Counted from the stretch's first letter, positions 1 through 50,843 are shown. The stretch: 50,843 bases of DNA from Flavobacteriales bacterium (GCA_007693635.1 REDE01000094.1:1-50843), one strand, 5' to 3'. Numbers and translations: made by a program. Notes: a model not told the origin generated them from the letters alone.

Positions 1-1749
1 CCATAGGAATGGGAAATCGTAGACAAACTCGCCGGCTTTGGAGTATTCGCCGTAGCGCACGGTTTCCGACCGGAATGGGCGAACCATTTGAGAGTGACAC
101 GCATTACAACCTTCACGAATGTATAGGTCGCGACCTTCCAGCTCTAGTGCGGTATAAGGTTTCACGCTTTCAATTTTAGGAATATTACTGTCGACCATAA
201 TGGTGGGGACTATTTCCACAACACCACCAATTAAGATGACAACAATACTGAGGATCATCAGCTGTGTAGGACGACGCTCAATACCGCGATGCCAGTGTTC
301 TCCTTTATGTTTTTTGTAGGTTGGAGCCAATGCAGGAGCTTCTGCAGGTTCTTCAGCTTCGAAGTCTCCGGCGCGAATGGTACGGTAGAGGTTTACAAAC
401 ATGAATATCAAACCAATTACGTAGAGTGCACCACCAATTGCGCGAAGAGCGTACATCGGCATCAATTGAGTCACGGTCTCTAAGAAGTTACCGTATACCA
501 ATGTCCCGTCGGGATTAAACTGCTTCCACATCAAACTTTGAGTGAAACCACTCACGTACATCGGAAGTGCCCAGAAAACGATACCTAAGGTTCCAATCCA
601 GAAGTGGGTATTAGCCATGCGCTCACTGTGTAGATTTACACGGTACATTCTAGGAATAAGCCAGTAGGCCATACCAAAGATTAAAAACCCGTTCCATCCT
701 AATGTTCCAATATGAACGTGAGCAGGAATCCAGTCTGTATAGTGAGCTAGTGCATTAACATTTTTCAATGAAAGCATTGGGCCTTCAAAAGTAGCCATAC
801 CGTAAGCCGTGATGGCAACAACAAAGAATTTCAAAACAGCACTTTCACGTACTTTGTCCCAAGCACCTCTAAGTGTAAGTAGACCATTAATCATACCACC
901 CCAAGAAGGGAAGATGAGCATCACACTAAATACCACACCTAAACTTTGAGCCCAGTCTGGTAAAGCGGTATACAGCAAGTGGTGAGGACCCGCCCAAATG
1001 TAGATGAAAATCAAGCCCCAAAAGTGAATGATCGAAAGTTTATAGGAGTAGATAGGACGATTTGCGGCCTTAGGGAGGAAGTAGTACATTAATCCTAATA
1101 TCGGTGTAGTTAAGAAAAATGCCACCGCATTATGGCCATACCACCACTGTACTAAAGCATCTTTAACACCACTATATGCCGAGTAACTTTTCATAAAGTG
1201 GACGGGCAACTCGATGTTGTTGAAAATATGCAAAACCGCCACAGTTACAAAAGTGGCAATGTAGAACCAAATGGCTACGTAAAGATGACGCTCGCGACGA
1301 CGAAGAATCGTCCAGAACATGTTTACCCCAAACGCCACCCAAACCAACGCAATTGCGATGTCGATGGGCCACTCCAATTCTGCATACTCCTTTGATGAGG
1401 TGTAACCCAATGGAAGCGTTATGACTGCAGAAAGAATGATTAATTGCCATCCCCAAAAGTGAAAGTTGGTTAGGAAATTACTCGCCAATCGCGTCTTTAA
1501 TAGGCGCTGTAGTGAATAATAAATACCGGCAAACATCGCATTGCCAACAAAGGCAAAAATCACAGCATTGGTGTGCAAAGCACGAATACGACCATAGCCT
1601 AAATAGGATAAGTCAAAGCTCATCCAGGGGAAGATGAGTTGAAGAGCCACGAGTAAGCCAACAAGCATACCAACTAGCCCAAACACCAGTCCCGCCAATA
1701 AGAAGTTGCGGACTACGGTGTTGTTATACGAAAACTTCTGCATTTCCAT
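1..1749 (-). CDS. ccoNO: cbb3-type cytochrome c oxidase, fused CcoN-CcoO subunit (3' end cut by window)
   Basis: 583 codons are visible and the frame is still open at the left edge, so the C-terminus is missing. The first ~480 residues are CcoN, the haem-copper catalytic subunit. It is a 12-helix-type membrane protein with the metal-binding His motifs QWWYGHNAVAFF, WAGPHHLLYTALPDW and HVHIGTLGWNG. A linker of ~60 residues and a new membrane anchor lead into CcoO, whose c-type haem site CNACHSQMVRPF is seen just before the cut. Fusion of ccoN and ccoO is usual in Bacteroidota. The enzyme reduces O2 to water in the inner membrane with high affinity and pumps protons. Start 1749 is an ATG, with a second in-frame ATG at 1743. 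It lies 11 nt after ccoS in the same operon. ccoP would be expected beyond the left edge. Confidence 0.97.
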   Translation of the reverse strand, partial: MEMQKFSYNNTVVRNFLLAGLVFGLVGMLVGLLVALQLIFPWMSFDLSYLGYGRIRALHTNAVIFAFVGNAMFAGIYYSLQRLLKTRLASNFLTNFHFWGWQLIILSAVITLPLGYTSSKEYAELEWPIDIAIALVWVAFGVNMFWTILRRRERHLYVAIWFYIATFVTVAVLHIFNNIELPVHFMKSYSAYSGVKDALVQWWYGHNAVAFFLTTPILGLMYYFLPKAANRPIYSYKLSIIHFWGLIFIYIWAGPHHLLYTALPDWAQSLGVVFSVMLIFPSWGGMINGLLTLRGAWDKVRESAVLKFFVVAITAYGMATFEGPMLSLKNVNALAHYTDWIPAHVHIGTLGWNGFLIFGMAYWLIPRMYRVNLHSERMANTHFWIGTLGIVFWALPMYVSGFTQSLMWKQFNPDGTLVYGNFLETVTQLMPMYALRAIGGALYVIGLIFMFVNLYRTIRAGDFEAEEPAEAPALAPTYKKHKGEHWHRGIERRPTQLMILSIVVILIGGVVEIVPTIMVDSNIPKIESVKPYTALELEGRDLYIREGCNACHSQMVRPFRSETVRYGEYSKAGEFVYDFPFLW

Positions 1750-1760
1750 AAAAGATAGGT

Positions 1761-1958
1761 TTAATTTCCTTTGGATTTAGTTACCTCATTAGATTCCGTT
1801 TTTTGCGATGCAAAACTCGGTTTTTTATCAAACAACATGCGCATTGCCGGCGAGTCTCCGTCTTCAAATTGTCCCGTCTTCAACGACCACAAAAAAGCGA
1901 TCAAAAAGCCTATGGCTAAGATTAGAGATATAAATATGAGGACAAAGATTATTTCCAT
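1761..1958 (-). CDS. ccoS: cbb3 oxidase assembly protein CcoS
   Basis: 65-residue protein with one N-terminal membrane helix starting MEIIFVLIFISLILAIGF, then the family-typical stretch FLWSLKTGQFEDGDSPAMRM and a polar tail. CcoS is needed for cofactor (haem/copper) insertion into cbb3 oxidase and is normally found beside ccoN, as here. ATG 1958 is chosen over the preceding in-frame TTG because the family begins at MEII and the promoter at 1988-1995 leaves a leader of ~26 nt. ccoI, the copper ATPase often found just upstream of ccoS, is not present: the next gene upstream is DUF6427. Confidence 0.93.
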   Translation of the reverse strand: MEIIFVLIFISLILAIGFLIAFLWSLKTGQFEDGDSPAMRMLFDKKPSFASQKTESNEVTKSKGN

Positions 1959-1987
1959 CAATCGCGGTATTTGTTCTAATGATGGAG

Positions 1988-1995
1988 CAAAACTA
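1988..1995 (-). promoter_or_regulatory. -7 promoter element of ccoS-ccoNO
   Basis: Read on the minus strand this is TAGTTTTG, an exact match to the Bacteroidota -7 consensus TAnnTTTG. Transcription would begin near 1984, ~26 nt before ccoS. No TTG (-33) element lies 18-21 nt upstream, which fits a promoter that needs an activator. Confidence 0.6.
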
Positions 1996-2017
1996 TATGA
2001 AATGTGAAAAAAAATAC

Positions 2018-2053
2018 CTGATACTACTCAGTTTAAAAACTGATTTTAATCAG
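2018..2053. promoter_or_regulatory. two FNR/CRP-like dyads upstream of the cbb3 operon
   Basis: Two 14-nt dyads have centres 22 nt apart. CTGAT-TTTA-ATCAG (2040-2053) has perfect 5-nt arms. CTGAT-ACTA-CTCAG (2018-2031) has one mismatch between arms. Both resemble the FNR site TTGAT-N4-ATCAA. Relative to the inferred start (~1984) the centres fall near -41 and -63, positions typical for CRP/FNR activators. The 2040-2053 dyad, followed by T5 on the minus strand, could instead act as a weak terminator for the DUF6427 gene. Confidence 0.45.
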
Positions 2054-2080
2054 GTTTTTAGGCCTTTTTGCGGCGACTAA

Positions 2081-3037
2081 TTAGCCTAAAAAATTGTTAA
2101 TCAACGGAGTGATTAAAACGAGGCTTAAAATGACATAAAAAGCTATTTCGCGTCTTCTGGCGTTGAAGTGGTTCATCCGGTTCGCGGTAAAGAGGATGAT
2201 GCTCGCTAAATACGTGCTAATAGCAACAGGCCATGCCGCCCAAAGTATGGTTGATGACAAACAAACGATGATCAATAAAAAACCAAATGAAGCAAAATGT
2301 CGTTTGGAAATATTTCCGTGAGAAATGGCACGTTTTACCTCGCCTAAACTCCAAATGAAAAGTAAACCGAGTATAATTAACAAGTACCATTGTGAGCTCT
2401 CTAATAAAGATTCAGGGAACGATGACCGAAAGCGATACTGCGGTATACTCGGAATAAACCATTCTATAAGTAAAAGCGCAGTCGATACCACAATTACAAC
2501 GGTCAATACACCGAAAACGCTGAGTAAAATGCCGCGAATTATCGGTTGTCCATGAGCAAAAAAGAAAATCCATACGCCCACTAAAAACAATACATATTGG
2601 TAGTGAAACAATCCTAAGACTCCAATTGCCATTCCTAGGTCAAATACCGAAAAATTACGATTTGAACTCTCTTCGGTTCGCCACAATAGAAATATGATGA
2701 ACGAAAAAAATAGAAAAGCTTGGGCGTAACTCAAAAAGGAACTACTCCCCATCAAACTGACTCCGAAAAAAACCGAAAATACAGGAATGAAATAGTGGTT
2801 CCCTCCAAAACCTAAACGAGAAACTACCAAGTTTAAGATCACACCCCCAACTAACCAGAACGTTATGCCTATAACTTGCCCCCAACGACCAATTAAATCG
2901 TACTCAATACCCCAAAAATACCAAGGCATAAGCGAAGGCGATGTCTGGAGAGCCGACCAAAAAAACAAACCTATTGTTAATATTATCAAAGAAATAGGAT
3001 GTTGTACCCGAGAACCTGAAAAGAAGCTTGCTAACAT
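2081..3037 (-). CDS. DUF6427 family integral membrane protein
   Basis: 318-residue, very hydrophobic protein with about nine to ten predicted membrane segments and no recognisable catalytic motif. The N-terminus, MLASFFSGSRVQHPISLIIL, resembles the Bacteroidota-restricted DUF6427 family, often found beside DUF6341 and uracil phosphoribosyltransferase genes. Here DUF6341 is present divergently (48 nt between start codons) but upp is not. ATG 3037 is the natural start. An inverted repeat TTTTTAGGC (2055-2063) / GCCTAAAAA (2084-2092) straddles the stop codon. Function unknown. The family call is from recalled similarity and is less certain than the membrane topology. Confidence 0.68.
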   Translation of the reverse strand: MLASFFSGSRVQHPISLIILTIGLFFWSALQTSPSLMPWYFWGIEYDLIGRWGQVIGITFWLVGGVILNLVVSRLGFGGNHYFIPVFSVFFGVSLMGSSSFLSYAQAFLFFSFIIFLLWRTEESSNRNFSVFDLGMAIGVLGLFHYQYVLFLVGVWIFFFAHGQPIIRGILLSVFGVLTVVIVVSTALLLIEWFIPSIPQYRFRSSFPESLLESSQWYLLIILGLLFIWSLGEVKRAISHGNISKRHFASFGFLLIIVCLSSTILWAAWPVAISTYLASIILFTANRMNHFNARRREIAFYVILSLVLITPLINNFLG

Positions 3038-3051
3038 TTAAAGCTGTGCTG

Positions 3052-3059
3052 TATTTTTG
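3052..3059 (+). promoter_or_regulatory. promoter of the DUF6341 gene
   Basis: TATTTTTG matches TAnnTTTG exactly. A TTG at 3028-3030 sits 21 nt upstream as a -33 element. The inferred start near 3063 gives a leader of ~22 nt to ATG 3085, which rules against the earlier in-frame start at 3028. Confidence 0.6.
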
Positions 3060-3084
3060 TGCCGAAATTACAATACATAGCATC

Positions 3085-3252
3085 ATGATCAACGACATTG
3101 TTTACGCATTAGGTGACTTCTTTACTTGGACGTTCAAAATTCTTCCAACTTTAGGCAACTTGCCAAACGTCATCATTTCCCTGATCATTACGGGTTACTT
3201 CATCTACTGGCTTGGGCAAATTCGCAAGCACGAGCAAGCTGGTGAAAAATAA
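3085..3252 (+). CDS. DUF6341 family small membrane protein
   Basis: 55-residue protein beginning MINDIVYALGDFFTWTFKIL, with a membrane helix near residues 28-42 (LPNVIISLIITGYFIYWLG) and a charged tail. It matches the flavobacterial DUF6341 family, of unknown function, that is usually a neighbour of DUF6427. The longer open frame starting at 3028 is rejected because the promoter lies inside it and the extra residues do not look like family sequence. Gene is followed by two hairpins, the second a good terminator. Small size suggests a membrane accessory role, but that is inference. Confidence 0.75.
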   Translation: MINDIVYALGDFFTWTFKILPTLGNLPNVIISLIITGYFIYWLGQIRKHEQAGEK

Positions 3253-3318
3253 TCAGTGTTGATTATCAAATTTTAAGCTATTCCTCCCGCATCCGGGAGT
3301 TAATCTTATATTATTCCC

Positions 3319-3349
3319 ACCTCCCAAATTCTTTTTGGGGGGTTTTTTT
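3319..3349 (+). terminator. Rho-independent terminator after the DUF6341 gene
   Basis: A 10-bp stem with one G:U pair (3319-3328 with 3334-3343), a 5-nt loop, and a T run to 3349. A separate perfect 6-bp hairpin (CTCCCG/CGGGAG, 3284-3299, loop CATC) lies just before it but has no T tract. Confidence 0.85.
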
Positions 3350-3382
3350 GTTTTTACTCTTGCGTAATTATAGTACATTTCT

Positions 3383-3390
3383 TACATTTG
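3383..3390 (+). promoter_or_regulatory. promoter of recJ, directly against the start codon
   Basis: TACATTTG matches TAnnTTTG. TTG at 3360-3362 gives a 20-nt spacer. Only 4 nt separate the element from ATG 3395, so the transcript would be leaderless or nearly so. Confidence 0.65.
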
Positions 3391-3394
3391 CTGC

Positions 3395-5113
3395 ATGCTA
3401 AAAATTCAGTCTTCATATCAATGGAATTATCCTTCTGGTGAGCTCGCCGAGCGCGCAATGTCGCTTAGTAGAGAGTGGGGTACTCAACCGGTAATTGCTA
3501 TGCTGATGCTGCGCCGGGATTTGGAAACGCGCGATAAACAAAAATCGTTTTTTGTCCCCAAGCTGGAATTTCTGCATGATCCTTATCTAATGGCGGATAT
3601 GCACAAAGCTGTTGATCGTATAATTCAAGCAAAAGAATCGAATCAGAAATTTATGATCTACGGGGATTATGATGTCGACGGAACAACATCTGTGGCCCTG
3701 CTGGCTCGATATTTTAAGCATTTTCACGACAATTTTATTACCTACATCCCTGATCGTTATAAGGAAGGTTACGGACTGTCGAAGGCCGGCATTGATTTCG
3801 CTCTGGAGGCCGGCTGCTCTTTGCTTATTGCTTTGGATTGTGGAATAAAAGCTGTGGATTTGGTCGATTATGCCAATACAAAGGGTTTGGATATTATTAT
3901 TTGTGATCATCATACCCCAGCTGAGATACTTCCTAATGCAGTTGCTGTGCTGGACCCTAAGCGTTCTGATTGCTTGTATCCTTATAAAGAACTATCTGGT
4001 TGCGGAGTTGGATTTAAACTCCTAACGGCACTCGATTTAAAAACGAATCGAAATGGGGATTTTCTAATGCAGCAACTGGATATCTTGGCTTTGAGCATCG
4101 GTGCGGATATCGTTCCCATAACTGGTGAAAACCGAATATTAGCATATTTTGGGATGAGGCAAATAAAGACTTTTCCATCGCTGGGTATTAACGCATTAAT
4201 TAAGGTTTCGGGTAGAGCTATCCATTCTATCGACGATGTTGTATTTTCGGTTGCGCCGCGGATTAACGCCGCTGGCAGAATTGAGCACGGTAGTTTGGCG
4301 GTAGAGTTGTTGAGTACTGAAGATCCACATCGGGCCAAACTACTGGCAGAGAAAGTCAATTTACTCAATCAACAGCGCCGAGATTTGGATAAGACGATTA
4401 CCAACGAAGCTTTAGAGCAGATTAAGTCTTCATTGAATCCGGACGCCCCGGCAACGGTAGTTTGGAGTGATTCGTGGAATAAAGGCGTAATCGGAATTGT
4501 TGCGTCGCGCTTAATTGAAACCCATTATCGACCTACGATAGTGCTTACTCGAAGTGGTGATGTGTATGCAGGTTCAGCCCGATCCGTTGAGGGTTTTGAT
4601 TTGTACCAAGCGCTCGATAAATGCCGCGATACACTGATTCAATTTGGCGGACATAAATACGCCGCGGGGATGACCATTTTACCGGATAAACTCGAAGCAT
4701 TTAAAGCGAAGTTTTTGTCAACGGTTAGTCTATCTATTGAACCAGATCAAAAGACTCCCACGCTTTATATCGACGCCGTATTGCCCTTTGAGCAGATTGA
4801 CGATACGCTCATCAATACACTTCGACGAATGCATCCCTTTGGACCCTCTAATATGAAACCGGTTTTTGTTACCCGTAACTTGATGGTGACGGATAACTCA
4901 AAAAAGGTTGGCTCGGATTTGACCCATCTTAAGATGGAGTTGGTAGATCCACAAAGCGGTGAAACCATTAATGCTATTGCCTTTGGTATGGGCGATAAGC
5001 TGGAGGCGTTAATTGCTTCGGAACGCGTACATGTTGCTTACCATTTAGAAGAAAACCACTGGAACGGCAAGGTTTCGAAACAGTTGCATGTTCTTGATGT
5101 CGTTTCTGAATAA
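3395..5113 (+). CDS. recJ: single-stranded-DNA-specific 5'-3' exonuclease RecJ
   Basis: 572 residues, normal for the family. The DHH phosphoesterase domain has YGDYDVDGTTSV (residues ~89-100) and CDHHTPAEILP (~170-180), which hold the metal-binding Asp/His residues, and further INAAGRIEHG (~290). The DHHA1 domain has FGGHKYAAGMTI (~418-429). The C-terminal OB-fold region follows. RecJ degrades single strands during RecF-pathway recombination, base excision and mismatch repair. The start is fixed by the promoter 4 nt upstream and by the absence of earlier plausible family sequence. Convergent with yqeY. A single-gene transcription unit. Confidence 0.97.
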   Translation: MLKIQSSYQWNYPSGELAERAMSLSREWGTQPVIAMLMLRRDLETRDKQKSFFVPKLEFLHDPYLMADMHKAVDRIIQAKESNQKFMIYGDYDVDGTTSVALLARYFKHFHDNFITYIPDRYKEGYGLSKAGIDFALEAGCSLLIALDCGIKAVDLVDYANTKGLDIIICDHHTPAEILPNAVAVLDPKRSDCLYPYKELSGCGVGFKLLTALDLKTNRNGDFLMQQLDILALSIGADIVPITGENRILAYFGMRQIKTFPSLGINALIKVSGRAIHSIDDVVFSVAPRINAAGRIEHGSLAVELLSTEDPHRAKLLAEKVNLLNQQRRDLDKTITNEALEQIKSSLNPDAPATVVWSDSWNKGVIGIVASRLIETHYRPTIVLTRSGDVYAGSARSVEGFDLYQALDKCRDTLIQFGGHKYAAGMTILPDKLEAFKAKFLSTVSLSIEPDQKTPTLYIDAVLPFEQIDDTLINTLRRMHPFGPSNMKPVFVTRNLMVTDNSKKVGSDLTHLKMELVDPQSGETINAIAFGMGDKLEALIASERVHVAYHLEENHWNGKVSKQLHVLDVVSE

Positions 5114-5135
5114 TGCTTATCCGTAAAAAGTCATA

Positions 5136-5160
5136 CAGCGAATAAGGTTCAATATCGCTG
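5136..5160. terminator. hairpin between convergent recJ and yqeY
   Basis: Inverted repeat CAGCGA (5136-5141) / TCGCTG (5155-5160). On the minus strand it is followed after five bases by T5, so it could end the dcw/yqeY transcript. It is weak as an intrinsic terminator. Confidence 0.4.
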
Positions 5161-5183
5161 CGATTTACCTAATCCAAACTTTT

Positions 5184-5636
5184 TTAGACCTTTGAAAGAA
5201 GTGACTTTACCATATCGGAAATTTCTTTTCCTCCTGCTCTACCGGCAATACTTTGGTTTGCTGCGCCCATCACCTTTCCCATATCGGCCATGCTAGAAGC
5301 TCCGGTTGTTGCGATAACCTCTTTAATAATTGCTTCGAGCTCTTGTGCAGAAAGCTGCTTGGGAAGAAATTCCTCGATAATACGTAGTTGAGCCTCTTCT
5401 TCTTCGGCAAGCTCTGGTCGGTTTTGCTCCCTGAAAATTTCTGCCGATTCCTTGCGTTGTTTTTGCAGTTTTTGCAACAAAGCCAACTCAGATTTCTCGT
5501 CTAAGGTCACTCCAGCTTTTTCCGTTTTCGCCAATAAAATTGCGCTTTTTATAGCGCGTAAGGCATTTAAAGCATCTTTGTCTTTGTTCTTCATCGCCTC
5601 TTTAAGGGAGGCGGTTATTTTGTTTTCTAAACTCAT
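5184..5636 (-). CDS. GatB/YqeY domain-containing protein
   Basis: 150 residues. Helical and charged N-terminal half, then the family signature region EFLPKQLSAQELEAIIKEV and the C-terminal MADMGKVMGA motif resembling the tail domain of GatB and related amidotransferases. The free-standing YqeY family has no firmly assigned reaction. A role in tRNA-dependent amidation or tRNA binding is suggested by the domain only. The start lies 1 nt from the ftsZ stop codon, so it is probably translated from the same mRNA. It is the last gene of the dcw run. Confidence 0.93.
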   Translation of the reverse strand: MSLENKITASLKEAMKNKDKDALNALRAIKSAILLAKTEKAGVTLDEKSELALLQKLQKQRKESAEIFREQNRPELAEEEEAQLRIIEEFLPKQLSAQELEAIIKEVIATTGASSMADMGKVMGAANQSIAGRAGGKEISDMVKSLLSKV

Positions 5637-5637
5637 T

Positions 5638-7506
5638 TTAGTCTACGTTGTCGTGTAAGAAACTATTATTCCCTCTTAATCCAGAGCCTTGCTGTGAATT
5701 TCCAACACTCATGTTGCCAAATCGTTCGGATTTGCTAGGAATTTCATCGGGAAGCTCTAAACCTTTGCGCTTAAATGCGGGGATCGCCGACAACTCATCA
5801 AGCTCGTCAAGTTTTTTGCGGAAGCGATGATTGAATGCACGAAGTTGCTCCCTGCGTTCTTCGTTTTTTGTGCGCATACTATCGGAAATCGGACGATCAA
5901 ATGGATTGGCGTCGGTTTCTTCACTGGTGGTTTTAGCTTCGGATATTTCTGGTTTTGAAACAGTATTTACTTGTAGTTTGATTTCTTCAGACTCATGGTT
6001 CTCCGTGTTTTTTACACCGGAAAGTTTCTTCTCCATATCTAAATAGTCCTCCAATTCATAGATGACTTTTTCCTCCTTTTGCTCGGATTCTTCTATATGG
6101 AGGTCTACCTCAAAAGAGGGTTCTTCCTTTGTTTCGATTCGCGTTTCGAAAGCGTCTTCCTCTAAAGCGATATTCTGCTCGGACTGATTATTTACATAAT
6201 CGTTTTGTTCAGCTTCGTTGCGGATTTCTTCTTCGCTCTCATCCTCAATGTTGAAGGGAACATATTCGTCGGCTTCGTCTAGTGAAAAGGTAATGATATC
6301 TTCACTTTCAATGGGTGCCGATTCCGGTTGAAACACCTCTTCCTCAGCGGTAATTTGTGGCTTTTCATCATCGCTTTGAAAAAGGTCGATTTGTTTTATA
6401 GGCTTCTCTTCCTTCTTCGTACTAGCTTCTGATTTCAGTGGTTTTTCAAAAATATTTTGACTAACTTCTTGGTCATCTTCTAGCGTATGAACAATTTTTT
6501 TCGCCTGCTTAACGATTACAGTTTCTTGTTTTTCGGTAGAAAAACCGGTTGCGATTACGGTTACAGAAACCTCGTTTCCTAGACCTTCTTCTTCGCCAAC
6601 GCCCATAATAATATTTGCGCTTCCTCCGGCTTGCTGTTGGATATGATCGTTGATTTCTCCAATTTCATCGATGGTAATTTCCTCTTGACCGGAAATAATG
6701 AGTAAGAGTACATTCTTGGCTCCACGGATGTGGTTGTCGTTGAGTAAAGGAGAGTCTAGTGCACGCATGATTGCTTCCTTTGCTCGGTTCTCACCGTTCG
6801 CTTTGCCGCTTCCCATGATGGCTGTGCCGGAGTTGTTTAGAACGGTCTTCGCGTCACGTAAGTCAATATTTATATTGTATTGGTGGGTGATGACCTCGGC
6901 AATTCCTCGAACGGCAATAGCCACAACCTCATCAGCCTTGGCAAATCCTGCTTTAAATCCTAAGTTGCCATAGACTTCTCGGAGTTTATTATTGTTGATC
7001 ACAATGAGTGAATCAACATTTTTTCTCATTTCTTCGATACCGGTGTGCGCTTGCTGCAATCGACTTGCGCCTTCAAAGGCAAAGGGTGTGGTAACGATTC
7101 CCACCGTTAGAATTCCTTGTTCTTTAGCGATGCGTGCAATCACTGGTGCTGCACCAGTTCCGGTTCCTCCGCCCATTCCGGCGGTAACGAATACCATTTT
7201 GGTGTTTGATGCCAGAATGTTTTCAATTTCTTCGCGTGATTCCTCCGCGGCTTCTCTTCCAATATCGGGATTTGCTCCGGCACCAAGTCCTTCCGTGATG
7301 GTTCTCCCCAATTGGATTCTGTTGGGAATAGGACTAGATAATAGTGCTTGGTTATCGGTATTGCTAATGAAGAAGTCTACTCCACGAATGCCTTGTTCGT
7401 ACATGTGGTTTACTGCATTTCCTCCTCCTCCACCAACACCAATAACTTTAATTACTGCCGGGGGGTTTTTAGGTAGGTCAAAATTGAGTCCGTCGAGCGT
7501 ATCCAT
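5638..7506 (-). CDS. ftsZ: cell division protein FtsZ with long acidic C-terminal extension
   Basis: 622 residues. The tubulin-like GTPase core covers roughly residues 15-335, with the nucleotide-binding VGGGGGNAVNHM (~24-35), the tubulin signature GMGGGTGTGAAP (110-121) and the T7-loop region before the C-terminal domain. FtsZ polymerises into the Z ring and organises division. After the core comes a ~290-residue Glu/Asp-rich disordered linker and then basic and Gly/Asn-rich segments. Long tails are known in Bacteroidota and this one is long even so. It follows ftsA by 29 nt and precedes yqeY by 1 nt. Confidence 0.98.
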   Translation of the reverse strand: MDTLDGLNFDLPKNPPAVIKVIGVGGGGGNAVNHMYEQGIRGVDFFISNTDNQALLSSPIPNRIQLGRTITEGLGAGANPDIGREAAEESREEIENILASNTKMVFVTAGMGGGTGTGAAPVIARIAKEQGILTVGIVTTPFAFEGASRLQQAHTGIEEMRKNVDSLIVINNNKLREVYGNLGFKAGFAKADEVVAIAVRGIAEVITHQYNINIDLRDAKTVLNNSGTAIMGSGKANGENRAKEAIMRALDSPLLNDNHIRGAKNVLLLIISGQEEITIDEIGEINDHIQQQAGGSANIIMGVGEEEGLGNEVSVTVIATGFSTEKQETVIVKQAKKIVHTLEDDQEVSQNIFEKPLKSEASTKKEEKPIKQIDLFQSDDEKPQITAEEEVFQPESAPIESEDIITFSLDEADEYVPFNIEDESEEEIRNEAEQNDYVNNQSEQNIALEEDAFETRIETKEEPSFEVDLHIEESEQKEEKVIYELEDYLDMEKKLSGVKNTENHESEEIKLQVNTVSKPEISEAKTTSEETDANPFDRPISDSMRTKNEERREQLRAFNHRFRKKLDELDELSAIPAFKRKGLELPDEIPSKSERFGNMSVGNSQQGSGLRGNNSFLHDNVD

Positions 7507-7535
7507 AAGTCTGAATTATTATTGTGTGGTTGGGG

Positions 7536-8921
7536 TTAGTTAAGGTCGTCGCTAATGAGCTTTTTAATGCTATTGAGAATGCGGTCGAAGTATTGAAAAC
7601 GCGCTTTGCTTTTTTCTTCAGCTTGGTTCTCAGGTTTTTCTTCGGGGGGCTGCATTGTTGTTTCCTCAGCATTGTTGAGGGGAGCTTCAACAGCATTTTG
7701 TTCGATTTTTTCCTCGCTTGGATGAATGTTGCTTCCAGCATTGGTCATTGTGATGTCTTGACGCAAAGCTTCCATAACTAGTCCAACACTGGTAGCGTAC
7801 ATGGGTTCTTTTAGCTCAGGTGGTGAGCCTTGTGCCAATTTGTCGTCGGGATATCCAATACGGGTGTCCATCCCAGTAACATATTCTACCAGTTGTCGAA
7901 TGTGCTTGAGCTGTGATCCTCCGCCGGTAAGAACAATGCCGGCTATGAGTTTTTGGGAAGGTTCTTCGTGGCCGTATTTTTTAATTTGCAGAAATACCTG
8001 CTCGATGATTTCCATCACGCGTGCATTGACGATCTGCGATAGTTTTTTAAGGGAAATCTCTCTTCCTGGTCGACCATTTAGGCCGGGTATTGAGACAATT
8101 TCGGTTTCTTTATTCTCTCCTGGCCAGGCAGATCCATAGCGTACCTTGAGTTGTTCCGCGTGGCGTTCGATGATGGAGCATCCTTCTTTGATATCGTTGG
8201 TGATGACGTTTCCACCGTAAGGTATTACGGCTGTATGACGAATGATGTTATCTTTGAAAATAGCGATGTCGGTAGTTCCGCCCCCGATATCAACGAGGAC
8301 CACCCCTGCTTCTTTTTCTTCTTGAGAAAGTACAGCTTCGGCGGAGGCTAGCGGCTCAAGTGTTATCAGATTTTCTTCAATACCAGCATTTTGAATGCAT
8401 CGATGTATGTTTTTAATGGATCCAATATGGCCTACTACTATGTGGAAATTTGCTTCAACTCTTCCCCCAGCCATCCCGATAGGCTCTTTTACATTTTCTT
8501 GCCCATCGATTTTGAATTTTTGTGGCAACACGTGAATAATCCGTTCACCGGGCAACATGGTTAATTTTTGGGCATTGCCAATGAGATTGTTGATGTCGCT
8601 TTCGTCAATAACGGCTTCGGCATCATCTCGGGTGATGTAATCGGAGTGTTGTAAACTACGGATGTGTTTGCCGGCGATTCCCGCTACCACCGTGCTGATT
8701 TTCAGGCCAGCTTGATTCTCAGCTTGTTCAACTGCTTGCTTAATGGAGTTTACTGTCTGCAAGATGTTATTGACAACACCGCCTTCAATTCCCAGTGATT
8801 TGGCCTTGCCAATTCCGAGAATTTCAATTTTATTCTGCTCGTTATAGCGTCCAATAATGGCAACTATCTTCGTGGTTCCTAGGTCTAAGCCTACAGCGTA
8901 ATTTGTGGTGTTTTCCATCAT
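7536..8921 (-). CDS. ftsA: cell division protein FtsA
   Basis: 461 residues of the actin/Hsp70 fold. The phosphate-1 motif GLDLGTTKIVAIIG is at ~11-24, phosphate-2 VVLVDIGGGTTDIAIF near 208-223, and the adenosine motif AGIVLTGGGSQLKHI near 330. A charged low-complexity linker (~390-440) ends in an amphipathic helix, YFDRILNSIKKLIS, which would tether FtsA and hence FtsZ filaments to the inner membrane. The gene sits between ftsQ (31 nt) and ftsZ (29 nt). Two adjacent ATG codons at 8921 and 8918 are equally possible starts. Confidence 0.97.
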   Translation of the reverse strand: MMENTTNYAVGLDLGTTKIVAIIGRYNEQNKIEILGIGKAKSLGIEGGVVNNILQTVNSIKQAVEQAENQAGLKISTVVAGIAGKHIRSLQHSDYITRDDAEAVIDESDINNLIGNAQKLTMLPGERIIHVLPQKFKIDGQENVKEPIGMAGGRVEANFHIVVGHIGSIKNIHRCIQNAGIEENLITLEPLASAEAVLSQEEKEAGVVLVDIGGGTTDIAIFKDNIIRHTAVIPYGGNVITNDIKEGCSIIERHAEQLKVRYGSAWPGENKETEIVSIPGLNGRPGREISLKKLSQIVNARVMEIIEQVFLQIKKYGHEEPSQKLIAGIVLTGGGSQLKHIRQLVEYVTGMDTRIGYPDDKLAQGSPPELKEPMYATSVGLVMEALRQDITMTNAGSNIHPSEEKIEQNAVEAPLNNAEETTMQPPEEKPENQAEEKSKARFQYFDRILNSIKKLISDDLN

Positions 8922-8952
8922 TGCGTTACTTTATGATTCATTGCTTTCAGGT

Positions 8953-9684
8953 TTAGTATTGGCACACAACCTGATTTTTATATTGTACGTCAAGGGTTTT
9001 TATCTTTTCAGCTCTTTCGGTATTTAGTGCATTTTTCCAAAAGGCCTCTAAGTTAAAAAGTCGCTCCTCAATTTCTTGACCTCTTCCCAAACGAATGCGA
9101 AAATTCATTCGTGAAGGATACAGGTACGCCATCCCGTCTTCATCCACATGAACACCGATAATGCGTTCGTGGAAGAAACTGTTGCCCTCTATTGCACCTA
9201 ATAGAGTCATCAGCTTACTCCTTTCCCAAGCGTTTACAGATCCGGTGATGAGAATTACAGGCGCGCTGTATCGCTTGCTAAGGGGCATCGTATCGCCTTG
9301 TTGATCGAGATAATACGTATGATTATCACTAAAAACTCGTGCTACAGGAGTGCGCAATTTTGCGACAATATGCAATGCTCCATTAAGCGATGAAAATACT
9401 TCAGTATGTGCGATGTGAGGATGCTGATTTAAAGTTTCTTCCAACATGAAGGTGTTAATTTCTTGTCGGTTACGTTCAAAGCAACATTCGGTTTTTTCGT
9501 GCAATGTATTGAGGATATCCTCAGCGCTTACCATAGCCGAATATAGGGGGTGAATAATTAGCACTTTCGGGGTGTCGATGATTTGGTTTTTGGTGATCTT
9601 TTTTGAATACACCTTCGATGCCGTGAGCGCCGTAATCATCGTCACTCCGAGAAATATTTCGAATATGATTCTCCACTTAGACAT
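8953..9684 (-). CDS. ftsQ: cell division protein FtsQ
   Basis: 243 residues. There is a short cytoplasmic tail, one membrane helix (IIFEIFLGVTMITALTASKV), then a periplasmic POTRA-like region around HPLYSAMVSAEDILNTL and a beta domain. FtsQ links early and late divisome parts with FtsL and FtsB. Sequence conservation in this family is low, and the call leans on topology, size and position between murC (8-nt overlap) and ftsA. ATG 9684 is the start. No FtsB gene is recognisable in the cluster. Confidence 0.88.
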   Translation of the reverse strand: MSKWRIIFEIFLGVTMITALTASKVYSKKITKNQIIDTPKVLIIHPLYSAMVSAEDILNTLHEKTECCFERNRQEINTFMLEETLNQHPHIAHTEVFSSLNGALHIVAKLRTPVARVFSDNHTYYLDQQGDTMPLSKRYSAPVILITGSVNAWERSKLMTLLGAIEGNSFFHERIIGVHVDEDGMAYLYPSRMNFRIRLGRGQEIEERLFNLEAFWKNALNTERAEKIKTLDVQYKNQVVCQY

Positions 9685-11050
9685 ACGGTGACTTTTGGTT
9701 ATTGAGCTTGGTTAAGCAATTTTTTACCTGAGGAATCAACAATTCAATGTCACCGGCTCCGGCAATTACTGTGACTTGGGGCTTGGTTTCTTCAATCCAA
9801 TTTGTAAGTTCTTCTTTTTGAATACATCTTGCATTCTTGTTCTTCATCAACCGCAAAATTTCCTCGCTATCTACTCCGTGTTCGGGCAATTCGCGGGCGG
9901 GGTAAACGGGTAACAAAATGGGGTGCGGGACTTTATCCAGCGTTGCAGCAAACTCTTTTAGAAAGTCTTTGGTGCGACTGTATAAGTGTGGCTGAAAGAT
10001 CAGGGTGTAGTTCGACTTAGGCCACATCTCTTCAATGGTGTTTATCAGGGCTTCTAATTCTGTGGGATGGTGGGCGTAATCATCGATGAGCACCGGGTTT
10101 TCCATGTGTTTTTCAAAGCGCCTCTTCACACCTTTAAATCCTTGCATTCCAGCGGCTATTTGATCTATGGGTACTCCGTCCATGATTGCAGCTGCAGCAG
10201 CTCCTACGGCGTTTTCTAAGTTGTGTCGCCCAGCTAAGGGAAAGTACATTTTTTGTCGTTCACCTTTTGGTGTCACTAATTCGAAGTGATAGCCTCCGTT
10301 TTCGGTTCGTATGTTCGTTGCGTGGAAGTCTGCCTTTTCTTCCAATCCGTAGGTGAAGTCTGCTTGAACATCCAGTCCTATTCTTTTTATTACAATTCCG
10401 TTTTGTTTAGCAATTCCGGCAAATTCACCGAAGGTTTTTAGTAGGTTTTCGGCGGACTCGTAGATGTCTAGATGGTCGCTATCGGTATTGGTTATGATGG
10501 CAATATTTGGTCGTAAGTGCAGAAATGAGCGATCGTATTCGTCGGCTTCAACTACTACAGTTTCAATTTCCCCGCTAACGTAATTGCTTTGAAAATTTCC
10601 GGCTAAGCCACCAAGAAACCCATAGACTTTGTGACCTCCTTGATGACAGAGATGGGTTAAAATCGAAGAGGTTGTGGTTTTGCCATGTGTGCCAGCCACT
10701 GCCAGACATCGCATATTTTTGGTGATGAGCCCAAGAATTTCGGCTCGTTTGGATATGGGATATCCATTTTCTGTGAGGTGTCTCAGAATTTGATTATCGT
10801 TTTTCACCGCTGGTGTTCGAACAATAAGACAGTTATCAGGCTTCCAATCTTTTGGAAACAACTGAATGTTGTCCTCATAGATTATTGCTGCTCCTTCTTG
10901 CTCTAAGTTGCTTGTGAGTTCCGATTTGTTGCGGTCAAAGCCAGCGACTCTGTGACCTCTTTCTAAGAAAAACCTAGCGAGTCCACTCATTCCTATCCCT
11001 CCGATACCTAGGAAGTATATGTTATTTGGTATGTTGTTGTCTGAAGTCAT
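9677..11050 (-). CDS. murC: UDP-N-acetylmuramate--L-alanine ligase
   Basis: 457 residues with the three Mur-ligase domains. The UDP-binding Rossmann motif is YFLGIGGIGMSGLARFF (~12-28), the ATP P-loop AGTHGKTTTSSILTHL (~118-133), and the central-domain signature DEYDRSFLHL (~166-175). The C-terminal domain carries DDYAHHPTELEALI. The enzyme adds L-Ala to UDP-MurNAc in the cytoplasm. It lies 3 nt after murG and overlaps ftsQ by 8 nt. Confidence 0.98.
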   Translation of the reverse strand: MTSDNNIPNNIYFLGIGGIGMSGLARFFLERGHRVAGFDRNKSELTSNLEQEGAAIIYEDNIQLFPKDWKPDNCLIVRTPAVKNDNQILRHLTENGYPISKRAEILGLITKNMRCLAVAGTHGKTTTSSILTHLCHQGGHKVYGFLGGLAGNFQSNYVSGEIETVVVEADEYDRSFLHLRPNIAIITNTDSDHLDIYESAENLLKTFGEFAGIAKQNGIVIKRIGLDVQADFTYGLEEKADFHATNIRTENGGYHFELVTPKGERQKMYFPLAGRHNLENAVGAAAAAIMDGVPIDQIAAGMQGFKGVKRRFEKHMENPVLIDDYAHHPTELEALINTIEEMWPKSNYTLIFQPHLYSRTKDFLKEFAATLDKVPHPILLPVYPARELPEHGVDSEEILRLMKNKNARCIQKEELTNWIEETKPQVTVIAGAGDIELLIPQVKNCLTKLNNQKSPYV

Positions 11051-11053
11051 GGC

Positions 11054-12145
11054 TTATAATAGTGCTTCAATCTGTTCAACAATGTGTAGGGTGGCCTGTG
11101 GTTTTCCAAGTCTTAATGCATTTTCAGCAATCAACTCCCGCTTATTGGCATTGGCGATAAGCTCGTTAAGTATTGTGGGAAATTCCGTTAAATTTTTTTC
11201 GTCCACAACCTCGGCGGCTCCATTTTCTTTTAGACTTTCAGCATTTTTTCTTTGGTGATCTTCCGCCACATATGGTGAGGGGATTAGAATCGCTGTTTTT
11301 CCTAAGGCACATAGCTCAGATAGGGTGCTTGCACCGGCACGTGCTACAACAATGTCGGCGGCTCGGTACGCTGAGCTCATGTCGTCAACGAACGCAGATA
11401 TCCAAATTCCTGATTTTTTTTCAAATTCAGGGAGGTAATCTTTTGCGTGTGTAGAGCCGGTTTGCCAGATGAGTTGGTGTTTGGTTTCATCAAAGGTTTC
11501 ACGTACCCATTGGGCGGTGCTTTGGTTGATTGATTTAGCGCCAAGACTACCCCCAGTGACGAATATGGTAAGTAGTTCGGGTTTTAGTTTGAAGTTTTTT
11601 CTTGCCGTCGCCTGGTCTACATTGGCCGAAAGCAAATTTTCACGTATGGGATTCCCAGTAATGACGATTCGATTTTTAGGAAACCAGCGCTCCATACCCT
11701 CGAAAGCTACGCAGATTTTATGGGCGTATTTACCCAATATTTTATTGGTGATTCCCGGATACGAATTTTGTTCTTGTATAATTGTGGGTACGCCATTTCG
11801 CGCAGCGGCGTAGAGCAGTGGTCCGCTGGCAAATCCTCCAGTCCCAATAGCTATTAAGGGTTTGTGCTTGCGGATAATTCGGTATGATTTCCAAAGTGAG
11901 GAAATTAATTTGAAGGGAAAGAGAATGTTTTTCCAAGGTTGGCTCCTTTGTATTCCACTAATCCACAATCCTGTAATGGGATATCCCGCTTTAGGCACGC
12001 GTTGCATTTCCATGCGATCGGACGCTCCTACAAATTCGATATGCAAATCAGGGTGGCGCTCCTTCAACGCATCTGCAATAGCAATAGCCGGGAAAATATG
12101 TCCTCCCGTTCCACCTCCGCTAATAATGACTGTTTTTTTCTTCAT
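11054..12145 (-). CDS. murG: UDP-GlcNAc--lipid I GlcNAc transferase
   Basis: 363 residues, a GT-B glycosyltransferase of family GT28. The N-terminal glycine loop ISGGGTGGHIFPAIAIAD is at ~9-26. The mid motif IIQEQNSYPGITNK is at ~125. The second glycine loop VTGGSLGAKSIN (~195) and the C-terminal donor-site region VARAGASTLSELCALGKTAI (~260-280) follow. MurG makes lipid II on the inner face of the inner membrane. It ends 3 nt before murC and begins 2 nt after ftsW. Confidence 0.98.
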   Translation of the reverse strand: MKKKTVIISGGGTGGHIFPAIAIADALKERHPDLHIEFVGASDRMEMQRVPKAGYPITGLWISGIQRSQPWKNILFPFKLISSLWKSYRIIRKHKPLIAIGTGGFASGPLLYAAARNGVPTIIQEQNSYPGITNKILGKYAHKICVAFEGMERWFPKNRIVITGNPIRENLLSANVDQATARKNFKLKPELLTIFVTGGSLGAKSINQSTAQWVRETFDETKHQLIWQTGSTHAKDYLPEFEKKSGIWISAFVDDMSSAYRAADIVVARAGASTLSELCALGKTAILIPSPYVAEDHQRKNAESLKENGAAEVVDEKNLTEFPTILNELIANANKRELIAENALRLGKPQATLHIVEQIEALL

Positions 12146-12147
12146 TT

Positions 12148-13314
12148 TTATGCTACTGCGGTGTTTTCTTGTTCAACGAGTGGCTCATCGCTAGGCTTAC
12201 TTTCCTGTGATACGCGCAATACGATACCAAGTGCTATACAGGTGACCCAAATGCTGGAGCCTCCTGCCGAAAGCAAGGGTAGTGTTTGTCCGGTTACAGG
12301 CACTAGATTTACCGCAACAGCCATGTTTATAAATGCTTGAAAAATGAGACTGAATCCAACAGCAAATGCGGCAAGCGATCCGAAAAAACTACTGGATCGC
12401 AAGGAAATCCTCATGATGCGAATCCATAGAAATAGGTAGAATGCCATTACGGTTAGTCCGCCTACGAAGCCGTATTCTTCCACGATAATTGCGTAAATGA
12501 AATCGGAGTTGGATTGAGGGAGAAAGTTTTTTTGTGCACTTTTGCCGGGTCCTTTGCCCACAACCATGCCGTTACTAATTGCCATTCTCGCTTTCTCCAC
12601 TTGATAGTTGACGGCTTTTTCTCCGCTTGTAAATGATTCTATACGAGCTTTCCACGTATCTACACGGTTACTCATGGAAGGCATTACGCTAACGGTAAGT
12701 ATGAATAGAGTAGCCATTAGTACGAGTCCTCCACTTATGGCTGCGATGTATTTCGCTGGATATCCACCTACAAAGAGCACCAGTGCACAGGATACGTAGA
12801 GTAAAACTGCGGTTGAAAAGTTCGCGGGAAAGATCAAGGCCAGAATGATTGCTAGTGGGACGTATATAACCCAGCTATTTTTCATAGTCCACTCATTTCT
12901 TTGGCGTTTACTTAAGCATCGTGGCAGATAAATTAACAGAGCTAAAGCGGCCAAAGCGGAGGTCTGAATACTTACTCCAACTCCCGGTACGATTAACCAC
13001 CGACTGGCATTTGCGCCATCAATCTCTGTCCCCATTGAAAGTGTAAGAGCCAGTAAACCAATTGCTAATATCACCCCAAATACCGATAGACCAGCGATGT
13101 ATCTCAAGGGAACGAGATGGGTAAGGAAAAGTATAGCCAAGCCGATGATTAGGTGGGTTGCGTGTTTGAATAGCAAACTTCCAACGGTTACCTTGCCATA
13201 CACAAAAGCTAAGTTTGCGCTGGCGCTGTAAACGCTGAGAAATGACGCTATCATCATCAGTGCAATGATGGCCCAAATGACGCGGTCGCCTCCTATGGAT
13301 TTGCTTAAATTCAA
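12148..13314 (-). CDS. ftsW: septal peptidoglycan polymerase FtsW (TTG start)
   Basis: 388 residues, SEDS family, ten membrane helices. Conserved pieces include the VYSAS motif near the N-terminus, PANFSTAVLLYVSCALVLF, GPGKSAQKNFLPQSNSDFIY in the large periplasmic loop, VEEYGFVGG, and the C-terminal PVTGQTLPLLSAGGSS. FtsW polymerises lipid II with its partner FtsI, encoded upstream. No ATG exists before residue 19, and the TTG at 13314 gives exactly the family N-terminus, so a TTG start is well supported. The gap to murD is 24 nt. Confidence 0.96.
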   Translation of the reverse strand: MNLSKSIGGDRVIWAIIALMMIASFLSVYSASANLAFVYGKVTVGSLLFKHATHLIIGLAILFLTHLVPLRYIAGLSVFGVILAIGLLALTLSMGTEIDGANASRWLIVPGVGVSIQTSALAALALLIYLPRCLSKRQRNEWTMKNSWVIYVPLAIILALIFPANFSTAVLLYVSCALVLFVGGYPAKYIAAISGGLVLMATLFILTVSVMPSMSNRVDTWKARIESFTSGEKAVNYQVEKARMAISNGMVVGKGPGKSAQKNFLPQSNSDFIYAIIVEEYGFVGGLTVMAFYLFLWIRIMRISLRSSSFFGSLAAFAVGFSLIFQAFINMAVAVNLVPVTGQTLPLLSAGGSSIWVTCIALGIVLRVSQESKPSDEPLVEQENTAVA

Positions 13315-13338
13315 AACTCTTATGGGATGTTAATATGC

Positions 13339-14679
13339 TTAAAGTTGACGCACCCAATATTTAAACTGCTGACCTCGATCTTCGTAATTTGAAAACAAAT
13401 CGAAGCTGGCACATGCGGGTGACAACATTACGGTATCACCCTTTTGACCCAAAGAGAAAGCCATTTTCACAGCTTTTTCCATGTCGCGTGTTTCGGTTAT
13501 CACTTTTACCCGACCTGTGAATTCGTCCATCAACTTTTTATTATCAATGCCAAGACACACGATTGCTTTCACCTTTTTTTCAATCAGAGGGATAAGCTCG
13601 GTGTAATCATTTCCTTTGTCAACGCCTCCAGCAATCCAAATGATTGGTTTGCTCACGCTTTCTAGGGCATACCAAGTGGCGTTTACGTTTGTTGCTTTTG
13701 AATCATTGATGAAATGAATTCCGCGAATGGTGCCGGCAGGTTCTAATCTGTGCTCAAGTGAATCAAAATTCATAAGTGATTCGCGAATGCTCTCTTTGCG
13801 AACTTGGAGTAGGCGTGCGGCCATTGATGAGGCCATTGAGTTTTGAGCATTGTGGGTTCCGGGTAATGAGCGTTCTTCAAATTTCATAATTTCGTTGTTA
13901 TCGAGGGATAGTATTAGGTGATTATTTTCGTCGAGCCAAGCTTGGCTCTGATTGTTTTTATGAGTGCTAAATCCCAAGCATTTGCAGTTTGGGGGGTATT
14001 GGGCCATTGTTTTTGTGGTCCATTCATCTTCTGTATTGTAAATGAAATAATCGCTCGCCTGCATATTTTTAATGAGCTTAAATTTTGCAGCTACGTATTG
14101 TTCCATTTCGTAGTTGTAGCGATCAAGGTGGTCCGGACTGAAATTGGTGATTACAGCAATGTGTGGTCGGAAATTAATGAGGTGGTCACATTGAAAGGAG
14201 CTTATTTCCAGTACATAGATGTCTTTTTCTTCCTCTTCGGCAAGCAGTCGAGCGAAACTTTTGCCAATATTTCCACCTACACCAACGCTTAGACCTGCTT
14301 TTTTCAGTAAATGTCCGGTTAGGGCTGTGGTTGTTGTTTTGCCGTTGCTTCCAGTTATTGCTACAATTTTCGCTGTGGTGTATCTCCCGGCGAATTCAAT
14401 TTCAGACATAATTGGAATGCCAGCTTGCTCAATGGCTTTAACGATTGGGGCTTTATTGGGTATTCCTGGACTTTTCACCACATATTCACAGGTCAAGAGC
14501 TGTTGAATATCGTGTTTGCCTATTTCGCATTCAATTTGGTTATTATCCAACTCTTCCCGGAATTTTTCGGCTAGGGGGTTAAGGTCGGAGAAATAGAAAT
14601 CTAGGCCCTGTTTTTTTGCTAACAGAGCTGCTCCAACGCCGCTTTCTCCGGCACCTAAAATTCCTATTTTTTGAGCCAT
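13339..14679 (-). CDS. murD: UDP-N-acetylmuramoyl-L-alanine--D-glutamate ligase
   Basis: 446 residues from ATG 14679 ([20 protein letters not shown]). The open frame extends upstream, but those 19 residues come from the mraY end and are not family sequence. The mraY stop and this start overlap as TAATG. The P-loop AITGSNGKTTTTALTGHLL is near 105-123, the NFSPDHLDRY region near 185, and the C-terminal domain has HFINDSKATNVNAT and SPACASFDLFSNYEDRG. It adds D-Glu to UDP-MurNAc-L-Ala. Confidence 0.97.
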   Translation of the reverse strand: MAQKIGILGAGESGVGAALLAKKQGLDFYFSDLNPLAEKFREELDNNQIECEIGKHDIQQLLTCEYVVKSPGIPNKAPIVKAIEQAGIPIMSEIEFAGRYTTAKIVAITGSNGKTTTTALTGHLLKKAGLSVGVGGNIGKSFARLLAEEEEKDIYVLEISSFQCDHLINFRPHIAVITNFSPDHLDRYNYEMEQYVAAKFKLIKNMQASDYFIYNTEDEWTTKTMAQYPPNCKCLGFSTHKNNQSQAWLDENNHLILSLDNNEIMKFEERSLPGTHNAQNSMASSMAARLLQVRKESIRESLMNFDSLEHRLEPAGTIRGIHFINDSKATNVNATWYALESVSKPIIWIAGGVDKGNDYTELIPLIEKKVKAIVCLGIDNKKLMDEFTGRVKVITETRDMEKAVKMAFSLGQKGDTVMLSPACASFDLFSNYEDRGQQFKYWVRQL

Positions 14680-15908
14680 TACCGTAGTTTTAGCGTTACG
14701 AATGTGAGTATAGCTAGCATGATGGCAACAATCCACATGCGGGTAACAATTTTAGCTTCGTGATAGCCTTTTTTCTGATAATGATGATGCAGGGGGGCCA
14801 TTAAAAATACCCTTCGCCCTTCTCCGTACTTTTTCTTGGTGTATTTGAAATAGGCGACTTGTAGTACTACCGATAGATTTTCGGCCAGAAATACTCCGCA
14901 TAGTATGGGGATGAGTAACTCCTTGCGGGTTGCCAACGCCAATACGGCAATAATTCCACCAAGGGCCAAGCTTCCGGTATCGCCCATGAAGACTTGCGCG
15001 GGGTATGCGTTGTACCATAAAAAGCCCACGCAAGCGCCGACCATCGCGCCCACAAAAATGGTGATTTCGCCCGCTCTTGGTATATACATGATATTGAGGT
15101 AGTCGGCAAAGATTACCGAACCAGAAACGTAGGCAAATATCCCTAGGGTTATTGCACTTACTGCGGAAACACCGGTGGCCAAACCATCGAGTCCATCAGT
15201 TAAATTCGCGCCATTGGATACTGCCGTTACAATAAAAATTACCAAGGGAATAAAAATCATCCACCCGAATTTGCCGTAACTCGGATTGATCCATCGCAAG
15301 GGTGCACTGTAGTCTAACTCGTTGTTTTTGACAAAGGGAATGGTGGTTTTTGTCGATTTTTCTTCGTCGAGAAACACGGGGGTTCTTTCTCCAATTTCGG
15401 TGATCAATGGAGCATCCGGTGTTGCCTTTTCGCGAATGGTTACGTCGGGGTGAAAATATAAAATGCTGCCTACGATTGCGCCTAGGCCGACTTGCCCTAT
15501 AACTTTAAACTTGCCCTTGAGGCCTTTTTTGTCCTTTTTGAAGACTTTTATATAATCGTCGATAAAGCCAATCATCCCCGTCCAAACCGTTGTGATGAGA
15601 AGAAGAATGATGTAGATGTTGGTTAGTCGAGCAAAAAGCAGGGTGGGTATTATGATTGCCGCCAAAATGATCAAACCGCCCATTGTTGGGGTGCCCGCTT
15701 TTTGGTTTTCGCCTGCCAATCCGAGATTTCGGACTTCTTCACCGACTTGTTTTGCGCGAATAAATTCGATGATTCTCTTGCCAAATACGAGTGATATGAG
15801 TAATGACGTTATTACCGCCATTGAAGTCCTGAAGGTTATGTACTTAAAAACCCCAGCTCCAGTGAGTTGGTATTCGGCATCGAGGTATTCGAATAGATAG
15901 TACAGCAT
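14679..15908 (-). CDS. mraY: phospho-N-acetylmuramoyl-pentapeptide transferase
   Basis: 409 residues, ~10 membrane helices. Active-site loops include the Asp pair in [29 protein letters not shown] and [12 protein letters not shown]. The polar loop [15 protein letters not shown] carries the His cluster. MraY transfers phospho-MurNAc-pentapeptide to undecaprenyl phosphate, making lipid I. The protein is ~50 residues longer than E. coli MraY because of an extra periplasmic-type segment at ~165-220, common in Bacteroidota. It is 2 nt from murE and overlaps murD by one base. Confidence 0.98.
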
Positions 15909-15910
15909 GC

Positions 15911-17371
15911 TTACTGGAATTTTTTGTTAAAGGATTCAATGACTTCCCGGTCGTCAAATGGATGCTTGACGCCTTTGATTTCTTGGTAGGTTTCGTGGCC
16001 TTTCCCGCTTATCAGTACAATATCCCCCGACTGTGCAGTGTGTAGAGCGCTCATAATAGCCTCACGGCGATCGGTGATGGATTGACATTTCTTACGGTGT
16101 ACGATTTCCACGCCGTTCTCCATTTGAGCTATGATGTCTTGCGGATCTTCATCGCGTGGATTATCAGATGTAAAGATCACTAGGTCAGCTAATTTTGCGC
16201 TGATATTGCCCATGCTGGGTCTTTTCTCTTTATCGCGATTTCCACCACAGCCTACCACCGCAATCAGTTTTTGATCAGGTGTTTTTATTTCTATTAGGCT
16301 TTCAAGAATGTTGTTCAAGGCATCGGGAGTATGGGCGTAGTCAATTACCGCGTTTACTCCCGTTGCGGTTATTTGTTTTTCAAAGCGTCCACGTACGGGT
16401 TTTAGTTTGCTTACATGGACCAAGGTGTCGTGCTTTGGCAGGCCTAATAGATCAACGATGGCAATCGCAACGCCTAGGTTGTATGCGTTAAATTCGCCGT
16501 TTAGCGTGCTAAAAAATTCTGTGTCACTAGTCTTTATCAGTAAACCGTTAATGTCGTTTTCCAGAATTTTGTAGTTATAGTCGGCTGGAGTTCTCAAGGC
16601 GTAGCTAAATGTTTTAGCCTTGGTGTTTTGCACCATGACGGAACCATTTTTATCATCGGCGTTGTAGAGTGCAAAAGCGTCTTTCGGCAGGTCGTCGAAG
16701 AGCTTTTTCTTCGCGCGGATGTAATTCGCTAATGTTTTATGGTAGTCGAGATGGTCGTGACTCAAATTGGTGAATGCAGCACCGTTTATTTTTGTCCCCG
16801 CTAGTCTATCCTGCTCAATGCCATGACTTGAGGCTTCCATGAAGCAAAGTTCCACTCCGGCTTCGACCATTTTTGCTAGATGCATCTGCAACTGAACCGA
16901 GTCTGGGGTTGTATGTGTAGCGGGAATAATTTGATCATTGATGCGCACGTCGATGGTCGAAATTAGACCACAAGGAAATCCCATATCTCGGCAAAGGTTG
17001 AATAGTAGTGTCGTTACCGTTGTTTTTCCGTTGGTCCCGGTTACGGCGACGAGCTTGATTTTCTCTGAGGGGTTGTCATAGAAGTTTGCTGCGATAATCC
17101 CTAATGCCTTGGCCGACGACTGAACTTTTACGAAAGTGACGTTTTCTGCTTGCTGACTGGGTATTTCTTCGCAAATGATTGCGGTAGCTCCTTTGGCAAT
17201 AGCCTGCTCTATATACTGATGTCCATCTGTAACGCTCCCACGCAAGGCCACAAAGCACCACTGCGATTCTATTCTACGCGAATCAGCGGTTACTCCCATA
17301 ACAGCGATATGGGTGTTGCCAACAATTTCGGTAAGTCCTGCTTTGTATAGTATATCAGCGAGTTTCTTCAT
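15911..17371 (-). CDS. murE: UDP-MurNAc-L-alanyl-D-glutamate--2,6-diaminopimelate ligase
   Basis: 486 residues. The P-loop [17 protein letters not shown] is at ~109-125, the carbamylated-Lys region [11 protein letters not shown] and [12 protein letters not shown] lie near 185-215, and the C-terminal substrate motif is DNPRDEDP (~405). The DNPR form of this motif is the one associated with meso-diaminopimelate rather than L-lysine, so the peptidoglycan is predicted to be DAP-type. It lies 11 nt after ftsI. murF, the next enzyme of the pathway, is not in the window. Confidence 0.98.
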
Positions 17372-17382
17372 CGGTCTTGTGG

Positions 17383-19371
17383 TTATTTCAGAACAAGTTC
17401 AACGGTGCTATTGGGCTTGATTTTTGTCCCAGCACCCGGATATTGATTATGTACATTGCCGTTTCCATGAATGGTAATTCTGAGTCCAGCATTTTCTAGC
17501 ATCGCAATGGCTTGATGGCCGGGCATTCCTCGTAAATCTGGTAAATTGTTCTGGTGCAGTTGATTGCTTATGTTTTCGAGAGGTAGACTAGCAAATTGTT
17601 TGGGGTTAGTAAGGGACTCAATTTCTACGGGTATTTCCGTGTATAAATTGTCGGCAATAATCTTGGCTACCGGTGCGGCAACGGTGCTTCCGTAATAACC
17701 TATTTGTGGATTGGGAGAATTGATGACAACAATAATGGAATAGCGGGGTTGATTTGCCGGGAAATATCCCGCAAAAGAAGCTTGGTATTTTGGTGATGAT
17801 TTGTCTGCTCTCCAGTATTCTAGTTGACAAGTTCCGGTTTTTCCTGCCATTTGGTAAAGATTACTACGAATGTTTTTTGCCGTTCCTTCGGTGACGACTC
17901 TTTCTAGAAGATTTTGAACTTTGGCAATATTTGTGGGTGAAGCGATTGAGGGGTTAATGACTATGGGTTCGAATCGTTGAACCAGTTTTCCGTGAGCTCG
18001 AATTTCCTCTACGAGATAGGGTTTTAGCATAATGCCATTATTAGCAACTGCGTTGTACAGTGTAAGAATTTGCAATGGTGTCATGCTGGTTTCGTATCCG
18101 AAGGCCATCCAAGGCAAGGTAATTCTCGACCAGCTGGCGTCATTTGGATGGGGGATTTTGGGTTTTCCCTCTCCTACGATTTCGGGCTCTAAGGGTTTAT
18201 GTAGTCCTAATTTGTACAGTCGATTCACAAAATTTTCCGGACGATCTCCGTAGAGTTCATGTACGATACGCGCAAAGCCTACGTTTGAGGATTTGATGAA
18301 TACATCGCCTAAGGAAATAGGTCCAAACCCACCACCTCCAGCGGCAACGTTAGCGTCGCGAACATTGGCTCCAAATATTTCCCAAACGCCATTTTGTGTG
18401 TCCACAATTGTGTTGGTATCCACTTTACCGTCTTCAAGTAGCGCAATTAATGTAGCGAGTTTAAAAGTAGAGCCAGGTTCCGTACTCTCCCAAATGGCGT
18501 AATTTCGCTTTTCGTAATAATGACCACGTGAATTTCTCCCCAGATTTGAGATCGCGCGAATGGCTCCGGTTTGCACGTCCATAACAACTGCCGTTCCGTG
18601 ATCTGCTTCATATTTTTCCAAATAACTAAGCAGAGCATGATGGGTGATGTCTTGAATTCGCGTGTCTATAGTTGTAACGATATCGTGTCCATCTCGAGGT
18701 TCTGTTAGATAGCCCTCGTGTAAGGGTTTGTAGTTGCCTTGCGCAATTTTTTGCATGAGCTTACGTCCGTCGGTGCCTGCTAAAATGTGCGCAAAAGCGC
18801 CTTCTAATCCAGCGGCCGAGTTCTGCTTTTCATAGCCGATGGTTCGTTCGGCTATTTTATCTAACGGCATTTTGCGGTAGTTTTTCTGCTCGGCAATAAG
18901 GCCGCCTCGGTATTTTCCCAGTTTGAAAATTGGCAGCTCCTTGAGTTTGATGAGGGTGTTGTAACTGGTTGACTTCGTGATGGGAACATATCGGTTTCCC
19001 GACTTACGAGAGGCGGAAAGTGTGCTTTTCCACTGGGAAGCATTTTTTTCTGGAAACAATTTGGCGAGACCAGCAGCTAGTTCATCAATACCTTCATTCC
19101 AATCATTTTCACGCACACTTACCGGATCCATGTAGATGTCAAATACGGGCATGCTGGTGGCCAATAGTTTTTCATCGCTACTGTATATGTTGCCTCTTCC
19201 TGCTGGGATACTGATTTCCCTTATGAGTTGGTGTTCGCTTTGTTCACGAATTTCTGGACCGTCAATAAATATGAGCACCACCAACTTGAACATTACCCCA
19301 ATCGCAATCGCAATGGGGAACATGCCAAATAGAATGAGGCGTTTGTTCATATTTGTACGTGGGTCGGTCAC
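17383..19371 (-). CDS. ftsI: septal transpeptidase FtsI (PBP3) with C-terminal PASTA domain
   Basis: 662 residues. One N-terminal membrane helix (LILFGMFPIAIAIGVMFKLV) is followed by the PBP dimerisation domain and the transpeptidase domain. The catalytic SxxK is in EPGSTFKLATLIA (~310), the SxN motif in KSSNVGFARI, and the KTG motif in MAGKTGTCQLEYW. The last ~60 residues form one PASTA domain (LPDLRGMPGHQAIAMLENAG). It crosslinks septal peptidoglycan together with FtsW. It overlaps ftsL by 4 nt (ATGA type). Confidence 0.97.
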   Translation of the reverse strand: MTDPRTNMNKRLILFGMFPIAIAIGVMFKLVVLIFIDGPEIREQSEHQLIREISIPAGRGNIYSSDEKLLATSMPVFDIYMDPVSVRENDWNEGIDELAAGLAKLFPEKNASQWKSTLSASRKSGNRYVPITKSTSYNTLIKLKELPIFKLGKYRGGLIAEQKNYRKMPLDKIAERTIGYEKQNSAAGLEGAFAHILAGTDGRKLMQKIAQGNYKPLHEGYLTEPRDGHDIVTTIDTRIQDITHHALLSYLEKYEADHGTAVVMDVQTGAIRAISNLGRNSRGHYYEKRNYAIWESTEPGSTFKLATLIALLEDGKVDTNTIVDTQNGVWEIFGANVRDANVAAGGGGFGPISLGDVFIKSSNVGFARIVHELYGDRPENFVNRLYKLGLHKPLEPEIVGEGKPKIPHPNDASWSRITLPWMAFGYETSMTPLQILTLYNAVANNGIMLKPYLVEEIRAHGKLVQRFEPIVINPSIASPTNIAKVQNLLERVVTEGTAKNIRSNLYQMAGKTGTCQLEYWRADKSSPKYQASFAGYFPANQPRYSIIVVINSPNPQIGYYGSTVAAPVAKIIADNLYTEIPVEIESLTNPKQFASLPLENISNQLHQNNLPDLRGMPGHQAIAMLENAGLRITIHGNGNVHNQYPGAGTKIKPNSTVELVLK

Positions 19372-19706
19372 TTTTCTACGTAAATTATATTTGGTGGTGT
19401 AGGACTTTCTATTAAATCAATCGCCGATGCCCGGAACACAACTTTTGATCTTGAACTTTCTTTCATTAGTCTGCTGCGGGTATCGATATATCGACTGTTA
19501 TACTCTTTCATTTCCGATCGCAGGCGCTGAAGTTCATGTACTTTTACCTCAATCAGATGTCCACTGTAAATGCTAATTCCAGCCAAAACGGCTAAATACA
19601 GAACGGTTGGCCAGTATCGCTGAATTTTTGGGTCGAGGAGAAATTCCCCGGAAACGATACTGCCGGTTTTGTTGCGCGGTTTTTCTGTTGTGCCTTTCTC
19701 TTTCAT
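19368..19706 (-). CDS. ftsL: FtsL-like divisome protein
   Basis: 112 residues. A polar N-terminus of ~30 residues, one membrane helix (YWPTVLYLAVLAGISIYSGH), then a helical, coiled-coil-prone periplasmic stretch. This is the topology of FtsL, which recruits and activates FtsWI with FtsB and FtsQ. Sequence similarity in this family is weak, and the call rests on topology and on its place between rsmH and ftsI, overlapping both by 4 nt. Confidence 0.85.
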   Translation of the reverse strand: MKEKGTTEKPRNKTGSIVSGEFLLDPKIQRYWPTVLYLAVLAGISIYSGHLIEVKVHELQRLRSEMKEYNSRYIDTRSRLMKESSRSKVVFRASAIDLIESPTPPNIIYVEK

Positions 19707-20611
19707 AGTCTTTCGGCTATTCGCATTTTTGCACTTCTCGCTCGCGGGTTAATCGATATTTCTTGGTCTGATGGCACAATGGGTTTGCGTGAAATTCCTT
19801 TGAAGGGAAGTAGGCGCTTTCCAAAATCATCACGTATGGGCTCATCGTCGGTATTTCCACTGCGAATTAGATGTTTTACCATTCGGTCCTCCAACGAGTG
19901 GTAGGTAATACTCACAAATCTTCCTTCGGGTTTAAGTACCGAGGCAATCTGTTCCAAGAACTCTTCAAGCGCACCCATTTCGTCGTTGACTTCAATGCGA
20001 AGGGCTTGAAATACTTGCGCCTTAACGGACGACAAATGCTTGGGTGAGTAGGCTTTTTCAATGATATGAAGCAGCTCAAAGGTGCTTGTTATGTCTTTCT
20101 CCGCTCGGGCTTTTGCAATTAAATGCGCGAGATATCCAGCGCGAGGAACTTCTCCATATTTCGAGAGTATTCTTCGCAATTCGCTTTCGTCGTACTGATT
20201 GATTACGCCAGCAGCGGTTAAGGGCGTTTCTGGATTCATTCGCATATCGAGTTCAGCATCGAACCGAAACGAAAAACCCCTTTCCGCAGCGTCAAACTGA
20301 TGCGATGAAACCCCGAAATCTGCGAGTATGCCATCTACCTGCGTAACGCCATATAGGCGTAACGCTTTTCGTAATTGACGGAAATTTTGGGCGATAAGTG
20401 TAAATCGTGAATCTTTTAACGCGTTTTGGCGCGCATCAGGATCTTGATCAAAAGCTAATAATCGCCCACCTTGACCAAGATTTCTTAAAATCAGACTGCT
20501 GTGGCCGCCACCTCCAAAGGTCGCGTCAACATAAATGCCGTTTGGCTGTATATTTAACGCTTCAATGGATTCATCAAGCAATACAGGATTATGATAGGGG
20601 GTTGTGCTCAT
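19703..20611 (-). CDS. rsmH: 16S rRNA (cytosine(1402)-N(4))-methyltransferase
   Basis: 302 residues, normal for RsmH/MraW. The SAM-binding motif is YVDATFGGGGHSSLIL (~27-42). DGILADFGVSSHQFDAAERGF is near 95-115, and the C-terminal VSITYHSLEDRMVKHL holds conserved catalytic-region residues. The enzyme N4-methylates C1402 in the ribosomal P site. Its ATG at 20611 lies inside the end of mraZ (23-nt overlap), and its end overlaps ftsL by 4 nt. Confidence 0.97.
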   Translation of the reverse strand: MSTTPYHNPVLLDESIEALNIQPNGIYVDATFGGGGHSSLILRNLGQGGRLLAFDQDPDARQNALKDSRFTLIAQNFRQLRKALRLYGVTQVDGILADFGVSSHQFDAAERGFSFRFDAELDMRMNPETPLTAAGVINQYDESELRRILSKYGEVPRAGYLAHLIAKARAEKDITSTFELLHIIEKAYSPKHLSSVKAQVFQALRIEVNDEMGALEEFLEQIASVLKPEGRFVSITYHSLEDRMVKHLIRSGNTDDEPIRDDFGKRLLPFKGISRKPIVPSDQEISINPRARSAKMRIAERL

Positions 20612-21071
20612 CCGGTCCGAATTGTCCCATTACATCTTCAGCTAAAGCACCAAAGTCCACCTGATCATCGTTGATGATCTTTTCATACGTGTCTTTGTCC
20701 CAAATTTCGATGATACGCCCCGCAGCACTGAGAATGATCTCTTCTTTAATACCAGCAAAAGCTCCAAGCTCCTTGGGTATTAGTAGGCGTCCATTTCCGT
20801 CAACTTCCACAATTCGAACTCCCGCAGTATACATCCTTATGAAGTCTGCATTCTTTTTTACAAAACGGTTGAGCCGATTGAGTTTTTCCATGACGGTATT
20901 CCATTCTTGCATGGGATAAAGTTCCAAGCAAGATTGAAAAACACTGCGCTTCACTACAAATCCATCGGATATCACTCCCTGCAACTGCCTTTTTAATGCA
21001 GCGGGAAGTGCTACCCGGTTCTTGGAATCGGGCTTACATTCATGAACACCAATGAGATTGAGCTTAGTCAC
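20589..21071 (-). CDS. mraZ: transcriptional regulator MraZ (GTG start)
   Basis: 160 residues. Two AbrB/SpoVT-like swapped-hairpin domains, the first carrying HECKPDSKNRVALPAALKRQ and the second VEVDGNGRLLIPKELGAFAG. MraZ binds repeated boxes upstream of its own gene and controls the dcw cluster. The frame is open up to a GTG at 21104, but that codon lies inside an MraZ box and upstream of the -7 promoter element, so the GTG at 21071 is chosen. It is preceded by AGAAG and gives the family-type N-terminus TKLNLIG. The gene heads the 14-gene cluster. Confidence 0.93.
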   Translation of the reverse strand: MTKLNLIGVHECKPDSKNRVALPAALKRQLQGVISDGFVVKRSVFQSCLELYPMQEWNTVMEKLNRLNRFVKKNADFIRMYTAGVRIVEVDGNGRLLIPKELGAFAGIKEEIILSAAGRIIEIWDKDTYEKIINDDQVDFGALAEDVMGQFGPDEHNPLS

Positions 21072-21092
21072 GTACTTCTGTTTTTCAAGGTT

Positions 21093-21100
21093 CAAATATA
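21093..21100 (-). promoter_or_regulatory. -7 promoter element of the dcw cluster
   Basis: TATATTTG on the minus strand matches TAnnTTTG exactly. The inferred start near 21089 gives an ~18-nt leader to GTG 21071. No TTG lies at -33: that space is filled by the MraZ boxes. Confidence 0.7.
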
Positions 21101-21148
21101 CCACTTTGTTCCACTTTACACCACTTTGTTAATAAGTTTTCCCACTTT
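21101..21148 (-). promoter_or_regulatory. MraZ operator: four AAAGTGG boxes
   Basis: On the minus strand AAAGTGG occurs at 21101-21107, 21111-21117, 21121-21127 and 21142-21148. The first three have an exact 10-nt period and the fourth is two turns (21 nt) further. This is the arrangement of MraZ boxes described in other phyla (AAAGTG-type in mollicutes, TGGG-type in E. coli). The nearest box abuts the -7 element. Confidence 0.8.
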
Positions 21149-21304
21149 GTTTCGAAGCATCCTCATTTTGGTGTCGTAAAATGTCTTGGATTATCGCTGG
21201 TTTTTGGCTTTTCAGCTCTTCAGAAAAAACTGCTAACGGAGGGTATTTTTGCTAAAATTTTGTTTTAGATTTCTTGGCGTCAGCATTTTTCAATCTTGCC
21301 ATCG

Positions 21305-21312
21305 TACTTTTG
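21305..21312 (+). promoter_or_regulatory. promoter of the CotH-SDR transcription unit
   Basis: TACTTTTG matches TAnnTTTG. The inferred start near 21316 leaves ~18 nt to ATG 21334. No clear -33 TTG at the right spacing. The stretch 21149-21304 holds nothing else I can identify. Confidence 0.5.
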
Positions 21313-21333
21313 CGGATTGACTGCTATACACTT

Positions 21334-23760
21334 ATGGATATAGAATTTCCCAAGCAATTGATTTTTCTCTGTGGGGGCAAAAGGAAGTATGTGCTTCAAC
21401 TTTTGATCCTGCTGAATGTATTTTTTATAGGTGAGACGCAGGCGCAAGACTTCCCGGTAATTAATGAGGCTTGCAACCATTATTTTAATTCGGTGGTGGA
21501 TAGGGAGGGTGATGGCTCCGCTTGGGTGGAGTTGTACAACCCAACCGATTCGGTGATTTCAATGAATGCTTGGTATTTATCGTCGGATACTTTTAATCTT
21601 CGAATGTATCCGCTACCAGATACCTTGATTTATCCCGGAAAATTTTTATTGATTGCTCTTTCGGGGAAGTATAGTTCGAATACATATATCATTGATGGTC
21701 ATTTTGCATGGTCAAAAGATCAGCCCCGTCTGTTTTTATCGGATAGTGTGGGCGTACGTGATCAGATTCATATGCCCGATTTGCCGTATGATCATAGCTA
21801 CGGTAGAGTAAGTGATGGCGATAGTTTGTGGGAGGCTTTTCGTTTGCCCACGCCGGGAGCGACAAACTTTGGCGCAAAGCGCTTCGTGCCCATTACCGAA
21901 CAATTGACGGTTTGGCCTTTCTCCGGCTGGTATCAGGTAGATAGTATTCGTTTAGAAGTCGGGTCTTCAGCTTCTGATTTGGAAATCCGTTACGCGTTTC
22001 AAGGCTTTTCTCCTGAGGATTCTTCAGCTTTTGTGTACTCCAATTCAGCTTGGATTTATCCGCATCAAAGCGATACTTTTGCGTGGATCCCCACTACGGT
22101 GAATTCCTTGGAGAGTCTGTTTCGCTGGCGCCAACCTCAGAATGTTCCCTCATTTGTCAACACTCTCAGCATTGCGGGATATCGTAACGGCGAGCGTGTA
22201 ACACCCTATTATTATCGTCACTACTTCATGCAGCGTTCTGCGCCAAGTTTTAATTTGCCAGTGATTTCGATACAAACCCCGCCGGATAATTTGTTTGGAT
22301 TTGAACGGGGAATTTATGTCCCTGGGCGCGTACACGCAGAAACGCCGGTGACGAGTTGGCCGTGGGGAACGGGAAACTTTCACGAGCGAGGAAGGGCATG
22401 GGAACGCCTAGCGCATCTGTCTTTTTTTGAGCCTGACGGAAGTCTGGCTTTTGAGCAAAATTTGGGTTTGCGAATTCATGGCGGTGGAAGTCGTGCCTTG
22501 CCTATGAAGAGCTTGAGACTTTATCCAAGAGGAATTTACGGTGAATCGCGTTTGCGGTATCAGTTTTTTCCAGAACGCGATTTTACAAATTACAACCGAA
22601 TTTTACTCCGAAATAGCGGTCAAGATTTTGTGAAAACGATGTTTACCGACGCTATGGTGAGTCATATTGTGGCTCCATTGGATTTGGATAGACAGCTTTC
22701 TCAGGCCGCGGTTCACTATATAAATGGTGAATTTTGGGGGGTGATTAACATTCGAGACCGCATCGATGAACACTTTATATCCTACACCCGAAATGTGCCG
22801 GAGGAGCAGGTGGAATTGATAGAGGTGTTTAGACCAACTCAGGAAGAAGAAGACAATGGTTGGTCCAGATTTATGTTACAGCTATACGATTTTGATGACT
22901 ATAATGATGATGGTTTTTTCGATTTTATGGAGGAACATCTCGATATTGATAATTTGATAGACTATCTAATAGTTCGCTTATATATTGGCTCGTTTGATTG
23001 GCCCGGGAATAATCGAATGGTTTGGAGAGATAAACGGGGTGGGCGATTCCGAAATATCCTTTTCGACAACGATCATACTCTAGAAAGATATGATTTCAAT
23101 ACTTTTGAATTGGCCCTAAACCCTAATGGTCCATTTTGGCCCAACCCTCGCTGGTCAACAGCACTTTTTCGAGCAGCAATGCAAAATGATATTTTTTTGG
23201 AAAAATTTATTGCTCGAAATGCCTGGATGATTAAAGAGATTTTCGCTCCAGAGCGCCTTACAGCAATTTTAGATTCGTTTGTAGAGCTCTATGAGCCGGT
23301 GATGTTTGACCAAATTTCTCGCTGGCAAAAACCGGGAGAAAATATCGGAGCATGGTATTTTTATCTGCAATTTATACGAGAATTTATTGTGAAACGACCT
23401 TGCTTTATGCGACAGTTCACCATTGATCAGTTCAATTTGCACTGGACATACTTAGCGGAGCTCGAATGTGAGAACCGGCAATTGGAAAATAGTTCGCAAT
23501 CTTCAAAGTTGAGAATGGAGGTGTTTCCCAATCCTAGTGACGGTCAATTTACACTGGCCGGACTAATCACGCCATATTCAAAAGTGAAAATTTCCGTTTC
23601 TAACACCTTGGGTCAAACGGTGCATAATGAAAGCTCATTTATAGATGCTTCTTATCTGATCAAACATTTTGACTTGCGACTTAATCTGCAACCGGGTGTT
23701 TACTATATTCGGGTGGAAAATGAGGGAGCGGTCGCGGTGTTGCGCTACATAAAAAATTAA
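21334..23760 (+). CDS. secreted CotH-kinase family protein with lamin-tail and type IX sorting domains
   Basis: 808 residues from ATG 21334. A signal peptide (KRKYVLQLLILLNVFFIGET, then AQAQ-like cleavage) is followed by a lamin-tail-like beta domain (~40-150, VWVEL-type WVELYNPTDSVISM), a linker, and the CotH region (~300-650) with LGLRIHGGGSRALPMKSL, NGEFWGVINIRDRIDE and the acidic FDNDHTLERYD. The last ~80 residues form a type A T9SS sorting domain (VFPNPSDGQFTLAG to YYIRVENEG). CotH proteins are atypical protein kinases, first known from spore coats. This one would be exported and placed on the cell surface. The open frame reaches a TTG at 21274, rejected because the promoter lies between. 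The SDR gene follows after 4 nt. Confidence 0.87.
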   Translation: MDIEFPKQLIFLCGGKRKYVLQLLILLNVFFIGETQAQDFPVINEACNHYFNSVVDREGDGSAWVELYNPTDSVISMNAWYLSSDTFNLRMYPLPDTLIYPGKFLLIALSGKYSSNTYIIDGHFAWSKDQPRLFLSDSVGVRDQIHMPDLPYDHSYGRVSDGDSLWEAFRLPTPGATNFGAKRFVPITEQLTVWPFSGWYQVDSIRLEVGSSASDLEIRYAFQGFSPEDSSAFVYSNSAWIYPHQSDTFAWIPTTVNSLESLFRWRQPQNVPSFVNTLSIAGYRNGERVTPYYYRHYFMQRSAPSFNLPVISIQTPPDNLFGFERGIYVPGRVHAETPVTSWPWGTGNFHERGRAWERLAHLSFFEPDGSLAFEQNLGLRIHGGGSRALPMKSLRLYPRGIYGESRLRYQFFPERDFTNYNRILLRNSGQDFVKTMFTDAMVSHIVAPLDLDRQLSQAAVHYINGEFWGVINIRDRIDEHFISYTRNVPEEQVELIEVFRPTQEEEDNGWSRFMLQLYDFDDYNDDGFFDFMEEHLDIDNLIDYLIVRLYIGSFDWPGNNRMVWRDKRGGRFRNILFDNDHTLERYDFNTFELALNPNGPFWPNPRWSTALFRAAMQNDIFLEKFIARNAWMIKEIFAPERLTAILDSFVELYEPVMFDQISRWQKPGENIGAWYFYLQFIREFIVKRPCFMRQFTIDQFNLHWTYLAELECENRQLENSSQSSKLRMEVFPNPSDGQFTLAGLITPYSKVKISVSNTLGQTVHNESSFIDASYLIKHFDLRLNLQPGVYYIRVENEGAVAVLRYIKN

Positions 23761-23764
23761 TCAC

Positions 23765-24484
23765 ATGCTAGAAAACTTCCATACTTATGTAATGATCTCT
23801 GGAACTTCATCGGGTTTGGGTAAGGCTTTGGCTGAAGATTGGTTAAGTATGGAAGGTGTTTTGGTGGAAGGTCTTTCGAGGAGAAGTTCAATTAAACACC
23901 CCAGATATGTCCATCAGTTTGTTGATTTGTCCGATGAAAAGCAAATTCAAAACGTGAAAATCAATTTTCCAAAGGGAATTCAGCGAGCTGTTCTGATCAA
24001 TAATGCGGGCACAATTAATCCTGTGGGAATCATTGATACAGTGGATTCATCTTCGGTTGCGGCACATTTCCGACTGAACATCTTCGCGGTTTATAGCTTG
24101 ATGCAAAACTTTTTGATCAATCATCCAAAGGGGGCTCTGCCTCACATCGTGAATATTAGCAGTGGAGCCGGCAGCTATCCTGTGCGTGGTTGGGCGGCTT
24201 ATTGTGCTTCGAAAGCAGCTGTGGATGCAATGACTAAGGTAGTGGCTGAGGAACATCCTGATATTCCTGTTTGGTCCTTGGCTCCAGGGATAGTTGATAC
24301 AGACATGCAAAAGCAAATCCGCAATTCTGACCCCAATACGTTTCCAGAACACCAGCGATTTGTGGATTATCACAAAAATGGGAGTTTGATTACACCAACT
24401 CGCATTGCTCAAAAAATCAATGAGTTGATTCGAAATCCCGAAAGAATTCAACAGCCCGTTTTTTCCATTCGCGATTATTTGTAG
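23765..24484 (+). CDS. short-chain dehydrogenase/reductase, sepiapterin/benzil-reductase-like
   Basis: 239 residues, a classical SDR. The cofactor motif ISGTSSGLGKALAED is at ~12-26, NNAG at ~80, the catalytic Ser in NISSGAGSYPV (~133-143), and YxxxK as YCASK (~151-155). The C-terminal LAPGIVDTDMQKQIR resembles sepiapterin reductase and YueD-type benzil reductases, so an NADPH-dependent carbonyl reductase is likely. The substrate cannot be read from sequence. It starts 4 nt after the CotH gene and probably shares its mRNA. Confidence 0.87.
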   Translation: MLENFHTYVMISGTSSGLGKALAEDWLSMEGVLVEGLSRRSSIKHPRYVHQFVDLSDEKQIQNVKINFPKGIQRAVLINNAGTINPVGIIDTVDSSSVAAHFRLNIFAVYSLMQNFLINHPKGALPHIVNISSGAGSYPVRGWAAYCASKAAVDAMTKVVAEEHPDIPVWSLAPGIVDTDMQKQIRNSDPNTFPEHQRFVDYHKNGSLITPTRIAQKINELIRNPERIQQPVFSIRDYL

Positions 24485-24549
24485 TAACTCGTTCGCGACT
24501 AAATCATATTTAGTTGCAAGCTTGCGTGATATCGTATTTGTCTAACATT

Positions 24550-24557
24550 TACCTTTG
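24550..24557 (+). promoter_or_regulatory. promoter-like element in the 24485-24735 gap
   Basis: TACCTTTG matches TAnnTTTG. It is followed by a short inverted repeat (GCTTAT at 24562-24567 and ATAAGC at 24579-24584) and a 26-codon open frame at 24560-24640. It may serve the lipoprotein gene at 24736 with a leader of ~170 nt. No -33 at good spacing. Confidence 0.35.
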
Positions 24558-24735
24558 TGATGCTTATAGCAAAAAAGCATAAGCTTGAGTTGACTTTAGA
24601 TGATAAATTTTTTGAAATGCTTCGGACTATTGGCCAATAACACAAAGGTCCCTTTTCAAATGCTCAATTAGTCTGCTCAATAATTCATTTGAATCCTTTT
24701 TGCACGTGTTTTTTAATCACCAGATATCGCAACTT

Positions 24736-25344
24736 ATGACCAAACATTTACCCCCAAACGCAATTTTTACGAGCAAGACTTTGTTGATCGGTTTCCGAAA
24801 AAGTCAGTTGGTTAAATACGCGTATACCGTCCTTTCGTTGATTATGGTTCTTTCGTGCTCGAAAGACCCTGGAGTAATCCTTCCCGATCCGCCGCCTTCA
24901 CCTCCCTCTACTTTGGAGGAGCAATTGCGAGGATCCTGGACTGCAGATTACGTTAGTTATGCATTTGAAGTTGGTTTTGATCCGGGAATAGGTATCGAGG
25001 TTCCGTTTACCAGTCGGGGTATAGTGGATAATCCTAACTCCACTATGGAGTTTATCCCGGCAGCACAACTCGTTGATTATCGCTTGTCCGCAACGGTGAA
25101 CTTCATCATTCCCGGCCTCAATTTTCCAATTCCAATTCCTTTGTCATTTAACGGATCGGGTGATTACATTATCCAAGGAAAGCAAATTATAGTCAATGAG
25201 CCTAGAGGTGTCCGGCGATTTGAGGTGCTTTCTCACGGCCCTTTTCATCTGACCCTCTTCACCGTACAGCCGGCAACGGTTCCTCTTTTGGGCGCCATTG
25301 ATGTGGACTTAATTATCAACTACGTTTTTGATGATGTTGAATAG
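24736..25344 (+). CDS. hypothetical lipoprotein
   Basis: 202 residues from ATG 24736. The hydrophobic segment YAYTVLSLIMVLSC ends in a lipobox-like VLSC, followed by the proline-rich PGVILPDPPPSPPS and then a beta-rich domain of ~140 residues that I do not recognise. The Cys is ~42 residues from this ATG, long for a lipoprotein signal. A TTG nearer the hydrophobic segment (QLVKYAY) could be the true start, as could the TTG at 24700. Presumed outer-membrane-associated, possibly a small lipocalin-like or DUF domain, function unknown. Confidence 0.7.
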   Translation: MTKHLPPNAIFTSKTLLIGFRKSQLVKYAYTVLSLIMVLSCSKDPGVILPDPPPSPPSTLEEQLRGSWTADYVSYAFEVGFDPGIGIEVPFTSRGIVDNPNSTMEFIPAAQLVDYRLSATVNFIIPGLNFPIPIPLSFNGSGDYIIQGKQIIVNEPRGVRRFEVLSHGPFHLTLFTVQPATVPLLGAIDVDLIINYVFDDVE

Positions 25345-25358
25345 CCAATCATTGTATC

Positions 25359-25706
25359 ATGGATGTTGAGTCTCTCAGACAGTATTGCTTACAAAAGCCA
25401 CACACGACCGAAAGTTTTCCCTTCGACGAAGTCACATTGGTATTTAAGGTTCACGGAAAGGTCTTTGCAATTATTGGTTTGGAATGGGAAAATACGGCAA
25501 TTAATCTCAAGTGCGACCCCGAAAAAGCAATAGAACTGCGCGAGACTTACCCCGGAATGGTAATTCCTGGTTATCATTCCAATAAGCGACATTGGAACAC
25601 CGTCTACACCGAATCCTTATCGCCCCTATTAGTCAAAGAATGGATCGACCACTCATACGATTTGGTGTTTGCTAAATTACCAAAACGCCTTCGAGATTCC
25701 CAGTAA
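25359..25706 (+). CDS. MmcQ/YjbR family protein
   Basis: 115 residues, the full length of the family. Signature pieces are an N-terminal YCLQKPHTTESFPFDEVTLVFKV and the C-terminal SNKRHWNTVYTESLSPLL with WIDHSYDLVFAKLP. The fold is cyclopaedic CyaY-like/YjbR, often annotated as DNA-binding but with no proven biochemical role. It lies 14 nt after the lipoprotein gene, probably in the same unit, and ends ~75 nt before the miaB promoter. Confidence 0.9.
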   Translation: MDVESLRQYCLQKPHTTESFPFDEVTLVFKVHGKVFAIIGLEWENTAINLKCDPEKAIELRETYPGMVIPGYHSNKRHWNTVYTESLSPLLVKEWIDHSYDLVFAKLPKRLRDSQ

Positions 25707-25780
25707 TGGGTCGCCTTTTTTTTGCAGAATACGCAACGGAACAAATAATGAGTATTCTGCCATAATGGCACTTTTATTCG

Positions 25781-25788
25781 TACTTTTG
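25781..25788 (+). promoter_or_regulatory. promoter of miaB
   Basis: TACTTTTG matches TAnnTTTG. The inferred start near 25792 would leave a ~57-nt leader to ATG 25849, or ~6 nt to the alternative ATG 25798. Confidence 0.55.
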
Positions 25789-25848
25789 TAGCCTGTAATG
25801 GGCATTTTGAATGCTTGTTCTATTATCAACTACAATACACAACGATAT

Positions 25849-27294
25849 ATGAGTGGATACCATACTGGAAATAAGGTGATTGACGAAACGAAGCAGGGTG
25901 AGGCATTGGTGATCGATGGCGTGGGCTCGAGAAAATTATATATTGAGAGTTACGGTTGTCAGATGAATTTTGCTGATTCCGAGGTTGTTGCTTCGATACT
26001 AAGCGAAAGTGGGTATTCAACGACCCGCAATATGGACGAGGCTGATTTAGTCCTTTTGAATACATGTTCCATCCGCGATAAAGCTGAGCAGACGGTTAGA
26101 AAGCGTCTTAAAGCATTTCACCAGGTGAAAAATCAACGTCCAAACTTAAAAATTGGAGTTTTGGGCTGTATGGCCGAGCGCGTCAAAGATAAATTGCTCG
26201 ACGAAGAAAAACTTGTTGACCTGGTAGTAGGGCCTGACGCTTATCGTGATCTCCCAAATCTACTCGAAGAAGTCGACTCAGGGCGCAAGGCGGTAAACGT
26301 TATTCTTTCTAAGGAGGAGACCTACGCCGACGTCAATCCCGTGCGCTTGGGTCTCAATAAAGTTTCGGCTTTTGTTTCCATAACACGAGGATGCGATAAC
26401 ATGTGTACGTTTTGTGTTGTCCCCTTTACGAGAGGTCGAGAGCGAAGTCGAAATCCACAAACTATTCTGGAAGAATGTCAACAGTTGTGGGAAAACGGTT
26501 ATCGTGAGATTACGCTATTAGGGCAAAATGTAGATAGTTACTTGTGGTATGGAGGCGGATTGAAAAAAGATTTCGATAAAGCCTCAGATTTGGCAAAGGC
26601 TAGCGCCGTTCATTTTGCAGATCTTCTACATATGGTTGCCAGTGCCCTTCCCGAAATGCGCATTCGTTTCAGCACCTCGAATCCACAAGACATGACCGAT
26701 GATGTTTTGCACGCCATTGCGAAGCACCCCAATATCTGTAATTATATTCACCTTCCCGTGCAGTCGGGCTCTTCACGAATTTTACACGATATGAATCGCG
26801 GACATACGCGAGAAGAATACATTGGATTAATTGACAGAATTCGCAACATTATCCCCGATTGCGCTATTTCGCACGATATGATTACGGGTTTCCCCGGTGA
26901 AACAGAAGAGGATCATCAAGATACACTCTCTCTGATGGATTATGTCCGCTATCAGTTTGGATATATGTTTAAGTACTCAGAGCGACCAAACACTTTTGCT
27001 GCGCGTAAGTTTGAAGACAATGTTCCGGACGAGATTAAGACCCGTCGTTTGACCGAAATTATTGAAAAGCAAAATGCGCATTCACTTGAGCGTAATCGCG
27101 AACGAATTGGTTTAGTAGAGGAGGTTTTGATTGAGGGTAATTCAAAGCGAAGTGATCAACATTGGTTTGGACGCACATCTCAAAACACGGTTGTTGTTTT
27201 TGCCAAAACAGGCGATGAAAGTCCCGGCGATTTGGTTCATGTACGCATTGACGACTGCACGAGCGCCACTCTTTTAGGAACACTTCAAAATTAG
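25849..27294 (+). CDS. miaB: tRNA-2-methylthio-N6-dimethylallyladenosine synthase MiaB
   Basis: 481 residues. The N-terminal UPF0004 domain has its three cluster cysteines in [24 protein letters not shown] and [10 protein letters not shown]. The radical-SAM core has [20 protein letters not shown] (CxxxCxxC). A C-terminal TRAM domain ends the protein. MiaB adds the methylthio group to i6A37 of tRNAs reading UNN codons. An in-frame ATG at 25798 would add 17 residues not typical of the family ([12 protein letters not shown]), so 25849 is preferred, not certain. A small secreted-protein gene follows after 4 nt. Confidence 0.97.
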
Positions 27295-27298
27295 TAGT

Positions 27299-27694
27299 AT
27301 GCGAATTGTTTTCTTGTGGTTTTTCTGTTCAACGGTGTTTTTTGCTCATGCACAAGAACTTATCGACGGTAAATATTACGACAACAGTTTGGAGTTTTTT
27401 ATTGTCGAAGAGAATGTTCGTCGTACCGGAGTTTTGGACATCTGCATCGTGGGCGAGGATCGACGCTGTATAGAAAACTTGTTTACCGGATTTGAGGTTT
27501 TGGTATATAACAGCGCGGGAAAAGAGATATGGGCTTCCATTTGGAGCGGACAGACCATGCGTATAAAATTTACCAAAGGCTTGCCGGAGGCAGCACATAT
27601 CGTCGTGCGTGCTCGAGCACCTTATGTGGTTAATAAGCTAACGACCACGAGGATTTATCAGGATAAACCCTTGGAATTAAAATATTATTTGTGA
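27299..27694 (+). CDS. small secreted protein of unknown function
   Basis: 131 residues with a clear signal peptide (IVFLWFFCSTVFFAHAQ, cleavage after HAQ). The mature ~112 residues are predicted beta-rich, with two cysteines (ICIVGEDRRCIE) that could form a disulfide in the periplasm. I do not recognise the family. It begins 4 nt after miaB and is likely co-transcribed with it. Confidence 0.72.
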   Translation: MRIVFLWFFCSTVFFAHAQELIDGKYYDNSLEFFIVEENVRRTGVLDICIVGEDRRCIENLFTGFEVLVYNSAGKEIWASIWSGQTMRIKFTKGLPEAAHIVVRARAPYVVNKLTTTRIYQDKPLELKYYL

Positions 27695-27773
27695 AGATTT
27701 TGCTGCCGTGCTTCTTCTGAAGTATTTGCAGTCTTGAAAACGCAACATACGGATTATAAACTCATTGTGTGAC

Positions 27774-29024
27774 ATGAATAACCCCAACGTTCAAACTATC
27801 AAACAACGTTTTGGACTTATTGGAAACTCGGATCTTTTCAATCGCGCATTGGAGAAAGCAGTGCGTGTGGCTCCTACCGATATTTCGGTTTTGGTGTCGG
27901 GAGAAAGTGGCGTTGGTAAAGAGAGTATTCCAAAAATCATTCACCATCTCTCACACCGCAAGCATAATTCCTATATTGCTGTCAACTGCGGTGCCATCCC
28001 GGAAGGGACGATCGACAGTGAGCTCTTCGGACACGAAAAGGGTTCGTTTACAGGCGCATTGGCTGCTAGGAAAGGTTATTTCGAAGAGGCTGATGGTGGA
28101 ACTATTTTTTTGGATGAAGTTGTAGAGCTGCCACAAGCCACACAAGTTCGGTTGTTGCGGGTTTTGGAAACCGGTGAATTCATAAAAGTCGGATCTTCAA
28201 AAATCCAAAAGACCAACGTGCGAATTGTAGCAGCAACCAACGAAAACATGCTAAAAGCTGTAGAAAAAGGCAAGTTTCGAGAAGATCTATACTACCGTTT
28301 AAATACCGTAGAAATTGGTATTCCACCTCTTAGAGATCGCTTTGAAGATGTGTATTTGTTGTTTCGTAAATTTGCTGTCGACTTTAGTGAAAAATACCAT
28401 ACTACGCCCATCAATCTTTCGGAAGAAGCTAAGTCGTTGTTGCTAAAATATCGTTGGCCCGGCAATATTCGGCAACTTCGAAATCTTGTGGAACAGATGT
28501 CTGTACTTGAAGTTTCCAAGGAAATTTCCGCGGATGTACTGAGTAAGTATTTACCACAAATTGGCGAAAGCAACCTTCCAGCAACGCTTTCCCGAAATTT
28601 CCGAGGAGCTGAAAATGCTTCTGATTTTACCGCAGAACGAGAAATGCTCTATTCTTTTTTGTTTGAATTACGGAAGGAAGTGGAAGACCTTAAGGCGGTT
28701 ACACTCGAACTTATGAATGGAGCCAATGCGCGCGATATGGTAAATTCGCATCCTCAGTTGTTGAAGCGCGTTTTTAACGATGAGACTTCGAAAAGCACGT
28801 ATCCCGCGACGGTTGAATTTCAGTCTGCAGAAGTTTCAATACCACAAGAGGAAGACGAAGCGGCCTACGAGGAGGTTGAAGAGCGCCTTTCGCTTGAAGA
28901 GCACGAAAGAGAATTGATTCGAAAATCTTTGGAGAAAAATAGCGGCAAACGAAAAGCGGCAGCAAACGAATTAGGGATTTCTGAACGAACGCTTTACCGT
29001 AAAATTAAGCAGTATGACCTTTAG
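27774..29024 (+). CDS. sigma-54-dependent Fis-family transcriptional activator
   Basis: 416 residues from ATG 27774 (the open frame begins at a TTG nine bases earlier). The AAA+ domain starts at once: Walker A GESGVGKES (~42-50), the sigma-54 contact loop as GSFTGA rather than GAFTGA (~89-94), Walker B GGTIFLDEV (~109-117), and the arginine-finger region FREDLYYRLN. A linker of ~120 residues, rich in acidic residues, leads to a Fis-type helix-turn-helix (KRKAAANELGISERTLYRKI). There is no N-terminal receiver or sensor domain, so activity is probably set by expression or a partner. It overlaps lptE by 11 nt. Confidence 0.94.
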   Translation: MNNPNVQTIKQRFGLIGNSDLFNRALEKAVRVAPTDISVLVSGESGVGKESIPKIIHHLSHRKHNSYIAVNCGAIPEGTIDSELFGHEKGSFTGALAARKGYFEEADGGTIFLDEVVELPQATQVRLLRVLETGEFIKVGSSKIQKTNVRIVAATNENMLKAVEKGKFREDLYYRLNTVEIGIPPLRDRFEDVYLLFRKFAVDFSEKYHTTPINLSEEAKSLLLKYRWPGNIRQLRNLVEQMSVLEVSKEISADVLSKYLPQIGESNLPATLSRNFRGAENASDFTAEREMLYSFLFELRKEVEDLKAVTLELMNGANARDMVNSHPQLLKRVFNDETSKSTYPATVEFQSAEVSIPQEEDEAAYEEVEERLSLEEHERELIRKSLEKNSGKRKAAANELGISERTLYRKIKQYDL

Positions 29025-29529
29025 AATATTTTTCACGCTTCTATGCGTTTCTATCGGCAGTTTGCCCCTAACTACCTGTTCGGGTGGGTATTCATTTACG
29101 GGTGGCGACGTAGGCGAAGCTAAGACATTTAGTGTCGACCGATTTCCCAATAATGCCCCCCTCGTTAATCCAAATTTGAGTCAGTTTCTCACGGAGGCAA
29201 TCAAGGATATTTTTTTGCAACAAACCAATCTTCGCCTGGTTGATGACGACGACGGCGATTTTCATATTTCTGGAAGTATCGTAGAATATCGCATCGCACC
29301 TATGGCGCCAACAGCAGCGCAGACGGCGGCACAAAGTCGATTGACCATAGCCATCCAAGTGCAGTTTGAAAACCGCTTAGAGCCCAAAAAGAGCTATGAA
29401 GAGAGGTTTTCAAGGTTTGCAGATTTCGATGCGGAGGCGAGCTTTAGCTCCATTGAAGAAACGCTCATGCGGCAGATAAATCTTGAACTTGCAGAAAATG
29501 TACTCAATCGTGCTATTGTAAATTGGTGA
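29014..29529 (+). CDS. LptE family LPS-assembly lipoprotein
   Basis: 171 residues. A signal sequence ends at Cys22 (LPLTTCSGGYSF), a slightly imperfect lipobox. The mature start GYSFTGGDVGEAKTFSVDRFPN is the hallmark of the Bacteroidota LptE family. LptE plugs the LptD barrel and helps deliver LPS to the outer leaflet. The ATG lies inside the end of the sigma-54 activator gene, and the next gene follows after 3 nt. This activator-lptE-TPR-secG order recurs in Bacteroidota. Confidence 0.9.
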   Translation: MTFRIFFTLLCVSIGSLPLTTCSGGYSFTGGDVGEAKTFSVDRFPNNAPLVNPNLSQFLTEAIKDIFLQQTNLRLVDDDDGDFHISGSIVEYRIAPMAPTAAQTAAQSRLTIAIQVQFENRLEPKKSYEERFSRFADFDAEASFSSIEETLMRQINLELAENVLNRAIVNW

Positions 29530-29532
29530 TAA

Positions 29533-30792
29533 ATGGAACAGCAGCGGTTTAAAACTTTACTGGAAAATCCAAGGCTTGTCACGGATGATGAGGTGGTAAA
29601 AATCCGCGATTTGTGCTTGCAATCGCCATTTTTTTCCGCTGCGCAAATGTTGTACGCTCGGGTATTGTTTGATAGAGCGGATTATCGTTTTAATAAGCAA
29701 CTTAAATGGGCAGCCTTATATTGTCCAAATCGTGAGATCCTACACGATTATGTAAATGACGCGATAAAGCTCGCCGCACAGCCAGCACTGGATTTTGACC
29801 CTCAAGAACTCAAAGTCATTAATGACGATTCAGCATCGAAAACAGAAATCGAAACTTCGCTGGAAATTACCGAAACGGAACAAAAAGAGAAGTTTGCAAA
29901 GAACCATGAACTTGACGAGCTTGAAGAGGTCTTAGAGGCGGAAGAAAATCAAGAAACTCAAGAGTCGCCCTTGGAGGTGTCTCAACAGTCGGACACCAAG
30001 CCCACTGATGCGCCAATTCCAAGGCCTGAGGCCCCGACTTCAGTGAAATCAACTGGAGGTAACGAGGCTTGGGCTGATCGCATTGCGTCGCTGAAAAAAC
30101 GATCTCAGGAAGTGATTGAGAAAATTCACAAGAACCTTGATGAACACCAAACTGAGGATCGTGAAGAGGTAAACTCTTCTCCAAGTTCTGAGGCGCCAGA
30201 TACGCAGATAGCTCCTGTAGAACAAGTCAAGACGGAGCCAGAAAGTATAGCAGATGTTGTTGAGCAGACTGTCGAAGAGGAGGAGGATCTTGTGGTTGAC
30301 GAAGACGAAAATGAAAAAAGTGAAGCTCTAGATTTTAAGGATAAAGAAGAGCCCCTGGATTCTTATGAGGAGGTTGATTTTTTCACATGGTTGAAGCAGC
30401 GATCAAATCAGTCTGCGGCGAATAAAGAATTGAAGGCGGAAGACAATTCCAAGGAAAAGGATTCGATGGATGCATCGGCAGAAAGTCTGGAAACAGCTAC
30501 TCCGGTGCGTGAGAATTGGAAAAAAGTTGATGCTTTTTTGGAGAAATTACCAGAGATTGCACCACCAAAACGCCAAAATTTATCGGAAATCAGCATTTCT
30601 CCGGTGGCGTTTTCGACCGGAATAGAGGAGGATCACGACCTGGTTACCGAGACCTTAGCCCGCGTCTACGTTGATCAAGGGCACATTGAGCAGGCAATTA
30701 CAGCTTATGAAATATTAAAGTTGAAAATGCCAGAAAAAAGTAGTTTATTTGCACGGCAAATTCAGTCGTTAAAAAAACAACGAAAAAAGTAG
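29533..30792 (+). CDS. acidic protein with C-terminal TPR-like segment
   Basis: 419 residues, no signal peptide. The N-terminal ~90 residues are helical (LLENPRLVTDDEVVKIRDLC). Residues ~95-340 are highly charged, rich in Glu/Asp/Ser/Pro and probably disordered. The last ~50 residues (ETLARVYVDQGHIEQAITAY and the following helix) look like one and a half TPR units. Its place between lptE and secG is conserved in Bacteroidota, but I know of no assigned function. Probably cytoplasmic. Confidence 0.8.
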   Translation: MEQQRFKTLLENPRLVTDDEVVKIRDLCLQSPFFSAAQMLYARVLFDRADYRFNKQLKWAALYCPNREILHDYVNDAIKLAAQPALDFDPQELKVINDDSASKTEIETSLEITETEQKEKFAKNHELDELEEVLEAEENQETQESPLEVSQQSDTKPTDAPIPRPEAPTSVKSTGGNEAWADRIASLKKRSQEVIEKIHKNLDEHQTEDREEVNSSPSSEAPDTQIAPVEQVKTEPESIADVVEQTVEEEEDLVVDEDENEKSEALDFKDKEEPLDSYEEVDFFTWLKQRSNQSAANKELKAEDNSKEKDSMDASAESLETATPVRENWKKVDAFLEKLPEIAPPKRQNLSEISISPVAFSTGIEEDHDLVTETLARVYVDQGHIEQAITAYEILKLKMPEKSSLFARQIQSLKKQRKK

Positions 30793-30796
30793 CGCT

Positions 30797-31174
30797 ATGA
30801 TTCAGCTTTTCAGCATACTCATTATTTTGGTGAGTCTTTTACTCATCGTCATTATTATGGTTCAAAATCCAAAAGGAGGCGGGTTATCATCAACCTTTGG
30901 TGGTGGAGGTACTCAGCTTTTTGGAGGAGTGAAGAAGGCCGGCGACCTATTAGATCGCAGCACTTGGGGTCTAGCTATTGCATTGTGTGCGCTCGCCTTG
31001 ATGATGAATTTGAATATTTTCAAGGGCGGCGTTGACGAAGACGGAAGCGTTATTTTAGAACGTGGGACTTCTTCTTCACCACAGCAAGAGTTTTCCGCAC
31101 CTGCTCAGGATGCTCCCGTGGGTCAAGAATCAGAAATGATTGACCTTATTGATATGACTCAGGATTCCGAGTAA
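30797..31174 (+). CDS. secG: preprotein translocase subunit SecG
   Basis: 125 residues. Two membrane helices (LFSILIILVSLLLIVIIMV and TWGLAIALCALALMMNLNIF) flank the family loop VQNPKGGGLSSTFGGGGTQL. SecG is the small auxiliary subunit of SecYEG. The Gln/Pro/Ser-rich tail of ~45 residues after the second helix is typical of Bacteroidota. It lies 4 nt after the preceding gene and closes the unit; a strong terminator follows. Confidence 0.95.
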   Translation: MIQLFSILIILVSLLLIVIIMVQNPKGGGLSSTFGGGGTQLFGGVKKAGDLLDRSTWGLAIALCALALMMNLNIFKGGVDEDGSVILERGTSSSPQQEFSAPAQDAPVGQESEMIDLIDMTQDSE

Positions 31175-31205
31175 GGAACTCAGCCAAAAATTTAGTATTG
31201 TAATC

Positions 31206-31234
31206 AGCCACTCCCGCAATGGGGTGGCTTTTTT
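31206..31234 (+). terminator. Rho-independent terminator after secG
   Basis: A 9-bp stem (31206-31214 with 31221-31229, one G:U), a 6-nt loop CGCAAT, and a T run to 31234. It separates the plus-strand unit from the convergent DUF4956 gene. Confidence 0.85.
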
Positions 31235-31252
31235 AATGCCGAAAAGCTACGG

Positions 31253-31927
31253 TTAATTTTCGTCCATGAAGACATTTACGCGCTGCACTCCCGCAACGTT
31301 CTTGAGTTCACGTACGAGAAGATCACTCGCTTTGCGATCGTTCAGCTGAATGTAAAATGAATTTTCGATGTGTTGGTTGTCGGTGGCTCCCACGCTTTTC
31401 ACGTTGATTAGCTTAAACGTTGAGCAGTGATTTTCCAAAATAGCATCGAAGGCATTTGTTGGTAGTGTTTCGGTATGTGCTTGAATTTGCAATAAGAACT
31501 CCTTGTTTGTAGGCTTTGCGTGGTTTATTTTACTGGTAATAAACACTGCAGCGCTGATGAACAGTGTGCCAACAACACAAATAGCGTATGTCCCTGCACC
31601 GGCAGCCAAACCTATCCCCAAAGCAAAAAAGATAAACATGATATCTTGGGTGTCTTTTACTGCCGTACGGAAGCGAATGATCGACATGGCTCCGACCAAG
31701 CCAAATGCTCGGGCCAGATTATTGCCAATGACCATGATGACGAGTGCGGTAATCATCGAAAGCATGATGATGGCATTTACAAAGTTTGCCGAGTAGCTCA
31801 GTCCTCTGTAGGTCACTCTGTAGAGTACGGCAATAAATACCCCGCAAAGTAGGGCCACCATAAGGTTTGAAAGAGCGTCTTGAATGGTGATGGAGAAAAC
31901 GAAGATATCCGAAAAGTCTTGTTGCAT
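31253..31927 (-). CDS. DUF4956 domain membrane protein
   Basis: 224 residues. About four membrane helices in the first ~130 residues, containing the family's conserved LVGAMSIIRFRTAVKDTQDI, then a cytoplasmic ~90-residue ferredoxin-like or ACT-like tail (LINVKSVGATDNQHIENSFY). DUF4956 has no assigned biochemical role but is repeatedly encoded beside VTC-domain proteins, and in other phyla beside CotH proteins. Here it starts 2 nt after the VTC gene. A membrane partner of polyphosphate synthesis or transport is inference from context. Confidence 0.9.
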   Translation of the reverse strand: MQQDFSDIFVFSITIQDALSNLMVALLCGVFIAVLYRVTYRGLSYSANFVNAIIMLSMITALVIMVIGNNLARAFGLVGAMSIIRFRTAVKDTQDIMFIFFALGIGLAAGAGTYAICVVGTLFISAAVFITSKINHAKPTNKEFLLQIQAHTETLPTNAFDAILENHCSTFKLINVKSVGATDNQHIENSFYIQLNDRKASDLLVRELKNVAGVQRVNVFMDEN

Positions 31928-31929
31928 AA

Positions 31930-32700
31930 TTAGTCGTCTTTGTAAAGTGAGCCAATTTTTTGTCGGTTAAACATGGCGTTATTGGTGTAATTAACATCAA
32001 TGCCTTGCGCATACTTTGAGAGCGCTTGATGTTGAATTTCAAATTCTTGAACTATCGATCTTGCCCATCTTGGCATTTCATCGCTAAAGTATTTTATTTC
32101 GAGTATGAAATGGTTTGGCCAACATAATATGCAGTTGTCATCCTCGTACAGATTTTGCATTTCGGGAAATATATTGGCACGAATATTTTTGTCAAAAGTA
32201 ATGCGTACACCAGAATCAAAACTCCCAAAATAGGGTTCTCTTTCGTACACGACAGTCGTTACTGGTCGCTGATGCAGTCGGTGATAGTAGTACAGGAATC
32301 GATTGAGGTCTTTTCCAGATCGCGATTCCGGAGAGTGGAAATCTTCGATATTGCTGTATTCCAGTAATTCGTTGACTCGCGAAAATGGTATTAGGGCGCG
32401 GCTTTTACCAATGCGATTTTCAAATTTGTGTTTTATTTCGAAAAACACTTTATTGTCAGGGTGATACGAGTCGTATCCGCGAATTCTGAGTTTGTTCCTA
32501 TCCCTCAGACCTTCAATTTTTTCATCGTAAGCTGCCCAGTCATTGGAGTCAAAATAGATGCTGCGAACGGTGTATTCTGGAAACTCTTTACCGGATTTGC
32601 TGGCGTAGGCATCGGGTTCTGTGAAAGTGCCAACGCGCTTGCGCAATGCATCGAGGTGGTCATTGTGAACGAGGTATTTGCGTTCGTAGCGCTTGGTCAT
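31930..32700 (-). CDS. VTC domain protein (polyphosphate polymerase-like)
   Basis: 256 residues consisting almost only of a VTC domain, the tunnel fold that in yeast Vtc4 polymerises ATP gamma-phosphates into polyphosphate. Tunnel-type basic and acidic residues occur in the expected order: RYERKYLV (~4-11), YTVRSIYFDS, KLRIRGYDSY, VFFEIKHKF, VVYEREPYFG, RITFDKNIRA and FILEIKYF. It lacks the SPX domain and membrane parts of the yeast protein; the adjacent DUF4956 protein may supply the membrane part. Catalysis is inferred from the domain only. Confidence 0.9.
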   Translation of the reverse strand: MTKRYERKYLVHNDHLDALRKRVGTFTEPDAYASKSGKEFPEYTVRSIYFDSNDWAAYDEKIEGLRDRNKLRIRGYDSYHPDNKVFFEIKHKFENRIGKSRALIPFSRVNELLEYSNIEDFHSPESRSGKDLNRFLYYYHRLHQRPVTTVVYEREPYFGSFDSGVRITFDKNIRANIFPEMQNLYEDDNCILCWPNHFILEIKYFSDEMPRWARSIVQEFEIQHQALSKYAQGIDVNYTNNAMFNRQKIGSLYKDD

Positions 32701-32713
32701 CCCTTATATTGAT

Positions 32714-33772
32714 TTATCGCACACCGAAATATCGCCCTAGGTAGCTGAAAAATTGTAGGTCTTCAATAAAGACATCGACCTCCAGTACCGCGCCTGGCGG
32801 GATTTTTCCGGCTGGGAATTCCGCTCGTGCAAAAAATGCCGAACGACCCTCAATCACCTGCATGGTGTTGTCGACGTTTATAATTCGGCCTTCGATTTTA
32901 TGCGGACCATATTTCGCGAATACTTTTTGACCTACCAATATGTAGGGGCGATCTTTAGACTGAAAGCCGCATACAGCTACTATCGATGTCGTGTCGGCTA
33001 GTGCCATTACGCGATTTGAAGAATTTCCGTGTTGATGAATAACCATGCCAGAGAACGGACTGCGGAGCACGAGGGATTCCAAGCGTTCTTCGACTTGCGA
33101 AAGTTGGTCTTTGGTCGCCTTTATCTTCGCGCGGAGTAATAATTCTTGCTCGGGTTTTTCTCCAGTGGTAATCGAACGATAGCGAGCTTCGGCAATATCT
33201 AAATTAATTTCTTTCACCCGATAGCGATTTTCCGCAATTTCAAACTCCTGATCTGAGATTACAGAATCTCGATGCAAAAGACGTGAGCGACTAATCAGCT
33301 TTTTCTCAGTAGCTAACTCTTGTCTTGCTAGTTTTAAACGATGCAGTGCTTCATCAACATCTTCAGGTTTTTGACCGGTGGTGTAAAACTCCAACTCAGC
33401 TTCTAATATCCCCAAGGTTCCCTGAAGCTCAATTAATTTGCGGAGCTCTTCATTCGAATTGTAAATTCCGATGGTGTCGCCTTCACGTATAAACGACTTG
33501 TGCTTGAGATCTTCATTAAGTTCAAAAGTAACGACATCACCCCGCTGAAATTCAGTTACACTGTAGGTTTCTAAGGTTCCTTTTCTATGGTCTTTGTAAT
33601 TGGAGACTAAATTTCCTTCGGAGGTTTTTCCCAATTGCCATTCTTGTAAGGGATAGGTTATCGCTTTCGCGCTAATCGTGAAAGGTAACTTTACCGGAAT
33701 GAGCAACAACAACATCACCGGGAGAAAAAAATATAAACCGTAGCGTAGACGCTTCTTTTCTTTGACGGTCAT
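32714..33772 (-). CDS. HlyD-type membrane-fusion (adaptor) protein
   Basis: 352 residues from ATG 33772. One membrane helix near the N-terminus (LRYGLYFFLPVMLLLLIPVK), a lipoyl/barrel-sandwich part, a long coiled-coil hairpin (~105-230: LIELQGTLGILEAELEF to LSQVEERLESLVLR), the returning half-motif SPFSGMVIHQHGNSSNRV, and a beta-barrel end. This is the layout of type I secretion or efflux adaptors, but no ABC or RND pump is encoded nearby. The TTG at 33793 is rejected since a promoter (33799-33806) leaves ~23 nt to ATG 33772. The VTC gene follows after 13 nt. Confidence 0.82.
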   Translation of the reverse strand: MTVKEKKRLRYGLYFFLPVMLLLLIPVKLPFTISAKAITYPLQEWQLGKTSEGNLVSNYKDHRKGTLETYSVTEFQRGDVVTFELNEDLKHKSFIREGDTIGIYNSNEELRKLIELQGTLGILEAELEFYTTGQKPEDVDEALHRLKLARQELATEKKLISRSRLLHRDSVISDQEFEIAENRYRVKEINLDIAEARYRSITTGEKPEQELLLRAKIKATKDQLSQVEERLESLVLRSPFSGMVIHQHGNSSNRVMALADTTSIVAVCGFQSKDRPYILVGQKVFAKYGPHKIEGRIINVDNTMQVIEGRSAFFARAEFPAGKIPPGAVLEVDVFIEDLQFFSYLGRYFGVR

Positions 33773-33798
33773 GAATGGTTTTATTATATGCAAAGCTG

Positions 33799-33806
33799 CA
33801 AAGTTA
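33799..33806 (-). promoter_or_regulatory. promoter of the HlyD-VTC-DUF4956 operon
   Basis: TAACTTTG on the minus strand matches TAnnTTTG. The inferred start near 33795 gives a ~23-nt leader to ATG 33772. No -33 TTG at 18-21 nt. Confidence 0.55.
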
Positions 33807-33902
33807 CGAAACTATTACCTAAACATTACTTTGCTTGTCTGAGCGACCTAAGTTTGTTAGTAAACGTGGATGAATTAGTTTGTGGTGAATCTTTCATTCA
33901 AC

Positions 33903-33910
33903 TACTTTTG
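33903..33910 (+). promoter_or_regulatory. promoter of dnaG, directly against the start codon
   Basis: TACTTTTG matches TAnnTTTG, and TTTG at 33879-33882 gives a 20-nt spacer, so both elements are exact. Only 5 nt separate the -7 element from ATG 33916: the transcript is likely leaderless. Confidence 0.68.
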
Positions 33911-33915
33911 TGCTT

Positions 33916-35859
33916 ATGATTTCCAAGCTGACCATCGATCGTATTTTTGAAACAGCCCGCATTGAAGAGGTGGTTGCTGATTTTGTGCAACTCAAGCGAG
34001 TTGGTGGAAATTATCGTGGGCTGAGCCCTTTTACCAACGAGAAAACCCCTTCGTTTTACGTATCGCCAGCTAAGCAGATATACAAGTGCTTTAGTTCTGG
34101 AAGCGGCGGCAATGTGGTGGGATTTCTCATGGAGTTGGAAAAAATGACGTACCCAGAGGCGCTGCGACATTTAGCCAATAGGTACGGTATTGAAATTGAA
34201 GAAACTGAACGAACCGACGAGGACAAGGAGGCTATTTCTCGCCGCGAAAGTTTGTATTTACTTAACGAATTTGTCGCTAAGTATTTTTCGAAAGTTCTGA
34301 AGCGCGAGGAAGAAGGCATGCAGGTTGGCTTGGCGTATTTCAAAGAACGAGGCTTTAGTAACGAATCTATCGAGCGCTTTGAGTTGGGGTATAGTCTTTC
34401 GCAGTCTGATGCGTTACTGCAAGAAGCCAGAAGTAAGGGTCATTCGAAAGAGCTGCTGATTGAGCTTGGTTTGGTCATGGAAAATGAGCGCGGTGCCTAT
34501 GACCGATTCCGTGAACGGGTTATATTTCCCATACACAATCTCAGTGGACGAATTGCTGGTTTTGGTGGTCGGACTTTGCGTTCAGATAAAAAAATTGCCA
34601 AATACATAAACAGTCCGGAAAGTGAGATTTACAGCAAAAGTAAATTGCTGTACGGTTTGTTTCAGGCTAGAAAAGAGGTTGTTCGGAAGGATTTATGTTA
34701 TTTGGTTGAGGGGTATACGGACGTTATTAGTTTTCATCAAGCGGGTGTAGAAAATACGATAGCTACGAGTGGTACTAGTTTGACCGAAGATCAGGTTCGG
34801 CAAATCAAACGACTGACGAATAATGTGGCCATTTTATTCGATGGCGACAGTGCCGGTATCAAGGCGAGTATGCGTGGCATCGATATGTTTCTAAAGGAGG
34901 GTCTGCACGTAAAAACGCTCTTGTTTCCGGATGGTCAAGATCCGGATAGTTTCGCGCGAAGTAAATCTTCACAGGAAGTGATGGATTATTTGGCGGAGAA
35001 TGTTCGGGACTTTTTGGTCTTTAAGATTGAATTTCTCCTCGCGGAGGCGGCCGACAGTCCAATTCAAAAAGCCGAAGCTATTCGGGAGGTCATTCGAACG
35101 TTGGCGCTGATTCCTTCGGATATTGACCGTGATGTGTACATTCGTGAAAGTGCGCGATTGCTTCAGGTGGAGGAAAAGCTTATCTACAGCGAAACGGATC
35201 GCTTACGTCAAAAAACGGATCAGAAATCCCCTCCAGATCGCCGGCCAACTATGGCGTTGGTAAAGGAGGTCCCCACAGATGAAGGCGTTGAGTCTAGGGA
35301 AAAAGAAATTGTTAGCCTGCATCAGGAACGTCATCTTGCGCATTTGCTGCTCACGTACGGTACTCATATATGTCGTTTTATGCCCATTGTTGATGGAAAA
35401 TTTGTTCCGGGTACTGAAGAAACGGAGGAGAGTGTCGCTTCTTACATTGTTCAGGAGTTGGAGACGGATGGCTTGGTCTTTCAACATCCGGTTTATGCGT
35501 CTATTTTTTTAGAATTTCAAAAGGCTGTTTTGGAAAATCAAATCATTCCGGATGCCCAGTACTTTTTGCGTCATGAGGATCAAAGCATTGTCCGAGAGGT
35601 AATTCATCTTTCGGAAGGAAAATACAAATTGAGCGATTGGAATTCAAAGGGAATTTACCCTAAAAGCGATCTAGATACCTTGGAGCGAAATGTGCGGGAA
35701 AGTGTCCTTCGTTTTAAAGAAAAAATGCTACATCATATCATTGAACTGCGAAAGAATGACTTACAAATTGCGGAGGACACAATGGAGATAATGAGTGAAC
35801 TTTACCAGCTTTTGCAATTGCAAAAAACCATTCAGCGCTTGGTGGGGCAGGAGGTCTAA
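33916..35859 (+). CDS. dnaG: DNA primase DnaG with degenerate zinc finger
   Basis: 647 residues from ATG 33916 (a GTG six bases earlier lies inside the promoter). The N-terminal CHC2 domain keeps the fold motif NEKTPSFYVSP, but three of four zinc ligands are replaced: Ser37 and Thr40 in LSPFTNEK, Ser61 in YKCFSSG; only Cys58 remains. The TOPRIM core is intact: VEGYTDVISF, AILFDGDSAGIKAS and LFPDGQDPDSF. The C-terminal helicase-binding region is present. DnaG makes RNA primers at the fork. Similar loss is seen in other flavobacterial primases as I recall. Its stop abuts the stop of the convergent barrel gene with no gap. Confidence 0.96.
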   Translation: MISKLTIDRIFETARIEEVVADFVQLKRVGGNYRGLSPFTNEKTPSFYVSPAKQIYKCFSSGSGGNVVGFLMELEKMTYPEALRHLANRYGIEIEETERTDEDKEAISRRESLYLLNEFVAKYFSKVLKREEEGMQVGLAYFKERGFSNESIERFELGYSLSQSDALLQEARSKGHSKELLIELGLVMENERGAYDRFRERVIFPIHNLSGRIAGFGGRTLRSDKKIAKYINSPESEIYSKSKLLYGLFQARKEVVRKDLCYLVEGYTDVISFHQAGVENTIATSGTSLTEDQVRQIKRLTNNVAILFDGDSAGIKASMRGIDMFLKEGLHVKTLLFPDGQDPDSFARSKSSQEVMDYLAENVRDFLVFKIEFLLAEAADSPIQKAEAIREVIRTLALIPSDIDRDVYIRESARLLQVEEKLIYSETDRLRQKTDQKSPPDRRPTMALVKEVPTDEGVESREKEIVSLHQERHLAHLLLTYGTHICRFMPIVDGKFVPGTEETEESVASYIVQELETDGLVFQHPVYASIFLEFQKAVLENQIIPDAQYFLRHEDQSIVREVIHLSEGKYKLSDWNSKGIYPKSDLDTLERNVRESVLRFKEKMLHHIIELRKNDLQIAEDTMEIMSELYQLLQLQKTIQRLVGQEV

Positions 35860-36666
35860 TCAATAGAACCGAAACGACACCCCAAATTCGATGCTGTGTC
35901 CGTACCAATCTGTTCGCACACCCTGGTCGAATACGGGTTGATTAAGGGGATTGGCATTTAACATGCTATTGCCCATAAATCTCCGGTATTCAATGGAAAA
36001 AGTCACGTCGTTGTATTCAATGGATATGGCTCCAATACCCCCAAAAATGGAGGTTACATCCCGCATTCTGCCACTTTGAATGCCTTCAAATTCAATGAAA
36101 TCTAGGTACTGTCGCCCATTGTCGAGACTGTCGACGGTGTTGAGTAGGACTTCAGATTGTCCGCGTGGGCTCCATAAGGAAGTAAAAAATCCACCAACAT
36201 AAAAGTTGACGGCGCCCACCGCTCTGTTGGTTTCTCCCGGGTAGTAAAAAGGCAAAGAAAATCCGCCCCCAATATCTAAGGGAACTCCGAAGTATTTGGT
36301 TCGAGCAGCGACCTGAGCAGTTCCTCGTGGATGACTAAAGTCGTTGCTGTAGCCAAAAAACTGTTCTTGCACCCCAAGTCCTCCGCGTATAAACCAGTGT
36401 TCGTTAAAAAATAAGCGCAGTCCAAAACGTAGGGCATACATTCTGGTATAGGAGGGATTGAAAGTTTGTTCCCCGGACGAAATTGGCTGATAATTGGCCA
36501 TAAAACCATTGTCGTTGGTCATGATTTCAACGGGAATAGCACTGTTTTGATGTTGGGTGAGTCCAAATAAAAAGCTTGCTTCTTTTTCCACAATTTGCCA
36601 ACGCAATTGTCCCCAAGTGTTTAAACTCAATGATGAAATAAAGAGGGTAATGATTATACGGGTCAT
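35860..36666 (-). CDS. outer-membrane beta-barrel protein, unknown
   Basis: 268 residues from ATG 36666, with a signal peptide (IIITLFISSLSLNTWGQ). The mature part has alternating amphipathic beta strands with many aromatic residues and ends SIEFGVSFRFY: the terminal aromatic is typical of outer-membrane barrels. About eight to ten strands can be guessed. No specific family recognised, possibly a porin-like or PorT-like barrel. It starts 8 nt after the M20 peptidase gene and is probably co-transcribed. The TTG start at 36690 overlaps that gene and is rejected. Confidence 0.75.
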   Translation of the reverse strand: MTRIIITLFISSLSLNTWGQLRWQIVEKEASFLFGLTQHQNSAIPVEIMTNDNGFMANYQPISSGEQTFNPSYTRMYALRFGLRLFFNEHWFIRGGLGVQEQFFGYSNDFSHPRGTAQVAARTKYFGVPLDIGGGFSLPFYYPGETNRAVGAVNFYVGGFFTSLWSPRGQSEVLLNTVDSLDNGRQYLDFIEFEGIQSGRMRDVTSIFGGIGAISIEYNDVTFSIEYRRFMGNSMLNANPLNQPVFDQGVRTDWYGHSIEFGVSFRFY

Positions 36667-36674
36667 ACGGGGTT

Positions 36675-38147
36675 TTAATACGAATCGCAAAAATCGGAAA
36701 TAATTCGTTGATAAAAGTAAATGCCTTCATAAAAGCTGGAAATCGCCAGCCGTTCATTGGTGCCATGAATGCGTTGTACATCTTTAGCGCCTAATCGAAA
36801 CGGCATAAATCGATAAATATTTTCACTAAGGTCTTGAAAATGCCGAGCGTCAGTTGCACCTAAAACCAGATATGGTACAGGCAGTACATCCTTAAAATGC
36901 TCTTGAATGCTTTGCGATAAGGTTTGGAAAATTTGGTTATCTGTTGGTGAAGGCGGCGAAGCAAGCGTGTAACTAAAGTCGTCGTTGTGTAGAATTTTCA
37001 CTCGGTCGTCATCTATAATTTTTTGTAAATAGGCTATGCATCGTTCAGCATCCCAGCCGGGAAGGAGTCTTAAATTGATGATGGCTTTGGCCTGCTGCGG
37101 TATGACGTTGTCTTTGATGCCTGCGCGAAAAATCGTTGGCACAACTGTGGTTTGAATGAGCGCGCGTGAGGGGGCATTTTTTTCGTATAATCTCTGTATT
37201 ACTGGCGAAAATAGAGTTCTATTGGCGAAGGCCATGCGCTCAAAAAACGGCAGATGTGGACCTAAGTGATCCATAAATCCTATGATGGGCGCTGTGAATT
37301 CACTGGGAAATCCTGTTTCTGCAATTTTCGTAATGGCCTTGGCTAAGACATCGATGGAGGTTTCTTTTTCCGGCATTGATGAATGGCCGCCTTCTATATT
37401 TGCTCGTAATTCAAGGTTGAGGTATCCTTTTTCACTGGTGCCAATAAGTCCTACTGGTCGATCAAAACCCGGAACTAATCCCTTGGCAATAACGCCGCCC
37501 TCGTCAAGAACCATGTGGGCTTTTATGCCCTCTTCCATTAGCATTTGCGCCATTTTCTTTGCGCCGTCTTCCCCGCCAATTTCTTCGTCGTGGCCCAGAC
37601 AAACAATGATTGTTCTTGAAGGCTGCCATCCGCTTTCCAGCATATGCTCTAAAGCTTCCATAATAGCAATGGCGGATCCCTTGTCGTCTAAGGTTCCTCT
37701 TCCATAAATATATCCGTCGTGTATTTCTCCTGAAAATGGAGGGAAATCCCAGTCGCCACCATCTACGGGTACGACATCGATGTGCGCCAATAGAATGATT
37801 GGTTGGGCTGAGGGGTCTGTGCCGTAAAGGCGGTACATTTTACTAAATTGATTGACGGTGCGGACTTCCGAAAATGCTTGAATTTTTGGGTAAGCAGAAT
37901 CTAAAAAGGCGATCATTTTTGAAAATGCCTGTTCATCACGCATAGCAGGTTTATGCGAAATAGTGGCAAATGAAATAGCCTCTCTCAAGTTGTGGAGAGA
38001 TTTTATGCTATCGATACGTATGTATTTGTCCTGCTGGGGTGAAGTAAGAGTAACTTCAGTAGGTGAGAAGAGTAGGGTTTTCGCTAAAACCCAAAATAGC
38101 AACAGGACGAAGGTGAGAAGGAGGGAGAAAAAAGTCTTTCGAAGCAT
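36675..38147 (-). CDS. M20-family metallopeptidase (membrane-anchored or secreted)
   Basis: 490 residues from ATG 38147. N-terminal hydrophobic helix (TFFSLLLTFVLLLFWVLA), then a di-zinc M20 domain: LLAHIDVVPVDGG, GRGTLDDKGSAIA, LGHDEEIGGEDGAKK, an embedded dimerisation domain, and the late His in LGATDARHFQDL. It resembles the CPS1/PM20D1 branch, which hydrolyses peptides or N-acyl amino acids. Substrate cannot be told. The membrane helix suggests periplasmic action. It follows the 56-residue membrane protein by 37 nt. The TTG at 38174 is rejected as it only adds a short polar extension. Confidence 0.9.
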   Translation of the reverse strand: MLRKTFFSLLLTFVLLLFWVLAKTLLFSPTEVTLTSPQQDKYIRIDSIKSLHNLREAISFATISHKPAMRDEQAFSKMIAFLDSAYPKIQAFSEVRTVNQFSKMYRLYGTDPSAQPIILLAHIDVVPVDGGDWDFPPFSGEIHDGYIYGRGTLDDKGSAIAIMEALEHMLESGWQPSRTIIVCLGHDEEIGGEDGAKKMAQMLMEEGIKAHMVLDEGGVIAKGLVPGFDRPVGLIGTSEKGYLNLELRANIEGGHSSMPEKETSIDVLAKAITKIAETGFPSEFTAPIIGFMDHLGPHLPFFERMAFANRTLFSPVIQRLYEKNAPSRALIQTTVVPTIFRAGIKDNVIPQQAKAIINLRLLPGWDAERCIAYLQKIIDDDRVKILHNDDFSYTLASPPSPTDNQIFQTLSQSIQEHFKDVLPVPYLVLGATDARHFQDLSENIYRFMPFRLGAKDVQRIHGTNERLAISSFYEGIYFYQRIISDFCDSY

Positions 38148-38184
38148 TGTAATTTCATAATTATGCCCCGGCAAGGTACGTCAA

Positions 38185-38355
38185 TTATCTCGACAAGTAA
38201 TAAGCAGAAATTATGATGCCCAGTAGAACGACCATAACGATAGCGATCTGTATTTTTGTCTTCTTTGGGTCTGCTTTTTCCGCTCTTCTTCTCTGAAGTT
38301 GTTGTCTGATTAATTGCCGCTTACGAATACTTGCAGCATCTCTAGGGTGTGGCAT
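38185..38355 (-). CDS. small single-helix membrane protein
   Basis: 56 residues starting MPHPRDAASIRKRQLIRQQL. The first ~36 residues are strongly basic and probably helical; then one membrane helix (IQIAIVMVVLLGIIISAYY) ends five residues before the stop, so the basic tail would be cytoplasmic. An acceptable promoter (38381-38388) gives a ~22-nt leader, and the M20 peptidase gene follows 37 nt downstream, so a shared transcript is likely. No family recognised. Basic tails of this kind can touch phospholipid or RNA, which is inference. Confidence 0.68.
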   Translation of the reverse strand: MPHPRDAASIRKRQLIRQQLQRRRAEKADPKKTKIQIAIVMVVLLGIIISAYYLSR

Positions 38356-38380
38356 AGCATATCTTATTTTAGTTACGAGG

Positions 38381-38388
38381 TAAAGGTA
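38381..38388 (-). promoter_or_regulatory. promoter of the small membrane protein-M20-barrel unit
   Basis: TACCTTTA differs from TAnnTTTG at the last base. TTG (minus strand, 38408-38410) lies 19 nt upstream. The rest of the 38356-38515 gap is AT-rich with nothing else recognised. Confidence 0.45.
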
Positions 38389-38515
38389 AGTATTTTTTGT
38401 AACTAATCAAGATTTTTTTTATCAGGGGAAGTTATTTATGCATTTTTTAGGCGGTAATTTCGTAATTATTCAGGCTGAATCGCAATTTTATAGGTCTTAT
38501 ACTTTTACATAAAAT

Positions 38516-39562
38516 TTACACCTGAAGAAGGTTTTCTACTAATCCGGCGAAAACTTTACCCAAATCCTCACCTAAGTAGCGCACTTGCTTGGGGATTATA
38601 GACTCGGCCGATAGTCCCGGAACGGTGTTGACTTCTATGAGGTATGCTTCACCATTTTGGTTTAGTATATAGTCTACTCGTGCCAATCCGTTGAGCTGTA
38701 AAAGTTGATATACACGCTCGGTAGTACGCATAATTTCTTCCGTCATTTGGGCTGATATGCGGGCGGGAGTAATTTCTTCCGACATCCCACTGTATTTGGA
38801 TTCGTAATCAAAAAACTCATTTTTGGGTACGATTTCGGTCACTGCAAGAGCCTTAGCTTGTCCATGTAAATTGTGTACTCCACAAGCTAGTTCAATGCCG
38901 CTAATTCCTGATTCCATTAGCACTTGCGGACTTTCTTTTCGCGCAGCTTCAAATGCGGGTAGCAGATCTTCAATGGTTTTTACCTTACTCACCCCTAAAC
39001 TCGAGCCGCTGCAGTTTGGCTTAACGAATAAAGGAAGTCCTAATGTGTCGACTATAAGCTTGGAGTCTATCTCATCAGTAAGATTGTTGTACGCCGAATC
39101 TTCTTTGGAGTCTGAACTGGATTTCCCGCCGATAAGCAGTTTTGAGCCAATGAAAAACATCGACGGAGCTACACGGATACCAGCGGAGCGCAGCATTAAA
39201 TTACATTCGGCTTTGTTGAATGTTAATGCCGATGCAAAATGCGACGAGGTTGTATGAGGGATTCCCAACAAATCAAAATAAGCCAACAATTTGCCATCCT
39301 CCGCGGGCGTGCCGTGGACGGCGACAAAAACCGCTTTGAACTTCACTTTACTTCCAGAACTGTCAACGTAGCTGAAGTCTTCTCGGTTGACTGCTTTCTT
39401 GTCGTCACCGGCAAACCAGCCTTCCTTGGTAATATAAATGGGATGAATATTCCAGTCGGTAACTCTGCGCAAATGCTCCACGACAATGGAACCACTACCC
39501 ATGCTAACCTCAAATTCTCCGGAATAACCGCCCATAACTACGGCAATATTTACGCTGCTCAT
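38516..39562 (-). CDS. ddl: D-alanine--D-alanine ligase
   Basis: 348 residues, ATP-grasp fold. The N-terminal VVMGGYSGEFEVSMGSG is at ~8-24, the ATP-binding loop VKPNCSGSSLGVSKV near 180, and the C-terminal metal-site region ARVDYILNQNGEAYLIEVN with NTVPGLSAES near 300-325. It makes the D-Ala-D-Ala dipeptide for MurF. In many bacteria ddlB is in the dcw cluster; here it stands ~17 kb away, alone. ATG 39562 gives the family N-terminus (SSVNIAVVMGG). Confidence 0.97.
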   Translation of the reverse strand: MSSVNIAVVMGGYSGEFEVSMGSGSIVVEHLRRVTDWNIHPIYITKEGWFAGDDKKAVNREDFSYVDSSGSKVKFKAVFVAVHGTPAEDGKLLAYFDLLGIPHTTSSHFASALTFNKAECNLMLRSAGIRVAPSMFFIGSKLLIGGKSSSDSKEDSAYNNLTDEIDSKLIVDTLGLPLFVKPNCSGSSLGVSKVKTIEDLLPAFEAARKESPQVLMESGISGIELACGVHNLHGQAKALAVTEIVPKNEFFDYESKYSGMSEEITPARISAQMTEEIMRTTERVYQLLQLNGLARVDYILNQNGEAYLIEVNTVPGLSAESIIPKQVRYLGEDLGKVFAGLVENLLQV

Positions 39563-39753
39563 CGTATTATAATCTTTGGTTGAAATAGGTTTTTGCTTTT
39601 AATTGTGTTGGCACAAATTATTTAGTCTATGATTATCACAGCTCTATAAGTTTTTAACTCAAGCTTTGTAATCTGCCGACCTGTTTTGCATCTAACATCG
39701 CAATAATACAACCTTTGATAACATTATTTTATCTACGTTTAACGTTTTTTTAA

Positions 39754-39806
39754 TGGAAACTCTCGAAACAATTATCGTTTCCAGCGGTCTTAGAAACATA
39801 CTTTTG
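39754..39806 (+). promoter_or_regulatory. promoter and dyad upstream of the TonB receptor gene
   Basis: TACTTTTG at 39799-39806 matches TAnnTTTG, with an inferred start near 39810 and a ~17-nt leader. A 7-bp dyad TGGAAAC (39754-39760) / GTTTCCA (39777-39783) is centred ~41 nt before that start and takes the place of a -33 element, as an activator site might. The remaining 39563-39753 shows nothing clear. Confidence 0.5.
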
Positions 39807-39826
39807 CCCAGTCAATCACACGCCTT

Positions 39827-42208
39827 ATGCATAGAAAATTATTAGCAATTATTCTCTCCTTGACTTTTGGAGTCATGTGGGGACAAAAGAAGTTTACGCT
39901 TAGTGGAGAAATTCTCGACGTATCCAACGGTGAATCGATGATTGGAGTTAGTGTCTTTGCTCGGGGCACCACAGTGGGAACGACCTCCAATGCCTATGGA
40001 TTTTACTCATTATCTCTGCCGGCTGGAGAGTACACCATTGTTTATCAGTTTATTGGATATTCAACCATTGAACGAAAGGTCAATCTTACTAAGGATCAAG
40101 TTATTGATTTGCGGATGGAGGAAGAGGGAAAGACACTCCAAACGATTGAAGTCACCGCTCGTGGTGTAGACGCAAATGTCCGCAGTATGGAGATGAGTAC
40201 AACCGAAATCACCGCCAAGGAAATAGCCAAAGTTCCGCAGCTTTTAGGTGAGGTCGACGTAATACGCACGCTCACTCTCCTGCCGGGCGTATCGGTAGTC
40301 GGGGAGGGAGCAAACGGATTCAATGTTCGTGGTGGTAATGTGGATCAAAATCTTATTTTACTCGACGGGGCTCCGGTTTTTAACTCGTCGCATTTATTTG
40401 GATTCTTTTCGGTATTCAATGCGGATGCGGTTCAATCTTTCAAATTGTACAAAGGAGGAATTCCGGCGCAGTACGGCGGCCGATTGTCGTCGGTGTTGGA
40501 TGTGCGTCAACGCGAAGGAAATTCGCAGCGATTTTCCGGACAAGGAGGTTTGGGGCTTTTGTCGAGTAGAGCCACTGTAGAAGGGCCAATCATTAAGGAC
40601 AAAATGAGTTTTTTGCTTTCGGGTAGGCGATCCTACGCAGATGTATTTACTTCGCTTTCTTCCAATGAAAACCTCAGTGGCAACATTCTTTACTTTTACG
40701 ATTTTAACGGAAAAATCAACTACCGAATAAATCGCAATCACCGAATATTTTTATCGGGTTATTTTGGTCGTGATGTTTTGGGTATTCGCGACTTCGTGAA
40801 TTTCAACTGGGGAAACGCTACTGGAACCTTGCGTTGGAACTGGACGGTGAATAATCGGTTGTTTTCTAATTTAACGGCGGTTTATAGCGACTATGATTAT
40901 GCCATTGGTTCGGGTGATATCGATGAGCTGGGGCCTAGTGGTTTTGCATTTCGCTTGCAGTCGCGTTTGAAGAATTACAAACTTGCGCATCAATTTACGT
41001 GGTTTGCCAGTTCTGATTTGAAATTAGACTTCGGTTACGAAGCCATTTATTACGATGTTCAACCGGGTGTGTCTACACTTGTTACCACAAATTCAAGGGA
41101 GGAGAATGCTTTTCGGTCGGAGTTTGCCGTAGAGCCGGCACTTTTTATTAGTGCTGAACAGAAAATCAACTCTTGGCTTTCTTTGCAGTATGGTTTGCGA
41201 TACAGTGCTTTTTATAATTTAGGGCCTCGTACCTTAACCCTTTATGATGGATTGCCGGCAAATAGTGATAGCATTGGAGTGCAGGAGTTTGGTCGGGGGG
41301 AAACGGTTGCAGCCTATAACGACTGGAATGGTCTAGAGCCTCGATTGGCAATCAATATTGGTTTAGATCAGACATCCTCAATTAAAATGAGCTACAATCG
41401 CACGCGCCAGTATTTGCACCTCATTTCGAATACAACCTCTCCAACCCCATTGGATACTTGGCGTCCTTCTGGAAAATATATACAGCCCGCTACGGCCAAT
41501 CAAGCTGCGGCTGGATATTTTCGCAATTTCAAAGAGAACACTTATGAGTTCTCAGTAGAGGCATTCTACAAGTATTTTAACAATCTGGTAGATTATCGAG
41601 ACGGGGCAAATATCCTCATTGATGACGTTGAGCGCTCCCTGCTTAATGGCGATGGTCGGTCTTACGGTTTGGAGTTGCTATTGCGAAGACAAACAGGTAA
41701 GTTACAGGGTTGGATTGCCTACACGATCTCGCGTGCCGAAAGAATTGTCCAAGCCGATGATCCATTTATCAGCATCAACAATGGCGAGTGGTACTTGGCC
41801 AATTTTGACCGCTTACATGATTTGACGATTGTTGTAACCTATACGCTAAGCGATCGATGGGATTTTGGGGCAAATTTCGCCTACCAAACCGGGCGCCCAG
41901 TAACCTTTCCGGTGGGAAGAGCAGAGGTAGATAATGGTCTTTTTGTACCGGTAAACAGCATACGTAACTCGACGCGAATTCCCGATTTTCATCGCTTGGA
42001 TTTAAGTGCAAATTATACCCCGAGAAAAAAGGAAAGTCGCAAGTGGGAGTCTTCTTGGTCTTTTGGGGTCTATAATGCCTATGCACGTCGTAATCCTTTT
42101 TCGGTCTTTTTCCGTAACGACCCCGATAACCCCGCCGTTAATCAGGCTGTACGCTTAGCCATTTTTGGGACTATTATCCCTTCAGTGACTTATAATTTCA
42201 ACTTTTAA
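39827..42208 (+). CDS. TonB-dependent outer-membrane receptor
   Basis: 793 residues. Signal peptide (KLLAIILSLTFGVMWGQ), then a carboxypeptidase-regulatory-like domain (~20-105, GEILDVSNGESMIGVSVFAR), the plug domain (~115-230: LLPGVSVVGEGANGFNVRGG, LILLDGAPVFNSSHLFGFF, GGIPAQYGGRLSSVLDVR) and the 22-strand-type barrel to the C-terminus, ending in VTYNFNF. It imports an unknown ligand across the outer membrane with TonB energy. DUF4249 follows at ~110 nt, a recurrent Bacteroidota pairing. Size is smaller than SusC proteins and no SusD is present. Confidence 0.95.
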   Translation: MHRKLLAIILSLTFGVMWGQKKFTLSGEILDVSNGESMIGVSVFARGTTVGTTSNAYGFYSLSLPAGEYTIVYQFIGYSTIERKVNLTKDQVIDLRMEEEGKTLQTIEVTARGVDANVRSMEMSTTEITAKEIAKVPQLLGEVDVIRTLTLLPGVSVVGEGANGFNVRGGNVDQNLILLDGAPVFNSSHLFGFFSVFNADAVQSFKLYKGGIPAQYGGRLSSVLDVRQREGNSQRFSGQGGLGLLSSRATVEGPIIKDKMSFLLSGRRSYADVFTSLSSNENLSGNILYFYDFNGKINYRINRNHRIFLSGYFGRDVLGIRDFVNFNWGNATGTLRWNWTVNNRLFSNLTAVYSDYDYAIGSGDIDELGPSGFAFRLQSRLKNYKLAHQFTWFASSDLKLDFGYEAIYYDVQPGVSTLVTTNSREENAFRSEFAVEPALFISAEQKINSWLSLQYGLRYSAFYNLGPRTLTLYDGLPANSDSIGVQEFGRGETVAAYNDWNGLEPRLAINIGLDQTSSIKMSYNRTRQYLHLISNTTSPTPLDTWRPSGKYIQPATANQAAAGYFRNFKENTYEFSVEAFYKYFNNLVDYRDGANILIDDVERSLLNGDGRSYGLELLLRRQTGKLQGWIAYTISRAERIVQADDPFISINNGEWYLANFDRLHDLTIVVTYTLSDRWDFGANFAYQTGRPVTFPVGRAEVDNGLFVPVNSIRNSTRIPDFHRLDLSANYTPRKKESRKWESSWSFGVYNAYARRNPFSVFFRNDPDNPAVNQAVRLAIFGTIIPSVTYNFNF

Positions 42209-42318
42209 TTTCTCCAGCGCAAGTGATCAGAGTAAGCGCTGAAACAATATATCCGATTCCCGGATTATCACATTTAAAAACCGAACGCATGAACGTCTAT
42301 TTTTTCAGATTTACCAAA

Positions 42319-43173
42319 ATGAAGCTGCAGATTGCCCAATTATGGAAACAGGCATTGCTATTACCTCTTGTTCTTTTTGTGGTTGCTTGTGAAGACGTTA
42401 TTGAGGTAGAGCTCAATGAAGGTCCCTTGCAGCTCGTAGTCAATGGACGCATTACGGACGATGCTCCGGCAAGAATTACGCTTAGTACCACCGCGCCTTT
42501 TTTTGAGACTGGAGCAACGCCAAGAGTTAGTGGAGCATTGATTCAATTGTATGAGGATGATAATCCCGTAGAAATGCTAACCGAAGATCCGGCAAATGCG
42601 GGGACTTATTTTGGCAATACTCCTGCTCAGATTGGTAAAAATTACCATGTGGAAATAGATCTCCCCCAAGGAGCAAGTCATTTTCAGGGAACATTTTGGA
42701 AGTCTATCCCCGAGCGCGTATTTCCTATTTTTGAGATTGATTCGGTGTATTTGACTTTTATACGGACGCCGCCGTTGCCCATCGGAAATTATCTGAATTT
42801 TCAGTTTTTGCGCCCCTTCACCTTTCCTCAGGGTGCTAATTATCGTATTCAGCGTGAATTAAACGACAGCGTTTTTCTTCAAGACTTTCTCTTTATATTC
42901 GATGAGGGCGACCTAGAGTCGTTTCGTTTTAGGCCGTTAATCAACGAGCTGATTGAGCCCGGAGATACAATTGCTCTGACATTTAGCTCGGCGACAAATC
43001 GCTATGTAGAGTATTTGACACTGGTGTTTCAGCAGTTAAACACCGGCGGATTATTCGACCCTCCTCCGGCTCCCATCCGCGGGAATGTACAATTGCAAGG
43101 TGGAAACAATCAGGTTGCGTTAGGCTATTTTTCTGCTGCATCTGTTCGCAGAGCGGGCTTTCGAGCTCCTTGA
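42319..43173 (+). CDS. DUF4249 family lipoprotein
   Basis: 284 residues from ATG 42319, chosen because it puts the lipobox Cys (LFVVACEDV) at residue 24. An ATG at 42289 adds ten residues and is possible. After the lipid anchor comes a beta-rich domain with LVVNGRITDDAPARITLSTT and ALIQLYEDDNPVEML, the family start. DUF4249 proteins accompany TonB receptors and are thought to be surface-facing partners, function unproven. Transcription probably continues from the receptor gene. Confidence 0.87.
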   Translation: MKLQIAQLWKQALLLPLVLFVVACEDVIEVELNEGPLQLVVNGRITDDAPARITLSTTAPFFETGATPRVSGALIQLYEDDNPVEMLTEDPANAGTYFGNTPAQIGKNYHVEIDLPQGASHFQGTFWKSIPERVFPIFEIDSVYLTFIRTPPLPIGNYLNFQFLRPFTFPQGANYRIQRELNDSVFLQDFLFIFDEGDLESFRFRPLINELIEPGDTIALTFSSATNRYVEYLTLVFQQLNTGGLFDPPPAPIRGNVQLQGGNNQVALGYFSAASVRRAGFRAP

Positions 43174-43194
43174 TGGGGTTTCTTTGAATAAAAA

Positions 43195-43226
43195 AAGTCC
43201 GCGTTACAAGCGCGGACTTTTTTTTT
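43195..43226. terminator. bidirectional terminator between the DUF4249 gene and fumC
   Basis: A 9-bp perfect stem AAGTCCGCG (43195-43203) / CGCGGACTT (43211-43219), loop TTACAAG, T run to 43226 on the plus strand and A6 preceding, which serves as a T run for the minus strand. Both convergent genes end here. Confidence 0.9.
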
Positions 43227-43240
43227 GATCAATTAGCGTA

Positions 43241-44632
43241 TTATCTTCCAACCATCTTTTCAGGACGAACCCATTCGTCGAATTCTTCGGCGTTCAATAA
43301 GCCAAGGTTAATGGCTTCCTCCTTTAAGGTTGTGCCGTTTTTATGCGCGGTTTTGGCGATAAGGGCAGCATTTTCATAACCAATTTTCGTATTTAATGCA
43401 GTCACCAACATCAAACTGTTATCCAAGTGACGTTTGATAACCGGATAATTTGGTTCGATGCCAATAGCGCAGTTGTCGTTAAACGACACGCAGGCATCAC
43501 CAATAAGTTGTGCACTTTGTAGGATTGCTGCGGCCATTACCGGTTTAAATACGTTTAATTCGTAATGTCCTTGCATACCTCCTACCGCAATGCTCGTGTC
43601 GTTGCCAATTACTTGCGCGCAAACCATCGTCATGGCCTCTGCTTGCGTAGGGTTGACTTTACCTGGCATGATTGAACTACCGGGTTCATTTTCAGGAATG
43701 AGAATTTCGCCGATTCCCGAGCGTGGTCCCGAGGCAAGCATGCGAATGTCGTTGGCAATTTTATTTAAAGAAACGGCCAATTGTTTTAAGGCACCATGTG
43801 ATTCTACGATGGCATCATGAGCGGCTAAGGCTTCAAATTTGTTCTCGGCAGTGCGAAAAGGCAGTTGCGTAAATTCCGCGATTTTATCAGCCACCAATTC
43901 AGCATACCCTTTTGGGGTATTGATACCTGTTCCTACAGCAGTTCCACCAAGAGCCAATTCAGAGAGGTGATCGAGGGTGTTGCCAAGCGCTTTCAATCCG
44001 TGATTGAGCTGTGAAACATAGCCAGAAAATTCTTGACCAAGCGTCAATGGCGTCGCATCCATAAGGTGGGTGCGGCCAATTTTTACGACGTTGGTAAAGG
44101 CTTCAGATTTCGCTTGTAGGGTATCGCGCAATTTTTCAACACCGGGAATGGTTACTTCCACGATTTTTTTATAAGCCGCAATGTGCATCGCGGTGGGGAA
44201 GGTGTCGTTACTGGATTGCGATTTATTGACATCGTCATTTGGGTGAATAAAGGGCTTTCCCTCGCCGAGTTTGTTTCCCTCCAATACGTGTGCGCGATTG
44301 GAAACGACTTCATTCATATTCATATTCGACTGCGTTCCACTGCCGGTCTGCCAAATTACAAGCGGAAATTGGTCGTCGAGTTTTCCGGCTAGTACCTCAT
44401 CACAAACCTGCGATATTAAATCTCTACGCTTTTCATCCATAGCGCCTAGCTCAGTATTGGCATGGGCAGCCGCTTTCTTTAAATAGGCAAATCCTCGAAT
44501 AATTTCCATAGGCATGGTTGCTTCCGGACCAATTTTAAAGTTGGTTCGGCTGCGCTCAGTTTGCGCTCCCCAGTAGGCATTTGCGGGGACTTTCACCTCG
44601 CCCATGGTGTCTTTTTCTATGCGGTAATCCAT
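43241..44632 (-). CDS. fumC: class II fumarate hydratase
   Basis: 463 residues, iron-independent fumarase. Motifs are [14 protein letters not shown] (~99-112), [17 protein letters not shown] (~185-201) and the SS-loop signature [13 protein letters not shown] (~315-327) with the catalytic serine region. It interconverts fumarate and L-malate in the TCA cycle as a homotetramer. The start at 44632 gives the family N-terminus [15 protein letters not shown] promoter lies at 44670-44677. Confidence 0.98.
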
Positions 44633-44654
44633 TTCAAATAGGTTTTTGTTGAAT

Positions 44655-44677
44655 TTGTTAATTTAACAACAAAGGTA
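44655..44677 (-). promoter_or_regulatory. fumC promoter with overlapping palindrome
   Basis: TACCTTTG on the minus strand (44670-44677) matches TAnnTTTG; inferred start ~44666, leader ~34 nt. A perfect 7+1+7 palindrome TTGTTAA-A-TTAACAA (44655-44669) covers the inferred start, the position of a repressor operator. Its AT-rich sequence lowers the certainty. Confidence 0.5.
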
Positions 44678-44722
44678 CGTTTAGCGCACCAAAATTACAT
44701 GCTCACTCACTTGGTTGTCGCG

Positions 44723-44730
44723 TAATTTTG
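44723..44730 (+). promoter_or_regulatory. promoter of the DUF2490 gene
   Basis: TAATTTTG matches TAnnTTTG. The inferred start near 44734 leaves ~30 nt to ATG 44764. No -33 at the right spacing. Divergent from fumC. Confidence 0.5.
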
Positions 44731-44763
44731 CGTTTATTAATCATTGAATCTATTCTGGGCTTA

Positions 44764-45462
44764 ATGCGGAAAATATTTGTTGTTTTGTTGATCGTGTTTT
44801 TTTCATTACCCTTCACAGTTAAAGCACAAACAACGGAGCTTTGGGGTGGATATATTTCCACTGTAAAGATTAATGAAAGATTTTCTATTTGGAACGACTG
44901 GCACTACGTTACCGATGCTTTTTTTGCTTCTAGACACGGTTTGACCTACAATTTACACCGCTATGCTTTGGTTAGTGCAGGATATGCATACGTCACAACG
45001 GCGACGCCATTTACCAATGATTTTGTGCGTGACGAAAATCGGATTTGGTGGCAAGTTGTTGGTCGGCAGAATATCACTAACAATATAAGTTACCGATACC
45101 GATGGCGCCACGATTTACGCTATCGACAAGCGCTTGACGGAACCGAGGTTTCGGATTTGGTGCGCTTGAATCAGCGCACCCGATTGTTGGCGGATTTTCG
45201 CTTTATCTTAAAGCGATTGCCCAATGATCGCAGAATTCACTTTGACGTGATGAACGAGTTTTTGTATCAATGGGGTAGGCATATGTCGCCCGGTGTTGAT
45301 CAAAATCGCTTCTATCTTATGGGCGGCTACTCCACAACCAACGTTACTGTGCTTGGAGGCTTTAGTTTGCGCTCTATTTATAGCGGTCCGCAAATCCGAC
45401 ACCAACCAGGTTTTACCGTATGGGTCATTCATAGTATTCGACGCAGACAAGAGGTAATGTAA
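44764..45462 (+). CDS. DUF2490 family outer-membrane protein
   Basis: 232 residues from ATG 44764, signal peptide IFVVLLIVFFSLPFTVKAQ. The mature start TELWGGYISTVKINERFSIW and the following aromatic-rich strands are typical of DUF2490, predicted beta barrels widespread in Bacteroidota, with no known function. The TTG at 44728 is the end of the promoter element and is rejected. Ends 43 nt before the PLP enzyme gene. Confidence 0.87.
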   Translation: MRKIFVVLLIVFFSLPFTVKAQTTELWGGYISTVKINERFSIWNDWHYVTDAFFASRHGLTYNLHRYALVSAGYAYVTTATPFTNDFVRDENRIWWQVVGRQNITNNISYRYRWRHDLRYRQALDGTEVSDLVRLNQRTRLLADFRFILKRLPNDRRIHFDVMNEFLYQWGRHMSPGVDQNRFYLMGGYSTTNVTVLGGFSLRSIYSGPQIRHQPGFTVWVIHSIRRRQEVM

Positions 45463-45505
45463 GCTCTTTGCCTGTATCTTCGTCGTCTATAAATCACGAT
45501 ATGAT

Positions 45506-46438
45506 ATGTCTGAATTAGTACACATTAAGACTCCATTTATTCGTTCACACGACCTTGAACGTTTCGGCGGACTAGAAGTCTGGCTGAAGTGTGAAAATAT
45601 GCAGATCACCAATTCGTTTAAAGCTCGTGGAGCGGCGAATGCAGTAAGGAATTTACCTGAAAACACCAAGGGCGTTATAACGCACAGTTCGGGCAATCAT
45701 GGTCAAGCTTTGGCCTGGGCAGCGAAGAGGCGAGGTATTCCGGCAATTATCGTTGTTCCGGAGAATGCACCGCAGGTAAAAATAGCAGCCATTCAACGTC
45801 ACGGAGCTCGTATACATTTTTGCGCGCCCGGAATGAAAGCCAGAGAGGTCGCAATGCATTCATTGATCGAAAAGAATGGATATGTCTTTGTGCCGCCCTA
45901 CAACCATCAGGATATCATAGATGGCCAGAGTACTTGTGCGCTGGAGATGCTGGCCGAGCATCCCAATCTGGATGTCATTCTCGTTCCCGTTGGTGGCGGA
46001 GGTCTGTTAAGTGGGACGCTGCTTGCGTGCAGAGATACTTCAGTGACTGTTTATGCTTGCGAGCCTTCACTTGCAGATGATGCTTACCGCAGTTTTCAGT
46101 CGGGCAAAATTGAAGACCCCGGCAACCCTAAAACCATTGCTGACGGCTTGCGAACTGGTCTGGGTGATTTGACTTTTGGATATATGAAAGCCCATGTGAA
46201 AGATGTTTTGTTGGTCGATGAAGAGGAAATTCATGCCGCTTGGGCGTATGCGATTCACGCTCAAAAATTAATTATTGAACCCAGTTGTGCGGTGCCCATG
46301 GCTGCTTTAAAGCGCTATGCCCATCTTTTTGAAAATAAGCGGGTAGGGATAATTATCACGGGTGGAAATGTAGATATGGACACCTTACCAAAGACCTCAG
46401 ATATGGACGCATATCTTTCTGAGAAGAATTTACCGTGA
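45506..46438 (+). CDS. PLP-dependent threonine/serine dehydratase or serine racemase-like enzyme
   Basis: 310 residues, fold type II. The PLP lysine is in ITNSFKARGAANAV (~32-45), cofactor ring contacts in THSSGNHGQALAWAA (~70-84), and the phosphate-binding glycine loop VPVGGGGLLSGTLL (~168-181). There is no C-terminal ACT domain, so it is not the biosynthetic allosteric IlvA form. It resembles the catabolic threonine dehydratase/serine racemase group. Reaction (deamination or racemisation) cannot be decided from sequence. Confidence 0.9.
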   Translation: MSELVHIKTPFIRSHDLERFGGLEVWLKCENMQITNSFKARGAANAVRNLPENTKGVITHSSGNHGQALAWAAKRRGIPAIIVVPENAPQVKIAAIQRHGARIHFCAPGMKAREVAMHSLIEKNGYVFVPPYNHQDIIDGQSTCALEMLAEHPNLDVILVPVGGGGLLSGTLLACRDTSVTVYACEPSLADDAYRSFQSGKIEDPGNPKTIADGLRTGLGDLTFGYMKAHVKDVLLVDEEEIHAAWAYAIHAQKLIIEPSCAVPMAALKRYAHLFENKRVGIIITGGNVDMDTLPKTSDMDAYLSEKNLP

Positions 46439-46477
46439 TTTACACACATTTAATTTTTGTTAGCAATTCATTTCGTG

Positions 46478-46509
46478 TAATTTTGTGCGCGTCAATTGAA
46501 ATCAATTGA
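46478..46509 (+). promoter_or_regulatory. promoter and tandem TCAATTGA repeats before the sugar-phosphate isomerase gene
   Basis: TAATTTTG (46478-46485) matches TAnnTTTG; TTTG at 46456-46459 is 18 nt upstream. Just after the inferred start (~46489) the 8-nt palindrome TCAATTGA occurs twice (46492-46499, 46502-46509), 10 nt apart. The leader to ATG 46582 is ~93 nt, the longest in the window. Confidence 0.5.
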
Positions 46510-46581
46510 GCAGGTTTTTGAATAATCAATTATCGAAATTTTTTAATCGGTCTTTTTCAAGATCAGCATAAGTCAGCACAC

Positions 46582-47565
46582 ATGAAGAATCTTATAGATG
46601 CATTACCACAGCATATAGAGCACGCACTGGAAATTTTTAAGGACACGAAACTGCAACCACTGCAGCGTGAGATTAACAACATCATTATCACAGGATTGGG
46701 CGGATCGGGTATAGGTGCCTCGATTGTTTCGGAGGTTTTGGCGGCTGAATTATCCGTACCGGTCACCGTCAACAAGGATTACACTATTCCGGCATTTGCA
46801 GGAGAGAATACGTTGGTTCTTGCTTGCAGCTACAGTGGAAATACCGAAGAAACAATTGCGGCGGTTGAGGCGGCCATTGCAAAAAAATGCATGATTGCGT
46901 CGATGAGCTCGGGAGGGAAATTGGCAGATTTAGCCGCTGCGCATAATTGGAATCACTTTATGGTTCCTGGCGGAAATCCTCCACGTTCGATGTTGGGCTA
47001 CAGTTTAGTGCTGCTCTTTGGGTATTTTTACGCATTCAAGCTTTCCAAGCATAATCCGGAGAATTGGGTAAATTCGGTCGCTGATTTGTTGCGCAAAGAA
47101 GCTTCAGATATGGAGAACCGCGCTGTACAGATGACGGATGTTTTGGAGCGTAAAATTGCCGCTGTCTATGCCTGCGACGGTATGTCTGCAGTTGCTGAAC
47201 GCGTTCGTCAACAATTGAATGAAAACAGTAAAATGGTTGGTTGGAATTCGGCTATTCCAGAAATGAACCACAATGAGTTGGTCGGCTGGCATTTCGAGCA
47301 TCCAAACATTGCGGTAATTCTGCTTCGCCACGCTTTTGAAAATCCACGCAACGCGATTCGGGCCGAATTGAATAAAGCAATTTTATCGGAAAAAACTCCC
47401 AGTGTGCTAGAAATCTGGGCGAAAGGTAAGGATTTAATCGAGGCAACTTTTTACATGATACACCTCACGGATAAGCTTTCAGGACATTTGGCTCAGCGTC
47501 ACGGTGTTGATATTTTTGATATTAAAGTGATTGACTTCCTGAAGGGTGAATTAGCCGGAAAATAA
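46582..47565 (+). CDS. bifunctional phosphoglucose/phosphomannose isomerase
   Basis: 327 residues. The SIS domain has the sugar-phosphate loop IITGLGGSGIGASIVSE (~34-50) and SYSGNTEETIAA (~84-95). The C-terminal domain carries the family motif AIPEMNHNELVGWHFE (~225-240) and the late HGVDIFDIKVIDFLK. This archaeal-type enzyme interconverts glucose/mannose-6-P and fructose-6-P. It stands in for classical Pgi in many Bacteroidota. lipB follows directly, TAA-ATG with no gap. Confidence 0.92.
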   Translation: MKNLIDALPQHIEHALEIFKDTKLQPLQREINNIIITGLGGSGIGASIVSEVLAAELSVPVTVNKDYTIPAFAGENTLVLACSYSGNTEETIAAVEAAIAKKCMIASMSSGGKLADLAAAHNWNHFMVPGGNPPRSMLGYSLVLLFGYFYAFKLSKHNPENWVNSVADLLRKEASDMENRAVQMTDVLERKIAAVYACDGMSAVAERVRQQLNENSKMVGWNSAIPEMNHNELVGWHFEHPNIAVILLRHAFENPRNAIRAELNKAILSEKTPSVLEIWAKGKDLIEATFYMIHLTDKLSGHLAQRHGVDIFDIKVIDFLKGELAGK

Positions 47566-48258
47566 ATGGAGCAAGCAAAAGTAGAACGTAGGCATCTGGG
47601 ATTGATAGACTTTAAGGAGGCTTGGGATATTCAGGAGTCTCTTTTTCAAGGAATTGTAGATCAGAAGGTTCTGCGTAGGAAGGATTCCTCAGCTGCTACG
47701 CCACCAAACTATTTGTTGAGTTGTGAGCATCCCCATGTGTACACCATAGGAAAATCGGGTAAAGACCAGCATTTGCTTATCGATGAGGCCTATTTGAAGA
47801 AAATAGGAGCCAGCGTATACCGCATCAATCGCGGTGGTGACATCACTTACCACGGTCCTGGACAAGTGGTTATTTATCCTCTTTTTGACCTTGATCAATT
47901 TTTTACCGATATTCATAAATATCTCCGATACCTGGAAGAGGCGGTTATTCGCACACTCGCGGAGTATGACTTGGTAGGCGTACGTTCTTCCGGGGAAACT
48001 GGCGTGTGGCTCGATATCGAAAATCGTCCCAGGAAAATCTGCGCAATGGGCGTTAGGGCGGCGCGATGGGTTACCATGCACGGATTGGCCTTAAACGTCA
48101 ATACAGATATGTCGTATTTCAATCATATCGTTCCGTGTGGTATTCAAGATAAGGCCGTAACGAGCATGGAAATGGAGCTGGGCGAGCAGTTGTCTGAGGA
48201 AATTGTTTCGCAGCGAGTGCAATTTCATATTCAAGAGCTCTTTGGTTTTGAAATTTAA
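47566..48258 (+). CDS. lipB: octanoyl-[acyl-carrier-protein]--protein N-octanoyltransferase
   Basis: 230 residues. Family motifs RGGDITYHGPGQVVIYPL (~86-103), GVWLDIENRPRKICAMGVRA (~148-167), and the catalytic Cys in NHIVPCGIQDKAVTSME with the partner Lys shortly after. LipB moves octanoyl groups from ACP to lipoyl domains, the first step in lipoate assembly on 2-oxoacid dehydrogenases and GcvH. The ATG immediately follows the stop of the isomerase gene, so the two are translated from one mRNA. Confidence 0.97.
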   Translation: MEQAKVERRHLGLIDFKEAWDIQESLFQGIVDQKVLRRKDSSAATPPNYLLSCEHPHVYTIGKSGKDQHLLIDEAYLKKIGASVYRINRGGDITYHGPGQVVIYPLFDLDQFFTDIHKYLRYLEEAVIRTLAEYDLVGVRSSGETGVWLDIENRPRKICAMGVRAARWVTMHGLALNVNTDMSYFNHIVPCGIQDKAVTSMEMELGEQLSEEIVSQRVQFHIQELFGFEI

Positions 48259-48360
48259 GTTCTGCGTCTATTCCGAAAATAAAGATTTTGATGGAAAAGG
48301 ACTTTTTGAATCCGACGAGCTTCTGAAGGTTTTCCCTGCTTTAAAATCTTGCAGCATACG

Positions 48361-48546
48361 TTAGCTGCTTACATCACTGGTTTTATCTTGTCTGAACGAC
48401 TTGACCACAAAGAAGGTCAGTGGTAAAAAAATTAGTCCGAGCGCGAGTGGTAAAAACCAACCGCCTATTCCGTCGGTTTTTCCAATTGTGGTTCTAATTG
48501 TTTGGTAAACAATACTGCCGAACACCAATAATCGCCCTCCACCCAA
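48361..48546 (-). CDS. possible small membrane protein (TTG start, weak)
   Basis: 61 codons from TTG 48546, with two hydrophobic stretches (LLVFGSIVYQTI and GGWFLPLALGLIFLPLTFFVV) and a charged tail (KSFRQDKTSDVSS). The segment preceding TTG, VWKYLGGGRLL, also reads like a membrane-protein start but has no ATG and soon meets a stop. Base composition resembles coding sequence. No homology recognised and no promoter of the local type is found. It may be a real small protein, or a remnant. The rest of 48259-48737 holds only a palindrome and AT-rich sequence. Confidence 0.4.
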   Translation of the reverse strand: MGGGRLLVFGSIVYQTIRTTIGKTDGIGGWFLPLALGLIFLPLTFFVVKSFRQDKTSDVSS

Positions 48547-48631
48547 GTATTTCCAGACTTAAATCCATAGTGGAAAGTTGAAGGTTCAATTTTGGTTTAT
48601 TTTTCATCTGTTCAAAAAAGGTTTTTTTTGT

Positions 48632-48658
48632 GGTCTCCCGATAGCTATCGGTAGGACC
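48632..48658. repeat. isolated 27-nt interrupted palindrome
   Basis: A perfect 14-nt palindrome CCGATAGCTATCGG (48638-48651) lies inside outer arms GGTCT (48632-48636) / GGACC (48654-48658), which pair with one G:U. Preceded by a T8 run. It is in a non-coding stretch and has no second copy in this window. It may be a chromosomal repeat unit or a terminator hairpin. Confidence 0.5.
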
Positions 48659-48737
48659 CCACTTTTGATCATTTTTCTGTGTGAGAAAGTCGTCTCATGT
48701 GGGTTTATTGGATTCAACTAATAAATTTGACTTGTAA

Positions 48738-50843
48738 TTATTGTATCAATGTAAACGTGCCTTTGATTTCTTCCGGTAAACCTCCCACAGATTGGTAGCG
48801 TATGAAGTAGGTATATACTCCGGTTGGTGCTAGTTTGCCGTCGTGATATCCGTTCCATTCCATGTTAGGATCGTTGGTTTCAAAAATCACCTTCCCCCAG
48901 CGATCTAGGATGAAGAAGGAGAAATGCTCGCGATCTATAAAGCGATTTTTCACGCCAAACGTTCGGTTTTCTTCGATGTTTGATAAGGGTCTGAATGCAT
49001 TTGGTAAAATTACCTTTGCCTTCTGGGTGATACAGGCCGTATTTGATATGCTGGTAAAGGGTTTAAAAGTCTCAGGGAGAGGAAGTAAATTATTTTGCTC
49101 TATCGCGCGAACTTGATAACAAAATCTTGGGGCATTTCCAGAAACTGAGCGAATATTATCGACATAGATAGTTCGAGAAGGCTCTATTTCGGATGCAATC
49201 AGAGTTAATGTTGAATTTTCGCCATCGGATCGATAAAGTTCGTAGTGTTCTAAATTTCCGGCAAAACCTTCATGAGCGTTCCATGAAACCCAATTTTGCT
49301 CGGAACTTTTGGATTCAACGTCAACCCTTATATTGTTCATAGCATTAGAGTGCGTAAAGTAAAATTCACAGGTGTCGGAATACGATCTCAGTCGATAGAA
49401 ATAGATATCATCATGAGGACGTGGCAGATAATCGACATAAGAAAATGAAAAGTGAGGTGCTTCGGGAATGATAATGCGCGCAAGTTCAAAATAGCTACCG
49501 TTAATTTCGGAGGCTCTTTCTATAATTATTCCGTTGGCATAAGAATTCCCATCTATAAATCCGCGTAAGTAGACCCCATCACCTCTAATTTTCGTTTCGG
49601 AAATATAAATCATCTCCGTGGGATTTTTGATTCCGAAAAAGAGCTCTTTTGCATAGTTTGAATAATTCACACAGTTCAATACGGTGTCATTGGAAAAGAC
49701 TTCATAGGAAACTCTAAATTTAACTTCAAGAGAGCAAACCAATATGTGATGCTTAAAAGCTCTATCAAACGTATTTCCTATTGTTACCCAATCTCCTGAG
49801 CCTATGGGAAATTCCATTTCTACAAGGTAGTCTATTGAATCGGTTTCAAATGGGCGTGGATTGTTCCAAGTAAGATATGCTGTGTCAATAAACCGACCGG
49901 TTAGAGGAAGCGCCTCTATGTCAAGACTAATAGAACCCACAGTGTTGGAAGCTTGAGAAAAGAATCCGCAGCCCAAATTTGTTAGAATTCGAAAGTAAAC
50001 GGGGCCACTGAAATTATTCTGGTAGAGCAAGGTTCCCGGGTTGTAGTCGAAAACGGTGTCTAGATTAAAAAAGTTGCCGGAATTATTCGTATCAATTTGG
50101 ATGAGGTGGTAGTTAAATCGAAATCCGGTATCGGGCTCAGGTATGAAATTTAGAGCCAGCATGTTCTCCAGCTGACTCACACAACTAATTATTGGTGGAG
50201 AAGGATTTCCGGGTTGAATACTGACGATTAAGGTGATTAATGTTCGTGCCGGTGTAGGGCAAAAGTCGTCTTCCATTTTTAGGTAGAAAACATATTCGTT
50301 GGAAAACACATCACATCCAAGATTGCTGGCCAAGTGGCTACATTCGGTTTTCCAGTAAAAATCAATGGTGTTGTTCATAATCGATACAAATCCCGTTTGA
50401 CCGCTGGAAGGGGTAACAATGGCACAGGGTGGAAAGTCACAAGCGTTGGTGTCGTTCCATCCACTGCCTCCTAATTGTCCTCCTGCGGCAATAAAGGATA
50501 TGTTTTGAAACTGGTTTCCGGGAAGTAAATCAAAATCTTGGGCATTAAGGGTGAAGTTGATTTCCATACCTGCTTCTACTTCAATCCTGTAAGTAAAGGG
50601 AGCAGGACTTGTTATCGCCAAATTGGAATCAGGAACAAAAGTCACCTGAGGAGGGCTATTTGTAGGGGGTGTAATAGGCGGATTTGCACCAGAATAAGCG
50701 GCTTCACAGTTGGCAACGTAGATTTGAATATCTCGATAAACTGCAGCAACTGGTAAGCCACATCGATAAGCGATTACCTCTGTATTTGTGGTGTAGGCTC
50801 CTGCTATATGAGAGTTGAAATAGATGACGCCAGTGATAGGGTC
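48738..50843 (-). CDS. large surface protein with type B T9SS (gliding-type) C-terminal domain, N-terminus cut
   Basis: 702 codons are visible, and the frame remains open to the right edge, so the start is outside the window. The upstream part has cysteine-bearing beta domains (VIAYRCGLP, VANCEAAYSG, TECSHLASNLGC). The middle (~residues 290-590 of the visible part) looks like two or three fibronectin-III-like repeats. The end is the gliding motility-associated C-terminal domain: LPNAFRPLSNIEENRTFGV, FILDRWGKVIFET, WNGYHDGKLAPTGVYTYFI. Such proteins are exported by T9SS and attached to or released from the surface. Confidence 0.88.
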   Translation of the reverse strand, partial: DPITGVIYFNSHIAGAYTTNTEVIAYRCGLPVAAVYRDIQIYVANCEAAYSGANPPITPPTNSPPQVTFVPDSNLAITSPAPFTYRIEVEAGMEINFTLNAQDFDLLPGNQFQNISFIAAGGQLGGSGWNDTNACDFPPCAIVTPSSGQTGFVSIMNNTIDFYWKTECSHLASNLGCDVFSNEYVFYLKMEDDFCPTPARTLITLIVSIQPGNPSPPIISCVSQLENMLALNFIPEPDTGFRFNYHLIQIDTNNSGNFFNLDTVFDYNPGTLLYQNNFSGPVYFRILTNLGCGFFSQASNTVGSISLDIEALPLTGRFIDTAYLTWNNPRPFETDSIDYLVEMEFPIGSGDWVTIGNTFDRAFKHHILVCSLEVKFRVSYEVFSNDTVLNCVNYSNYAKELFFGIKNPTEMIYISETKIRGDGVYLRGFIDGNSYANGIIIERASEINGSYFELARIIIPEAPHFSFSYVDYLPRPHDDIYFYRLRSYSDTCEFYFTHSNAMNNIRVDVESKSSEQNWVSWNAHEGFAGNLEHYELYRSDGENSTLTLIASEIEPSRTIYVDNIRSVSGNAPRFCYQVRAIEQNNLLPLPETFKPFTSISNTACITQKAKVILPNAFRPLSNIEENRTFGVKNRFIDREHFSFFILDRWGKVIFETNDPNMEWNGYHDGKLAPTGVYTYFIRYQSVGGLPEEIKGTFTLIQ

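Follow-up and report, generated by a model that had tools for sequence, protein, structure and literature searches.

In the tripartite systems that have been reviewed, the inner-membrane component is an ABC, RND, or MFS protein (PMC8277102), and an RLS motif serves TolC docking in MacA, AcrA, and MexA (PMC3391258). The yeast VTC complex (Vtc1/Vtc3/Vtc4) couples synthesis to membrane translocation (PMC9911596). Gram-positive pel operons are accompanied by a VTC-DUF4956 pair, found as accessory genes together with CotH (PMC7112168, PMC12345266); the pair was therefore known before, as the first-pass annotation of the present locus had stated. What appears to be new here, judging from sequence comparison, is a cassette in which an adaptor joins that pair, and with it an adaptor-TolC type of assembly with an unusual inner-membrane partner. 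In the full-text literature searched, a body of work that leaves most subscription journals outside, three papers name DUF4956, and no description of such a cassette was found.

The window, by which we mean the whole stretch of 50,843 nucleotides that was analyzed, comes from a Flavobacteriales draft genome (190 contigs totaling 2.56 Mb, ~92% complete); among named relatives, metagenome bins of the Cryomorphaceae and Schleiferiaceae are nearest. The features on which the comparison rests are as follows.

32714..33772, minus strand: first gene, a HlyD-type adaptor, i.e., a membrane fusion protein of the HlyD/MacA/EmrA type (352 aa, ATG at 33772)
31930..32700, minus strand: VTC domain protein, of the triphosphate tunnel polyphosphate-polymerase type by resemblance (256 aa, Pfam VTC)
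31253..31927, minus strand: DUF4956 membrane protein, MgtC-like (224 aa, Pfam DUF4956)
33799..33806, minus strand: possible Bacteroidota promoter -7 box TAACTTTG, just upstream of the adaptor ATG (pattern match, position only)
33074..33454, minus strand: long alpha-helical hairpin of the adaptor, residues 107-233 (secondary structure of the predicted model)
33254..33289, minus strand: RLS motif R-x3-L-x6-S at the hairpin tip, adaptor residues 162-173 (family alignment)
31667..31675, minus strand: DUF4956 R85-F86-R87, an invariant arginine pair in the membrane region (sequence tally)

The three genes are flanked by secG-like and dnaG-like genes (names assigned from sequence), with gaps of 13 nt between adaptor and VTC and 2 nt between VTC and DUF4956, exactly as first annotated. 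The claim that no pump is nearby also held, in that no ABC, RND, or MFS gene was found inside or adjoining the operon in the window. A common promoter for all three genes is plausible from the sequence: the candidate box, whose pattern we take to be of the Bacteroidota -7 promoter type, stands before the adaptor ATG as that claim would have it, but patterns of this type occur in the window at the frequency seen in shuffled sequence. A longer adaptor ORF, starting from a TTG at 33793, would begin beside the box; relatives favor the ATG. An Rfam search of the window added little, and an anti-phage defence role for the trio was rejected, there being no PADLOC match.

No Pfam family matches the adaptor, but it is nonetheless a true membrane fusion protein. 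It is matched by NCBIfam adaptor models at 1e-6 to 1e-8, and in the PDB the profile of the 59-sequence adaptor family finds both EmrA and MacA with 1.1e-14. Its AlphaFold2 model (pLDDT 92.3) consists of an N-terminal membrane helix, a beta-barrel, lipoyl-like parts, and the helical hairpin; Foldseek with this model retrieved MacA at 1.6e-15, and VIA-align gave 5xu0 at Z 13.9 (rmsd 5.0, 216 aligned) and EmrA 8zar at Z 13.5 (rmsd 8.7, 297 aligned). The fold and the hairpin in the model, together with the EmrA and MacA matches, thus bear out the envelope adaptor with a long hairpin that had been called from the sequence. Within the motif at the hairpin tip, R162 is present in 59/59 family members, L166 in 56/59, and S173 in 43/59, and the only invariant positions of the entire alignment are R162 and G242. 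MacAB-TolC, EmrAB-TolC, and AcrAB-TolC share with the cassette the adaptor fold, inner-membrane anchor, long hairpin, and RLS motif, and in some lineages the cassette operon also encodes TolC; whereas the reviewed tripartite exporters have an ABC, RND, or MFS component, the sole inner-membrane partner encoded here is DUF4956, with VTC as a possible user of ATP.

Conservation of the cassette was followed outward from the host genome. Among the 99 related genomes searched first, a close VTC homologue occurs in five others, and the adaptor precedes it in all five, one contig stopping before DUF4956. A scan of GTDB used the adaptor alignment alone and was thus blind to VTC; with two short peptide patterns, it would miss distant relatives. 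It yielded 29 loci, all in Bacteroidota, and VTC follows the adaptor in 29/29, with DUF4956 next in 28 and the contig of the 29th ending within VTC. The flanking genes around these loci vary by lineage, so it is the cassette, not its surroundings, that is conserved, and chance gene arrangement is excluded because the trio is conserved across Bacteroidota.

An even sample of 296 genomes, drawn within Bacteroidota, contains VTC in 48 genomes (55 matches). Strong adaptor matches number 25 in this sample: 23 adjoin VTC, the 24th (L075) has DUF4956 and TolC as its neighbors in a genome that lacks VTC, and the 25th (L098) belongs to an ordinary TolC-adaptor-two-membrane-protein operon. Viewed from VTC, the 52 loci read with their flanks invariably include DUF4956 (52/52), an adaptor in 32, DUF2490 in 14, and both in none. 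The neighborhood survey therefore finds VTC constant beside the GTDB adaptors, and the HlyD partner that the first-pass annotation had asked about at 32 of 52 VTC loci; the refuting outcome named there, an HlyD gene not conserved next to the pair, did not occur. Adaptor-bearing loci show several gene orders, and in the VTC tree they fall into an adaptor-first clade (support 84) and an adaptor-last clade (98), with a DUF2490 clade (100) that includes a few loci lacking DUF2490. The corresponding adaptors also form separate groups in the adaptor tree (a quick method, with SH-aLRT only); at least two adaptor lineages are therefore tied to VTC-DUF4956, either by separate recruitment or through an old split. 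The mutual exclusivity of adaptor and DUF2490 has a Fisher p of 2e-8, a value inflated by shared ancestry, and represents few old events, adaptor loci and DUF2490 loci being in separate clades of the VTC tree. Pairwise distances for the three genes in the adaptor-first group correlate at r 0.89-0.91, which was reached in 0/999 permutations; this shows co-inheritance, but linkage alone would give the same result.

The Bacteroidota VTC-DUF4956-DUF2490 loci, with or without CotH, resemble the cassette in combining the VTC-DUF4956 core with one further envelope protein. They differ in that this partner, DUF2490, also scores as an outer-membrane barrel, is never found with an adaptor in the sample, and goes with a VTC clade of its own. 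Four loci from another family of the same order (L017-L020) carry a CotH-small lipoprotein-VTC-DUF4956-DUF2490-rhomboid protease cluster without an adaptor. Neighboring genes in GC-rich genomes come from a simple ORF finder, with profile searches in six frames as a check; a 778-aa frame in L096, at first sight an adaptor-VTC fusion, was rejected as a wrong-frame artefact of a GC-rich genome. Some cassette genes are broken or cut: DUF4956 of L087 has an internal TGA, the adaptor of L100 lies in two frames, and L035 is at a contig end. The loci L036-L049, mostly from soda-lake Bacteroidales bins, have constant flanks on both sides and are thus not mutually independent. A cultured species with the cassette is Alkaliflexus imshenetskii DSM 15055 (L046), in the order adaptor-VTC-DUF4956. 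At nine loci (L024-L030, L032, and L097), a secreted or lipoprotein-like protein of ~300-440 aa adjoins the cassette; its Pfam matches are weak (phytase-like 0.008, DUF6923 0.003).

TolC/OEP genes lie inside the cassette in four lineages, in the orders adaptor-VTC-DUF4956-TolC (L025 and L032), adaptor-DUF4956-TolC (L075), and DUF4956-adaptor-TolC-VTC (L108). Most cassettes, including that of the window, have no TolC gene of their own; the window genome encodes five TolC-type proteins, all away from the operon; four are each accompanied by their own strong adaptor, and the remaining one by a weak adaptor. Sixteen other genomes (L155-L170; 15 of one family and one Flavobacteriales genome) have DUF4956 without VTC, followed by a short adaptor and then by a secreted protein of ~410 aa. 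A divergent TolC is the probable identity of this protein: 3/13 members gave OEP matches (best 9.8e-6), and its profile matches the cassette TolCs with 83% probability, although a PDB profile search with it did not find TolC. The DUF4956-adaptor-TolC operon of these genomes is apparently undescribed. The wider theme is therefore a combination of DUF4956, an adaptor, and a TolC-like protein, which VTC joins often but not always. With the RLS motif and the TolC genes in cassettes, these operons strengthen the envelope link first proposed for the trio.

The reading we favor, tentatively and at a little short of an even chance, is that DUF4956 and VTC form the inner-membrane half of an adaptor-TolC export machine, with the VTC product as its cargo. 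The trio would then assemble into an envelope-spanning exporter that uses no ABC, RND, or MFS pump. VTC, at the cytoplasmic face, would convert ATP to a phosphate polymer, as its invariant active-site residues suggest, and DUF4956 would be the inner-membrane partner and perhaps the pore. The adaptor, anchored in the inner membrane, would use the RLS motif at the tip of its hairpin to dock onto a channel of the TolC family, whose gene lies elsewhere in the host genome or, in other species, beside the cassette; docking is proposed from a motif whose role was demonstrated experimentally in MacA, AcrA, and HlyD. By analogy with the coupled synthesis and translocation of yeast VTC, the polymer would be delivered to the cell surface, both the product and the direction of export being part of the proposal. 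What is directly established, and is the starting point of this proposal, is the gene content and its conservation, the fold and motif of the adaptor, the residues of the active site, and the links to TolC; the adaptor-DUF4956-TolC part of the proposal is better supported than its polyphosphate part. Against the export machine stand the systems without VTC (L075, L155-L170), the presence of PPK1 in most VTC genomes (see below), the lack of an own TolC gene in most cassettes, and the resemblance of DUF4956 to the regulator MgtC. Because the L075 and L155-L170 systems have no VTC, polyphosphate is not an obligatory cargo. It is possible, though less likely than not, that the cassette represents a further class of adaptor-TolC exporter, in which the MgtC-like DUF4956 replaces the pump and ATP-driven polyphosphate polymerization by VTC not only produces the cargo but also propels it to the cell surface, some other cargo being carried where VTC is absent.

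The TolC-less window operon could also be accommodated if the adaptor needed no TolC for its work in the periplasm or at the cell wall and the operon were a co-regulated set of envelope-stress genes, and no obvious RLS motif is visible by eye in the aligned VTC-less adaptors. We consider this very unlikely, however, as the RLS arginine and leucine rank among the most conserved positions of the adaptor family and TolC genes have entered the cassette in four lineages.

In the VTC protein, the VTC domain was the only Pfam match (3.6e-39), and the family profile aligns with yeast Vtc4 over its full length at 8.3e-23, scoring above Vtc2 and Vtc3. Eight residues of the window protein, K8, R72, R74, K90, R154, R166, E201, and K229, are invariant in 53 sequences and pair, by hand from printed alignments, with Vtc4 K200, R264, R266, K281, R361, R373, E426, and K458, respectively; the expected conservation of the tunnel residues is thus borne out. 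Five of these positions (Vtc4 K200, K281, R361, R373, and K458) presumably line the tunnel too. Replacement of the other three, R264, R266, and E426, inactivated yeast Vtc4 (PMC9911596). The VTC protein is likely to be an active tunnel enzyme, and polyphosphate synthesis by it is plausible, but the bacterial VTC proteins considered here are called polyphosphate polymerases by resemblance only. The tunnel-enzyme domain, the active-site residues, and a constant membrane-protein partner are features in common with the yeast complex; unlike the yeast proteins, the window protein has no predicted membrane segment, no SPX domain, and no membrane domain in its 256 aa, it is partnered by DUF4956, and the cassette has an adaptor as well. 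PPK1 is present in the host genome and in 46/48 VTC genomes. A role for VTC as a PPK1 replacement was therefore rejected: VTC is no stand-in for the storage polyphosphate made by PPK1 and would have a separate job.

That coexistence would also fit an adaptor-DUF4956-TolC exporter of something other than polyphosphate. In that case VTC would be a triphosphatase, an ATP-driven motor, or a modifier, and what leaves the cell would be another anion, a cofactor, or a phosphate donor used by secreted CotH kinases. Versions without VTC exist, PPK1 already serves polyphosphate storage in 46/48 VTC genomes, CotH genes lie within 4 kb of 10/32 adaptor cassettes in the 296-genome sample, and related tunnel enzymes catalyze different reactions (PMC4641920). 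We nevertheless hold a different cargo to be unlikely, since the residues match those of the polyphosphate-polymerizing Vtc4, which the profile also scores above Vtc2 and Vtc3, and since the CotH link is inconstant, the window CotH gene sharing no operon with the trio. That gene (21274-23757, plus strand) encodes a protein of 828 aa that combines a lamin-tail domain and a CotH kinase domain with a type IX secretion tail; it lies 7.5 kb from the trio on the opposite strand, and the genome has eight CotH matches.

The third protein of the window trio matches Pfam DUF4956 (PF16316) at 2.8e-18, with 66.7 bits against a gathering threshold of 30.6. Its AlphaFold2 model (pLDDT 80, pTM 0.61) places five helices in the membrane region, followed by a C-terminal domain of beta-alpha-beta-beta-alpha-beta topology, ACT- or ferredoxin-like, that resembles the MgtC C-terminal domains 2lqj and 7qa5. 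PDB matches of the model cover the C-terminal domain only, NikR and ribosomal S6 being the best, and leave the membrane part uninformed. Membrane helices followed by an ACT-like domain are also the layout of the MgtC/SapB family, but the match to the MgtC/SapB model PRK09977 (7.5e-8, 32.2 bits) is far under the 214-bit equivalog cut-off, and most of the loci read have DUF4956 next to VTC, to an adaptor, or to both. The arginines R85 and R87 do not vary in any of the 99 tallied sequences from four groups, with VTC present or absent. Such a pair in the membrane partner of a polyanion-making enzyme would fit a pore; against this, MgtC-like proteins are known as regulators, MgtC itself not as a channel, and both arginines are kept where VTC is absent. 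Residue 91 (31655-31657) is K or R in 58/58 adaptor-and-VTC sequences, Q or T in 15/16 VTC-less sequences, and mostly hydrophobic in the DUF2490 type; a basic residue there was dropped as a mark of coupling to VTC, as L075 keeps K without VTC. Short DUF4956-like proteins (185-186 aa) with unrelated neighbors in three genomes (L171-L173) are perhaps a separate subfamily, and genome G280 has a second DUF4956 gene (L174), after which come a Porin_O_P-like protein and a CotH kinase; the stretch contains no VTC.

The MgtC-like membrane part and the match of the ACT-like domain to solved MgtC domains are what would be expected if VTC and DUF4956 were a phosphate- or energy-sensing unit controlling an envelope process, with the adaptor serving a pump or polymer exporter encoded elsewhere. 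The Gram-positive systems point in the same direction. Their pel operons (Streptococcus, Clostridium, and Bifidobacterium) are accompanied by VTC-DUF4956-CotH genes (PMC7112168), and in S. intermedius Pel rose when the DUF4956-like gene was deleted and fell on deletion of CotH, while no change in Pel was reported for the VTC gene (PMC12345266). These results count against an export machine and fit a regulatory role, in a Gram-positive that has neither adaptor nor TolC. The Gram-positive systems differ from the window in that CotH is constant and no adaptor has been described, whereas the window has no pel genes in sight and its CotH is not part of the operon. Searches of phages and plasmids returned further Gram-positive VTC-DUF4956 examples, with CotH in two of the three that were read. 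Regulation of an envelope process by the pair, an alternative that the first-pass annotation had raised, consequently draws support from the S. intermedius mutants, but we find it somewhat unlikely for the cassette: the adaptor keeps with DUF4956 across gene orders and phylogenetically distinct adaptor types, the VTC-less operons have a TolC-like gene at their end, both of which suggest that the partner is a direct, physical one, and no pump gene recurs among the neighbor families listed around the cassettes.

Polyphosphate is found on the surface of bacteria such as the gonococcus, and other gene products may be involved there (PMC10237660). The cassette gives DUF4956 and the bacterial VTC proteins a physical context, the adaptor-TolC route, which is a testable prediction. 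If the export machine is real, it could show how bacteria place polyphosphate on the cell surface, and it would mean that tripartite envelope machines can work without any of the three usual pump classes.
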